A stretch of 42,095 nucleotides of DNA, taken from the IMG/VR virus record IMGVR_UViG_3300023118_000241, positions 1 through 42,095 of that record; one strand, given 5' to 3'. How positions within the stretch are numbered: the stretch's first letter is position 1; every line of letters starts with the position of its first letter. Made by a program: the position numbers and the translations under genes. The stretch is from a virus. Below, piece after piece: positions 1-42,095 of this stretch. The notes under the pieces were generated by a model. The model made no database searches, was not told where the DNA came from, and saw nothing but the letters and a program-made list of their open reading frames with translations.

Positions 1-54
1 GTGACCATAGCAACCATAGTGGCAACCTCAAACTTTATGGTAAATTTTATGGTA
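1..54 (+). repeat. Short tandem repeats at the integrase start (possible arm-type sites)
   Basis: Two 9-base units, GTGACCATA (1-9) and GCAACCATA (10-18), are followed by two TTTATGGTA copies (34-42 and 46-54). The 9-base unit recurs twice at 1753-1770 (ATGACCATA, ATGACCATT). Short direct repeats close to int can be integrase or excisionase arm sites. That role is inferred only. Confidence 0.3.
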
Positions 55-1263
55 CGTCACAAGCTAACCGATACCCGGATCAAAGCGCTTAAGACCCCGT
101 GCATCGTCTCAGATGGCGCTGGTCTCTACCTCAGGGTTCATGCGACCGGCGCGAAGACTTGGTTCTACATTTACTCATCAGGTGGAGTAAGGCGCGAGCT
201 TGGGTTGGGAGGACTGAGCGGCGCGTCCCCGGTTTCGCTCGCCAACGCGCGCCGCAAAGCAGACGAGCTCCGAGAGCTCCGAGCAAACGGTGAAGATCCC
301 TATGCTGTGCGCGCCACGAGAAAGGTCGCCGGCGCTGTAACGTTTGGCGATTTGTGCTCAACATTCCTTGATGAAAAGAAGGAGGGTTGGACGCCGCACA
401 CACGGAGGGAATGGGAGCGTCAGCTTCTCGAAGACTGCTTGAAGCTCAAGAACGTCTCGATTAAGGCGATCAGCACCGAATTGGTCGAGGCAACTCTTCG
501 ACCGATATGGGAGAAAACTCCCTCTACCGGGCAGCGCGTGCGTGGAAAGCTTGAGTCGGTTCTCGACTACGCAACGGCCAAGAAGATTCGTACGGGTGAA
601 AACCCAGCCCGATGGTCTGGACACTTAGAGCACATTCTTGCTGCCGCTGGGCGGACCACGGGCGCTCAACATGCTGCTCTGGACTACCACGATGTACCAG
701 ATGCCTTCTCAAAATTGGGCGATGACTCCATAGATCGATGCATCGCGTTTACAGTTCTCACGGCCGTTCGAAGCGGCGTGTCGCGCAAGGCCGAGTGGGT
801 GGAAATTGATTGGAAGAACCGAAATTGGCGGATCCCAGCGGCAAAGACCAAAACCAAAAAGGAACTGACGGTCCCGCTTTCAGATGAGGCGATCAAACTC
901 CTGAAGGCTCAGCAGGCAGGAAGCGCCGGGGTATACGTGTTTCCTAGTGTGAGGCCTGACAAGTCCATTGGGGATTCAGCGATGCGGCTAAGGCTCCCCG
1001 AAATCAGGGAGGGAGTGACCATCCATGGTTTCAGGTCGTCGTTCTCCGATTGGGGAGGGGAGGAGACTGACCATCCCCGTGAGATTATCGAGTGGGCGCT
1101 CGCTCACAAGGTCGGATCCGCTGTTGAGCGGGCCTACCGTCGAAAGGACGCACTCGAGAAACGCAGGCAACTCATGACAGCGTGGGGAAAGTTTTGCGCA
1201 AGCGCTTCGAAATCAAACCATCTCCTTCAGGACGACGGTGTGGACCTCCTCGCCGTCGCGTAA
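1..1263 (+). CDS. int: Tyrosine recombinase (phage integrase, P4-like, DUF4102 N-terminus)
   Basis: Catalyses site-specific integration and excision of the element. The N-terminal part (about residues 17-100) has the DUF4102-type arm-binding pattern, followed by a SAM-like core-binding domain and a C-terminal catalytic domain. Active-site residues are visible: Arg257 (TAVRSG), His342 and Arg345 (HGFRSSF), His369 (ALAH) and the nucleophile Tyr379 (RAYRR). The longest reading starts with GTG at 1, at the window edge, so its ribosome site cannot be judged; ATG at 37 or 49 gives a more family-typical beginning (MVRHKLTD). Its 3' end overlaps the convergent repressor gene by 51 bases. As the first gene of the element it probably lies beside the left attachment site, which is outside or at the edge of the window. 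Confidence 0.93.
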   Translation: MTIATIVATSNFMVNFMVRHKLTDTRIKALKTPCIVSDGAGLYLRVHATGAKTWFYIYSSGGVRRELGLGGLSGASPVSLANARRKADELRELRANGEDPYAVRATRKVAGAVTFGDLCSTFLDEKKEGWTPHTRREWERQLLEDCLKLKNVSIKAISTELVEATLRPIWEKTPSTGQRVRGKLESVLDYATAKKIRTGENPARWSGHLEHILAAAGRTTGAQHAALDYHDVPDAFSKLGDDSIDRCIAFTVLTAVRSGVSRKAEWVEIDWKNRNWRIPAAKTKTKKELTVPLSDEAIKLLKAQQAGSAGVYVFPSVRPDKSIGDSAMRLRLPEIREGVTIHGFRSSFSDWGGEETDHPREIIEWALAHKVGSAVERAYRRKDALEKRRQLMTAWGKFCASASKSNHLLQDDGVDLLAVA

Positions 1264-1719
1264 TTCTGTTGGCCAGATCCCGAGGCGCCCAGTCGAACCG
1301 GCGCGGATAAGTACCTCATTGCCGTATGACGGCGGCAGGTGAGGGCTAATCCACACGTTCTTTCCTTCGATGCGAACAGCGTAAGTACCGTCGACTGCCG
1401 GTTTGGCGTAGCCCGATGCAAATTGATCGACCTTAACCGCGTCAGGTGAACCGCGGCCCATGACCGGCGCCCCCAGGTCTGGCAACCTTGTATTGCCCGA
1501 GCTCACTTTCGCCTCGTCAACGAGTTCCGCGAGCTGCTCTACTGATATTTGTAGGAACGACGCGATTGCAGCATACATTTTCTGGCGAGGCACCGTGCCC
1601 GCTTTCCACGTAGAAAATGCCTGTTGCGAGAAGCCGTGGCGCTCGCCGATCTCCGCCTCCGTAAGGCCGCTGCGCATCTGAGAGTTCCCAAGCATTTGAG
1701 CCAGCCGAGTGTTCTTCAT
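1213..1719 (-). CDS. Phage repressor-like HTH protein
   Basis: Likely the lysogeny repressor. Residues about 15-65 form an HTH_3/XRE-type domain (LTEAEIGERHGFSQQAFSTW, then a region like a second helix pair). The C-terminal 80 residues form a small beta-rich domain reminiscent of the C-terminus of CI-type repressors (VRIEGKNVWISP, then GREVLIRAGS-like strands). The Ser/Lys pair of a full S24 peptidase is not evident, and at 168 residues it is shorter than self-cleaving repressors. The gene is divergent from the AlpA-like gene, with two identical palindromes between them that are its likely operators. It ends inside the integrase 3' end, so the two genes converge. Confidence 0.8.
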   Translation of the reverse strand: MKNTRLAQMLGNSQMRSGLTEAEIGERHGFSQQAFSTWKAGTVPRQKMYAAIASFLQISVEQLAELVDEAKVSSGNTRLPDLGAPVMGRGSPDAVKVDQFASGYAKPAVDGTYAVRIEGKNVWISPHLPPSYGNEVLIRAGSTGRLGIWPTELRDGEEVHTVVLKEMV

Positions 1720-1728
1720 CTCACCATC

Positions 1729-1757
1729 TTGACAAATTTGTTAAAATGAACTATGAC
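1729..1757 (+). promoter_or_regulatory. Probable early (PR-like) promoter
   Basis: TTGACA at 1729-1734, a 17-base spacer, then TATGAC at 1752-1757, reading toward the AlpA-like gene and the early operon. The -35 box overlaps the first ACAAATTTGT palindrome, so a bound repressor would cover it. Confidence 0.6.
1732..1741. promoter_or_regulatory. Repressor operator candidate 1
   Basis: Perfect 10-base palindrome ACAAATTTGT. On the minus strand its context is TTAACAAATTTGTCAA, almost identical to operator 2, so the two sites face each other. It overlaps the -35 box of the early promoter. Confidence 0.6.
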
Positions 1758-1770
1758 CATAATGACCATT

Positions 1771-1783
1771 GCGATTTCATCGC
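1771..1783. promoter_or_regulatory. Small inverted repeat between the two operators
   Basis: GCGAT-TTC-ATCGC, a perfect 5-base inverted repeat centred between the two ACAAATTTGT palindromes. It could bind a second regulator such as the AlpA-like protein. No direct evidence. Confidence 0.3.
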
Positions 1784-1802
1784 GAAGGCTTCAACCACCT
1801 TA

Positions 1803-1812
1803 ACAAATTTGT
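1803..1812. promoter_or_regulatory. Repressor operator candidate 2
   Basis: Second copy of ACAAATTTGT, in the context TTAACAAATTTGTGAA. The centre-to-centre distance to operator 1 is 71 bases. It lies just upstream of the ribosome site (GAGGAG) of the AlpA-like gene. Confidence 0.6.
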
Positions 1813-1838
1813 GAAACCAGTCAATTGAGGAGTGGCGA

Positions 1839-2051
1839 ATGACGGCTGTAGCTAATGATAATGAGATAATCTTGGTCAGTCTGGTTGAGGCCTGCCGCAT
1901 GACCAGCATGTCGCGTACGATGCTAAATCGATATCGGGCTGCCGGCCGCTTTCCCAGCACCGTTGAGCTCGGCGACCGGCGACTAGCTTTCGTTCGATCC
2001 GAAGTCTCCGACTGGATACAAGCAAAGGTTTCGGCGAGGGCTGCTGCATGA
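1839..2051 (+). CDS. AlpA-like small HTH regulator / excisionase
   Basis: A 70-residue MerR/AlpA-type winged-helix protein. Residues 11-40 read as an HTH (VSLVEACRMTSMSRTML) followed by RYRAAGRFPSTVELGDRR, typical of prophage AlpA or Xis-like proteins that bind DNA at the integration or early promoter region. The start ATG has a strong GAGGAG site. It is the first gene transcribed away from the repressor, and its stop overlaps the next start (ATGA), so it heads the early operon. It may be a cro-like switch protein or an excisionase; sequence alone does not separate these. Confidence 0.75.
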   Translation: MTAVANDNEIILVSLVEACRMTSMSRTMLNRYRAAGRFPSTVELGDRRLAFVRSEVSDWIQAKVSARAAA

Positions 2052-2314
2052 GCGCGCGCCGAAACAGGGCTTCCATTTCATTTGATGTGCGTGACCATTT
2101 GGGGGGGGCAGACTCCGGATATGGCGTCGCCAATGAATTCCTCAGCGAGATCACGCCGATCTTGGAAGCCGCGCTCGTGGATCATGACCTAGAGGTCGGC
2201 GATATGTGCAAAGCCCAGATGACGGATCTAGCAGACGCTTTCCGTAGCATCTCAGCCTGCGCGCGCCGGTGGGAACGATATATCCGGTCGGAATCAAAGC
2301 AGAGCTTCTACTAA
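2048..2314 (+). CDS. Hypothetical early protein
   Basis: An 88-residue protein not recognised as a known family. It starts in an ATGA overlap with the AlpA-like gene, which supports expression by translational coupling. It is mostly helical in appearance (FLSEITPILEAALVDHDLEVG) with no membrane segment or metal motif. Its stop codon abuts a cluster of dyads at 2314-2374. Confidence 0.6.
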   Translation: MSARRNRASISFDVRDHLGGADSGYGVANEFLSEITPILEAALVDHDLEVGDMCKAQMTDLADAFRSISACARRWERYIRSESKQSFY

Positions 2315-2374
2315 ATACAATTTTGTATTGATTGAATTCAATAGCTTGCTCCCCGAAATTCGGAAGCAAGCTAT
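2314..2374. promoter_or_regulatory. Cluster of three stacked dyads
   Basis: Three nested symmetric elements follow each other. AATACAA-TT-TTGTATT lies at 2314-2329. A perfect 12-base palindrome, ATTGAATTCAAT, lies at 2331-2342. A long hairpin spans 2341-2374, with 10-base arms ATAGCTTGCT / AGCAAGCTAT and an inner CCGAA/TTCGG stem. No T-run follows, so it is not an ordinary terminator. The position between two early genes suggests an operator or RNA switch; the binding factor is unknown. Confidence 0.5.
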
Positions 2375-2399
2375 GTTCGTCACCAAACCAGGAGACGCC

Positions 2400-2642
2400 A
2401 TGGAAATCCTAGCTATCCGCCCCGTGACCGGGAGCGGGACCACTATCGCGCGCTTCGACGTCCAGTTGGACGGTATGCGCCTCTTCAATTTGGCGCTGAA
2501 GCGAGGCCCGTCTGGGTATCGCGTCTTTGCGCCATCTGCGTTCGGCGACGCTGTCGTAACGTTCACACCCGAAACTGCGGAGGCACTGATTGGTGCTGCT
2601 ATTGGAGAGATCGCCAGCAATGAACGCCAGCGCGCAGCCTAA
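2400..2642 (+). CDS. Hypothetical early protein
   Basis: An 80-residue protein. ATG at 2400 is chosen because AGGAG lies five bases upstream; a longer reading from a TTG at 2328 would run through the dyad cluster. The product looks like a small beta-rich protein (MEILAIRPVTGSGTTIARFD). Similar short proteins occur before replication genes in rhizobial prophages, but I cannot name a family. It overlaps the helicase-like gene by 23 bases. Confidence 0.6.
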   Translation: MEILAIRPVTGSGTTIARFDVQLDGMRLFNLALKRGPSGYRVFAPSAFGDAVVTFTPETAEALIGAAIGEIASNERQRAA

Positions 2643-3972
2643 ATCTTGTTTCAAGAAGGGGGCCAAAGTCCAGCACGGCATCCATGGCCCGGGTAGCATC
2701 GCGTCGGTTGATGGCGATCGCGCGCTTGTTGTTTTCGAGAACGGGCATTCGCTGTCGACGCTGACCGCTCATCTGCGGTACCGGTCGGTTTCGTCACCCA
2801 CGCCAGCGAACGACAACGCCACACCCGAGCCGGCGCACGATCGGGCATCACCAGCGCCTGCCGACGCCTCAAGACGCATGGCGACGCCTCCCGCCCAGCC
2901 TAAGCGTGACATTGAAGTGATCACGCCATCGGACTGGGACGGTAAGCCCGTACCGGAGAGGGAATGGTACATCGACGATCTGATCCCGATGCGGCAGGTC
3001 ACCATTCTCTATGGAGATGGCGGCACCGGTAAATCACTATTAGCCTTGCAGGTCTCCGCGGCCGGCGCGATGGGTGTCACCACACTGGAGATGGCGCCGC
3101 GCCCCGGCAGAGCGTTCTATCTTGGTGCGGAGGATGAGGCGGAAGAATTTCACCGGCGGTTGATAGACATCACCAACGGCCACGGGCGAACGCTTGCGAA
3201 CCTGTCCGACTTCCGGCTGGTGCCACTTGCTGGTTTGGACGCTTTGCTTTCCGTGCCTGACCGCAACGGGACGATGACGCCAACACCGCTCTGGAAGGCA
3301 ACGGCCGACTACGCTCGGGAGTTTAGGCCGCAGATCATGGTCATGGACACGGTCGCCGACCTGTTCGGTGGTGATGAGATCAAGCGAGGGCAGGCCAGGC
3401 AGTTCGTCGGCATGCTGAAGGGGCTGGCGATCGAGATTGATTGCGCTGTCATCTTGCTCGCCCATCCGTCGGTTCAGGGCATGCAAAGCGGGACAGGCTC
3501 TTCAGGTTCGACAGGATGGAGCAACAGCGCGCGATCGCGGCTCTACCTCACGCGGCCAGACAGCAAGGATGCGGATAGTGATCTGCGCATCCTGAAAACG
3601 ATGAAGTCGAACTACGGCACGATCGGCGCTGAGCTCAAAATGAAGTGGCACAGAGGCGCGTTCGTTCTCGACGACGGCAAGCCAGCGCCGGGTTCCGCAA
3701 TGATTGCGGCAAAAGCGGAACGTGTTTTCCGAGATGTGCTGTCAGCATTGAACCGAAGCGGAGAGCGCGTCGCCAAGACAAAGGGTGTCAACTACGCCCC
3801 CAAGATAATGGCGGAAAGGCCAGATGCGGAAGGCGTAACAGCAAAGCAGTTGGAAGCCGCGATGCAACGTCTACTGATCAATGGCGAGGTCAAGATCGTC
3901 ATGGAGGGTCCCCCTACAAAACTTCGGCAGCGGCTCATTCTGACATCGGAAGACTTTGGGCCAAAAGACTGA
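2620..3972 (+). CDS. RecA/RepA-type ATPase (AAA_25), replicative helicase-like
   Basis: A 450-residue protein. The first 50 residues resemble a KOW/DUF3553-like beta domain (GAKVQHGIHGPGSI, then VVFENGHS), followed by a Pro/Ala-rich linker. Residues about 105-340 form a RecA-like ATPase of the AAA_25/RepA class: Walker A YGDGGTGKS with Lys138 and Walker B IMVMDT with Asp243. The C-terminal 80 residues look like a winged helix (TAKQLEAAMQRLLINGEV). Such proteins act as hexameric helicases or loaders in phage and plasmid replication. ATG at 2620, preceded by GGAGAG, is preferred over an upstream GTG at 2590. A C-rich repeat region follows directly and may be its target. Confidence 0.82.
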   Translation: MNASAQPKSCFKKGAKVQHGIHGPGSIASVDGDRALVVFENGHSLSTLTAHLRYRSVSSPTPANDNATPEPAHDRASPAPADASRRMATPPAQPKRDIEVITPSDWDGKPVPEREWYIDDLIPMRQVTILYGDGGTGKSLLALQVSAAGAMGVTTLEMAPRPGRAFYLGAEDEAEEFHRRLIDITNGHGRTLANLSDFRLVPLAGLDALLSVPDRNGTMTPTPLWKATADYAREFRPQIMVMDTVADLFGGDEIKRGQARQFVGMLKGLAIEIDCAVILLAHPSVQGMQSGTGSSGSTGWSNSARSRLYLTRPDSKDADSDLRILKTMKSNYGTIGAELKMKWHRGAFVLDDGKPAPGSAMIAAKAERVFRDVLSALNRSGERVAKTKGVNYAPKIMAERPDAEGVTAKQLEAAMQRLLINGEVKIVMEGPPTKLRQRLILTSEDFGPKD

Positions 3973-4132
3973 ATGAGCACCTACCACCCCAGCCTACCAC
4001 CCCCCTACCAGCCCTGTGCCACCCCCCTGCCTTCCACCCCCCATACCCCCCATAGGGGTGGAACACCCCCGGTAGGGTGGAAGCCCTACCAGCCGTTCCA
4101 CGACCTATTTGTTCAAGAAAGGATCCGAGATC
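3973..4132. repeat. C-rich iteron-like region, G-quadruplex-prone on the minus strand; candidate origin
   Basis: About 115 bases carry degenerate 11-13-base units: CCTACCACCCC at 3980 and 3993, CCTACCAGCCC at 4004, then CCACCCCCC-type units to about 4050. The minus strand therefore has several runs of five or six G separated by short loops. A perfect hairpin GGTAGGG-TGGAAG-CCCTACC follows at 4071-4090. Position right after a helicase-type gene fits an origin or regulatory site. A plus-strand ORF through it is proline-rich and composition-driven. Confidence 0.5.
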
Positions 4133-4348
4133 ATGTTCGCAGTGAGCCCTTATTTTGCTAGCCGTGAGGTTTATGAAAAGCAGGAGGACGGTCGTATGAA
4201 GTCCTACTGGAATCCATGCCGAGTGATTGGCGTGACCAACAACGAGGACGGGGAGGCAGCATATGTTGTCGAATACGTCCAAGGCGGCATCACCTATATC
4301 GAGACGGAAACCTGCCTAAAACGCAATGAGCCCGGTAGTCCGCTGTGA
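4133..4348 (+). CDS. Hypothetical early protein
   Basis: A 71-residue protein starting at ATG 4133, with AAAGGA about ten bases upstream. It reads as a small beta-rich domain (NPCRVIGVTNNEDGEAAYVV, then VQGGITYIETETCL), possibly SH3- or KOW-like; this is a guess from strand pattern. Its stop overlaps the next start (GTGA), so it belongs to the same early operon. Confidence 0.6.
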   Translation: MFAVSPYFASREVYEKQEDGRMKSYWNPCRVIGVTNNEDGEAAYVVEYVQGGITYIETETCLKRNEPGSPL

Positions 4349-4563
4349 GGGGGATCACATCACGCACCAGAGTGCAGAACCTGGGCGGCCCATTCCCCGG
4401 CGTAGGGCATGCGCCCGGGATGCACCATGACAAGGTCCTGCCGCGCGGCCAGCGGGCAGCCTTTGAGAAGCTCAACGATCTGGCAGGGATGCGCGTGAGC
4501 CTGATTGATTTCGGCAGCCTGGTGGCAGCTAATGACAATGCGAAGACGGAGGGTGCAGCTTGA
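4345..4563 (+). CDS. Hypothetical early protein
   Basis: A 72-residue protein that starts with GTG overlapping the previous stop; an internal ATG at 4420 is an alternative. The second half looks protein-like (GQRAAFEKLNDLAGMRVSLI) and ends in AANDN, a tail also seen near the starts of neighbouring proteins. Function unknown. The stop overlaps the next start (TTGA). Confidence 0.5.
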   Translation: MRGITSRTRVQNLGGPFPGVGHAPGMHHDKVLPRGQRAAFEKLNDLAGMRVSLIDFGSLVAANDNAKTEGAA

Positions 4564-5690
4564 AGTTCAAGACATTCGCAGAGGCGCTGACAGCCGAACG
4601 GCCGGCACCGGTCGCATTCAAAAAACCACCCGTTGCCGCCAACGACAACAAACCGGCTAAGCCACGGCTTGCATGGCCAGCCTTCGAGCGCCTAGCCCAC
4701 CGGGGCGATAAGGCGCGCTTGTTTGCTCTCCGCCACTGGCGTGACCTCGTCTACCCGCAACAAGTTGTGATCGCCGAAGACACGACCGAATATGAGCCGG
4801 AAGCGGCAATTGAGATCCGGCCATCGGAAGCGGAGCTGCTCGGCGCCGTCGGTTGGAAGGTGACGAAACGCGAGCGGTGGTATTTCACCGGTGAGATGGT
4901 GAACGTCTACGAATCCACGCCGGACACTCCACCAAAACTGCGGACAGACAGAAACGGCGATGTCGAGGCCAAGCTCGGCAGCTTGATGTTTCGCAAGGGC
5001 GAGCTCATCGAATGGGGAAGGACCCGAAAAGGCGCACCTTTGAAGCCGGTAGAGCGATCGCGAGGCGCTAAGGGTGGCGGCGCAAAGCAGGGCAGGACGG
5101 ACAGCGAGATTTGGTCTTATCTCCGATTAAATGGTGCGGTTTCTCCGCTGTTGGCGCAGCCCTACCAAAAGCCAATGTCCAGCGAGCCGGCGATCTGTGA
5201 TTGCTACATCCCGTTACCGCGAGAAGAGCCCAGCGAGAGGAACAAGCGCGGCCGGTTTGGTGTCGTCGAGGCTCGCCAGCTGCTGATGGAGCTTGGAGTT
5301 AATGGGAAAGTGCCATTCGAAGATCTGCCATTCCCCGCCACACGGTGCGCCGACGGATTGATCGGTGGAGGGCAGTGGATTGGAGGTGTCAAGCAGCCGA
5401 AGCCAACAGCCTCCGAGCCGGCTGGTCGCGAATTCAACTTCGTCAGTCAATTCGAAACGGTCGACTACTTGCACCATCTCCGAGATCGCCTTGGCACGCA
5501 CGCGAAGGTGCTGGACATGGCGATAACCGACGCCACCGCAACGGACATCGGTATTGCAATGGGTCTTGCAGCTGCCTACGCGACAAAGCGAGGCGCGGCG
5601 TTGATCGATGAGGCAATCGACAAGTTGATTGAGATAGACGAGACGGTCAGAGGCGACTTCGGATTAATTCCGGAAAAAATAGCAGCCTGA
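4560..5690 (+). CDS. Hypothetical protein, last gene of the early operon
   Basis: A 376-residue protein not recognised. It starts with TTG in a TTGA overlap with the previous stop, with GGAGG eight bases upstream, so the rare start is well supported. Residues 1-45 are a low-complexity Lys/Pro/Ala leader. About residues 45-65 hold a basic helical patch (LAHRGDKARLFALRHWRD), and the centre is rich in Arg/Lys/Gly, as in nucleic-acid-binding proteins. The C-terminal 90 residues are helical. No catalytic motif was seen. A strong terminator 55 bases downstream ends the operon. Its position suggests a role in replication or early takeover, which is inference only. Confidence 0.65.
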   Translation: MKFKTFAEALTAERPAPVAFKKPPVAANDNKPAKPRLAWPAFERLAHRGDKARLFALRHWRDLVYPQQVVIAEDTTEYEPEAAIEIRPSEAELLGAVGWKVTKRERWYFTGEMVNVYESTPDTPPKLRTDRNGDVEAKLGSLMFRKGELIEWGRTRKGAPLKPVERSRGAKGGGAKQGRTDSEIWSYLRLNGAVSPLLAQPYQKPMSSEPAICDCYIPLPREEPSERNKRGRFGVVEARQLLMELGVNGKVPFEDLPFPATRCADGLIGGGQWIGGVKQPKPTASEPAGREFNFVSQFETVDYLHHLRDRLGTHAKVLDMAITDATATDIGIAMGLAAAYATKRGAALIDEAIDKLIEIDETVRGDFGLIPEKIAA

Positions 5691-5744
5691 TATCCAGTCA
5701 ACCGGATGCTCGCACCGTTTGTATATGAAGGGTTAGAAACCCAG

Positions 5745-5766
5745 CGGCACCTTCGGGTGCCGTTTT
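5745..5766 (+). terminator. Intrinsic terminator of the early operon
   Basis: CGGCACC, a TTCG tetraloop, GGTGCCG, then TTTT: a seven-pair stem with a stable loop, 55 bases after the stop at 5690. Confidence 0.85.
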
Positions 5767-5829
5767 CAATTGGGGCGGCCAAAGTTGAGCGGACGTTTTA
5801 AACTCGCTTTCGATGCCGGGCCTGCCCCA

Positions 5830-6690
5830 TCAACTTCCATGGCAGTTCTTGTACTTCATTCCATTGCCGCACCAACAGCGTGCGTTTCTCGGTAGCTTGT
5901 CTCGAACTTGTTGGCCAGCAGCGCTGATCTTCATCTCCCTGATTGAAAATCCGTCGCGCAAATTTATTCTATCTAAAGTGTACAGGACGTCCGACGCTTC
6001 GTGAGGTGAGAACCGGCCCGATGCGACGTGTCGTCCCTCAGGACTTAGTGTAATGCTGCCGACGAGCAAGTTCTTCCCTACCGTACCGGCCGTTCTTTCG
6101 TCATCCGATAATGTCTTGATTAGCCCAACAATCCGCTGTTCTACGGCGTTTTTGGGCTTTTGCTCTAGGAGCATCTGCCGAAGTATTCGCAGTTCGTCGC
6201 CGTATAGGCCTTGATTGATCCCATTGACAAACACGGCCTTCATAGAGCCGCCTGGAGATATGGCCAGACGATGGCAAAACTCCTTTGCCGGCTCTGAAAG
6301 CATCATGCCTTTTTCGTCCTCAATATTGCTTATCGATCCAATGAACGGGCCAACGCCCATGGCGTAGCCGCTTATCGCAACAGTCAAGGCTTGGTTTCGG
6401 AAAAGCATATTGTCGGTGAACTTCCGGGTAGCAATTTCCGCGAACGAGTCGATTGTATCGATGAACCGCGTCTTTTTAGCGTCTGAGAACGCCTCGTGAA
6501 GCCATGTCTTGGTTTCGTGTCGACCAGCTTTGGCAAGCCCTGTGTAGGCGTAGAGGGCCAACGCGTCGAGCGCCTCTATGGTGCCAGTTTTGCCGGATAG
6601 TTCCTCCATCGTGACACCCTTGTTTGACAATCTCATGTCGGACGCCATGAGCACGAATTCAGGCGTTGCAGCAGTTATTATGAGGGTCAT
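5830..6690 (-). CDS. Proteasome-like Ntn-hydrolase with C-terminal SEC-C zinc motif
   Basis: A 286-residue protein on the strand opposite to all phage operons around it. After removal of Met1, Thr2 would become N-terminal. Counting from it, Asp is residue 17 (ASDMR) and Lys is residue 33 (SGK), the same spacing as the catalytic Thr1-Asp17-Lys33 set of proteasome beta subunits and Anbu-type peptidases. YTGLAKAGR (49-57) and SGYAMGVGPFIGSI (107-120) fit the conserved beta-subunit core (GLxAD and GxDxxGP positions). The last 16 residues are a SEC-C motif with Cys272, Cys274, Cys283 and His284 (CWCGNGMKYKNCHG), which binds zinc. Activity and substrate are unknown. The weak ribosome site, opposite strand and location between early and late phage genes mark it as cargo (a moron). 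Confidence 0.75.
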   Translation of the reverse strand: MTLIITAATPEFVLMASDMRLSNKGVTMEELSGKTGTIEALDALALYAYTGLAKAGRHETKTWLHEAFSDAKKTRFIDTIDSFAEIATRKFTDNMLFRNQALTVAISGYAMGVGPFIGSISNIEDEKGMMLSEPAKEFCHRLAISPGGSMKAVFVNGINQGLYGDELRILRQMLLEQKPKNAVEQRIVGLIKTLSDDERTAGTVGKNLLVGSITLSPEGRHVASGRFSPHEASDVLYTLDRINLRDGFSIREMKISAAGQQVRDKLPRNARCWCGNGMKYKNCHGS

Positions 6691-6712
6691 TTCAGGCTCT
6701 CAGCATCGTCGT

Positions 6713-6760
6713 CTATGTGCCTGTCGCTGGTATCCACACAACGGCTATCCCCATTACCAT
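6713..6760 (-). CDS. Possible 15-residue leader peptide
   Basis: ATG at 6760 is preceded by a very strong GGAGGAGG site and encodes MVMGIAVVWIPATGT, ending 22 bases before the Ntn-hydrolase start. The main gene has only a weak GAGAG site, so this could be a leader coupling translation, or the stub of an older gene. Supported only by the ribosome site and position. Confidence 0.3.
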   Translation of the reverse strand: MVMGIAVVWIPATGT

Positions 6761-6792
6761 GGCGCTGCCTCCTCCGGCGACGTGGTGATCGT

Positions 6793-6835
6793 GCGGCTGC
6801 TCCCTTGCTATGCGCGAGGTCGAGCAGCCGCTTTT
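6793..6835 (+). terminator. Intrinsic terminator, plus strand
   Basis: Perfect ten-pair stem GCGGCTGCTC / GAGCAGCCGC around a 19-base loop, followed by CTTTTGCTTTCTT. No plus-strand gene ends here, so it probably blocks read-through from the early operon, or ends an unseen small RNA. Confidence 0.55.
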
Positions 6836-6841
6836 GCTTTC

Positions 6842-7018
6842 TTATTTCTTGGCCAGATACGCCTCAATCTTCGCTCGGCCTGGACCCGCAGCCTTAATAG
6901 CCTCAAGGGCCTTGGCCTTCGTGATCCCGTGCTTGTCCATGAGGTATTTAACTTCGTAATCCTCGCTACCGGAAACGAAACGGCTATCAACGCCGCGTTT
7001 GTTCTTATCGTCAGACAT
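6842..7018 (-). CDS. DUF3606-like small protein
   Basis: A 58-residue protein. It starts MSDDKNKRG, then has SEDYEVKYLMDKHGITKAKA and ends EAYLAKK, which matches the DUF3606 pattern (acidic/basic N-terminus, EDYEVxYW-like centre, one helical hairpin). DUF3606 proteins are common in rhizobia and have no known function. ATG has GAGGAG eight bases upstream. It lies on the same strand as, and upstream of, the proteasome-like gene, separated by the leader ORF, so the two may share a transcript. Confidence 0.75.
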   Translation of the reverse strand: MSDDKNKRGVDSRFVSGSEDYEVKYLMDKHGITKAKALEAIKAAGPGRAKIEAYLAKK

Positions 7019-7084
7019 GCTTTCTCCTCTTCAACTTGGAGAGGTGCATTTAGCGCGGTTGCCCGCGCCGGCTAGGGTGAACAA

Positions 7085-7390
7085 ATGGTAAAGTCAGAGG
7101 TTCGCTCAGAAGAGGCAGAGCGCTATCGCAGGCTATATCGTACAGCCCGATGGCGAAGCCTTCGTCGCCACCAGCTTGGCAACCAGCCACTCTGCGAGTG
7201 GTGCCTTGAGCGAGAGGACGTTACCGAGGCGACTGAGGTGCATCATTCTGTGCCCCACCGAGGCGACATGGAGCTCTTCTGGTCCGGCCCTTTCGTCTCG
7301 ACATGCAAGCCATGCCATGCTTCGCGTGGTCAGCTCGAGGACAACGGGAAGACCGTCGTCCGCTATGGCGCGGATGGGTGGCCGATATAG
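7085..7390 (+). CDS. HNH endonuclease (packaging-associated)
   Basis: A 101-residue HNH nuclease. Zinc cysteines are Cys37/Cys40 (CEWC) and Cys74/Cys77 (CKPC). The HNH core is VHHSVPHRG (His53, His54, His58), ending at CHAS. In HK97-type phages an HNH protein next to terminase is often needed for cos-end cleavage, and this one lies 100 bases before terS, the standard place. The ribosome site is AGGGTGA. It is the first gene of the late operon. Confidence 0.88.
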   Translation: MVKSEVRSEEAERYRRLYRTARWRSLRRHQLGNQPLCEWCLEREDVTEATEVHHSVPHRGDMELFWSGPFVSTCKPCHASRGQLEDNGKTVVRYGADGWPI

Positions 7391-7489
7391 GCGTGCCGGG
7401 TGCCCTCCAAAGTCGTCGATCGGCCGGGGCTGGGAACCGGCGTTGGGCATTCGCGCACATTTTTTCGATTGAAATGTTGAGGGTATCGC

Positions 7490-7876
7490 ATGGCAAGGCC
7501 GCGTACGCCGAAGGCCAAGGCGGAGATCACTGGCCATGCGGACAAGCAGAAAACAAAATTTGAAGGCCGCAACGAACCGACGGTAGCTGACAACGTCGGC
7601 GAGCCGTTCGACTGGCTGAATGAGCACGCCCAGAAGGCGTGGAAGGAAATTTCATCTGAGGTGCCTTGGCTTAACTCTAGCCACCGTGGCCACCTGGCGA
7701 TCGCTGCGAACATTCGCGGCAGGATGATGAAGGGTGACGATGTTGGCGTACAGGCCATGAACCTTCTCCGCCAGTGCTACGGGCAAATGGGCGCGACGCC
7801 GGCTGATGCCAGCAAGGCTGGAGCTAAACCGGATGGCGAGAGCAAAGACCCAGCCGACGAGTTCTTCAACGACTAA
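7490..7876 (+). CDS. terS: Terminase small subunit
   Basis: A 128-residue P27-family-like small terminase subunit, recognised from position (between HNH and TerL), length and the helical core (WLNEHAQKAWKEISSEVPWL, then HRGHLAIAANIRGR). It would recognise the phage genome end and hand DNA to the large subunit. The N-terminus is basic (MARPRTPKAKAE), as in DNA-binding family members, and the C-terminus is an acidic tail. GAGGG lies before the ATG. It overlaps TerL by 44 bases. Confidence 0.82.
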   Translation: MARPRTPKAKAEITGHADKQKTKFEGRNEPTVADNVGEPFDWLNEHAQKAWKEISSEVPWLNSSHRGHLAIAANIRGRMMKGDDVGVQAMNLLRQCYGQMGATPADASKAGAKPDGESKDPADEFFND

Positions 7877-9812
7877 GGGTTCGGTGCCGAAGAAGCGCGT
7901 CCCGCGGGCAAAGAAGCCGGTTAGCTTGCTGCCGAAGCATTTCGATCCGAAATACCCCAGCGGCCCGGTCGATGAGTACGCAGAGAAGGTTCTTAAGGGC
8001 GAGATTGTAGCCGGACCGCACGTGCGGAACGCGTGCCGTCGGCATCGCGATGATCGGATGAATGGCCCGAAGCGTGGCATCCACTGGGATCCAGAGGCGG
8101 CGAGCCGCGTCCTAAGGTTCTTCCCGGCTGTTCTTCGCTTGAACGGCGGCCAGTTCGAAGGGCGACCGTTTCACCCGCACCTCTCGCAGCAGTTCAAGAT
8201 CGGATCCATCTTCGGTTGGAAGCGCGTTGAATCAGACGGCGCAGTCCTGCGACGCTTTCGGCGCGCGTACATCGAAGAGGGCAAAGGCAACGGCAAGTCG
8301 CCGCTGGCCGCTGGCATTGGGCACTACTGCCTGACGTCGGATGGAGAGGCAGCAGCCGAAATCTACGCTGCTGCGGCCAACAAGGACCAGGCTTTCGTTC
8401 TTTTTCGTGACGCTGTCGCGATGTACGAGCAGTCGCCGGCGCTCAAGTCCAAGCTGACGCCATCGGGCGGCAATCCGGTCTGGAACCTTTCATACCTCAA
8501 GAAGCGGTCTTTCTTTCGGCCGATCTCGCGCGAAGGCGCCCACTCCGGCCCGCGCCCATACATCGCTTTGTGCGATGAGATCCACGAACATCCTGATGGC
8601 AAGGTCATCGAGATGCTCGAGCGCGGCTTCAAGTTCCGTCGTCAGCCCCTGCTGTTCATGATCACGAACTCTGGCAGCGATAGGAATTCGATCTGCTGGG
8701 ACGAGCACCAACATGCCGTAAAAGTAGCTGCCGGCACTCAGACACCGGATGACGACTTCAACTACGTGGGCGAAGTCGTTGACGATACGACGTTCTCGTA
8801 CGTCTGCGCGCTCGATAAGGACGACGACCCGTTTACTGATCCGACCTGCTGGCAAAAAGCTAACCCGCTTTTCGGGGTCACGCTAAAGCACGACTATCTT
8901 GCCGGCGTCGTCAACCAAGCGAAGGACATTCCTTCGAAGCGCAACGGTATTCTGCGCCTGCATTTCTGCGTCTGGACTGAAGCCGATACCGCATGGATCC
9001 CGCGGCCCATCCTCGAAAAGGTGATGGCTGACTTCGATCCGTACGTGGAGCACAAGGGCAAGGTCATAACTTCGGCAGGGCTCGACTTGTCGGGTGCCAA
9101 GGATCTGACCGCCGCGGCATTTACCGTGGAGACCGGAACCAAGCGCATCACGCGCGAGGATGGCACGGAGGCGGATCTTCCGACCTACGATCTTTGGATC
9201 GAGGCATGGACGCCGCGAGACACGATGGATGAGCGGTCCAAGCAGGATCATGTTCCATATCGTCTTTGGCTCGATCAGGGCTACATCAACGCGCCGGAAG
9301 GCCAGCGGATTCGGTACGATCATGTTGCTGCACTATTCGCTCGTCTCAATACCGAGCACGGCATCAACGTTCTGGCGTTCGACCGCTATGCGTTCGATAA
9401 GTTTGAGCAGGAGCTGGATGACTACGGCGTCGACATCAAGACGGTAGCGCATCCGCAAGGCGGCAAGAAGCGAGCGAAGCCGGACGAGGCCAAGGTTCAA
9501 GCGGCAAAAGATGCGGGGCAGGAGCCCCCATTGGGCCTCTGGATGCCTGGTAGCGTTGCGGCTCTGGAAACGCTGATCCTCGAAGAGCGGATTCGCTTGA
9601 GAAAGTCGCCTGTGCTGCTAGGCGCCCTAATGGGCGTTGCAATCGAAACCGATCCACTCATGGGAAACCAGTGGTTCTCCAAAAAGAAGTCGACGATCCG
9701 CATCGACCCTGCCGTTGCTGCCGCAATGGCGGTTGGTGCTGCGGTTGATGGTCAGGGACCAAGCGCTCCGGACATCGGCGACTTCATTGACAACATGGTA
9801 ATGGTGATTTGA
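7833..9812 (+). CDS. terL: Terminase large subunit
   Basis: The packaging motor and nuclease, 659 residues from ATG 7833 (GGAG upstream); an in-frame ATG at 7806 is possible. The ATPase half has Walker A GKGNGKS with Lys155 and Walker B ALCDEIHE with Asp248-Glu249. The RNase H-like nuclease half has Asp418 (GLDLSGAKD) and Asp517 (AFDRYAF) as likely metal ligands. It is typical of the HK97/P27 terminase_1 family. The stop TGA overlaps the portal start. Confidence 0.95.
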   Translation: MARAKTQPTSSSTTKGSVPKKRVPRAKKPVSLLPKHFDPKYPSGPVDEYAEKVLKGEIVAGPHVRNACRRHRDDRMNGPKRGIHWDPEAASRVLRFFPAVLRLNGGQFEGRPFHPHLSQQFKIGSIFGWKRVESDGAVLRRFRRAYIEEGKGNGKSPLAAGIGHYCLTSDGEAAAEIYAAAANKDQAFVLFRDAVAMYEQSPALKSKLTPSGGNPVWNLSYLKKRSFFRPISREGAHSGPRPYIALCDEIHEHPDGKVIEMLERGFKFRRQPLLFMITNSGSDRNSICWDEHQHAVKVAAGTQTPDDDFNYVGEVVDDTTFSYVCALDKDDDPFTDPTCWQKANPLFGVTLKHDYLAGVVNQAKDIPSKRNGILRLHFCVWTEADTAWIPRPILEKVMADFDPYVEHKGKVITSAGLDLSGAKDLTAAAFTVETGTKRITREDGTEADLPTYDLWIEAWTPRDTMDERSKQDHVPYRLWLDQGYINAPEGQRIRYDHVAALFARLNTEHGINVLAFDRYAFDKFEQELDDYGVDIKTVAHPQGGKKRAKPDEAKVQAAKDAGQEPPLGLWMPGSVAALETLILEERIRLRKSPVLLGALMGVAIETDPLMGNQWFSKKKSTIRIDPAVAAAMAVGAAVDGQGPSAPDIGDFIDNMVMVI

Positions 9813-11038
9813 TGGGCTTCCTCGATAAGTGGCGCGGCGTGCCCATCAAACTCACCGATGGCGAGTTCTGGCGCGGGTTCTTCGGCCTCGGTACGACGTC
9901 GGGTGAGGTAGTTACCTTCGAAACCGCTCTACAGCTCGACGCTGTATGGGCGTGCGTGAATTTGATCCGCAACGCTGTGGTGATGCTTCCTTGCCTTGTC
10001 TACAAGGAGGATGGCGTCACGGTCGACACTCAGTCTGACCTTTACCAGATCCTGCACGACATGCCGAACTTGGACGATACCGCGTCCGATTTCTGGGCAA
10101 TGGCGGCTCTCTGCCTATGCCTTGATGGAAATTTCTTCGCAGAGAAGAAGTTCAACGGCGAGAAGCTCGTTGCTCTCAACCCACTGCCTCCGCTGGATGT
10201 GAGCGTCTGCCGAGACAAGAGCAACAACCGTTACTACGAAGTGACGGAAAGCGGGAAGAAGCGGAAAATTGCGGAAAACCGCATGTTCCACGTACGTGGT
10301 GCCGTCTTGCCAGGGTGCGACCGCGGCATGTCACCGATTGGTGTCGTGCGCAACACGGTGGGTAATGCATTGGCGGGCGAACGCGTCGCTGGCAAGATGT
10401 TCGCTAATGGCTTCCAGGTATCGGGCATCCTAACGTCCGATCAGATCCTGAAGCCAGAGCAGCGTAAGCAACTCGGGGAGACTCTCCAGCAGTTCGCAGG
10501 ATCTGACCGAGCCGGCAAGGTTGCCGTCCTCGAAGCGGGGCTAAAATACCAGCAGCTGACGATCAATCCGCAGGATGCTCAGATGCTCGAGACGCGGCAA
10601 TACAGCGTCGAGCAGATTTGCCGCATTTTCGGTGTTCCTCCGGTCATGATTGGTCACGCGGCCAACGGAACGACGACGTGGGGAAGCGGGATCGAGCAGC
10701 TTATCCTGCAATTCATCAAGACTTGCATCGGCCCGCTCGTCAAAAGCATCGAATCCGCCGTCTATCGCGACCTTCTCGATAGCAAGACGCGGAAGACCAC
10801 GACTGTGAAATTCAGCATGGAGGGTATCCTCCGCGGCGACAGCGCTGCGCGAGCGGAATTCCTCTCGAAGATGGTCCAGTCGGGCACCTACACCGTGAAC
10901 GAAGCTCGCGCCTACGAAAACAAGGCGCCTGTACCTGGTGGCGACCAGTCCATCGTCAATGGAACGATGACGCCACTCGATTCACTCGGCCAGCAGCCTG
11001 AGACGACGCCAGTCGACCCCGCGGCACGCGCTGCATAA
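9812..11038 (+). CDS. Portal protein (HK97 type)
   Basis: A 408-residue portal of the HK97 family, forming the dodecameric DNA channel at one vertex of the head. Characteristic parts are VWACVNLIRNAVVMLPCLVY near the start, then YQILHDMPN and the C-terminal LETRQYSVEQICRIFGVPP segment, which is highly conserved in this family. The start ATG overlaps the TerL stop (TGATG). The C-terminal tail (QQPETTPVDPAARAA) is disordered. Confidence 0.94.
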   Translation: MGFLDKWRGVPIKLTDGEFWRGFFGLGTTSGEVVTFETALQLDAVWACVNLIRNAVVMLPCLVYKEDGVTVDTQSDLYQILHDMPNLDDTASDFWAMAALCLCLDGNFFAEKKFNGEKLVALNPLPPLDVSVCRDKSNNRYYEVTESGKKRKIAENRMFHVRGAVLPGCDRGMSPIGVVRNTVGNALAGERVAGKMFANGFQVSGILTSDQILKPEQRKQLGETLQQFAGSDRAGKVAVLEAGLKYQQLTINPQDAQMLETRQYSVEQICRIFGVPPVMIGHAANGTTTWGSGIEQLILQFIKTCIGPLVKSIESAVYRDLLDSKTRKTTTVKFSMEGILRGDSAARAEFLSKMVQSGTYTVNEARAYENKAPVPGGDQSIVNGTMTPLDSLGQQPETTPVDPAARAA

Positions 11039-11047
11039 GGACAAATC

Positions 11048-12166
11048 ATGAAATTTGAACACCTGATTTCGGCGTTTCTAGCCGAGCCTTGGGCGATTCA
11101 GCCTGAAAAGCTGGGTATGCTTGCGGACGTCCTTGTCGCTCGCGCCGCCGGTGAGAAGCTGTTTTCGTCAGAGTTTGCAGCCTCGATTGACGAGGCGCGA
11201 GCCAAGGAAATTGCTGATACCAACGGCAAAGTAGCTATCATCCCGGTCTACGGCGTCCTGGCGCAGAAAATGGACCTGTTTTCCGCGATGAGCGGCGGCA
11301 CTTCCTACGCTGGCATCAAGAAGGCGCTGCATTCTGCGCTCTCGAACGATGATGTGAAAGCGGTCGTCCTGGATGTCGACAGTCCGGGCGGCACCGTACC
11401 TGGAACCGACGAGCTCGCGACCGAAATCCGCAAGCTCCGCGGTGGCGAAAAGCCGATTATCGCGCAGGTCAACAGCCTTGCTGCCAGCGCGGCCTACTGG
11501 GTTGTGTCATCGGCCGACGAGATCGTTGTCACGCCGTCCGGTCGCGCAGGTTCGATCGGCGTTTACACCGCGCACGACGATGTCTCTGCGGCCCTCGAAC
11601 AGCGAGGCATTAAGCGCACATATATTTCCGCCGGCAAGCACAAGGTCGAAGGCAACGAGACCGAGCCTCTGAGCAAAGAAACGCTCGCGCATGTGCAGGA
11701 CGGCGTCAATCGGTCTTACAATCGATTTGTCGCCGCTGTCGCAGAGGGTCGCGGCACGACGGTTGGCAAAGTCGAGGACGGTTATGGGCAGGGCAGGGTG
11801 TTCTACGCAGAAGCCCTGCTTGACCGAGGCATGGTCGATCGCATTGCGACGCTTGATGAGACGCTTGAGCGGTTTGGCGCCGAAACTCAGCCTGCCGCTA
11901 TCCGCCGCATCAAGGCAAGCAACCAGGCGCGTTCTGAATCGGCGCATTCTCTGGTTGCCAAGATGTCGGCCGGCGAACCAATCACAAAACGCGAGTTTGA
12001 GAACGGCATCAGGGGACTGATGGGGTTGTCGGGCTCTGAGGCAGAGCGGGCCGCTCGGCTCTACCTCAAGGATGGTCAGGGGGCTCCTGACATCGAGACG
12101 GATGCTGCTGCTTTGGCAGCCCTAGACCGGCTTCTAGCCGAAGCAAAAACACCACTCATTCGATAA
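11048..12166 (+). CDS. Head maturation protease, S49 (SppA-like)
   Basis: A 372-residue serine protease of the S49/ClpP-like fold that processes the capsid shell. Ser147 in NSLAASAAYW is the nucleophile and Lys199 in SAGKHKVEG the general base. Both fall at the spacing known for SppA-type enzymes. Other family marks are DVDSPGGTVPG and GRAGSIGVY (oxyanion region). The C-terminal 80 residues are helical and may act as a scaffold. It lies between portal and capsid, the usual place. Confidence 0.92.
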   Translation: MKFEHLISAFLAEPWAIQPEKLGMLADVLVARAAGEKLFSSEFAASIDEARAKEIADTNGKVAIIPVYGVLAQKMDLFSAMSGGTSYAGIKKALHSALSNDDVKAVVLDVDSPGGTVPGTDELATEIRKLRGGEKPIIAQVNSLAASAAYWVVSSADEIVVTPSGRAGSIGVYTAHDDVSAALEQRGIKRTYISAGKHKVEGNETEPLSKETLAHVQDGVNRSYNRFVAAVAEGRGTTVGKVEDGYGQGRVFYAEALLDRGMVDRIATLDETLERFGAETQPAAIRRIKASNQARSESAHSLVAKMSAGEPITKREFENGIRGLMGLSGSEAERAARLYLKDGQGAPDIETDAAALAALDRLLAEAKTPLIR

Positions 12167-12175
12167 GGAGCCAAC

Positions 12176-13378
12176 ATGGCTGAACTAGCAGAAAAAATCG
12201 GCGAACTGTCCACGTCGCTTGCATCCATCAAGGAGCAAGTCGGCAATCTCGCCACCGACTTTACCTCGAAGCTTTCCGCCAACGGCGAGGTTTCGGCCGA
12301 ACTCAAGGACAAGACCGACAAGGCTCTCTCTGAACTCGGCGACGTAACCACTCGCCTCGGCGATCTGGAAAAGCGCGCTGCTCGCGAAAAGGAGCAGGGC
12401 GAGGACGAGCAGAAATCGCTCGGCCAGCTGGTCATCGAGAGCGCCGATTTTCGGTCCGGCAAGCTCACGGGATCCACACGTGCATCGATGAGCGTCAAGG
12501 CCGACCGCGCTGCGATTACCACGGCGAATACGACCGTCGGCGCCGGTCGCTCTCCCGGTACTTCGCTCGTCCCCGCCGCTCGCGTTCCCGGTATCTTCGG
12601 TCTTCCGGAGCGCCAGCTCACGATCCGTGACCTCATTCTGCCTGGCCAAACGGCTTCCAACGCGGTCGAGTACGTCAAGGAAACCGGGTTCACCAATAGT
12701 GCTGCGCCCGTTGCCGAAACGACCGCAAAACCGTATTCCGATCTGACGTTCGACATGACCTCTGCGCCTGTTCGCACGCTGGCTCACCTGTTCAAGGCGT
12801 CCCGCCAGATCCTCGACGATGCTCCGGCCCTCCGCAGCTACATCGATGGCCGCGCACGTTACGGTCTGCGCTTCGTCGAAGAAAACCAGCTGCTAAACGG
12901 CTCTGGTACTGGGCAGAACATCGCCGGCCTCGTTCCGCAGGCGACTGCGTTTGCTCCGGCCTTCACGCCTACTGATGTCACCGGCATCGATCGCCTCCGT
13001 CTCGCTGTGCTGCAGGTCGTCCTGGCCGAATATCCGGCTACCGCGTTCGTCCTCAACCCAATCGATTGGGCCAAGATCGAGCTGACCAAGGACGCAGGCG
13101 GCAACTACATCATCGGCAATCCGCAGGGGTCGCTCACCCCGACGCTGTGGAACCTTCCGGTCGTGTCGACGCAGGCAATGGCTTCCGGCCAGTTCCTGAC
13201 CGGCGCGTTCTCCTACGCCGCACAGATCTTCGACCGCATGGATATCGAGGTTCTGCTTTCGAGCGAGAACGTCGACGACTTCGAGAAGAACATGTTCACG
13301 ATCCGCGCTGAAGAGCGCCTGGCTCTTGCCGTGTATCGCCCTGAAGCGTTCGTCACCGGCGCCGTTGCTGCTGCCTAA
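12176..13378 (+). CDS. Major capsid protein (HK97 fold)
   Basis: A 400-residue HK97-type capsid protein. The first 90 residues are a coiled-coil delta domain (ELAEKIGELSTSLASIKEQV onward) that acts as scaffold and is normally removed by the protease encoded just upstream. The mature part begins near residues 100-120. It contains IRDLILPGQT, LAHLFKASRQILDDAPALRS, ENQLLNGSGTGQNIAGL and a C-terminal RAEERLALAVYRPEAFV, all typical of the family. A strong hairpin follows the stop. Confidence 0.95.
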   Translation: MAELAEKIGELSTSLASIKEQVGNLATDFTSKLSANGEVSAELKDKTDKALSELGDVTTRLGDLEKRAAREKEQGEDEQKSLGQLVIESADFRSGKLTGSTRASMSVKADRAAITTANTTVGAGRSPGTSLVPAARVPGIFGLPERQLTIRDLILPGQTASNAVEYVKETGFTNSAAPVAETTAKPYSDLTFDMTSAPVRTLAHLFKASRQILDDAPALRSYIDGRARYGLRFVEENQLLNGSGTGQNIAGLVPQATAFAPAFTPTDVTGIDRLRLAVLQVVLAEYPATAFVLNPIDWAKIELTKDAGGNYIIGNPQGSLTPTLWNLPVVSTQAMASGQFLTGAFSYAAQIFDRMDIEVLLSSENVDDFEKNMFTIRAEERLALAVYRPEAFVTGAVAAA

Positions 13379-13385
13379 TTAATCT

Positions 13386-13405
13386 GGGGCGTCTTCGGAC
13401 GCCCC
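13386..13405 (+). terminator. GC-rich hairpin after the capsid gene
   Basis: GGGGCGTC, TTCG tetraloop, GACGCCCC: a perfect eight-pair stem 8 bases after the capsid stop. There is no T-run, so it more likely stabilises the 3' end of capsid mRNA or attenuates transcription than fully terminates it. Confidence 0.5.
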
Positions 13406-13424
13406 GCATTCGCTAGGAGGCGAG

Positions 13425-13676
13425 ATGACTGACTATATCGAAGTGAAGCCGCTGAAGACGTTTGACAATGGCTCCGGCCTCAAGACGGCCGCCAGCGATC
13501 CGTTCCGGGTTGAGCGGGGCGAGGCAAATGCCTTGAAAGCCCTTGGACTTGTATCGTTTGATGACGATGCCAAGGCCGTGGAAGCACCGGAACCCGCCAA
13601 GACGGTCGAGCCGATCTCGTCCGTATCGAAGGCGGGCAAGGGGAAGGACAAGACTGATGGCAAGTCCGAAGACTAA
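13425..13676 (+). CDS. Hypothetical small head protein
   Basis: An 83-residue protein. The N-terminal half (YIEVKPLKTFDNGSGL, then PFRVERGEANALKALGLV) looks like the short structural proteins found after capsid genes in HK97-type phages; the C-terminal half is a charged, disordered tail (KAGKGKDKTDGKSED). TAGGAGG lies seven bases before the ATG. The stop overlaps the next gene by 20 bases. Confidence 0.65.
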   Translation: MTDYIEVKPLKTFDNGSGLKTAASDPFRVERGEANALKALGLVSFDDDAKAVEAPEPAKTVEPISSVSKAGKGKDKTDGKSED

Positions 13677-13998
13677 CAAGCGCCGGTTCGCCAGCTATAT
13701 CGGCGACGTGGACACACCGGTGAAGCCGGCCAACACCGTTGCGCCAGTGATCACTGGTACTGCGAGAGTGGGCCAGACCCTGACCGCTAGCGCTGGCACA
13801 TTCACCGGAACTCCGACGCCGGTTGTCGATCGCCAGTGGTTGGTTGGGGGCGCTGAAGTCGCTGGGGCATTCGGGCTGACCTTCGTTCCGCGGGTGCAGG
13901 ATATCGGCAAGACCGTTACCGTTCGCACTCGGGCGAAGAGCCTCTCCGGCAGGGTAGTCGTCACAAGCGCGGCTACTGCCGCAGTCATCGCGGCCTGA
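13657..13998 (+). CDS. Ig-like capsid/decoration protein
   Basis: A 113-residue protein from ATG 13657 (GGAAGGA upstream; upstream reading is a shadow). After a basic leader (MASPKTNKRRFASYIGDV), residues about 28-110 form one bacterial Ig-like/A2-type domain (ARVGQTLTASAGTFTGTPTP, then RQWLVGGAEV and KTVTVRTRAKS). Ig-like domains are common on head and tail surfaces of tailed phages, where they bind carbohydrates or stabilise capsids. Placement between capsid and connector suggests a head decoration role. Confidence 0.65.
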   Translation: MASPKTNKRRFASYIGDVDTPVKPANTVAPVITGTARVGQTLTASAGTFTGTPTPVVDRQWLVGGAEVAGAFGLTFVPRVQDIGKTVTVRTRAKSLSGRVVVTSAATAAVIAA

Positions 13999-13999
13999 T

Positions 14000-14353
14000 A
14001 TGGCTTTGGTTGATCTGGACTTGGCGAAAAAGCATCTTCGCATCTACCACGACGATGAGGATGCTGAGCTGGAGATTTATCTGGCCGCAGCGGAGAGCAC
14101 TGTCGTCGAATACCTGGATCGGCCTGTTTTGGCGTCCGGCATGGAACTGCCAGAGCCTGATGCAGAGGGCTATGACGCCACCACCATGATTGTGACGCCG
14201 CCAATTGTTGCGTCGATCCTGTTGGTGGTGTCGGACCTATTCGAGCATCGAGAGGCACCTGAGAAGGACTCGGGCGACGCAATTCTCCAACCCACTGTAC
14301 GCCGTCTTCTCGCTCCTTGGCGCATCTGGCGCACGATCGATGACTGCGCCTGA
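14000..14353 (+). CDS. Head-tail connector (gp6-like)
   Basis: A 117-residue all-helical protein with the HK97 gp6 / SPP1 gp15 pattern: start LDLAKKHLRIYHDDEDAELE, AAESTVVEYLDRPV, then VASILLVVSDLFEHRE. These rings attach under the portal and extend the DNA channel. Its position three genes before the tail completion protein supports it. Confidence 0.85.
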   Translation: MALVDLDLAKKHLRIYHDDEDAELEIYLAAAESTVVEYLDRPVLASGMELPEPDAEGYDATTMIVTPPIVASILLVVSDLFEHREAPEKDSGDAILQPTVRRLLAPWRIWRTIDDCA

Positions 14354-14365
14354 TAAGGAACAATC

Positions 14366-14776
14366 ATGGCTGACCTGACAATTACCGCGGCGAATGTCGT
14401 CGCGTCGAGCAATGCCACGCGCGACATCGGCACCGCTGGTGAGACTATCGCGGCGGGCAAGGCTGTCTATTTGAGCTCCACCACGAACAAGTGGATGCTG
14501 GCCGACTCCAATTCGGCGACCGTCGAGGCCCGCAAGGCAACAGCCGTCGCGTTGAACGGCGCATCGCTGAACCAGCCAGTATCGGTGCAGAAGGGCGGCG
14601 ACGTGACGATTGGTGCCGTGCTGACGTCAGGCACGAGTTACTATCTCTCGGATACGCCGGGCGGCATTTGCCCGCTCGCTGACGTCGGAACGGGCGAATA
14701 CGTGAACGTCATTGGCGTCGCGAAGTCCGCTTCGTTGCTTTCGCTTATCTTCGCGTTCCCTGGCGTCGCGCTCTGA
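14366..14776 (+). CDS. Probable capsid decoration / head fibre-type protein
   Basis: A 136-residue Gly/Ala/Ser/Thr-rich beta protein (AGETIAAGKAVYLSSTTNKW, then PVSVQKGGDVTIGAVLTSGT). The repeated pattern of a value, a step back and a new strand resembles DUF2190-like decoration or head-fibre proteins. AAGGA lies before the ATG. Placement among head genes fits. Family assignment is tentative. Confidence 0.55.
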   Translation: MADLTITAANVVASSNATRDIGTAGETIAAGKAVYLSSTTNKWMLADSNSATVEARKATAVALNGASLNQPVSVQKGGDVTIGAVLTSGTSYYLSDTPGGICPLADVGTGEYVNVIGVAKSASLLSLIFAFPGVAL

Positions 14777-14958
14777 TGTGGATCCGGTTCACGGAGCGCT
14801 TCGATTTCATCGCAACGCCTGCCGTGACCATTGTCTACAGACCCGATGGCGGCCCTCTCAACGATGGTCGCTATTCGGTGACGCGGACTTGCGCTGAGGC
14901 AGCGCTGGCGGCCAGCAAGGCTGAGACCTGTCAGCGGCCAAAGGGGAGGGTGCTATGA
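14776..14958 (+). CDS. Hypothetical small structural protein
   Basis: A 60-residue protein sandwiched by overlaps at both ends (TGATG with the preceding gene, ATGA with the next). It begins MWIRFTERFDFIATPAVTIV, a phrase I associate with short proteins beside head-closure genes in rhizobial phages, though I cannot name a family. Confidence 0.55.
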   Translation: MWIRFTERFDFIATPAVTIVYRPDGGPLNDGRYSVTRTCAEAALAASKAETCQRPKGRVL

Positions 14959-15299
14959 CTGCGGGCAAGATGCGCGAAAAATTGCACTTCCAAGCGCGCG
15001 CGATGGTCGATGACGGCTTCGGCAATGAGCAGGCTGGCGATTTCGCAACTGTCTTCACGGCTGCGGCCGAACTCATCCCCTTGAAGGGCGGTGAGCCGGT
15101 TCTTGCTGCGCGCCTTGCTGGCGTGCAGCCATTCGTCATTCAAATCCGCAGCAGCACGGCGGCACGTACCGTCACCACGGCGTGGCGGGCGGTTGATGCG
15201 CGTAATCCATCGCGGATTTTCAACATCACGTCAGTGGCCAACGTCGACCAAAAGAACGCCTACATCGATATGATGGCGACACAGGGCGCGGTGACGTGA
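14955..15299 (+). CDS. Head closure / head-tail adaptor
   Basis: A 114-residue protein of the SPP1 gp16 / phage_H_T_join type: KMREKLHFQARAMVDDGFGN, a strand-rich core, then DARNPSRIFNITSVANVDQK and YIDMMATQGA. Such rings sit below the connector and close the head until the tail binds. The gene overlaps both neighbours. Confidence 0.85.
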   Translation: MTAGKMREKLHFQARAMVDDGFGNEQAGDFATVFTAAAELIPLKGGEPVLAARLAGVQPFVIQIRSSTAARTVTTAWRAVDARNPSRIFNITSVANVDQKNAYIDMMATQGAVT

Positions 15300-15790
15300 T
15301 GGCACTGAAAGTCAAAGTCACAGGGCGAGCCGAACTCACGCGAAACCTCCGGAATGTCATTCCCAACGCCTTAGTTTACGCAGCGGACGCCAATTATCGG
15401 ATCGCCGAAGAGGTTGCCGACAAGATCCGTGAAATCGCTCCTCGTGGCGCGACGCTCGAATATGCGGAGGCGATCCACGGCGACTTCGTGAAGCATCACC
15501 CAGATGCCCTGGATTTCAGCGACAACCCGACCAAGGACAAGGATGCTGCTGGGCTGTTCGCGCCTTACATCTGGCGCTTCTTGGAGTGGGGTACCGCACC
15601 GCATAACACGGCCGCAGGTGGCGGCACGGTAAAAGGTAGGTCGGCCTTCTCGGAAGGTAAGGGAAGCCTGCATCCAGGCACGCCCGCCCAGCCGCACATC
15701 TACCCGACATGGCGCAGCTTCAAGGCAACGGCGGTGAAGATAAAACGCGCCGCGATCGCCAAGGCAATTCGCGAATTCAATCGGATATAG
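15299..15790 (+). CDS. Tail completion protein (HK97 gp10-like)
   Basis: A 163-residue protein from ATG 15299 (a GTG three bases upstream is possible). It has the HK97_gp10 pattern: a leading strand-turn motif (VKVTGRAELTRNLRNV), a helix (RIAEEVADKIREIAPRG) and IWRFLEWGTAPHNT plus PAQPHIYPTWRSF near the end. It joins the head-tail interface. Overlaps the previous stop. Confidence 0.85.
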   Translation: MALKVKVTGRAELTRNLRNVIPNALVYAADANYRIAEEVADKIREIAPRGATLEYAEAIHGDFVKHHPDALDFSDNPTKDKDAAGLFAPYIWRFLEWGTAPHNTAAGGGTVKGRSAFSEGKGSLHPGTPAQPHIYPTWRSFKATAVKIKRAAIAKAIREFNRI

Positions 15791-15793
15791 TCA

Positions 15794-16204
15794 ATGGCTG
15801 CAGCAGAGCTTGAATTGCAGGGGGCGATCGTCGCTCGCCTGAAGGCTGACGCTGTCTTGACGGCGCTTGTCGGCGGGCGCGTTTACGATCAGCCTCCGTC
15901 GCCGGTGACTTATCCCTACGTCACCATCGGAGAGGCTCAGACGTTGCGCAACGATGCGACATGCATCAGCGGCGGCAAGGTCTACCTCACGCTCCATGGA
16001 TGGTCGACTGCCGTCGGCTTCCCAGAGGCGAAGAGGATCGCGGAAGCCGTAACGGAAAGCCTTCACTTGGCGCCGTTAACGCTTCCGACCAATCATCTGA
16101 TTTCACTCATGCATCGTCAGTCGCGGACGTTCCGCGATGGTGACGGGCTGACCAGTCACGCAGTGATCGACTTCGTGGCATCGGTGCGCAAGCCGTTCGC
16201 TTAG
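15794..16204 (+). CDS. Tail terminator (DUF3168)
   Basis: A 136-residue DUF3168 family protein: ELQGAIVARLKADAVLTALV, GGRVYDQPP, YPYVTIGEAQ, and VYLTLHGWSTAVGFPEAKRI. Members cap the upper end of the tail tube (lambda gpU-like). It follows gp10 and precedes the tube gene, the standard order. Confidence 0.9.
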   Translation: MAAAELELQGAIVARLKADAVLTALVGGRVYDQPPSPVTYPYVTIGEAQTLRNDATCISGGKVYLTLHGWSTAVGFPEAKRIAEAVTESLHLAPLTLPTNHLISLMHRQSRTFRDGDGLTSHAVIDFVASVRKPFA

Positions 16205-16258
16205 CGCCATCATTAAACAAACACAAAGATAGGCCGCCTCGTCGGCAAAGGAGTCACT

Positions 16259-16690
16259 ATGGCAGATGGCGAACAGCTCGGCAGAACCCTACTCATCAAA
16301 GTAGGCGACGGCGCTGATCCAGAAGTATTCAGCAACCTGTGCGGCCTGAAGGATCGAAGCTTCGACCTTTCCGCTAATTCGGTTGATACGACCAAGCCGA
16401 GCTGCACCAATCCCGGTGGCCCGGTGCAGAAGACGGGCCGCCCTGGCATCGTCAGCCGAACCTTCCAGGGCTCCGGCACGTTCGTGTCCAGCGCCGCCAT
16501 GAAGGCGTTCATGACCAACGTCATCAACGCGACCGTCTTCAACGCGCAGGTCATCGTGCCCGGCCTCGGAACGTTCGCCGGCTCGTACTTTGTCACCAGT
16601 TTCCAGGCGAGCGGCGACATGGAAAATGACCTGCAGTTCAGCGCGACCTTCGAAGCTGCTGCTGCACTCGTATTCACGGCGGAGGCATAA
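16259..16690 (+). CDS. Major tail tube protein (TP901-1 type)
   Basis: A 143-residue tube subunit. Family marks are LGRTLLIKVGDG at the start, SVDTTKPSC near residue 45 and GSYFVTSFQASGDMENDLQF near the end, typical of TP901-1 / GTA tail tubes. The ribosome site AAGGAG is strong, as expected for an abundant structural protein. Confidence 0.88.
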   Translation: MADGEQLGRTLLIKVGDGADPEVFSNLCGLKDRSFDLSANSVDTTKPSCTNPGGPVQKTGRPGIVSRTFQGSGTFVSSAAMKAFMTNVINATVFNAQVIVPGLGTFAGSYFVTSFQASGDMENDLQFSATFEAAAALVFTAEA

Positions 16691-16693
16691 TCC

Positions 16694-17059
16694 ATGGCTA
16701 AAGAGGAGAAGGTATTTCCGCTGGCCGTAAACGAAGCGCGCGGTGAAACGGCGCTTTGGGTCGCGGATGTCCCGCTAGTTTTGGCGGCCGAAATAGGCCG
16801 CCTGTCGGCCGTATCAACCCGCTTGCAGTGCAAGTCGCTGAACGACCTGTTCCTGCGTCTTTCCGGCGTTGAGGCGGCTGCGACGCTTGCTGCGATCGAG
16901 CTGCTGACCGTCAAGGGTAATGCGATCGAGGCGATCACCAAGATCAAGCTCAGGCACTTCCCGGCCTGCGCCGATGCGTTCTCTGCCGTCCTCTCACATC
17001 ACTTCGAGGGTGACGAGGGTGACGCGGGAAACGCGGAAGCCGTCGACGAGGCGGCTTAA
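16694..17059 (+). CDS. Tail assembly chaperone, GTA gp10-like
   Basis: A 121-residue protein with the gene-transfer-agent gp10 pattern (LAVNEARGETALWVADVPLV, then RLQCKSLNDLFLRL). It sits between tail tube and tape measure, where siphoviruses encode the gpG-type chaperone that coats the tape measure during tail assembly. Near its end is a slippery heptamer GGGAAAC (17026-17032) in the correct frame. The normal product stops at 17059; a minority of ribosomes probably shift by -1 to make a longer fusion. Confidence 0.88.
   Translation: MAKEEKVFPLAVNEARGETALWVADVPLVLAAEIGRLSAVSTRLQCKSLNDLFLRLSGVEAAATLAAIELLTVKGNAIEAITKIKLRHFPACADAFSAVLSHHFEGDEGDAGNAEAVDEAA
17026..17057 (+). promoter_or_regulatory. 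Programmed -1 frameshift signal
   Basis: G_GGA_AAC lies at 17026-17032, in phase with the chaperone reading frame (GGA and AAC are codons). It is followed after four bases by a stem AAGCCG / CGGCTT (17037-17042 and 17052-17057) with a nine-base loop that spans the zero-frame stop region. The -1 frame is open from 17023 to 17265. Confidence 0.72.
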
Positions 17060-17265
17060 AGAAGGAAGAGCCATTCCCATGGCGGGAGTGGCTGCGGATC
17101 GGGACCGGTGGCCTAAAATGGCGACCGGTCGACTTCTGGGACGCGACGCTCACGGAATTCTTTGCGGCCATCAATGGGCACAATGAATCGCAAGAGACAG
17201 AGCAGAAGCAGGAAGGCGGCCCGACGGCCACCGAGATGGCCGAGCTCATGGCGAAGTATGGATGA
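17032..17265 (+). CDS. Frameshifted C-terminal extension of the tail assembly chaperone (gpGT-like)
   Basis: A -1 frame with no start codon of its own. It reads from the slippery site through EEPFPWREWLRIGTGGLKW and RPVDFWDATLTEFFAAING to EMAELMAKYG. Protein-like composition and the W-rich helix pattern match the second tail assembly chaperone component of GTA-like phages. As a fusion it would give 113 residues of the gp10-like protein plus 77 more (190 in all), as lambda gpGT does. Initiation at an internal codon is less likely, because no good ribosome site plus start precedes the conserved part. Confidence 0.75.
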   Translation, partial: RGSRRRGGLKKEEPFPWREWLRIGTGGLKWRPVDFWDATLTEFFAAINGHNESQETEQKQEGGPTATEMAELMAKYG

Positions 17266-17276
17266 TTTTCGGAGAG

Positions 17277-17298
17277 GCCCGCCACCACGCGGGCTTTT
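17277..17298 (+). terminator. Terminator-like hairpin before the tape measure gene
   Basis: GCCCGC-CACCAC-GCGGGC, six perfect pairs, then TTTT. It lies inside the late operon, 24 bases before the tape measure start, so it may attenuate transcription between the abundant tube genes and the tail tape measure unless antitermination acts. Confidence 0.55.
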
Positions 17299-17321
17299 CC
17301 AGTTTTTAGGGCGCTCAGAGC

Positions 17322-20300
17322 ATGGCTGACAACGACAATAATCTGGTCTTTACCGTCAGCTCGGACATGTCCGCCGCGCAGCGCGGATTGGCAAAGTTCG
17401 CGGTCGATGTCGGCGCGTCAGCTGACCAGATCGCTAGAAAGTATGCAGCTGCCGGCGCCAAGATTGACGGATCCGTCTCCGCGCTCCAGTCGCGCATCAA
17501 CGGTGTGGTCGGTATCGGGGCGAAGGTCTCGAAGGAATGGACCGGCGCGCTGGCCGATCAGGGCAAGGAACTTGAGCGCCTTCGTGCGCGTTACTCGCCG
17601 CTTTTTGCGACCATCAACAACTACAAGACGGCCGTTTCTGAGATCCAGCGCGCCCACGCTATCGGCGCGATATCCGCGAATGAGATGGCCTCCGCCATCA
17701 GCAAGGAGCGCCAGGCAGCGCTTGCCTCTACAGCGGCTATCAAGGGCAGGAATGCGGCGCTTGCCGTCGCGCCGACCCAGCGTAACGCTGGAGGTGCGGG
17801 TTCTTTCCAGACCGCGAACATCACGGCTCAGTTTCAGGACATCGCCGTAACGTCTGCGATGGGTATGAGCCCGCTGCAGATCGCGTTGCAGCAGGGCACA
17901 CAGCTTTCCTCAGTCCTATCCACGCTCGGAAATGGAAAGGGCGTTGTCACTGGACTGGCCGCAGCGTTCGGCTCGCTCCTTAGTCCTGTCTCACTTGTCA
18001 CCATAGCACTTGTGGCTGGTGGCGCCGCCGCCATCCAATATTTTTCATCGGTCGCCTCTGGTGGTGCGGAATCGGAAGAAGCCCTCAAAAAAGAGGCAGA
18101 GCTAATTCAGACGGTCGCCTCGAAGTGGGGTGACGTTCTTCCGGAACTTAAGAAGTACGCCGACGAGCGACAGAAACTGCTCGATACGAAAGAGCAGAAA
18201 GACGCAGCAGCTGCCGCTGCCAATCAGCAGTGGTCCGATCTTCGAAAGACTGTGGGCGATGTCAAAGTTGCCTTTGTTGATGTCCGATCGCAGATCGAGG
18301 CTGCCGGCGCCGAATCTGATCAGATCAACGCGCTTCAGAAGTCGTTCAACGAGCTTACGAAGGGGATTGCCGACGGCACAGCAAAGGCCGAACAGGCTCA
18401 GACTGTGCAGAAGTCGCTTGCGGACCTAGCCACGCAAACTGGCGTCCCTGCGATTGCTGAATTTGCAAAACAGTTCGACGTGTTGGCCGCATCCATCGGA
18501 ACCGCCTCCGAAAGGGCGGTGAAGCTGAAGTCGGACGTCGATTTCAGCGAGAACTTTGCCAAAAGCCGACTTCCAACGCTCGGAACGCTTAGCCCAGTAT
18601 TCTCCGATAACGGAAAGATCATAACCGATCCGAATGAGATCGATCGGTACATGAAGCAGCAGGAAGACAACCGTAACCCGACGATCAACAATGATCGCGG
18701 CGTGCCGATTGCCGTTCCGACGCCGACCGCCAAGCCAATCCAGCTCGGCGAAGAGCCTGAAAAGGAGATTGCCAAGGCAGAAACCGCGGCAACAAAGGCG
18801 GCCAACGCCTACCGTGATCTCGTCAAGTCTGCCGATGACCGAATCTCCCAGGTGCAGCAGGAAATCCAGCTGCTCGGAAGTTTCGGGGTTGAAGCCGACG
18901 CGGCCCGCTTTGCTCTCGATTTGCTTCAGCAGTCGGAAGACAAGGGCCGCTCGCTGTCTGAAACGCAGCGCGCCGAGATCCAGAAGAAGGTCGAACTCTA
19001 CAAGCAGTATTCGGAGACGCTGGCGAAGGCCAAGCTATCGCAGGATCTGCTATTTCAGCAGCGGTTCAACTCGCTGTCGAAGGAAGATCAGCAGATCACG
19101 ACGACGCTCCGCCAGTACGGTCTTTCCGAAGACTTGGGGAGCAAAGAAGCCGGATCGATCAGGCAGTCGCTGCGCACCGACGAGTTGCGAGATGACCTGA
19201 AGTCGTTTGCAACGGATTTCCGCACATCGCTGCTTAACAACGGCGGCGACATCGGCAAGGCTTTCGCTGATTCGATCGAGAATGCGCTGATGAACCAGGT
19301 CGCGAAGATCTGGGACAAACTATTCGATCAGATCATCAACGCGTTTCTCGGTAGCGGTTCGGGGCAGGCTGCGGCCAGCAATGGCGGTGGGCTCGGCGGC
19401 CTTATTGGTAGCGTGTTTAGCGGTGGCAGCACGAAGACGACGACGTCTGGCGCGGTGTCATCTGGTGCGAGTGGAGCTGTCGATAAGGCATTCAGCCTGC
19501 TTGGTCAGAACGAGAGCGCGAATACCGGTTCGATCAACTCTTTCCTCAAGCAGGGCGGCGTTGATCTCAATGCGGCCCAGACCGCTTGGTGCGCGGCGTT
19601 CGTCAATTCGTCGCTAGAGCAGGTCGGCGTCAGCGGAAGCGGATCAAGCGTTGCGAACTCGTTCCTCAATTGGGGCACGAAGATCGACCCGAGCCAAATC
19701 CTTAAGGGCGACGTGCTCGTGCAGAACCGAGGCCTTGGTGCCAGCCAATCCGGCGGCCATGTCGGCTTCGCAACAGGTGCGACGCGATACTCTGGCGGAC
19801 AACAGCAACTGGAGATGCTTTCCGGCAACCTCAATAATGGGGTCGGGAAGAGTTGGGTTGATGCGATGGACGTCCAGGCACGACGCGCAACTGCTGCGGC
19901 TTCGTCCCTTGGAGAGGTCGCTGGCTCCGCCACAAACGCCACACAAGGCCTTGGCCAGTTCGGTTCTGGCCTTGGCCAGTTGGGCAGTAGTTTAAGTTCT
20001 GCCGGTAGCGGTGGAGGCTGGGGTCAGCTCGCAGGTGCCGCCAGCGGGTTCAACTGGTCGTCGCTGTTTAGCCCATCGTGGAAGCCGAACACTACGTTCG
20101 GTGCCTTCCTCGGTCTCGCCGACGGCGGTCACGTCGCAGGCGAAGGCGGTCCGACCAGCGATAGCATCCCCGCGATGTTGTCGAATGGCGAGTTCGTCAT
20201 CAACGCAGCGTCGACGCGCAAGCATCGCAGGTTGCTCGAGGCGATCAACTCTGGCTCGGTAGCACATCTTGCCAAGGGCGGGATCGTGGCACCCTCGCTG

Positions 20301-20519
20301 GCGCCATCGGGCGGCATGGGTCGCGGCGATGTTGAGATCAAGATCATCAACAACAACGGGTCGCAGGTCAAACAGACCAAGCGAAAGACTGCTTCCGGGC
20401 AGTCCATCGAGATGGTGATCGACGATGTGGTCGCGGACAAAATGTCTATGCCCGGCTCGCGTTCGCGCGGCGCCGTCCAATCGCAGTTTGGGCTCAAGAG
20501 TGGATTGGCAAAGCGATGA
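17322..20519 (+). CDS. Tail tape measure protein with embedded Cys/His peptidase domain
   Basis: A 1065-residue protein that sets tail length and is threaded through the tube. Residues 1-170 are helical, then LQIALQQGTQLSSVLSTLG and a membrane-like stretch (about 215-245). A long coiled-coil section follows (500-650). Residues about 725-840 form a CHAP/TIGR02594-like peptidoglycan hydrolase: Cys757 in AWCAAFVNSSLEQVG and His813 in GGHVGFATG, with a GDVLV strand between them. The C-terminus has the tape-measure end motif SIPAMLSNGEFVINAASTRK. The peptidase probably opens the cell wall during DNA entry. Confidence 0.9.
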   Translation: MADNDNNLVFTVSSDMSAAQRGLAKFAVDVGASADQIARKYAAAGAKIDGSVSALQSRINGVVGIGAKVSKEWTGALADQGKELERLRARYSPLFATINNYKTAVSEIQRAHAIGAISANEMASAISKERQAALASTAAIKGRNAALAVAPTQRNAGGAGSFQTANITAQFQDIAVTSAMGMSPLQIALQQGTQLSSVLSTLGNGKGVVTGLAAAFGSLLSPVSLVTIALVAGGAAAIQYFSSVASGGAESEEALKKEAELIQTVASKWGDVLPELKKYADERQKLLDTKEQKDAAAAAANQQWSDLRKTVGDVKVAFVDVRSQIEAAGAESDQINALQKSFNELTKGIADGTAKAEQAQTVQKSLADLATQTGVPAIAEFAKQFDVLAASIGTASERAVKLKSDVDFSENFAKSRLPTLGTLSPVFSDNGKIITDPNEIDRYMKQQEDNRNPTINNDRGVPIAVPTPTAKPIQLGEEPEKEIAKAETAATKAANAYRDLVKSADDRISQVQQEIQLLGSFGVEADAARFALDLLQQSEDKGRSLSETQRAEIQKKVELYKQYSETLAKAKLSQDLLFQQRFNSLSKEDQQITTTLRQYGLSEDLGSKEAGSIRQSLRTDELRDDLKSFATDFRTSLLNNGGDIGKAFADSIENALMNQVAKIWDKLFDQIINAFLGSGSGQAAASNGGGLGGLIGSVFSGGSTKTTTSGAVSSGASGAVDKAFSLLGQNESANTGSINSFLKQGGVDLNAAQTAWCAAFVNSSLEQVGVSGSGSSVANSFLNWGTKIDPSQILKGDVLVQNRGLGASQSGGHVGFATGATRYSGGQQQLEMLSGNLNNGVGKSWVDAMDVQARRATAAASSLGEVAGSATNATQGLGQFGSGLGQLGSSLSSAGSGGGWGQLAGAASGFNWSSLFSPSWKPNTTFGAFLGLADGGHVAGEGGPTSDSIPAMLSNGEFVINAASTRKHRRLLEAINSGSVAHLAKGGIVAPSLAPSGGMGRGDVEIKIINNNGSQVKQTKRKTASGQSIEMVIDDVVADKMSMPGSRSRGAVQSQFGLKSGLAKR

Positions 20520-20866
20520 CAGCTATTTGGCCTGACGCGCTGCCAAAGCGTTTCACGGTGGCTTCCTATCAGGAAACGCGACCAGACAACGTGATCTATT
20601 CCGAAGTGTCCGTCGGGCCCGCAAAGGCTCGACGGCGCACCACGTCCAACGTCTGGGACCAGAGCGGCACGATGGTCATGACCTATGACCAGTACCGCGC
20701 ATTTCTGCGGTTTCTATCGAACGATGTCAGTGATGGAGCCAAGGCGTTCTGGTTTCCAGATCGATTGGGTGGCCCGAACCTGCTTGTTCGGTTCAAGGAG
20801 ACGCCCAAGGCATCGCTGGAGGCCAACCTCTGGCAAGTCTCCATAACCCTTGAGGTGTTGCCGTGA
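20516..20866 (+). CDS. Distal tail protein (minor tail, gpM-like position)
   Basis: A 116-residue beta-rich protein. It starts in an ATGA overlap with the tape measure gene. YDQYRAFLRFLSNDVSDGAK and AFWFPDR suggest a phage tail-tip beta-sandwich protein of the kind that follows the tape measure in HK97/lambda-type tails. A precise family could not be fixed. Confidence 0.7.
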   Translation: MTAIWPDALPKRFTVASYQETRPDNVIYSEVSVGPAKARRRTTSNVWDQSGTMVMTYDQYRAFLRFLSNDVSDGAKAFWFPDRLGGPNLLVRFKETPKASLEANLWQVSITLEVLP

Positions 20867-21366
20867 GCCGTACCGTTTCGTCGACATTTATTTCCGCGGC
20901 GAACGCGCAGGAGACAGAAGAGGTCATCATCTGTCTCCTTACGGTGACACACGAGGAAATCCCCGCACCGATCTATCTGTCGAGCGACGCAACCGAGCGC
21001 TTGTCGGCGGATCCGTTGATCTATGGCACGACCATCCGCGGCAATCAGCATCTCTATCTGCCGTTCGAGTTCACGCTTCCCGACGACAAGAGTGATAGCC
21101 CGCCGCGTGTTATCCTAACCATGGACAACACCGATCGGTCGCTGGTCGAATTGCTGCGATCGATTTCAACGCCTGCCGATGTTCTTGTCGAGATCGTGCT
21201 CGGCTCTGATTTGAACCACGTCGAGCTCGTGATGCCTTCGCTCCAACTGAGCGACGTGACAATCGATGAAGGTTCGATATCCGCGACGCTTGTTTCGGAC
21301 TCTCTGATCAACGAGCCGTATCCAGCCGGGCTATTCACGCCGGGCGCTTTTCCAGGTTTGTTTTAA
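20863..21366 (+). CDS. DUF1833 minor tail protein
   Basis: A 167-residue protein with the DUF1833 pattern: FISAANAQETEEVIICLLTV, then YLPFEFTLPDD, RVILTMDNTDRSLVELLRSI and NEPYPAGLFTPGAFPGLF, with the closing P-x-GLF motif. Family members are tail-tip components placed, as here, just before an NlpC/P60 peptidase. It overlaps both neighbours by one to four bases. Confidence 0.9.
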   Translation: MSRTVSSTFISAANAQETEEVIICLLTVTHEEIPAPIYLSSDATERLSADPLIYGTTIRGNQHLYLPFEFTLPDDKSDSPPRVILTMDNTDRSLVELLRSISTPADVLVEIVLGSDLNHVELVMPSLQLSDVTIDEGSISATLVSDSLINEPYPAGLFTPGAFPGLF

Positions 21367-21779
21367 TGTCACTGCAACGTTTCGTCGGCGTGCCATACGT
21401 CGCTCACGGCCGCGAATACACCGGTGCGGACTGCTGGGGGCTGCTATTCCTCTATTATCGGGACGAACTGGGCACGCCCATCCCATCATATTCCAGCGAG
21501 ATGCGGGAGCGGGATTTCCATCGCAAAGATATCGGCCCGCTAATGGATGTCGAGATCGAGAGGCTTTGGCTTCAGGTCGACGAACCGCAGCCCGGCGATG
21601 GCGTACTGCTGCGGGCAGGGCGGTTCAACACACATGTCGGCGTCTTTCTCGGCGCGGGACGCATGCTCCACAGCGAAGGCCCTGAGCCATCCGTGGTCGC
21701 GCGTCTCGACGACATACGGCTGCGGTCACGCATCACCGGATTTTTCAGATTGAAGCCCGACGGTTCGCCGCTGGCATAA
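21366..21779 (+). CDS. NlpC/P60 tail-tip peptidase
   Basis: A 137-residue cysteine peptidase of the NlpC/P60 class, the counterpart of lambda gpK. Cys23 in GADCWGL is the nucleophile and His90 in NTHVGVFL the second catalytic residue; a third polar residue at His102 (MLHSEG) is likely. GDGVLL marks the strand before it. It degrades peptidoglycan locally or helps assemble the tail tip. Start ATG follows the DUF1833 stop directly. Confidence 0.92.
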   Translation: MSLQRFVGVPYVAHGREYTGADCWGLLFLYYRDELGTPIPSYSSEMRERDFHRKDIGPLMDVEIERLWLQVDEPQPGDGVLLRAGRFNTHVGVFLGAGRMLHSEGPEPSVVARLDDIRLRSRITGFFRLKPDGSPLA

Positions 21780-21794
21780 ACAGGCGGTTCCCAT

Positions 21795-24700
21795 ATGCAC
21801 GTTGCACGCAACGTCGTGGCGCATAGCCACGTCGGCGAGATCATTGCGCCTGCCGATCTGGTGGATGTCTATGTCCGCCCGTCGCCATTTCGCCAAGAAA
21901 AGAGGCATTTCCGACTGGCGGCTGGCATGACTGTCGCCGAGATGGTTGAGGGCTGCGCCGTAGAGGCTGGCTTGCATCCATCGATCTCGGCGCTTCACGT
22001 CTCGCTAAATGGCCACACCATTCCGCGCGCCAACTGGCCGCGCATCAGGGTGAAATCTGGCGTCAACGTCAACGTGGTCGCCGTCCCTCGCGGCAAAGCG
22101 ATCGGCAAGATCCTTGGCGCGATTGTTGCGCTGGTCGCGGCGGTTGTCGCTCCTTACCTGGCGGCCGCTATCGGCTTCACGGCTGGCACGACGGCTTTCA
22201 GCGTGGCAACCGGCCTCATCGGGGCCGGCTTGACCATGGCCGGATCGATGATCGTGAACGCGCTGTTCCCGCCTGCGAAGCCAGTCAGCCAGGTGGACAA
22301 CACCAAGACGCTATACTCGATCGGTGGGGCGCAGAACGAGGCAACACAGTACGGCGCCATTCCCGCAATCTTCGGGACGCATCGTATCTCGCCGCCCTAT
22401 GCGGCTGGCCCGTACACTGAGATTGACGGTGACGACCAGTATCTGAGGCTGCTTTTCTGCGTTGGCTACGGCCCGATCGCCATGTCGGACATCAAGATTG
22501 GCGAGACGCCGATCAGCAAGTTCGATGGCGTGACGATGGAGGTGATCGAAGATCACATTGCCACACCGCCGACGCTTTACACCCAGCCGGTCTACGAAGA
22601 GGACGTCTCCGTCCTCATGGAGTTTGCTGACAGCTGGACCACCCGCACCACTGCGGACAAGGTTGAAGAAGTATCGGTCGACATCGCCTTTCCAAACGGC
22701 GTCTACCAGCTTCGCAGCTCCAACGGCGAGAAGGTGAACTACACCGTCGGCGTCGAGGTGCAGTATGCGGTTGCGGACTCGGGTGCATGGGTATCGGGCG
22801 GCAACGTCACGGTGACAGCCAACTCCACCCAGGCCGTTCGCCGCTCTGTTTCGTGGACCGTCCCGTCTGGCAAGTATGACGTCCGCGTCCGGAAATCGAC
22901 CGCTGACAATCCCTTTGTCGACGACCAGGTTTCAGAGGCCGTCTACTTCTCGGCCTTGCGCGGGCGCCGCAAGGTGGCGGCGATCAACTTCACGAAGCCC
23001 CTTTCCGTCATCGCGATGCGGATCAAGGCGACCAACGAACTCTCCGGCGTGGTCGACAAGTTGAACCTGCTCGCGGTGCCTCGTATCCGGTCGTGGGACG
23101 GAACGCTGTGGAATGTGGGTCAATCCACCAGCAATCCGGCTGATCACTTCCGGCACGTCCTACAGGGCAATGCGAATGCACGCCCAGTGGCCGACGCACT
23201 GATCGACCTCGACGGACTGCAGGAGTGGCATGACTTTTGCCGCATCAAGGGCTTTGTCTTCGACTACGTCGCAACCTCGCAGCAGTCGGTCTACGATCAG
23301 CTTCAGCAGATCGCGGCGGCCGGCAGGGCGGCTGTATCGCTACGGGATGGCAAGTGGGGTGTGGTTTGGGATGTCGAGGACAGCCCGATCGTCCAGCACT
23401 TTACGCCGCGCAATTCGTGGTCATTCTCATCGGTGCGCGCATATGCAGACTTGCCGCACGGCTTCCGCGTTGCCTTTATCAACAAGGACAACGGCTACCT
23501 GAACGACGAGCGCGTCGTCTATGACGATGGCTACACCGAGGCAAACGCAACCAAGTTCGAAGGTCTGGATTTCCCCGGCATCGTCGACAAGGATCTGATC
23601 TGGAAGCACGGCCGGTATCATCTGGCGCAGCTTCGCCTGCAGCGCGAGACCTACACGCTTTCGACGGACTTCGAGAACCTCGTCTGCACACGCGGCGATA
23701 GGGTTCGCGTCAACCACGATACGGTTCTTTGGGGCATCGGCGCCGGTCGCGTCTCTTTCGTTTCGGCTGGACCGGACACGGTGACGATCGACGACACCTT
23801 CCCGATGGAAGCCGGCAAGACCTATTCGATCCGCTTTCGTCTTGAGGACGGATCGAGCATTGTTCGACAGGTCGCTGGCGTGGACGGCGAGTTCCGCACG
23901 TTCACACTCGTGGGATCCGGCGCGCTTCCAATGCGCGGTGATCTCGCGCTGTTTGGTGAGAACGGCCTCGAAAGCGTTGTCTTGCGGGTCAAGGGCATCA
24001 CGGCTCAGAACGACCTTACGGCGAAGATTGAGCTAGTCGATGACGCGCCGGGCATCTTGCTGGCTGACACTGGGACTATCCCGCCATTCGAGACGGGCAT
24101 CGCTCCGCTGATCGACTACAGAGCCTATGCTCCGCGGCAGCTGACCTACACGGAAAGCATTTGGACCAAGGCGGCCGGGCAATCCACGCTCCGACTCGCA
24201 TGGCTCGCGCCGTCAGTAGGATCCGTTTCGTCCTACATCGTTCAGTATGCGGTCAAGGGCAGCAACAATTGGAATCCATCGTTCACTTTGGCTGGGACCA
24301 CCTTCGACCTGAATGGAATTGACTCCGGCGTCTACGACGTCCGTGTTCGCGCAGTGTTCACCAATGGGCAGCTCTCGGATTGGGTGACGGAGACGATGGT
24401 TGCGGCGATCTTCGCCAGTGCGCCCGCCGATGTTACCGGCTTCCGTATTTCGGTTGCTGGTGACACTGCGACACTTCAGTGGGACGACCCGCAGGACGAG
24501 ACTGTCAGTTACTACCACATCCGGTTCTCGCCGCTGACATCGGGCGTGACCTGGCAGACCTCTTCCCAGTTGCGCAGCAACGTAGTTGGGACCAGCGTTC
24601 AGGTCGCAGCTATGGTTGGGACGTACCTGATCAAGGCCGTCTCTTATGCTGGTTTGGCGTCGATCAACCCGGCCATCATTGCTACCACCGTGGATCCGTT

Positions 24701-25472
24701 GACCTCGTTCAACGCTGTGGAGGCGATGCAGGACGCGCCCAACTTCGCAGGGGCCAAGACTGATGTTTCCGTTTCATCCGGCCAGCTAAGGCTTGAAAGC
24801 GGAGGCGACGTCTTTGATCTGACTGACTTCTTCTCGCCTCCGGACTTCTTCCTGTCTGGTGGTGGCTTCCCGTCAGAGGGCATCTACGATTTCGCGAACA
24901 TTATTGATCTTGGTCAGGTCTACACCTCGCGGGTCTCGGCGGAAGTCATGGCGTTCGGGGAGTTGACCAGCGAAGAAGTGTTCTCACGCCCCGATTGGTT
25001 CGGGTCTTCTGAGTTTTTCGGAACGGCTTCGGAATCGCTCTGGGACGTCACGGTCGAAATCTCGACCACGAACGACAACCCCGCAGGCTCGCCTGTGTGG
25101 AGTGCCTGGAGCGAGTTGATCGCTGCTGACATTTCGGCGCGTGGCTATCGTTTCCGGGCCATACTCAAGTCGCTGCAGTTCGACGTGACACCTGTTGTAG
25201 CTGGATTGGCGGTCACCGTCGACATGCCGGACAGGGTTCTCGCCGAGAACGACCTTGTTGTTCCGACAGGCGGTCTGAACATCAGCTTCACTCCTCCTTA
25301 CTTCGCGCTTAGCGGGGTTTCCATCTCTGCCCAAGGCCTTCAGACCGGTGATTACTACGACATCACCGCAAAGGATGCTGACGGCTTCACGATCATATTC
25401 CGCAATGCCGCTGGCACTGCGGTAACGCGGACGTTTGACTACGTCGCGAAGGGATACGGTACCGTTCAATGA
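21795..25472 (+). CDS. Tail tip / host-specificity protein (gpJ-like)
   Basis: A 1225-residue central tail-tip protein. Residues about 90-150 carry small hydrophobic stretches (IGKILGAIVALVAAVVAPYL), like the gpI-related part fused in GTA-like phages. Residues 170-770 form the conserved gpJ core (YGAIPAIFGTHRISPPYAAG, then HFRHVLQGNANARPVADALI). Two fibronectin-III-like segments follow (about 800-950: SYIVQYAVKGSNNWN, then SGVYDVRVRAVF), and the C-terminal 250 residues are the likely host-binding part. The stop overlaps the fibre gene start. Confidence 0.9.
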   Translation: MHVARNVVAHSHVGEIIAPADLVDVYVRPSPFRQEKRHFRLAAGMTVAEMVEGCAVEAGLHPSISALHVSLNGHTIPRANWPRIRVKSGVNVNVVAVPRGKAIGKILGAIVALVAAVVAPYLAAAIGFTAGTTAFSVATGLIGAGLTMAGSMIVNALFPPAKPVSQVDNTKTLYSIGGAQNEATQYGAIPAIFGTHRISPPYAAGPYTEIDGDDQYLRLLFCVGYGPIAMSDIKIGETPISKFDGVTMEVIEDHIATPPTLYTQPVYEEDVSVLMEFADSWTTRTTADKVEEVSVDIAFPNGVYQLRSSNGEKVNYTVGVEVQYAVADSGAWVSGGNVTVTANSTQAVRRSVSWTVPSGKYDVRVRKSTADNPFVDDQVSEAVYFSALRGRRKVAAINFTKPLSVIAMRIKATNELSGVVDKLNLLAVPRIRSWDGTLWNVGQSTSNPADHFRHVLQGNANARPVADALIDLDGLQEWHDFCRIKGFVFDYVATSQQSVYDQLQQIAAAGRAAVSLRDGKWGVVWDVEDSPIVQHFTPRNSWSFSSVRAYADLPHGFRVAFINKDNGYLNDERVVYDDGYTEANATKFEGLDFPGIVDKDLIWKHGRYHLAQLRLQRETYTLSTDFENLVCTRGDRVRVNHDTVLWGIGAGRVSFVSAGPDTVTIDDTFPMEAGKTYSIRFRLEDGSSIVRQVAGVDGEFRTFTLVGSGALPMRGDLALFGENGLESVVLRVKGITAQNDLTAKIELVDDAPGILLADTGTIPPFETGIAPLIDYRAYAPRQLTYTESIWTKAAGQSTLRLAWLAPSVGSVSSYIVQYAVKGSNNWNPSFTLAGTTFDLNGIDSGVYDVRVRAVFTNGQLSDWVTETMVAAIFASAPADVTGFRISVAGDTATLQWDDPQDETVSYYHIRFSPLTSGVTWQTSSQLRSNVVGTSVQVAAMVGTYLIKAVSYAGLASINPAIIATTVDPLTSFNAVEAMQDAPNFAGAKTDVSVSSGQLRLESGGDVFDLTDFFSPPDFFLSGGGFPSEGIYDFANIIDLGQVYTSRVSAEVMAFGELTSEEVFSRPDWFGSSEFFGTASESLWDVTVEISTTNDNPAGSPVWSAWSELIAADISARGYRFRAILKSLQFDVTPVVAGLAVTVDMPDRVLAENDLVVPTGGLNISFTPPYFALSGVSISAQGLQTGDYYDITAKDADGFTIIFRNAAGTAVTRTFDYVAKGYGTVQ

Positions 25473-26482
25473 CCCAAGCAACCACTTACAGCGTGCCGAC
25501 CGTCGGACCAGCCAGTCCGACGGTGATGGCGCAACGCATCGACGACAACTTTGATGCAATCATCTCTGGCCATTCCGGTTCGACTCGTCCCGCCTACGCG
25601 GTCGCTGGAATGATCTGGGAGGACACGAGCGTCGCTGGCGAAATGCGCCTTTGGTTCTACGACGGCACGCAGGATATTCTTGTGGCCGTTGTCGACACTG
25701 CGAATGATCGGGTCGAGCTGGCGCCCCAGCCCCTCGTCGATGTGGCTTCCGCCGCAACCACAGATCTCGGTGCGGTGAAGTCACGCAATATCCGGGTGAC
25801 TGGAACGACCACGATCACATCCTTCGGCACTATCCGCGCCGGCACCACCAAGACGGTCTATTTCGCTGCTGCGCTGACGGTCACTTACAACGCGACGTCG
25901 CTGATCACGCCGACTGGCGCCAGCTTGGCGCTAGCGGCTGGCGATAGCATTGATCTTGTCTCGCTGGGGTCTGGTAACTGGCGGGTGCTGCGACACGTCA
26001 AACGAAGCAATCTGGTGAAATTTGGTAGTCTGTCACTCACGTCTGGGACGGCGGCGGACTTCACGGGCTTGCCTGCTGGTCTGCAGCGCCTGGTGTTGGT
26101 GGGCCGCAATGTGACCGTGAGCGCAAACCATCTTCTCGTCGGAAGAATGGGAACAAGCGGCGGAATCGTTTCAACAGGCTACACCGGAAACGGGTCCGTC
26201 ACCACGCAATCATCAGGCGTCGGCGTGAGTGCTGAGGCGAGCGGTATTCCCCTTGATACTACAAGCGGCTCAAACTTCATAAAGCAATTTGTAATGGAGA
26301 TCGTCCGCGGCGATTTGAACGAATGGAGCTATCACGCGCATGTTCACCAAGCATCAGACCGCTCCCTTTCTGCGCAGGGCTCGGTAGATCTTGGCGCCGA
26401 AGTCAACCAATTCCGAGTAACCACCGTGGCTGGAACGCCGGCGTTTACCGCTGGTAAAATTACGCTCTATGGGGAGTTTTGA
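25469..26482 (+). CDS. Tail fibre protein
   Basis: A 337-residue protein in an ATGA overlap with the J-like gene. It begins with a repeat-free shaft (MTQATTYSVPTVGPASPTVM) and DDNFDAIISGHSGSTRPAYA, a common fibre head. It continues as Thr/Ser/Gly-rich beta structure (SLSLTSGTAADFTGLPAGLQ) ending in a knob (AGKITLYGEF). It is the likely host-recognition fibre. Confidence 0.75.
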   Translation: MTQATTYSVPTVGPASPTVMAQRIDDNFDAIISGHSGSTRPAYAVAGMIWEDTSVAGEMRLWFYDGTQDILVAVVDTANDRVELAPQPLVDVASAATTDLGAVKSRNIRVTGTTTITSFGTIRAGTTKTVYFAAALTVTYNATSLITPTGASLALAAGDSIDLVSLGSGNWRVLRHVKRSNLVKFGSLSLTSGTAADFTGLPAGLQRLVLVGRNVTVSANHLLVGRMGTSGGIVSTGYTGNGSVTTQSSGVGVSAEASGIPLDTTSGSNFIKQFVMEIVRGDLNEWSYHAHVHQASDRSLSAQGSVDLGAEVNQFRVTTVAGTPAFTAGKITLYGEF

Positions 26483-26859
26483 TGATGGGTCGCATCATTT
26501 TCGATTACAGCACAGGCAAGCAAGTCGCGGAGCCTGAATGGGACCCGACTAAAGAGTCAGGCTACACACCGCCTCCGTTGCCTACTGTTATCGACTACCA
26601 ATCTGCCATTCAGTCACTGGTCGACGAGACAGCCCGTGCCAAGCAGTTCAATGACGGCGTGACGCTCGCCAGCTACTGGAATTCAACGGACGCGGAGTGG
26701 GCCGCGCAAGCTCAGGCCTTCACCGCTTGGCGTGACGCCGTCTGGAAGTATTGCAACGCTGAACTGGCCAAGGTGCAGGGCGGTGTGCGTCCACAGCCTA
26801 CGGTCGACGAGTTCCTGGCCGAGCTTCCGAAGATCGTCTGGCCGGCGCCTCGGAATTAA
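26482..26859 (+). CDS. Tail fibre-associated protein (assembly chaperone-like)
   Basis: A 125-residue protein directly after the fibre (TGATG overlap; a second ATG at 26485 is possible). Residues 30-125 are helical (PTVIDYQSAIQSLVDETARA, then FTAWRDAVWKYCNAELAKVQ), as in tail-fibre assembly proteins. Function inferred from place and form. A terminator follows. Confidence 0.65.
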   Translation: MMGRIIFDYSTGKQVAEPEWDPTKESGYTPPPLPTVIDYQSAIQSLVDETARAKQFNDGVTLASYWNSTDAEWAAQAQAFTAWRDAVWKYCNAELAKVQGGVRPQPTVDEFLAELPKIVWPAPRN

Positions 26860-26868
26860 TCAACGTGC

Positions 26869-26902
26869 GACCCTCCCGCCGTACGAGAGCGGCCGGAGGG
26901 TC
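26869..26902 (+). terminator. Terminator after the tail operon
   Basis: GACCCTCC and GGAGGGTC form eight perfect pairs, with one mismatch and three more inner pairs, around a 10-base loop. AATTT follows. It lies between two convergent genes and may serve both. Confidence 0.6.
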
Positions 26903-26911
26903 AATTTCCGG

Positions 26912-27268
26912 TTAGTTGATGTTGGGCAAGCGCGCAGGCGCCAGTTCCCGATCGCCGAGATCGAGAGTTGCGGTATCGACGCCGTGTGCCTTCATGCACG
27001 AGCGCCATGCCTCTCCCGGGCGACGGCCATCGCTGCTGACCTCAATATAAGGCAAGCCCACATCTTCCTTTGCACCTGGGGCGACGTTGGCGTTCCAGGT
27101 GATTTGACCGATCGACTGTTTCTTCTCTTTGCGAGATTGAACTTCCTGGACACACTTCTCGGCAGCAGCTTCGACCTTGGAGCCGGGCGGCAAGGGTGAC
27201 CGGGATTGGGTTTGGCAAGACGAGAGCATCGCAACGATGCCAGCGATGACTACAGAAGTTTTGTTCAT
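26912..27268 (-). CDS. Putative lipoprotein (cargo)
   Basis: A 118-residue protein with a lipoprotein signal: MNKTSVVIAGIVAMLSSCQ, lipidation at Cys18. The rest is soluble, with two Cys (CVQEV and RSCMKAHGVD) and no family I recognise. It is a lone minus-strand gene between tail fibre and lysis genes, with GAGGAC upstream. This placement is typical of lysogenic-conversion cargo. A role in superinfection exclusion is possible but unsupported. Confidence 0.7.
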   Translation of the reverse strand: MNKTSVVIAGIVAMLSSCQTQSRSPLPPGSKVEAAAEKCVQEVQSRKEKKQSIGQITWNANVAPGAKEDVGLPYIEVSSDGRRPGEAWRSCMKAHGVDTATLDLGDRELAPARLPNIN

Positions 27269-27418
27269 GACGTCCTCTTCTAATGACGACTGCGTTCATA
27301 TGCGGCAAGTCACAAATGAACGTGAACATGCTCGTTAAAAGTGTTCCAAATCAATATTTTAGGAACTCCTCATTCAGCCCTCACGAGAACATCGTTCCCT
27401 AAGGACAGGATCATCACC

Positions 27419-27916
27419 ATGTTCCTACAAGTCTTCCGCCTCGCGCCCGTATCGGTCGCGGTCTACCCCTTCCTCGTGCCTATCGCTTGGCTGATGACAT
27501 TGGCATCCTATGTGCTTTCACCCATCATCGCCGGGATCTCGATGGCGACTGGCAAGAACGTAGTGCCGTCGCTGGGCTGGCTATACACCCACGACGCCAG
27601 CCTCGACGGCGGGATCGAGCAGAGCAAGGACGGATACGATTCTGCCGCTACCGGGTGGAAACTCTGGTGGCAGCGGATCTGCTGGATCTGCCGCAACCCG
27701 GCCTACGGTTTCGTCGCTGGCCCGCTTGGATTTTCGTCTGAGGGTTCGACGTTGATCCTAGAGAGCGGCAAGCCCTATCCGCCCGTGTCTTACTGGACTG
27801 TCAACCAGCTCAAGTCTGGGCGCCGCATCTTCGGCTACCGCAGCGGCTCGCGCTGGTGCGGCTGGAAGTACACGCCGATCGCCGGCCGCCATCAGCTGAA
27901 AAGCAAACCTTTCTAA
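27419..27916 (+). CDS. Membrane-associated hypothetical protein before the lysis genes
   Basis: A 165-residue protein from ATG 27419. Residues 8-42 hold one or two hydrophobic segments (VSVAVYPFLVPIAWLMTLAS, then VLSPIIAGIS). The remainder is soluble and Trp/Cys-rich (WKLWWQRICWICRNPAYGF). Similar proteins lie near lysis modules in other phages, but I cannot tie this one to a family with confidence. It may help membrane disruption. Confidence 0.6.
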   Translation: MFLQVFRLAPVSVAVYPFLVPIAWLMTLASYVLSPIIAGISMATGKNVVPSLGWLYTHDASLDGGIEQSKDGYDSAATGWKLWWQRICWICRNPAYGFVAGPLGFSSEGSTLILESGKPYPPVSYWTVNQLKSGRRIFGYRSGSRWCGWKYTPIAGRHQLKSKPF

Positions 27917-27932
27917 CAATCTGGACAATCCA

Positions 27933-28004
27933 ATGAAACCGCAAATCGTCGCCAACTGGCGCACGGTCATCCGGAAAATCGCGCGAAGGAGTCTACATGG
28001 CTGA
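27933..28004 (+). pseudogene. N-terminal stub resembling the small membrane/holin gene
   Basis: ATG at 27933 encodes only 23 residues (MKPQIVANWRTVIRKIAR then a stop). Its beginning is like that of the membrane protein at 28473 (MKLVSNPWRVLTRS), and both starts lie in a CAATGAAAC context. It looks like the remains of a second copy after recombination. A real 23-residue peptide cannot be excluded. Confidence 0.35.
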
Positions 28005-28146
28005 TTATGTGCGCGGAATCAGCCGCACTCGCGAAGACATATCGCCCGAGATCCGCAAACTGCTCGCTGCCAATATGGCAGCTGTCGACCAGCTACCAGC
28101 TAAGGGACCGATTCACGTTCTGCATAACCCATCCCAGCGATGTTGA
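27997..28146 (+). CDS. Small hypothetical protein
   Basis: A 49-residue ORF (MADYVRGISRTREDISPEIR onward) with AAGGAG eight bases before its ATG. Its 3' end runs 54 bases into the convergent minus-strand gene. Function unknown; it is supported mainly by the ribosome site. Confidence 0.4.
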   Translation: MADYVRGISRTREDISPEIRKLLAANMAAVDQLPAKGPIHVLHNPSQRC

Positions 28147-28377
28147 GCGAAAGAACGGATGCCATGGCTTCGGCGCGATGAACATCATGCGCCCTGATCC
28201 TCCTTCCCAGACGACCACCACTTCTCCCCGAAGACCTGCGCTTTGCGCGGCAATTTTGATCTGAGCGACCGCTGCATTCTGTTGTGATGATGACTTCGTG
28301 TCGAAGTTGTCGTCAAGCGGCACAATGATCATGTCCTGTCCCTGCTCGCGGACGTGAGCGACATCTAACTTTGGCAT
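28093..28377 (-). CDS. Hypothetical minus-strand protein in the lysis region
   Basis: A 94-residue protein. ATG at 28377 is preferred over 28395 because AAAGGAG lies five bases before it. The sequence has a clear conserved look: DVAHVREQGQDMIIVPLD, then LRGEVVVVWEGGSGRMMFIA and KPWHPFFRS, ending in NVNRSLSW. Similar proteins occur in rhizobia as far as I recall, with no function. It reads against the lysis genes, so it is an independent unit. Confidence 0.65.
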   Translation of the reverse strand: MPKLDVAHVREQGQDMIIVPLDDNFDTKSSSQQNAAVAQIKIAAQSAGLRGEVVVVWEGGSGRMMFIAPKPWHPFFRSTSLGWVMQNVNRSLSW

Positions 28378-28472
28378 GTGATCTCCTTTCTCCACAGGGG
28401 ATCAGAGCACCATACCGTGCGCCACAAGTCGATTGTCGTCCTCCGATATCCACAACTCTGAGTGAAAAACCA

Positions 28473-28682
28473 ATGAAACTAGTCAGCAACCCATGGCGCG
28501 TCTTGACGCGCTCATATGCGCTTTGGTGCGTCTACGGCGCGGGACTGGCTGAAATCGTCCCGTACGTCGTCCCTTATCTCGACGCCTACATTCCGACATG
28601 GCTTTCGATCGCGCTTCTGTTGGCGTCGCCGTTCCTCCGTGTCGTCGATCAAGGAGGGCTTGGCCGTCATGGCTCCCATTAA
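28473..28682 (+). CDS. Small membrane protein (holin-like, DUF7940-type)
   Basis: A 69-residue protein. It has a short N-terminal amphipathic part (MKLVSNPWRVLTRSYALW), one or two membrane segments (YGAGLAEIVPYVVPYL and IPTWLSIALLLASPFLRVV) and a charged C-terminus. Size and place directly before the endolysin fit a holin or pinholin-like function. It overlaps the endolysin by 14 bases. Confidence 0.65.
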   Translation: MKLVSNPWRVLTRSYALWCVYGAGLAEIVPYVVPYLDAYIPTWLSIALLLASPFLRVVDQGGLGRHGSH

Positions 28683-29295
28683 CAAAATCAAACCGAGCGC
28701 CCGCGGCAAGCAGGCAATCGCGGCCGCTGTCTTGGCCGCCATCCTGGCGGGTGGCGGCTCTTTTTTTGCCGAACCAGCGACCCCGACCGCTGTCATCCTC
28801 GCCACTGATAGCCTGATCAAGCCATGGGAAGGCCTGGTGCTCAAGTCGCACTGGGATCCTTACGCCAAGATCTACGACATCTGCTACGGCGAGACGCGGA
28901 TCAACGGCAAGCCGGTGACTGCTGGCATGTCCTTCACCAAGGCGCAGTGCGACGAGATCCTCGAACAGCGCGTCTATGCGGACTACTATCTTCCGCTGAC
29001 CAAGAGCATCAAGGGGTTCAAGTCGTTCCCGACGAGTGTGCAGGCCGTTCAAGTATCTGGCGCCTATAACTTCGGCGTTAACGGCATGGTCGGCTCCACT
29101 GCTGCCCGGCTGGCAACGGCTGGCCGCTATCGCGAAGCCTGCGAAGCGCAGACCGCATGGAACAAGGCAGGCGGGCAGGTGGTCAACGGCTTGGTGAAGC
29201 GTCGCGAAATGGGCGACGCCCAGCGCATCGGCGAGGCCGAGCTTTGTGTGTCCGGCCTGTCTTCCGACGGTAAGAGCGCGGCAGGTGGCGCATGA
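28669..29295 (+). CDS. Endolysin, GH24 lysozyme with N-terminal membrane anchor
   Basis: A 208-residue lysozyme that cuts the peptidoglycan glycan chain. Residues 15-35 form a weakly hydrophobic Ala/Gly-rich segment (AIAAAVLAAILAGGGSFFAE), typical of a signal-anchor-release domain. Catalytic Glu54 (WEG) and Asp63 (WDPY) sit at the T4-lysozyme spacing. The third position, usually Thr in TIGYGHT, is Asp70 here (YDICYGET). FGVNGMVGSTAARL marks the C-terminal domain. RBS AAGGAGG. Confidence 0.88.
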   Translation: MAPINKIKPSARGKQAIAAAVLAAILAGGGSFFAEPATPTAVILATDSLIKPWEGLVLKSHWDPYAKIYDICYGETRINGKPVTAGMSFTKAQCDEILEQRVYADYYLPLTKSIKGFKSFPTSVQAVQVSGAYNFGVNGMVGSTAARLATAGRYREACEAQTAWNKAGGQVVNGLVKRREMGDAQRIGEAELCVSGLSSDGKSAAGGA

Positions 29296-29663
29296 TGGCG
29301 TTCCTTCTGAGCGCCACGGGGCGCCGTGTTGTGGCCGCTGTCGGTGCTGTTCTCCTGTTGCTCGGTGCATATGCGTATGTCGACCACAAAGGCTACCAGC
29401 GGGCCGCTGTGGCCTATCAGGCGCGCATCGATAAGTTGGTCGGTGACTACAAAGACGCCGAGATTGCCGAGATCGAACGCCAGGACGCCGCAAACAGTGC
29501 AGCGAAGGCGCGCGAGGCCATCGCGATCGAGGCTATGCGCGACGCCAACTCCAAACTTGAAACACGAATAAAGGAGCTGGCCGATGAAGCTGCTAAAGAT
29601 CCTGATGCTGGCAAGCCTGTGCTTGGCGCTCCCAGCGTGCGCCGCATTAACGAAGTCCGTTAA
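29292..29663 (+). CDS. Inner-membrane spanin (Rz-like)
   Basis: A 123-residue type II membrane protein: one N-terminal membrane segment (VVAAVGAVLLLLGAYAYV) and a long charged coiled coil (residues 40-110). It acts in the last lysis step, linking the inner to the outer membrane. The partner gene begins inside it in another frame, the classic Rz/Rz1 arrangement. The start overlaps the endolysin stop. Confidence 0.85.
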   Translation: MMAFLLSATGRRVVAAVGAVLLLLGAYAYVDHKGYQRAAVAYQARIDKLVGDYKDAEIAEIERQDAANSAAKAREAIAIEAMRDANSKLETRIKELADEAAKDPDAGKPVLGAPSVRRINEVR

Positions 29664-29904
29664 AGTCACACCGGCAGCACCTCCGAGGATCGCAACGCCA
29701 TCCGACGAGTTGCTGAAGAAGTGCAATCTGCCCGTCTATCTCGGCGACGGGCCGCTGGCGCAAGAGCGGCTTGAGAAGCTCTGGATCACCGATCGCTCGT
29801 CCCTCATCATTTGTTACCGCAGGAATATGGCCCTGATAGACTTCATCCTTGATCGTGACGGCCGACTTACGGCGGTTCCCAAGCCGCTTGCGAGGCCAAA
29901 ATGA
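29584..29904 (+). CDS. Outer-membrane spanin lipoprotein (Rz1-like)
   Basis: A 106-residue lipoprotein: signal MKLLKILMLASLCLALPAC with lipidation at Cys19, then a Pro/Ala stretch (TPAAPPRIATPSDE), two further Cys and a basic tail. It begins within the inner spanin gene in a different frame and continues past it. The pair would join membranes to complete lysis. Confidence 0.85.
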   Translation: MKLLKILMLASLCLALPACAALTKSVKVTPAAPPRIATPSDELLKKCNLPVYLGDGPLAQERLEKLWITDRSSLIICYRRNMALIDFILDRDGRLTAVPKPLARPK

Positions 29905-30245
29905 CACCAGAAGATCTGATGAAAGCCATCCTCTTCTTCATGTCGGTTGCCGGCGCGGGGTGGGGCATCTGGTGGAAGATTGACGGCAAGGTCAGCGCCG
30001 CTCGTACTGAGGCAGCATCACATTCCGCTGCTGCGACAGCGCTGGCATCACTCGCTCGAGAAGAGCTAGCCGGACACAAGTTGTATGTCGCCGAGCACTA
30101 CGTTTCGAAGGCCGGACTTCGCGAGACGACGGAACAGATCATGGAGGCGATCAGCGGCGTGAAAGCTGCCGTCGACAACATGACGCTCCGTGTCGATCGC
30201 ATCGTCGAGAACCAGGGCAAGCCGCGTACGGCTGCTCGGTCCTAA
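29901..30245 (+). CDS. Small membrane-anchored coiled-coil protein
   Basis: A 114-residue protein in an ATGA overlap with the outer spanin. One N-terminal membrane segment (ILFFMSVAGAGWGIWWKI) is followed by an Ala-rich helical coil (ASHSAAATALASLAREEL, then IMEAISGVKAAVDNMTLRV). It is probably a further lysis-cassette membrane protein, holin- or antiholin-like. Not recognised more precisely. Confidence 0.65.
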   Translation: MTPEDLMKAILFFMSVAGAGWGIWWKIDGKVSAARTEAASHSAAATALASLAREELAGHKLYVAEHYVSKAGLRETTEQIMEAISGVKAAVDNMTLRVDRIVENQGKPRTAARS

Positions 30246-30268
30246 CCCAAATTCAGGAGACTATTAGA

Positions 30269-30295
30269 TGGCAATCGATCTTCTCGCCGCCTAAC
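30269..30295 (+). pseudogene. Eight-codon gene stub at a module junction
   Basis: CAGGAG is followed after nine bases by ATG and MAIDLLAA, then a stop. It has the form of a normal phage gene start cut off after eight codons, directly before the Abi-alpha unit. It probably marks a recombination scar where cargo replaced the rest of a late gene. Confidence 0.35.
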
Positions 30296-30370
30296 ACTCA
30301 CCGCCTCATCATCCATTATGGACACTTGGTTGCGATTAAGCCATCTTCGCTCGGCAAGATGGAGGCAAGC

Positions 30371-31045
30371 ATGACGCCTGGAGAAAAGGCTACGGAAGAA
30401 CTGGCGAAGCTAGGGCAAAAATCTCTCGACACCGTCGACAGGTTGGGAGGCTGGACAGATAGTGTATTCGGCAAGGGGCTCCGCCACCTCGGGAGTGCTT
30501 TCGAGGATAGCATGGCCGGATTCCGCCTGAGAAACCGGATCAAGGTGATAGAAAAGACGAGGGCGGCTATCGATCAATCGGGATTAGCCGGGAAGACCCG
30601 ACCACTCGATCCACGAATTTCGATGCCCATAATGGACGCCATTTCAGACGAGAGCGATGAAACCCTGCAGGACGTGTGGGCGGCCTATATCAAGAATGCT
30701 GTAGACCCTAAAAAGGCCAATCCAGACCGGATCCTGATTGAGGTTGTCCGACGTTTAGAGCCTGGTGATTGGCCCATTCTGAAAAAGACGTTTCCGAAAG
30801 CGGTCGGCAGAATGACCAGCGAGGATTTCGGCCTATCCGACACTGAGCTTGTCCAAGCTTTGGACAGAATGGAAACTCTTCAACTATTCGATTATGATGA
30901 TCCCACCATTCATTATCTGGTGATGGGGAAGGGCGATGAGAAGCGCTTGATGATCTCAGTGGGTGACGCTGATTACTACGCCACCAGGCTACTTAGGCGC
31001 CTAGCGATCGCCACGACGGATGATAACGAGGAGCATGAGACATGA
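30371..31045 (+). CDS. Abi-alpha (DUF4393) family protein
   Basis: A 224-residue protein that I place in the Abi-alpha/DUF4393 family by pattern. RLRNRIKVIEKTRAAIDQSG is followed by RPLDPRISMPIMDAISDESD, then DETLQDVWAAYIKNAVDP, a conserved signature; the C-terminal half looks like a winged helix (LSDTELVQALDRMETLQLF). The family is linked to abortive infection in some bacteria, and its mechanism is unknown. GGAGG lies before ATG 30371. It is followed by a 42-residue ORF with overlapping stop and start (ATGA). No membrane segment. Confidence 0.75.
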   Translation: MTPGEKATEELAKLGQKSLDTVDRLGGWTDSVFGKGLRHLGSAFEDSMAGFRLRNRIKVIEKTRAAIDQSGLAGKTRPLDPRISMPIMDAISDESDETLQDVWAAYIKNAVDPKKANPDRILIEVVRRLEPGDWPILKKTFPKAVGRMTSEDFGLSDTELVQALDRMETLQLFDYDDPTIHYLVMGKGDEKRLMISVGDADYYATRLLRRLAIATTDDNEEHET

Positions 31046-31170
31046 TTGCCTCGCTGGTACACGATCTACGAAGCGGACTAGTGCTGAAACTGTTGTCTTG
31101 TTCTGCAGCTCCTGGCGACGAGAAGGTAAGACTGGCTGTTGCTATCAACCAGTTCGCCGACTCCATCTGA
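31042..31170 (+). CDS. Small ORF coupled to the Abi-alpha gene
   Basis: A 42-residue protein starting in an ATGA overlap with the Abi-alpha stop, with GAGGAG nine bases upstream (inside the end of Abi-alpha). The sequence (MIASLVHDLRSGLVLKLLSC then DEKVRLAVAINQFADSI) is helical. It may be the partner or antidote of Abi-alpha, judged by coupling alone. Confidence 0.5.
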   Translation: MIASLVHDLRSGLVLKLLSCSAAPGDEKVRLAVAINQFADSI

Positions 31171-31193
31171 CACTAAACCGCCCAATCATTCTG

Positions 31194-31535
31194 CTAAGAA
31201 GAATTGACGTTTGCTGCTGCTACTAACCGCTGAGTTGCGGAGCGCCTTAGATGCCATCGAATCCGTCTTTTAGAGAGCCTCTTTTCCCGTTTAATTTCGT
31301 CGGAAAACAGAGCTTCGATGCGGTCTCTTAGATAGTACTGCCGGCGAGCCACCTGCCGATAGTGGTCCTCCCTCATGTGACCACCAACGCGAAACCAGCA
31401 ACTTACAGAGATAGAGCCGTCTTTTCGGCGGTAGATCCGGATCATGTAAGAGCGGTAGGTATATTTATAATATGGGGTGAACTTCATGGCCGGACTGTGC
31501 TCGTCGTCGAGGTGGTGCCAGGGCAGGAGCCCCAT
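31194..31535 (-). CDS. Hypothetical basic protein
   Basis: A 113-residue, strongly basic protein (RKDGSISVSCWFRVGG, then RRQYYLRDRIEALFSDEIKR). The centre could be a small beta domain followed by a basic helix. The start is uncertain: ATG 31535, or ATG 31487 giving 97 residues; neither has a clear ribosome site. It follows the next gene upstream by 19 bases, so both are probably one transcript. Confidence 0.5.
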   Translation of the reverse strand: MGLLPWHHLDDEHSPAMKFTPYYKYTYRSYMIRIYRRKDGSISVSCWFRVGGHMREDHYRQVARRQYYLRDRIEALFSDEIKREKRLSKRRIRWHLRRSATQRLVAAANVNSS

Positions 31536-31554
31536 CGTGAGACATATGATTGTC

Positions 31555-31767
31555 CTAAACCGCAGCCCAACGCTTAGTGATGTTTCCGACCGTCTCTACG
31601 GGACTGGCATTCTCGTCAAAGAAGGCGCTGAGAAGCGCTGCGTCGGCATCACTAAAGTTTCGCCCGTCGTGAATTCGTACGGCAACCTCCGTCAGGGAGA
31701 AAGTTGCGCTGCGGTTTTCGGACCACCAATCCAGGAACTCTCTTGCTTCTAGCTCTAAATCCACCAA
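31555..31767 (-). CDS. Hypothetical acidic protein
   Basis: A 70-residue protein from TTG 31767, chosen because AAGGAG lies eight bases before it; a GTG at 31824 would give 89 residues. The sequence (LELEAREFLDWWSENRSATF then SDADAALLSAFFDENASPVE) is acidic and helical. Not recognised. Confidence 0.5.
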   Translation of the reverse strand: MVDLELEAREFLDWWSENRSATFSLTEVAVRIHDGRNFSDADAALLSAFFDENASPVETVGNITKRWAAV

Positions 31768-31895
31768 TCGCGTCACTCCTTCAAAGTGTCGCAATCTCGC
31801 AGAGAGCCACGATCTAGGCAACACCCCACCGCCCCCGCAGATTCTGCTGGCGTCCTATCCTTCACCGGGTAGGGCGCTTTTTCTATTTCTGGCAA

Positions 31896-31920
31896 AAGAA
31901 AACCCCGCTTATCGCGGGGC
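31896..31920 (-). terminator. Intrinsic terminator, minus strand
   Basis: On the minus strand CCCCGC-GATAA-GCGGGG is followed by TTTTCTTTT. It closes the small-gene run at 31963-32849. Confidence 0.8.
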
Positions 31921-31962
31921 TAACAAGTTGTGCTGAATTGGGGTCTGTCGATAAACGCGGGA

Positions 31963-32166
31963 TCAGGCGACTTGGTTCCGTTTCATCTCGGCGATGGCTG
32001 CCGCTTCCTGATTGTGCTTGTGCGGATAGTGCTCACTGCACCACCACCGCGGCTCACGATGCGGCGCCGAGAAGCCCCAGCCGCCCCACTTGCCGCATCC
32101 GGAGACGGAGCAATAATGCACCTGCGGGCCAGACACGCTCTGCTGTGGTCGGTCGAGATCGCTCAC
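31963..32166 (-). CDS. Small Cys/His zinc-site protein
   Basis: A 67-residue protein starting at GTG 32166 in a GTGA overlap with the previous gene. HYCSVSGCGKWGGWGFS followed by RWWCSEHYPH gives a C-x4-C ... C-x2-H cluster, likely a zinc site. Function unknown. It is the last gene of a run of four overlapping small genes. Confidence 0.6.
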   Translation of the reverse strand: MSDLDRPQQSVSGPQVHYCSVSGCGKWGGWGFSAPHREPRWWCSEHYPHKHNQEAAAIAEMKRNQVA

Positions 32167-32474
32167 GAGAATTGCACCAGTTGCCACCCGCCTTCTGGGG
32201 TCTTCCAACCTTTTGCAGCCGCACGGCGGTTAGCCTCCTTTTCAGCAAGGTTCTTGGCCTCTGCTATCGTTTGTGCCCATACTGTAATTCGAAAGCGCCT
32301 TGCCTTGAAAATGTAGCGACGAACGTCTTTCCGATGTCCTGCCGTATAGCCAGCTTGAAATATCGTCCATGCTGCATGCGGATCGACGCGGCTTTCAAAC
32401 TCAGGTGTCATACTGCTCCACCATTCGTCGAATGATTTTCTGAACGGTGGTTTTGGGGTAGGTCGGTCTAGCAT
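32163..32474 (-). CDS. Hypothetical protein
   Basis: A 103-residue protein (FDEWWSSMTPEFESRVDPHA, then RFRITVWAQTIAEAKNLAEK). The centre looks like a short helical domain and the C-terminal part a beta strand plus helix. Third of four coupled small genes. It overlaps the next gene by four bases and follows the previous by one base. Confidence 0.6.
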   Translation of the reverse strand: MLDRPTPKPPFRKSFDEWWSSMTPEFESRVDPHAAWTIFQAGYTAGHRKDVRRYIFKARRFRITVWAQTIAEAKNLAEKEANRRAAAKGWKTPEGGWQLVQFS

Positions 32475-32475
32475 G

Positions 32476-32682
32476 TCAGTTGCCTAGCTGATCTCGCTCG
32501 TAACTCGGCTTCCACCCACGCGCCATCCCGCGGCTCATTGCGCCTTCGGTGAGGGCAAGCTGTTCGCGGAGATGGCGGATGTCGCCGAGCAACGTGGCCA
32601 CTGTCGCGAGCACATCGTCATCATGCCAAGCGAGGGCGGCCTGGACTTCGAAATCGAAGTCTTCCTTGGTCATCGGTATCAT
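32476..32682 (-). CDS. Hypothetical protein
   Basis: A 68-residue protein starting in a TAATG overlap with the upstream small gene. Acidic and helical (TKEDFDFEVQAALAWHDD, then LLGDIRHLREQLALTEGAM). A leucine-rich helix suggests a coiled-coil interaction. Second gene of the run. Confidence 0.6.
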   Translation of the reverse strand: MIPMTKEDFDFEVQAALAWHDDDVLATVATLLGDIRHLREQLALTEGAMSRGMARGWKPSYERDQLGN

Positions 32683-32849
32683 TAGTGCAGATCCAATTTG
32701 AGTTGCTGTCCTTTGATTGCGGGGAGGGGAAGGCCGATCTGAATCTTCCCGAAGACCCTACGTCGACGTTCAGCGTCTCGTTCCCGCTCTGCGCGGCAGG
32801 CCGCCGCGACTGAGAGTGCATTTGCAATGACTTCCTCGGTTCTGGTCAT
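32682..32849 (-). CDS. Small hypothetical protein, first gene of the possible SOS-linked run
   Basis: A 55-residue protein (MTRTEEVIANALSVAAACRA, then RERDAERRRRVFGKIQIGL). The N-terminal helix is followed by a basic stretch. Its start lies 19 bases after the GAAC-N7-GAAC box and it overlaps the next gene (TAATG), so it heads the run. Confidence 0.6.
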   Translation of the reverse strand: MTRTEEVIANALSVAAACRAERERDAERRRRVFGKIQIGLPLPAIKGQQLKLDLH

Positions 32850-32867
32850 ATCTGCGCCTCGTGTAGT

Positions 32868-32904
32868 GTTCTCCTTATGTTCTCATTTTCCGCGCAAAAG
32901 TCAA
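32868..32904 (-). promoter_or_regulatory. Candidate LexA (SOS) box and promoter
   Basis: On the minus strand TTGACT (32904-32899), a 17-base spacer and a weak -10 at 32881-32876. The box GAAC-ATAAGGA-GAAC (32882-32868) covers the -10. GAAC-N7-GAAC is the known LexA site of many alphaproteobacteria. By chance about one such site is expected in 42 kb, so promoter position is the main support. Confidence 0.55.
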
Positions 32905-32995
32905 GGGCGGGCAGAAGACTGCTAGATGGCGGAGAGCCGATGACTTTGGGAAGGGCGGCCCTCCGCCGGGCTGCCATGACAAGGGACTGGAAGCC

Positions 32996-33199
32996 ATGAC
33001 ATCCGAGCAATCAACTTCCAGCCCCGTGGATGGGTTCCACTTCGTCGGGCGACCGAACTTGGTCGAGAGAGCGGCGAAGGACTTAGAGCCTGGAGAGCGA
33101 GCCCTCCGCCTAGCGCCATGGAGAACTCGGACGATCACCCACAGCGATGCCCGTCAACCAGCATGCCGGTCAATTGTTCCAAGAGACGCAACCGCTTGA
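32996..33199 (+). CDS. Doubtful small ORF
   Basis: A 67-codon reading from ATG 32996 (GGAAG upstream). The first half (SSPVDGFHFVGRPNLVERAA) is fairly protein-like, the second half is not. An antisense ORF of similar size overlaps it. The stretch 32850-33265 otherwise holds only the promoter above. Confidence 0.25.
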   Translation: MTSEQSTSSPVDGFHFVGRPNLVERAAKDLEPGERALRLAPWRTRTITHSDARQPACRSIVPRDATA

Positions 33200-33265
33200 T
33201 TTGACTCGGAACGAATCACTTCGACGACAGTTGAGTCGCGTTAACAGTCATCGAGGTAAAGCGTC

Positions 33266-33553
33266 ATGGATGGCATGCACCGCACCCCAATTACACCGCT
33301 GGACGTCGAAATCGATGGCGTCGGCAAGTACGCCCCAGCGTCAAGCGTTGAAGACCTGACGGCACTCCTCACGAGCCTTGAGTGGCCGAACAAGAAGCCG
33401 AAGGAGTTTCACCGAGCGCTGGTGTCGTCTTTTGATGCGCTCGACCACGTCATAGAGCCCGCGGCCGCCCGAGAAGCGTTCGTCAATGCGGCACACGCTG
33501 CCGGCATGCATGTGCTCCCTGATGACATGGCCGAGATCCGGAAGGCCGGCTGA
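33266..33553 (+). CDS. DUF982-like protein
   Basis: A 95-residue protein matching the DUF982 pattern of rhizobial small proteins: a strand start (LDVEIDGVGKYAPASSVEDL), then EWPNKKPKEFHRALVSSFDA and a helix with AAREAFVNAAHAAGMHVLPD. Function unknown. Three bases separate it from the ligase gene, so they form one operon. Ribosome site GAGG. Confidence 0.65.
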   Translation: MDGMHRTPITPLDVEIDGVGKYAPASSVEDLTALLTSLEWPNKKPKEFHRALVSSFDALDHVIEPAAAREAFVNAAHAAGMHVLPDDMAEIRKAG

Positions 33554-33556
33554 GGC

Positions 33557-34600
33557 ATGGCAAACGCCGCACGATCCAAGCCTCTTCTGGCTGACGACAA
33601 GCCGCTGCGCTCTCGTGCTCGCAAGCCGCGCGACCAGCTACAGCCCAACCTTCCGCTCGACCCCATGCCAAAGCGCATTGAGCCCTGCCTGGCATTGCTG
33701 AAGAGCAAGCCGCCCGTAGGGCCGCACTGGGCTTTCGAGGTGAAGTGGGACGGATACCGCCTCGCGGTCCACAAAGAGCTGAAGGGCGTCCGGATCCTCA
33801 CGCGCGGCGGGCATGACTGGACGCACCGTTTCCCCCTCATCGAAGCCGCAGCGATGGCCTTGCCTGTTGCCACCTTCATCCTCGACGGCGAGGCCGTCGT
33901 GCTCGACGAGCAAGGCCGATCAGATTTCAATATGCTTCAGCGTTCGCTAGGCGGGCGCGGCGGCAAGGAGACATCGCGAGACGCGATCTTCATGGCCTTT
34001 GATGTCCTGTACTTTGATGGACACGACTACACCCAGACAGAACTCTCCCGACGCCGTAGCCTTCTCGAGTCCTTGCTACCCTTCGAGACCAGCGGCGCGA
34101 TCCGGCTATCGGAAGAGGTCGAAGCCGATGGTGCTGCGCTCTTCCGGGCCGCGTGCGACCATGGCCTTGAAGGCATCATCGCCAAGGACAAGCGAAGCCT
34201 CTATCGTCCCGGCCGCGGTGGCGACTGGCTCAAGATCAAGTGCATCCAGAGCGAAAGCTTCATGGTGGTTGGCTATGAGTATTCCACCTCAGCGCGGGGC
34301 GGAATTGGCAGCCTGTTACTTGCCGCGCGCAGGCGGGATGAGTGGGTCTATGTTGGCTCTGTCGGTACCGGCTTTAAGGAGCGAGAAGCGACCGCGTTGC
34401 GCTCCACCTTGGACAAGATCAAGACTAAAGCGCCGGCAGTCGCCTACGCCGGCCGCCGCAAGGATCTGGTGTGGGTGCAGCCGACGCTCATTGCTGAGAT
34501 CGAGTATCGAGCTTGGACCGGTGACGGCAAGCTTCGGCACGCCTCATACAAGGGCTTGCGAGAGGTGCAGGATAATGCGGCGGTCTATGAGCTAGAGTAG
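33557..34600 (+). CDS. ATP-dependent DNA ligase (LigD-type ligase domain only)
   Basis: A 347-residue DNA ligase with the ligase and OB domains of LigD but no polymerase or nuclease part. Motif I is EVKWDGYR with Lys63 as the adenylated residue. Further motifs are ILDGEAVV (III), GLEGIIAKDK (IV) and WLKIKC (V), and the OB domain follows (SFMVVGYEYSTSARGGIGSL). Rhizobia carry several such stand-alone ligases in NHEJ. No Ku gene is present in the window. It shares an operon with the DUF982-like gene. Confidence 0.9.
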   Translation: MANAARSKPLLADDKPLRSRARKPRDQLQPNLPLDPMPKRIEPCLALLKSKPPVGPHWAFEVKWDGYRLAVHKELKGVRILTRGGHDWTHRFPLIEAAAMALPVATFILDGEAVVLDEQGRSDFNMLQRSLGGRGGKETSRDAIFMAFDVLYFDGHDYTQTELSRRRSLLESLLPFETSGAIRLSEEVEADGAALFRAACDHGLEGIIAKDKRSLYRPGRGGDWLKIKCIQSESFMVVGYEYSTSARGGIGSLLLAARRRDEWVYVGSVGTGFKEREATALRSTLDKIKTKAPAVAYAGRRKDLVWVQPTLIAEIEYRAWTGDGKLRHASYKGLREVQDNAAVYELE

Positions 34601-34644
34601 GGCAGCCGACGGCTTGACCGGCCGGAAGGTAAGGCAGGCAATTT

Positions 34645-35535
34645 TCATATCAGACCGAGCCATACGCTAAGAGACAGAAGAACGAAAAAAAACGCGAGAG
34701 CGGCTAGGCACAATATCGCGATAGCCAGCTTTTTGTGGCGCAGGGGTAGCCCGCCCAAACCCGTGTTCACGAAAATTCCAACATCCAGCGCAAGCGAATG
34801 GCCGGAAACATAGAGAAGGTCGGAAGCTAGTTCATCTGCGAGCTGCGGGTACTCTAGTGTTTGACCAAGCCCTGTGAGGCCCGGACGCATCTTTTGTCTC
34901 GTGGTCAGAATGCGACGCGATTCCTCATCTTTGGGCATCATGGGTGGGAATGCTCGCGGACCAACCAGCGACATATCGCCCCTTATAACATTGAGAAGCT
35001 GTGGAAGGTGGTCAAGGCTGTTTTTTCTAAGGATCGAGCCGAGCATCGTCGGCTCACTGGATGGTTCTTCAGCGAGGATTGAGGTTCTGAACCTGTAAGA
35101 ATTGAATGGCTTCCCGTGCCGCCCGAGTCTTTTGACTGAGACGATAACGGGGCCTCCTTCCAACGCCACTAAAGCCACCACCACAATCAGGACGGGTGCA
35201 ATCAGTACCAAGGTTAACGTGGACACGGAAATGTCCATTATTCGTTTGGCTCCCATTGCCACGAATCGTCGATCGCTCATTCGGAATGCCGCCAGCATTA
35301 AACCGCAGGCACAAACGAGCTTGCCCAGATCGCCGGGAGTCTCTTCTACAAAGGCCGACCATTCTTCATGATATCGCGCCCGATCATCATCGCCTAGAAG
35401 AGCCGTTGCTGCTGATATCAACTTGGTGACCAAACGAGGGCGCCAAGCTTTGAATTCATCAGAGAGTATGTTGGAACCTGCTGCCAAAAGTAGCGCGGCA
35501 AGAAACGCAATAGTGGTGATCACGATGCTACCCAT
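34645..35535 (-). CDS. Membrane sugar transferase with PadR-associated N-terminal domain
   Basis: A 296-residue protein from ATG 35535 (GGGAGG upstream). Residues 1-90 form a membrane segment (IVITTIAFLAALLLAAG) plus a helical region (EFKAWRPRLVTKLISAATAL, then RARYHEEWSAFVEETPGDLG) often seen after PadR genes in rhizobia. Residues about 95-255 are a bacterial sugar transferase (KRIMDISVSTLTLVLIAPVL, RFRTS, NSLDHLPQLLNVIRGDMSLV, GPRAFPPM, RPGLTG). These start exopolysaccharide chains on a lipid carrier. The usual KFRTM motif is RFRTS here, and C-terminal TM segments follow. It overlaps the PadR gene by 16 bases. Confidence 0.8.
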   Translation of the reverse strand: MGSIVITTIAFLAALLLAAGSNILSDEFKAWRPRLVTKLISAATALLGDDDRARYHEEWSAFVEETPGDLGKLVCACGLMLAAFRMSDRRFVAMGAKRIMDISVSTLTLVLIAPVLIVVVALVALEGGPVIVSVKRLGRHGKPFNSYRFRTSILAEEPSSEPTMLGSILRKNSLDHLPQLLNVIRGDMSLVGPRAFPPMMPKDEESRRILTTRQKMRPGLTGLGQTLEYPQLADELASDLLYVSGHSLALDVGIFVNTGLGGLPLRHKKLAIAILCLAALAFFFVLLSLSVWLGLI

Positions 35536-35834
35536 GCTCCGCCTCCCAAGTCCGGCGCGAGCGCGCTTCTCACAGCATTTACCTCGCGCTGACCTAAGGC
35601 AGTGACTCGATAAAAACGGCGACGAGGTCGACCCAGTGTTGTCGGATCGCCTACCTCCCATTCACTCGAAAGCCAACCTGCTTTTTCGAGCCGCATTAGA
35701 ATAGGATAGAGACTTCCCGACGCAAGTTCGGTCACCTTTGCAATCTCTGCTCCGGACACACCATGACCGGGGCGGCGCATAATGGCATTAATGACATCGA
35801 CCGTCTGGGCCGTTAATCGTACAGATTTGCTCAT
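35520..35834 (-). CDS. PadR-family regulator
   Basis: A 104-residue winged-helix PadR regulator: DVINAIMRRPGHGVSGAEIA, then LASGSLYPILMRLEKAGWL, the conserved recognition helix, then RPRRRFYRVTALGQREV. It probably represses itself and the overlapping sugar transferase gene. Confidence 0.9.
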   Translation of the reverse strand: MSKSVRLTAQTVDVINAIMRRPGHGVSGAEIAKVTELASGSLYPILMRLEKAGWLSSEWEVGDPTTLGRPRRRFYRVTALGQREVNAVRSALAPDLGGGAWVAS

Positions 35835-35835
35835 A

Positions 35836-35849
35836 GTAGAGAAGTCTAC
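35836..35849. promoter_or_regulatory. Candidate PadR operator
   Basis: GTAGA-GAAG-TCTAC, a perfect inverted repeat two bases upstream of the PadR start codon. Autoregulation is usual for PadR proteins. Confidence 0.4.
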
Positions 35850-35937
35850 ATAGGGTCCAGCTGCCTGTCAATTCCGGTTGATACTGCGCTAACCAGCGGC
35901 GACAGGAAATTGGCCGATGGGGCTCATGACAGGAGGC

Positions 35938-36729
35938 TTAGTGGGTTCTGGGCGGTCGTAGTTCAACCCCGTCAAACTCTGGTGTTGTGCGCCTAACGAT
36001 GAAATCGAACCCGAGCAAAACATTAGCAAGGATACCCGTCGCATTCATTAAAAATACAGCGACACAGAACAGGGCTGGCATCCAGCTTGCCGACCATGTC
36101 GCCCAGATCCCCGCTGTAATTGCTGACAAGTGAAGCAGCAGTATCGACGCAAAGGACAAAATTATCATCACGAGGACTGTCGCATAGTAACGCTTGTAGC
36201 CGGGACCCGGGGCGAAGAAATCCTCTCCGAACACATTCATTTTCGGGCGAAACGCTTTCAGGTAAAGTTCGCTGAAATTGTCAGCAGCTGTCAGATAGTC
36301 GGGATCAATCGCCGAGCTTTTGGTGCGCCGGATGTCGAACTGCTCGATAATAGCTTGGTACGATTGGGTGTTTAGGAATGCGAGAGCAAGAGCGAGAAAT
36401 GCGAACGATGCAAGCGCCGTGAGAACCTGCACAGCCGCGGGGATGTCCTGAATGCCTAGCGACGTACCAGGAATACTTACATTTTTTCCAAAGAGCAGTA
36501 GTGCCAGCGCGGCGTCAGCAAAAAGCAATGTTTTGATCATCGAGTCTTGTCGGGTCACTGCCTGCTTATGCATGGCGATGTACTTTTCCCTTAGTGCGTC
36601 GGTGAAGATGTCGCCGTCGGTGTCGAGATTCATTTCCTCCGCGACAGTCATTCGAAGCCGCACGTTAGGCGACATTTTGAAGATAAGTGGAGATCGCACG
36701 TTCATTTCTTGTGATCTGGCAATTGACAT
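35938..36729 (-). CDS. Membrane protein, four segments
   Basis: A 263-residue protein. The cytoplasmic N-terminus (LRMTVAEEMNLDTDGDIFTD) precedes four membrane segments: TLLFADAALALLLFG, VLTALASFAFLALALAFL, ATVLVMIILSFASILLLHL, and WMPALFCVAVFLMNATGILA. A soluble section of about 55 residues separates the pairs. The layout (two, soluble part, two) resembles some membrane effectors, but no family is recognised. The start overlaps the stop of the next upstream gene (TGATG). Confidence 0.6.
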   Translation of the reverse strand: MSIARSQEMNVRSPLIFKMSPNVRLRMTVAEEMNLDTDGDIFTDALREKYIAMHKQAVTRQDSMIKTLLFADAALALLLFGKNVSIPGTSLGIQDIPAAVQVLTALASFAFLALALAFLNTQSYQAIIEQFDIRRTKSSAIDPDYLTAADNFSELYLKAFRPKMNVFGEDFFAPGPGYKRYYATVLVMIILSFASILLLHLSAITAGIWATWSASWMPALFCVAVFLMNATGILANVLLGFDFIVRRTTPEFDGVELRPPRTH

Positions 36730-36983
36730 CAAGCTGTGCCCGCTGACGTGCGAAGATGAGCGCTGATCTCGCCAAGCGTACCAAGCGCGAGGGCTATCAT
36801 GAGCCCGTACATTGCGCGGTCGATAATTGCCCCGGAGTTTTCAGCTATGCCGCCATAACGGCGCAGCGCCTGTTCGTAGGGGCCTAGAAATTCCGTTGCA
36901 ATACCCAAGCCCGTGGCTAGTTTGATGACGCTGCCAGCGAACAAGAGCCAAGCAAAGATTGTGATAAGTCTGGTGAAGATCAT
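36729..36983 (-). CDS. Small two-segment membrane protein
   Basis: An 84-residue protein. Segments are LITIFAWLLFAGSVIKLATG and RAMYGLMIALALGTLGEIS, with a conserved-looking loop (TEFLGPYEQALRRYGGIAEN). It is coupled to the larger membrane protein, so the two probably form one complex. Function unknown. Confidence 0.6.
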   Translation of the reverse strand: MIFTRLITIFAWLLFAGSVIKLATGLGIATEFLGPYEQALRRYGGIAENSGAIIDRAMYGLMIALALGTLGEISAHLRTSAGTA

Positions 36984-37129
36984 TTTACCCCCAAGTTGCA
37001 GAACATTGCCACAACTGGGTTTGGGGTCAAGTTGGAGGTATCGGCATCTAAGTCCGGGCCGTCAATGATGTTCCTATCTTTCGCATTGATACAGCGCTAC
37101 AATGAAGAGGTCCACCAGGAGAGGCACTA

Positions 37130-37303
37130 ATGGTACTTCGAAAAATCGTAGTAGCAGCTGTGCTAATCGGCATGACTGCGAGTGCCACCGCTTGCACGGC
37201 CTCAAACAATCACAATCGCGCCGATTCGCTATACCGGCCAGGCGGCTCCGAGAACCCAGCTTGTGCGGGCGGATTTAGACCTACCAATGCACTGTCCTGC
37301 TAA
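37130..37303 (+). CDS. Small exported protein
   Basis: A 57-residue protein with AGGAG before the ATG. It has a clear export signal (MVLRKIVVAAVLIGMTASAT, then AC, a possible lipobox) and two further Cys in a short tail (ENPACAGG, LSC). Probably a secreted or outer-membrane peptide. No partner is obvious. Confidence 0.55.
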   Translation: MVLRKIVVAAVLIGMTASATACTASNNHNRADSLYRPGGSENPACAGGFRPTNALSC

Positions 37304-37382
37304 TCGTTCGCGGAAGCCACCTGCAAATATAAGGTCATCAGAACATGGCCGCTCTCAATGCGGCTCCGGTGACCCGCTCTGG

Positions 37383-37577
37383 TCAAGCGCCGGCGGGATC
37401 ATTTTCCCAGGTAGCACTGGCCAGCATTTTCAGCTGAGCAAGGTCGCGAACGCCTTGCCGGAACAACTCTATGATGATCGAGGCCAGCCGAGCGACATTC
37501 TGTTTATCGGACACGATGCCGAAGAGGGCCAGGTCCTCTGAAGTCAGCGGCTCGTCGCGCAGGCGTGGCTCGATCAT
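37383..37577 (-). CDS. Hypothetical protein
   Basis: A 64-residue protein from ATG 37577 in an ATGA overlap with the exported protein gene upstream. Helical (SEDLALFGIVSDKQNVARLA, then GVRDLAQLKMLASATWEND). Not recognised. The last gene of a three-gene run with an XRE regulator. Confidence 0.55.
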   Translation of the reverse strand: MIEPRLRDEPLTSEDLALFGIVSDKQNVARLASIIIELFRQGVRDLAQLKMLASATWENDPAGA

Positions 37578-37879
37578 TCGCACTCCCACTCTTTCCGTAA
37601 GATGTAGATGTCGGCGTTCACCAATCCGCCGCGCGGAGAAATGAGGTTGCCCCTCAAATATTTTCCGGTCCCGTCCTCCGCGCTCCCGTGAGCCACGAAG
37701 GTCCAACTTGTGCCGACGTAAGCTTCACCACTCCAATCTGCATGGATGTCGTTTGGGGACGGCGACGCCAGGATGCGTGCGGAGTTATCGTTGGGCGTGC
37801 ATTGTAGAGCGAATGCGGGGAAAGGCATGAGAATCGCTGCAGCGGCAATAATAGCCAGTGTCTTCGGGCGTCGTCTCAT
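37574..37879 (-). CDS. Exported hypothetical protein
   Basis: A 101-residue protein from ATG 37879. Signal peptide: MRRRPKTLAIIAAAAILMPF PAFA, cleaved after ALQ at about residue 25. The mature part is small and strand-rich with two Cys (QCTPNDNSARILAS and WECE). It lies one base after the XRE gene. Longer readings upstream run antisense to conserved parts of other genes and are rejected. Confidence 0.6.
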   Translation of the reverse strand: MRRRPKTLAIIAAAAILMPFPAFALQCTPNDNSARILASPSPNDIHADWSGEAYVGTSWTFVAHGSAEDGTGKYLRGNLISPRGGLVNADIYILRKEWECE

Positions 37880-37880
37880 C

Positions 37881-38210
37881 TCAGCCGCCTGCACCGGGAG
37901 GCGCGTCGTTGTGCATGAACTCCGGGTATTGGACGACTTCCTTCTCGTTGACGTCGATGGACGATCCCGCTGGCTGCGTAAGGCGAACGCCCGGACCGCC
38001 GGAGCCGCTGTAGTTTCCATCGATGAATGTGATTCCCGCGTTCTGAAGAGCGGTTTCGATATCCCTTAAGGTGCGCTCATATGGCGTCGTCTTCTCAGCT
38101 TCGAAGTTCGCTAGAGTGGCGCGACCAACGCTCGCCGCGTCACACAGTTGCGTTTGCGACCAACCAATTAAACCCCTAGCGGCTCGACACTGGCTACCGG
38201 AAAAAGACAT
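37881..38210 (-). CDS. XRE-family regulator
   Basis: A 109-residue HTH_3 protein: QCRAARGLIGWSQTQLCDAA, then VGRATLANFEAEKTTPYERT. The C-terminal 50 residues are Gly/Asn-rich (FIDGNYSGSGGPGVRLTQ). It is divergent from the 38316 gene and probably controls both, through two similar sites in the promoter region. Confidence 0.82.
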   Translation of the reverse strand: MSFSGSQCRAARGLIGWSQTQLCDAASVGRATLANFEAEKTTPYERTLRDIETALQNAGITFIDGNYSGSGGPGVRLTQPAGSSIDVNEKEVVQYPEFMHNDAPPGAGG

Positions 38211-38225
38211 TTTGAATAACCCTAA

Positions 38226-38267
38226 ACATTTTGCATTGACAAGCGCAGAAGTCGATGTATTTTGTAT
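38226..38267 (+). promoter_or_regulatory. Divergent promoter with paired operator-like repeats
   Basis: TTGACA (38236-38241), 16-base spacer, TATTTT (38258-38263), reading toward 38316. ACATTTTGCAT (38226-38236) and GTATTTTGTAT (38257-38267), 31 bases (three turns) apart, flank the core and are candidate XRE sites. Confidence 0.5.
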
Positions 38268-38315
38268 CGTGTTGTACCAAATGATTTGCCTTTAATCAAC
38301 ACGAGGAGCCAACAG

Positions 38316-38759
38316 ATGCCAGCACTAGCGCAAACCGAAAGAAGCCTTCTGCCGCGCGGCCTGATTGCCAGACGACCCATCAAGACTGCCGAATGTTCCT
38401 TTGCTTTCGAACTCGGCCAGCGCGTCGTACTGGTCTGCACCACTGAACCGGCGATCGTTACCGGTCGTATACGGGTGATCGGGTGCTTTGATGAGTACAT
38501 TATTGAGCTATTGGACGTTGATGCGCCACCGCTCCAAGTCCAGCCGCACCAGATTGCAGCGCCCACACGCGTCCGCACCTACACCGCAGCATGGCGCTTC
38601 CAAGTCGGCGACACGGTCGAGTTCGCCGGCTCGCTTGCCGTGATCACTGGTCGACAAAGATCCGCGATGGGGCAAGAAATCTACAGCATTTTCCTCATGG
38701 GCGTTCGCGAGCGACCGCATAGGACAGTTCGCGGCGTAGCGCTTAGGAGCCTTCATTAG
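38316..38759 (+). CDS. Hypothetical protein with two similar beta domains
   Basis: A 147-residue protein from ATG 38316 (GAGGAG). After a 30-residue leader, a strand-rich part (FELGQRVVLVCTTEPAIVTG) and another (QVGDTVEFAGSLAVITGRQR) follow the same plan: a GQ/GD turn, a VV strand, and VTGR. They may be SH3/KOW-type units. Function unknown. Divergent from the XRE gene. Confidence 0.6.
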   Translation: MPALAQTERSLLPRGLIARRPIKTAECSFAFELGQRVVLVCTTEPAIVTGRIRVIGCFDEYIIELLDVDAPPLQVQPHQIAAPTRVRTYTAAWRFQVGDTVEFAGSLAVITGRQRSAMGQEIYSIFLMGVRERPHRTVRGVALRSLH

Positions 38760-38769
38760 AGGTTGAGCT

Positions 38770-39051
38770 ATGAAGCACGCCGCCGTTCGCGCATTACTCA
38801 GGCGAAAGCAGAAGTTCAGGTGCTGCTATTGCGGCGTGCGAATGATCCTGACGTTCTCGACTTCCCGGATGCCAGCAAATGCCGAAACGCTCGAACACTT
38901 GGATCGTCGGGCCGACGGTGGCGCCAATCGGCGCAGTAACCTCGCGCTGGCCTGCTACGCATGCAACAGCGGCCGCGGGACGATGGACTGGCTCACCTAT
39001 ACCACGATCAAGCGTGATGAGCTTTTCGATCTCATTGCCGGAAAGTTTTAG
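38770..39051 (+). CDS. HNH endonuclease
   Basis: A 93-residue HNH nuclease. Zinc pairs are CYCG (Cys19/Cys21) and CYAC (Cys62/Cys65). The HNH core is EHLDRRADGG (His43) ... RRSNLALACYACN (Asn57, Asn66). It is coupled to the 38316 gene (10 bases). It lacks an attached recognition domain. It could be a homing-type or defence-type nuclease. Confidence 0.82.
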   Translation: MKHAAVRALLRRKQKFRCCYCGVRMILTFSTSRMPANAETLEHLDRRADGGANRRSNLALACYACNSGRGTMDWLTYTTIKRDELFDLIAGKF

Positions 39052-39146
39052 AGGCCGGCACTTGCCCTGCGCCGCCACGGCCCGCCGTGTTATCGCATGT
39101 CGCGGCGGGCGCCCTATCACCGAGCCTACCGGAGTGTTTGCCAGTC

Positions 39147-39341
39147 ATGAAGGTGAAGCGCGCTACAAAATCTGAGCTCGAGCAGGTCGCGGCCTATGAA
39201 GACCGCATGGCGGCGGAATACGAGGCGCGCGCCGCTGATTCCACTTGTAACGGCCGGTATTATTTAGGGGTAGCAGCGAAGCGCCGAGATAACGCCAACA
39301 GCCTACGCGCGCTCGCCTGTGAAAAAGGCCGGCGCCGATAG
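39147..39341 (+). CDS. Small hypothetical protein
   Basis: A 64-residue protein from ATG 39147, basic and helical (KSELEQVAAYEDRMAAEYEA, then CNGRYYLGVAAKRRDNANSL). It may be a small nucleic-acid-binding protein. A strong terminator lies 33 bases after it. Confidence 0.55.
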   Translation: MKVKRATKSELEQVAAYEDRMAAEYEARAADSTCNGRYYLGVAAKRRDNANSLRALACEKGRRR

Positions 39342-39373
39342 AAAATCGAGCCGACTTACCACCACCACAGCGT

Positions 39374-39409
39374 GCCCGTCGGCCCACCAAGCCGGCGGGC
39401 TTTCGTTTT
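39374..39409 (+). terminator. Intrinsic terminator
   Basis: GCCCGTCGGC / GCCGGCGGGC, ten pairs with one G-U, loop CCACCAA, then TTTCGTTTT. It ends the 38316-39341 operon. Confidence 0.8.
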
Positions 39410-39520
39410 GCGAATCTCGTAGACTTGGGCGGTTGCTCCAGGCGACATATTCTGGAAGAAATCGTAAATTGATTGCAATCAGTTCGCGATACGGCTCTTC
39501 AGCGCGCAACTTTGTCTTGA

Positions 39521-40270
39521 TTGGATATTTTTTTGGCATCTGACGATTTCGTGGAGCTCTTGGATATCAACGAGTTTGCCTTTCGCTTCGCAGGTGGCCA
39601 AGGGGTCGCAGCTAATGATCTTGGCGACTTCTTGCGGTATCTCGCCACGCTCTCGAAGCGACAAGGGGTCAGTATCGAAGTAGTCGGCCTTGATCAAGGC
39701 AGTCTAATTGTCCGCCTTCGAGCACGAGTTTCGGCCGAGTTCAAAAAGGCTCCTATCGGAACTTCGGCGGCGGCCGCTGGGCTTCTGATGTTGGCGCCTA
39801 CACTATTGTCTGCGTTCCATCCGACTGAGCAGCCGTCTCCCATCGCCAAAGTCGCGATCAAGATGGTCGAAGAAGGCAGCGTAGACAGGATTGAACTCGT
39901 TACCGAAGGATCTGTGCGCGTTGTTATGGATCAAAAGCTTGTCAACGAGTTTCGGAAGGCGCGCCGAAACCTGGTCGAAACGCAATACGCATCAATACCG
40001 AAGTCATCAAGATACGTGGATTCAGAGTCGCCTGAAGTGCGAGGGCTCGTAGACTCCGCCGAGCAAGGGAAGCTGATTGGAGAAGTATTCGACGTCGCCG
40101 GTATTCTTCATTTCCGACCAAATGGGTTCAGATACCTCGTCCCCATCAACATCATGGCCGACGAACTAACCTTGAGACCTGGAGTGAGGTATCAAGTAAA
40201 GGGTGAGATAACGACTATTCGGGGTCGTCCTGACGCAATCGATATAGGCTCAGCATGGCTGGTCAGGTAG
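39521..40270 (+). CDS. Hypothetical protein
   Basis: A 249-residue protein. The start is a TTG at 39521 or 39533 with no clear ribosome site, so the N-terminus is uncertain. A helical N-terminal half (VAANDLGDFLRYLATLSKRQ) is followed by a short hydrophobic stretch (SAAAAGLLMLAPTLLSAF). The C-terminal half looks like a small beta domain (GEVFDVAGILHFRPNGFRYL, then RYQVKGEITTIRGR). No known family. Confidence 0.6.
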   Translation: MDIFLASDDFVELLDINEFAFRFAGGQGVAANDLGDFLRYLATLSKRQGVSIEVVGLDQGSLIVRLRARVSAEFKKAPIGTSAAAAGLLMLAPTLLSAFHPTEQPSPIAKVAIKMVEEGSVDRIELVTEGSVRVVMDQKLVNEFRKARRNLVETQYASIPKSSRYVDSESPEVRGLVDSAEQGKLIGEVFDVAGILHFRPNGFRYLVPINIMADELTLRPGVRYQVKGEITTIRGRPDAIDIGSAWLVR

Positions 40271-40278
40271 AGGAGTAG

Positions 40279-40857
40279 ATGACTTCGTACGCAACGAAGA
40301 CCACATCAGCTGATGGACCCATTTTCGTGTCACCATTCGACCACCTTCCAATTTTCGCCACGGATCTTGAGATCTCGCAAGCGATTGTCGGGAAGGCCAG
40401 GGCCGCACAGTTCAAGCGAAGCATTCTCCTTGTCATGGCGGGCAAGCCGGGCTTCCCAAAAGTGGATGGTCTGCACGGCGGGCGATCCGTGCCGGCGGTC
40501 CGGCAGTTTTACAGCGACTACCTTCGCATGCCGCCCGCTCCCGTGGAATTCCGTTCGAAGCTCGATCGTCTGCCGCTGTTCGCGACCGACGACGAGATCG
40601 CTGCCGCGCTAGTGGGGAGGAAGCTTGCCGCCCAATGGATCAACGAGACAGCGCCCTATCTACAAAACAAGATGCCAGGCTTTCCGCGGGTCGATCCGCT
40701 ACACGACGGGCGACCGGTTCCAGTGCTCAAGGTGTTTTACGCGAGCTACTCAGGGATGTCTGGCGCATACGTCATCGCCCAGGAAGAGGACAGGGAGGAT
40801 CTGTCAGCGTGGAAGAAAAGCCGGCGGCCGAATAAGACGGTGTGGTCTGGATCTTAG
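40279..40857 (+). CDS. Protein made of two copies of one domain
   Basis: A 192-residue protein with a strong GAGGAG site. Two units of about 62 residues share the pattern LPIFATDLEISQAIVG ... FPKVDGLHGGR ... RQFYSDYL (residues 23-82) and LPLFATDDEIAAALVG ... FPRVDPLHDGR ... KVFYASYS (98-157). Small rhizobial proteins with one such unit exist as far as I recall, and may be DNA-binding. The C-terminus is basic. It sits eight bases after the 39521 gene. Confidence 0.65.
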   Translation: MTSYATKTTSADGPIFVSPFDHLPIFATDLEISQAIVGKARAAQFKRSILLVMAGKPGFPKVDGLHGGRSVPAVRQFYSDYLRMPPAPVEFRSKLDRLPLFATDDEIAAALVGRKLAAQWINETAPYLQNKMPGFPRVDPLHDGRPVPVLKVFYASYSGMSGAYVIAQEEDREDLSAWKKSRRPNKTVWSGS

Positions 40858-40891
40858 CGACAAGCCTATGTCAGAAGCTCCTCCTATGGCC

Positions 40892-41191
40892 TCACGACGG
40901 ACCCCAGTAATAGCAATAGTCCTCATCCTCCCCGATGTATTCCCATACGCCGGCGTCATCGATTTCGAGATCGTTGCAGGCTGACGATGGACCGGCGTTG
41001 AACGTTGGAGACGGTGCTTTGTGAGCTATAGCGCGGATGCGCCTGCCCATGATCATTGGCGGTCTTGCTCGCCCGTCCGCTCCTGGGGGAATTTCCGAAT
41101 GGCAGTGAATGCAGCGGGTTGCGGCGACTTTTATTTCTTCTTTGCAGATTGGACAAGCACGAGTTTTAGCATTGGCATTGGGGTCAGCCAT
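40892..41191 (-). CDS. Zinc-ribbon protein
   Basis: A 99-residue protein from ATG 41191 (AAGGA upstream). CPICKEEIKVAATRCIHCHS forms a four-Cys zinc ribbon (C-x2-C ... C-x2-C) of the UPF0547/double-zinc-ribbon type. A basic Pro-rich linker follows and an acidic aromatic end (WEYIGEDEDYCYYWGPS). The role of such ribbons is usually protein-protein or RNA contact. Confidence 0.7.
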   Translation of the reverse strand: MADPNANAKTRACPICKEEIKVAATRCIHCHSEIPPGADGRARPPMIMGRRIRAIAHKAPSPTFNAGPSSACNDLEIDDAGVWEYIGEDEDYCYYWGPS

Positions 41192-41375
41192 CACGTTGTC
41201 CTTGGGAAAGTTGATCGGGAGAACTTGAATGCACTGCGGAATGCGGATGCAGGAATCGTTTACATACGCTCCGGGCCCGACGTGTCGAGTTGAGCGTATC
41301 GACACTCTATTCCGCAGTTGTGTTTTAGGCAATTGTGATATTTCGAAAATCCGGGTGGCGGAACCGGCAAAGGAA

Positions 41376-41408
41376 AAGCCCGGTGCGGAATGAACCGTCG
41401 CCGGGCTT
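41376..41408 (-). terminator. Intrinsic terminator (bidirectional)
   Basis: AAGCCCGG / CCGGGCTT, eight pairs around a 17-base loop, with an A-run on one side and a T-run on the other. It closes the minus-strand gene starting at 42095. Confidence 0.75.
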
Positions 41409-41498
41409 CTTTAGGATGTCATCGGGCGATGCATCCAAGTGTAAGGAGGATTTCAATTCCCTTACCCATTGAAAACTCATGGGGCCGATAATGGTTCC

Positions 41499-42095
41499 CT
41501 AATTGGATCGCTGGTTTATCAAAAACTCGCATGGCCGCTTCACGTAATCATCGGCCGTGCGCCAAAGCGCAGCTACCAGCAGCGGCGTACGTGGTGCCAC
41601 GCGGTCGTCTTCTGTAGGGTACCTGATCGGATATTGGCGCGGCTCAGCATGCAACTGGCCGAGCGCCCCAAGGTACTCCTCAAAAATCGCAATCGGGTCG
41701 GTTATCCGCTCGGCGCCCGGGAAGCGACCGCTGGTGACTGCGTACTCGTGAGAAATCAGGGCGTTATGCCTTGCCGCCAAGCGGAGCGTTTTTACCTCAT
41801 CTGTCGACCACATATCATTGATACGGTGGCCGTAGCCTATTACCTGGATCTTGGTAACTCCGTTGTGCAGTAGACAGCCTTTGAGCAGGAGCTCAGCGCC
41901 GTGTCCAATCATGTGGAGGGTGGGGGTGAAGAGCATGCCGCTTCTCCCATCTGCCATCTTGTCATCTAAGACGCCGGCGGCTTCCAGAAAGCACTTTGCT
42001 CGACTGATAAAACGGCCGGCATCTGTTTCGAAGAAATCTGGTTGATCCATCAATTGTTCGCTGGAGATAAGGGGCAGGGGTGCAAGGGCGGCCAT
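41499..42095 (-). CDS. HEPN-like protein
   Basis: A 198-residue protein whose start codon is the last three bases of the window; an earlier start beyond the edge is possible. HMIGHGAELLLKGCLLHNGV followed by GYGHRINDMW matches the HEPN-like pattern (a helix with ELxLKAxL, then YGHDL). The typical RNase motif R-x4-6-H is not evident. Function unknown. Confidence 0.55.
   Translation of the reverse strand: MAALAPLPLISSEQLMDQPDFFETDAGRFISRAKCFLEAAGVLDDKMADGRSGMLFTPTLHMIGHGAELLLKGCLLHNGVTKIQVIGYGHRINDMWSTDEVKTLRLAARHNALISHEYAVTSGRFPGAERITDPIAIFEEYLGALGQLHAEPRQYPIRYPTEDDRVAPRTPLLVAALWRTADDYVKRPCEFLINQRSN

Follow-up and report, generated by a model that had tools for sequence, protein, structure and literature searches.

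In the analysed window, i.e., the whole 42,095-base virus record, a minus-strand gene was found whose product combines a predicted proteasome-family Ntn hydrolase, with an alpha-beta-beta-alpha sandwich fold, and a C-terminal SEC-C zinc-binding motif (hereafter, the Ntn-SEC-C protein; Table 1). The assignment to the proteasome family is supported by the modelled fold, and the status of the gene as accessory (moron) cargo is supported by its slot, inversion, GC content, and patchy presence.

Table 1. Position of the Ntn-SEC-C gene, its features, and neighbouring genes in the window.
Feature	Position	Strand	Basis
Ntn-SEC-C gene (P0001), 286 aa	5830..6690	(-)	ATG-start ORF; homologs recovered
Proteasome-like Ntn domain (predicted), residues 1-250	5941..6690	(-)	AlphaFold2 (alignment A3) and Foldseek matches to Anbu and 20S proteasome
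Thr2 codon, predicted N-terminal nucleophile (Thr1) once Met is removed	6685..6687	(-)	Invariant 8/8
Asp18 codon (mature Asp17)	6637..6639	(-)	Invariant 8/8
Lys34 codon (mature Lys33)	6589..6591	(-)	Invariant 8/8, at mature 33-35; required by no search pattern
Codon for Gly51 in Y-T-G, a likely oxyanion-hole residue equivalent to proteasome Gly47	6538..6540	(-)	T-G invariant in homologs
Low-confidence linker, residues 251-267	5890..5940	(-)	pLDDT <50 over 250-273
SEC-C zinc-binding motif, residues 268-285	5836..5889	(-)	PF02810; CXCX8CH intact in L143, L064, L215, L309
Conserved phage gene MKFK..., 376 aa, slot border	4560..5690	(+)	Homolog adjoins the Ntn gene in L143
HNH-endonuclease-like gene, slot border, followed by TerS and TerL	7085..7390	(+)	53.6% to annotated HNH gene of MN988496
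DUF3606 gene, 58 aa, upstream of the Ntn gene	6842..7018	(-)	PF12244, E 5e-12

Active-Site Positions and SEC-C Motif

The N-terminus of the Ntn-SEC-C protein is well fixed, since no start codon intervenes between the ATG and an in-frame stop located four codons before it, and the M-T-L-I start recurs in four other homologs with SEC-C. It had been claimed in the sequence-only reading that, after removal of Met1, Thr, Asp, and Lys occupy proteasome positions 1, 17, and 33, and this proved to be exact: T2, D18, and K34 become mature T1, D17, and K33. In a control for chance, 742 ORFs of at least 150 aa from 56 loci were considered, of which 144 had an M[T/S] start, and D17 together with K33 was found in the Ntn-SEC-C gene only. 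The C-terminal SEC-C motif noted in the same reading is intact and occupies the last 18 residues; PF02810 scored 24.1 bits (cut-off 20.4), and CWCGNGMKYKNCH at residues 272–284 retains all predicted zinc ligands (C272, C274, C283, and H284), in agreement with the pattern CXCX8C[HC]. Beyond SEC-C, scans against Pfam, PHROGs, NCBIfam, and PADLOC revealed nothing convincing for this protein, and the Pfam Proteasome profile PF00227 gave no match at E-values up to 10; it should be noted that a PF00227 match is not defining for the divergent proteasome-like families of PMC8665760.

Predicted Fold

The AlphaFold2 model obtained with a five-sequence alignment of relatives (A3) had a pLDDT of 74.3 and a pTM of 0.77, two of the five models being folded. 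The predicted order of strands and helices matched that of proteasome subunits (S1-S2 ... H1-H2 ... H3-H4), with both H1 (residues 60–71) and H2 (residues 76–93) predicted, and the SGYAMGVGP segment, which had been thought to fit the core, was located on two predicted core strands (103–110 and 114–121). In a Foldseek search against the PDB, the best 50 matches were all proteasome or Anbu subunits (probability 1.00, E-values from about 1e-5 to 9e-5), with modest query-normalised TM-scores of 0.34–0.47 among these 50; the best match among viral structures was the gp30 protein of Gordonia phage Nymphadora (E = 8e-14). The single-sequence AlphaFold2 model, which was unfolded (pLDDT 37.7) and served as a negative control, yielded no proteasome match in the structure search; thus, the match is not a search artefact. 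When a profile of the Ntn part only was compared with PDB sequences, the top matches included connectase, at E = 0.14, and, at E = 0.28, proteasome beta-3, with which D17 and K33 were in register in the resulting alignment, these E-values being not significant alone and pointing in the same direction. The proteasome-like identity suggested earlier is therefore matched by the model, which predicts an Ntn sandwich like that of Anbu and the 20S proteasome and not another fold.

Homologs and Conservation of the Active Site

Direct protein searches of phages and plasmids (tblastn) and of viral contigs revealed no relative of the Ntn-SEC-C protein, and an initial scan with an N-terminal DNA pattern gave no match. 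A scan of viral contigs with a SEC-C DNA pattern yielded two full-length homologs, L064 and L143, with about 40% identity over the whole length, and looser N-terminal DNA patterns yielded L189 (without SEC-C) and L215 (30% identity, with SEC-C). The tblastn search from L215 led to gp30 of Gordonia phages (Nymphadora/Eviarto) and to the plasmid protein WP_083020499.1 of Mycobacterium marseillense, which share about 35% identity with one another and represent a SEC-C-less branch. When a profile was run against 395 genomes from the phylum of a Tannerella genome, a single Ntn-SEC-C protein of full length was recovered (L309, E = 2e-35), the only cellular example found; it adjoins a radC-like gene on a 2.6-kb stretch that could be a stray contig. 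In the order-wide search, 96 of the 98 genomes gave matches; among the matches listed, all except that of the L309 genome (G343) covered only the C-terminal SEC-C part and were largely proteins of SecA length. The gene is thus sporadic, with one full-length match among the 98 genomes of that order.

The sequence-only reading had proposed looking for the same architecture in other prophages and in defence islands. It was found in three other phages or prophages (L064, L143, and L215) and in one bacterial contig (L309). The context was not defence-island-like. In the L215 prophage, the gene lies outside the terminase slot, near genes for SRAP (PF02586) and KilA-N (PF04383) proteins (2686–3363, 3733–4494). 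Several candidates were rejected, namely, a relative from a genome contig that proved to be SecA, with likeness confined to SEC-C; a Pseudomonas plasmid match (H22), which is rich in repeats and unrelated outside its SEC-C tail; and the pattern matches L190, L191, L231, L248, L249, and L279, which were dismissed as chance.

Pairwise identity among the homologs was 15–42%, save for L064 and L143 (about 91%). T2, D18, K34, and the T-G pair were invariant in all eight sequences, including those with as little as about 20% identity, and R20 in the seven aligned, M-T, D-x-R, and Y-x-G being conserved by construction in L189 and L215, since the search patterns behind these two demanded them; the same elements were not preset for L143, L064, L307, L308, and L309, and Lys34 was preset for none. 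Thus, the homologs do not lack the three putative catalytic residues on which the earlier reading depended. In the mycobacterial sequence L308, T, D, K, and G are at exactly mature positions 1, 17, 33, and 47, while the likely oxyanion-hole Gly of the T-G pair is at mature position 50 in the window protein.

Genomic Position and Cargo Status

The window contains genes for a tyrosine integrase (1–1263) and a phage lysozyme (28516–29295), and its TerL shares about 90% identity with the large terminases of Sinorhizobium phage NV1.1.1 and Rhizobium phage RHph_TM3_3_14B; the window is taken to be a temperate siphophage or prophage of rhizobial (root-nodule-type) bacteria. The Ntn-SEC-C gene had been described as lying alone on the minus strand between the early and late operons. 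The strand was confirmed, but the gene is not strictly alone, because the DUF3606 gene lies just upstream on the same strand and may be co-transcribed with it. No convincing promoter match was found.

Both in the window and in L064 and L143, the Ntn-SEC-C gene is situated between the early genes and the HNH-like/TerS/TerL block and is inverted relative to both; the slot and the inversion are common to all three even though terminase identity of the window is 24.6% to L143 and 60% to L064. The early-side neighbour in the window and L143 is the MKFK... gene, and in 14 further kin loci a homolog of it stands ahead of the HNH-like gene; the HNH-like gene of the window had no Pfam match of its own. 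The Ntn-SEC-C gene was absent from all 54 terminase-matched loci, several of which stop short of the slot, and kin loci carried there endonuclease-like genes, a minus-strand DUF3606 gene (L005, i.e., Rhizobium phage RHph_Y3_1, and L016), or no clear gene. In L016, a second DUF3606-similar ORF was observed at 5744–5974 (-). The GC content of the Ntn-SEC-C gene was 51.7%, with most neighbouring genes at 58–61%; that of the phage homologs was about 8 points under the value of their own loci.

A second probable moron of the window is a gene for an Abi_alpha protein (PF14337, abortive infection alpha, E = 3e-8; 30326–31045 (+), GC 52.9%), located downstream of the lysozyme gene and possibly involved in phage exclusion. 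The right end of the window, with an ATP-dependent DNA ligase (33557–34600 (+)) and a bacterial sugar transferase (34645–35661 (-)), is possibly a host flank beyond the prophage.

Comparison with Known Proteasome-Like Proteins

According to the text of Fuchs, Alva and Lupas 2021 (PMC8665760), where 22 new proteasome-like families are described, phages carry PPH, AAH, CPH, PMI-4, and DAH, and there is little clue to the function of these phage-borne homologs. As described there, they share with the Ntn-SEC-C protein the proteasome-like fold, Thr1/Asp17/Lys33, carriage by phages and hosts, and no adjacent AAA+ unfoldase; no unfoldase gene adjoins the Ntn-SEC-C gene, whose neighbours are the DUF3606, HNH-like, and MKFK genes. 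PPH differs in being described as about 140 residues long and without helix H2, whereas the Ntn-SEC-C protein has 286 aa and both H1 and H2 predicted. DAH is reported in PMC8665760 from Actinobacteria and phages, with an extra C-terminal domain, a description that recalls the Gordonia and Mycobacterium relatives; of these, the one from Gordonia phages hints at a possible kinship with DAH (representative WP_085249540.1), compared here by description only. Gordonia gp30 and WP_083020499.1 share with the Ntn-SEC-C protein the series M-T-L...D18-x-R20...K34...[Y/F]-T-G and a similar length but differ in their low identity (about 22%) and in having no SEC-C tail.

Anbu, HslV, and the 20S proteasome beta subunit resemble the Ntn-SEC-C protein in predicted fold and catalytic positions, whereas no family-level sequence similarity to them was detectable. 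In addition, HslV has its partner unfoldase HslU in the operon and no HslU-like gene lies beside the Ntn-SEC-C gene, while Anbu has a C-terminal H5 coiled-coil helix, in place of which the Ntn-SEC-C protein ends in the low-confidence linker and SEC-C. These features set the Ntn-SEC-C protein apart from PPH, HslV, and Anbu. The earlier reading knew of no phage system built on this pair of domains. The main text of PMC8665760 names a SEC-C extension for none of the 22 families, and a full-text search of the open-access literature returned no paper describing the pairing of Ntn and SEC-C; however, only this pairing is new, because phage-borne proteasome homologs as such are already described in the same source.

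Putative Mode of Action and Alternatives

SecA uses its SEC-C domain to bind 70S ribosomes and also SecB (PMC6620043). In SecA, the CXCX8CH motif is placed on a flexible C-terminal linker, and likewise in the Ntn-SEC-C protein, where, however, it is fused to a predicted hydrolase. Among viral contigs, peptide deformylases ending in SEC-C were found in L066 and L172 (Pfam) and in L120 and L136 (by eye). Peptide deformylases act on nascent chains. A retropepsin-like aspartyl protease (PF13650) with C-terminal SEC-C was present in L112 and, as judged by eye, in L072, L083, L123, L130, L154, and L168. The Ntn-SEC-C family points to SEC-C as a targeting module used repeatedly by protein-acting phage enzymes (deformylases, retropepsin-like proteases, and the predicted Ntn-SEC-C hydrolase). 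SEC-C need not imply ribosome binding, since it was also met behind nuclease-like, glycosyltransferase-like, and retropepsin-like N-termini and since in SecA it binds SecB too.

It is tentatively proposed, at a little under even confidence, that the gene is a moron of a temperate rhizobial siphophage, expressed in lysogeny and encoding a proteasome-family Ntn hydrolase steered by SEC-C to ribosomes or nascent chains. This direction is preferred because the SecA SEC-C binds ribosomes and because SEC-C occurs on deformylases and retropepsin-like proteases. In the lysogen, the gene would be transcribed from its own strand, and host methionine aminopeptidase would expose Thr1, removal of Met being expected because the second residue is small. 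Thr1, activated by Lys33 and Asp17, would then attack a peptide or amide bond, as in proteasome subunits, while the linker and SEC-C tail would dock the enzyme on ribosomes (or on a SecB-like partner) in the manner of SecA, so that nascent or newly made proteins could be acted upon. The host, and hence the prophage, would benefit, most simply through removal of incoming-phage or aberrant nascent proteins. The wider generalisation that ribosome-tethered proteasome homologs of phages and bacteria hydrolyse nascent or new proteins co-translationally, and that prophages thereby block superinfecting phages, is considered distinctly unlikely.

A somewhat unlikely explanation is that the protein is a dedicated anti-phage or superinfection-exclusion effector, with the Ntn domain inactive in the lysogen and cutting a specific host or phage protein upon infection by another phage, SEC-C being the sensor or dock. 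The moron position, own orientation, and low GC content of the gene, the Abi_alpha-domain gene of the same phage, the inclusion of SEC-C in PADLOC E2-type defence models, and SEC-C proteins of other viral contigs with N-termini that were read as nuclease- or NTPase-like are consistent with such a role, whereas the PADLOC matches were confined to the SEC-C motif, with none over the catalytic domain, no toxin-antitoxin or regulator partner was seen, and the slot in kin loci held DUF3606 or endonuclease-like genes and no recognised defence genes. It is also judged unlikely that the protein is a non-proteolytic Ntn enzyme (a protein ligase resembling archaeal connectase or a small-molecule amidase) acting on one specific substrate without ring formation. 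Connectase was the strongest proteasome-like sequence match of the profiles (E = 0.018; 0.14 for the Ntn-only profile), the sequences of the Ntn-SEC-C proteins are distant from those of HslV and Anbu, and "proteasome-like", as used in the text of PMC8665760, implies neither assembly nor proteolysis; however, the connectase match was weak and mainly over the C-terminal half of the fold, and H1/H2, which are missing in connectase, are predicted here. Although no curated Ntn profile matched the sequence, a degenerate non-enzymatic gene, or a likeness to the proteasome active site that arose by chance, is highly improbable given the open 286-codon frame, the active site invariant across divergent homologs, and the predicted fold matching proteasomes, chance resemblance being rejected in view of the Foldseek matches, the homolog conservation, and the uniqueness of D17 with K33 among the 144 M[T/S] ORFs.

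With respect to the preferred reading as a SEC-C-steered hydrolase, the SEC-C tail gives phage proteasome homologs a testable docking partner (the ribosome or a SecB-like protein), and the Ntn-SEC-C family offers several divergent sequences to clone and a defined prophage setting; the role of phage proteasome homologs is thereby narrowed to a few direct experiments. Separately, proteins of about 933 aa with an NTPase-like middle part and C-terminal SEC-C, possibly defence proteins, were observed in five viral contigs (L097, L124, L139, L144, and L159).

Follow-up and report, generated by a model that had tools for sequence, protein, structure and literature searches.

Evidence for a −1 programmed frameshift in the tail assembly chaperone gene of a rhizobial phage and for related sites in alphaproteobacterial gene transfer agents

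Introduction

Frameshifting in the tail chaperone genes of phages is textbook knowledge. The −1 frameshift of lambda G/G-T and its relatives in long-tailed phages were reportedly described by Xu, Hendrix and Duda in 2004. In lambda, the short product coats the tape measure protein, whereas tail tube subunits are recruited by the fusion (PMC5009743). Published tail chaperone sites include GGGAAAC in Caulobacter phage Colossus and AAAAAAC in phiCbK (PMC3556154), and GGGAAAC in Burkholderia phage KL1 (PMC3483164) and in HCTV-1 (PMC5009743). In one study, two frameshift genes of an HK97-like tail chaperone cluster gave 6% and 7% frameshifting (PMC3711429). In gene transfer agents (GTAs), g10 and g10.1, with domains PF11836 and PF09550, are tail chaperones 1 and 2 (PMC11409702); a paper on frameshifting in a Wolbachia GTA describes a +1 shift affecting a hydrolase, at a different locus (PMC10299305).

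Here we analyze a chaperone locus in a rhizobial phage that resembles lambda G/G-T in having a two-frame chaperone gene flanked by those for the tail tube and the tape measure, a G_GGA_AA-type heptamer near the 3′ end, and a −1 extension with no start of its own. Unlike that of lambda, the heptamer ends in C rather than G, and the protein families differ (a PF09550 extension and a phrog_13724 chaperone). The analogy to lambda gpGT drawn in a first-pass annotation of this DNA is apt as to where the genes lie, the class of heptamer and the frame. Colossus, phiCbK, KL1 and HCTV-1 share the heptamers of our family, at loci of the same type. Because GGGAAAC and AAAAAAC at such loci have already been published, the rhizobial site adds to a known class, and on its sequence features the locus is a member of the lambda G/GT frameshift class. 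Our literature search found no paper naming this chaperone family, to which Rhizobium phage RHph_Y3_1 and rhizobial prophages also belong.

Results

Layout of the locus

The window, by which we mean the whole 42,095-nt stretch analyzed (IMGVR_UViG_3300023118_000241), comes from a rhizobial phage; its IMG/VR record is itself viral. The chaperone locus occupies 16,694–17,265, and a domain scan covering the tail region placed the chaperone pair after the tail tube gene and before the tape measure gene, the position of lambda G/GT:

16259–16690, + strand: tail tube protein, the upstream neighbor (PF06199 match)
16694–17059, + strand: zero-frame tail assembly chaperone, gpG-like, 121 aa (phrog_13724, E 1.4e-24, and gene position)
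17020–17022, + strand: TGA closing the −1 frame just 5′ of the heptamer (from the frame reading)
17026–17032, + strand: slippery heptamer GGGAAAC, read G_GGA_AAC, in slip phase relative to ATG 16694
17032–17265, + strand: −1 frame extension, 77 codons plus stop, the gpT-like part of the fusion (open 17032–17262, stop 17263–17265)
17057–17059, + strand: TAA, the zero-frame stop (reading frame from ATG 16694)
17074–17193, + strand: PF09550 (Phage_TAC_6) domain in the extension (E 9.8e-10 in the record, 1.6e-8 in the window scan)
17322–20519, + strand: tape measure protein, 1065 aa, the downstream neighbor (PF06791 match)

The first-pass annotation had placed GGGAAAC in the correct phase, with a stem-loop four bases downstream, 25 bases before the zero-frame stop, and a −1 frame open for 77 more codons that lacks a start and reads as a plausible protein. 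Phase, stem-loop (17037–17044 with 17050–17057) and open frame were all recovered at these positions, and the stop does lie closely 3′ of the heptamer, although at 24 rather than 25 bases. Because the −1 frame is closed by the TGA at 17020–17022, it shares no more than 37 bases with the zero frame. That annotation had also spoken of a GTA-type gp10. The window's zero-frame protein gave no match to PF11836 (GTA-gp10, Phage_TAC_11), which was matched weakly by the zero-frame proteins of 29 of 44 relatives (best E 3e-4), so that for the window's own protein the label is weakly supported by sequence, whereas the PF09550 partner domain is better supported. Sequence comparison of the chaperone and of the extension with solved structures gave no convincing match, and a search of plasmid sequences gave no match to the locus.

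The −1 extension and its initiation

The PF09550 match scored 35.3 bits against a curated cut-off of 23.4 and covered 40 of 58 positions. The dN/dS ratio of the extension was 0.05 against its closest relatives, with a median of 0.20 over 58 pairs; by this measure the extension is under purifying selection. The only Rfam hit, a sub-threshold one to RsmY at 17174–17298 (19.8 bits against a threshold of 57), was taken as chance. The −1 frame of the window contains no ATG, GTG or TTG before 17236, and there is therefore no start codon upstream of the domain. Of 107 distinct loci, 86 likewise have no such codon from the point where the −1 frame opens up to the domain, and in 21 distinct loci, the window included, such codons are absent before the FW core of the domain as well.

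The alternative that survives best, although we consider it very unlikely, is that the extension is a separate gene translated by reinitiation or from a non-standard start after the chaperone stop, with no frameshift. Most other relatives do have an ATG inside the domain, and the GenBank entry for RHph_Y3_1 (MN988490) uses one to start the second chaperone, entered as a truncated gene of its own at 3010–3198 with no frameshift listed; this codon lies 3′ of the conserved PFPW motif, however, and a start there would remove that motif. The same domain has a true start codon in ctOK67 and in rhizobial GTA copies. The first-pass annotation had named independent initiation of the second ORF as a refutation, and no canonical start was found before the domain core in the window or 20 other distinct relatives. 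An in-phase heptamer fixed among the relatives would also be left unexplained by a separate gene. One candidate start in the window, ATG 17080, is preceded by a good Shine-Dalgarno sequence but was rejected because its frame is the third one, which does not encode the domain; the frame that does has no canonical start before the domain.

Conservation of the slip site

Bare GGGAAAC is not rare in the window, where 3 copies occur compared to 4.95 expected from shuffling. In-phase X_XXY_YYZ heptamers occupy 5 of 5226 codon positions in the window's main ORFs, which gives an expectation of ~0.011 for the final 12 codons of any one gene. A second in-phase GGGAAAC, at 9662–9668, falls far from the stop of an unrelated gene at 7806–9812 (terminase-like by position) and was taken as chance. 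Judged from sequence, the decisive evidence for a slip site, and it is strong, lies in comparative conservation and not in the rarity of the heptamer.

We collected 221 related loci that encode the zero-frame protein, RHph_Y3_1 included, using the zero-frame protein, the extension alone and a profile as queries. The check on relatives that had been proposed found the extension conserved across the family and GGGAAAC kept in phase in 219 of the 221 loci (107 distinct), counts that overstate independence because the loci are related. RHph_Y3_1 itself (L061 in our set) has a 78% identical chaperone with GGGAAAC in phase. All 80 of the loci retrieved by the extension alone, a query blind to the heptamer, carry GGGAAAC, and conservation of the heptamer does not, therefore, result from selecting on the upstream protein. 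Among 49 representative loci, the slip-site glycine is GGA in every case (GGA makes up 7–12% of glycine codons elsewhere), the asparagine is always AAC, and the codon before GGA always ends in G, yet encodes E, A, Q, P, V or S. In 92 of 107 distinct loci, closure of the −1 frame lies 0–12 bases 5′ of the heptamer, which confines the shift to a very short stretch. The remaining two loci, L239 and L240 (position 1824), have AAAAAAC at the equivalent place, also of the X_XXY_YYZ form, with a change in the encoded residue; they represent a natural swap of one slip-competent heptamer for another.

These data bear on two further explanations. Transcriptional slippage at the site could give the shifted frame, and L239 and L240 do have a seven-A run there, but the GGGAAAC of the other 219 loci offers runs of three only, too short for the usual case, and slippage during transcription would not have to keep codon phase; we give this explanation almost no weight. 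A chance heptamer followed by a relic or a sequencing artefact, a notion that the in-phase copy at 9662 might encourage, has a negligible probability and is already refuted by conservation at the sequence level, with the two-frame layout repeated in more than 100 distinct loci, the extension under purifying selection and single codon choices held throughout.

Candidate stimulatory elements

Two elements flank the slip site:

17018–17023, + strand: GGTGAC, a candidate Shine-Dalgarno-like stimulator 5′ of the slip site
17037–17057, + strand: stem-loop 3′ of the slip site (17037–17044 pairs with 17050–17057; the conserved core is the inner 6 bp)

The stem of the window starts 4 bases past the heptamer, and the segment 17033–17100, which includes a second hairpin, folds with a z-score of −3.9; across 49 loci the mean z-score was −2.3. 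That second strong hairpin, at 17069–17093, lies over the codons of the domain start. Among 105 loci with a simple hairpin, the conserved stem starts 6 bases past the heptamer in 80 and is 6 bp long in 76. Across the stem, pairing was found in 94.7% of cells compared to 31–61% in slid controls. The fifth pair covaries (CG in 21, UG in 10 and UA in 8 distinct sequences), and covariation is restricted to this one pair because the others hardly vary. The predicted stem is weak or absent in a few relatives (L014, L039, L044 and L060), with no stem in the divergent L060. At the codon of the upstream element, 72 of 74 glycines are encoded by GGT, compared to 29% GGT elsewhere, and the strongest predicted anti-Shine-Dalgarno pairing falls at this codon. 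From these patterns we infer only that the GGTGA element is a possible internal stimulator of slippage.

The PF09550 pair in gene transfer agents

A profile built from the domain was applied to 162 additional alphaproteobacterial PF09550 loci, in most of which a gp10-like gene precedes the domain; the three gp10 proteins that we scanned all matched PF11836 (E 9e-30 to 5e-19). The GTA marker GTA_TIM (PF13547) was present in 39 of 40 genomes searched, nearly all of them Alphaproteobacteria, mostly a few kilobases from the PF09550 locus and on the same strand, and two of the clusters were checked by domain. GTA g10/g10.1 resemble the window in domain pair, in gene order, usually in the −1 relation and, at many loci, in having an in-phase heptamer; they differ in that other heptamers are the rule and many second genes have their own start codon.

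The PF09550 domain lies in the −1 frame at 119 of 129 loci with a recognized gp10, and 68 of these 119 lack any start codon close to the stop of gp10. When the PFPW codons are excluded, 44 of the 68 no-start loci have a slippery heptamer in phase, compared to 5 and 4 in the two remaining phases, and 12 of the 51 start-codon loci have one in phase, compared to 1 and 1; the loci are related and the start-codon split follows a rule of our own. CCCTTTC in the GTA PFPW codons was omitted from this restricted test because it is partly fixed by the protein motif. In-phase heptamers occur at a density of 14 per kb in the overlap compared to 0.4 per kb elsewhere in gp10. They are mainly GGGAAAG, AAACCCT/C and CCCTTTN, with GGGAAAC found once. 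Junctions whose second gene has no start carry GGGAAAG at GTA loci such as L309, L301, L318 and L362, AAACCCC/T at L376 and L343, and CCCTTTG at L302 and L313.

In six GTA-like loci (L160, L162, L279, L293, L290 and L298), gp10 runs beyond the PFPW motif and ends at TGATG, and the PFPW codons themselves form a slip-phase CCCTTTC; expression there could be either by slippage or by reinitiation at the ATG of TGATG. Locus L170 has three in-phase copies of GGGAAAG in the PF09550 frame, 5′ of the domain. Two host genomes of close relatives hold both forms, one in a prophage that has the frameshift layout and the other in a GTA copy that starts at its own ATG (L064 and L065).

Given the enrichment of in-phase heptamers and the linkage to GTA_TIM, frameshifting looks common in GTAs, with start-codon versions alongside. 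It is probably, on this genomic evidence, a common route to the second tail chaperone of alphaproteobacterial GTAs, in which the g10/PF09550 pair would keep one function while switching among heptamers (GGGAAAG, AAACCCY and CCCTTTN) or, in other lineages, to a separate start codon. Our literature search found no paper describing slippery heptamers at the GTA g10/PF09550 junction, and these sites are apparently undescribed.

Discussion

At the rhizobial phage locus we observe the phase of the heptamer, the relation of the frames, their conservation, the coding constraint on the extension and the missing start codon. A −1 programmed ribosomal frameshift at GGGAAAC very probably yields a second, longer tail assembly chaperone here. 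We infer the slippage itself, its efficiency and the roles of both proteins as follows. Most ribosomes would read 16694–17059 and release the 121-aa chaperone, and a minority would be stalled on G_GGA_AAC by the hairpin 3′ of it, perhaps aided by the upstream GGTGA element. Both tRNAs would then slip back onto GGG and AAA, and translation would go on in the −1 frame to 17265, giving a fusion of 190 aa with the PF09550 domain at its end. On the model of lambda gpG/gpGT, the tape measure protein may be coated by the short form, and the rarer fusion may recruit tail tube subunits.

For the rhizobial phage and prophage family, these results correct the annotation; the deposited record examined, that of RHph_Y3_1, shows the second chaperone as a truncated gene of its own. 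They also provide an extensive natural alignment of a single slip site together with its possible stimulators. The GTA pattern is the more important result compared to the single phage locus. If GTAs do rely on this frameshift, selection for a set ratio between the two chaperones would persist in the domesticated, fixed-length GTA tail, studies in which g10 and g10.1 count as two genes would have to be revised, and the need of GTAs for a set chaperone ratio could be tested by changing one heptamer.
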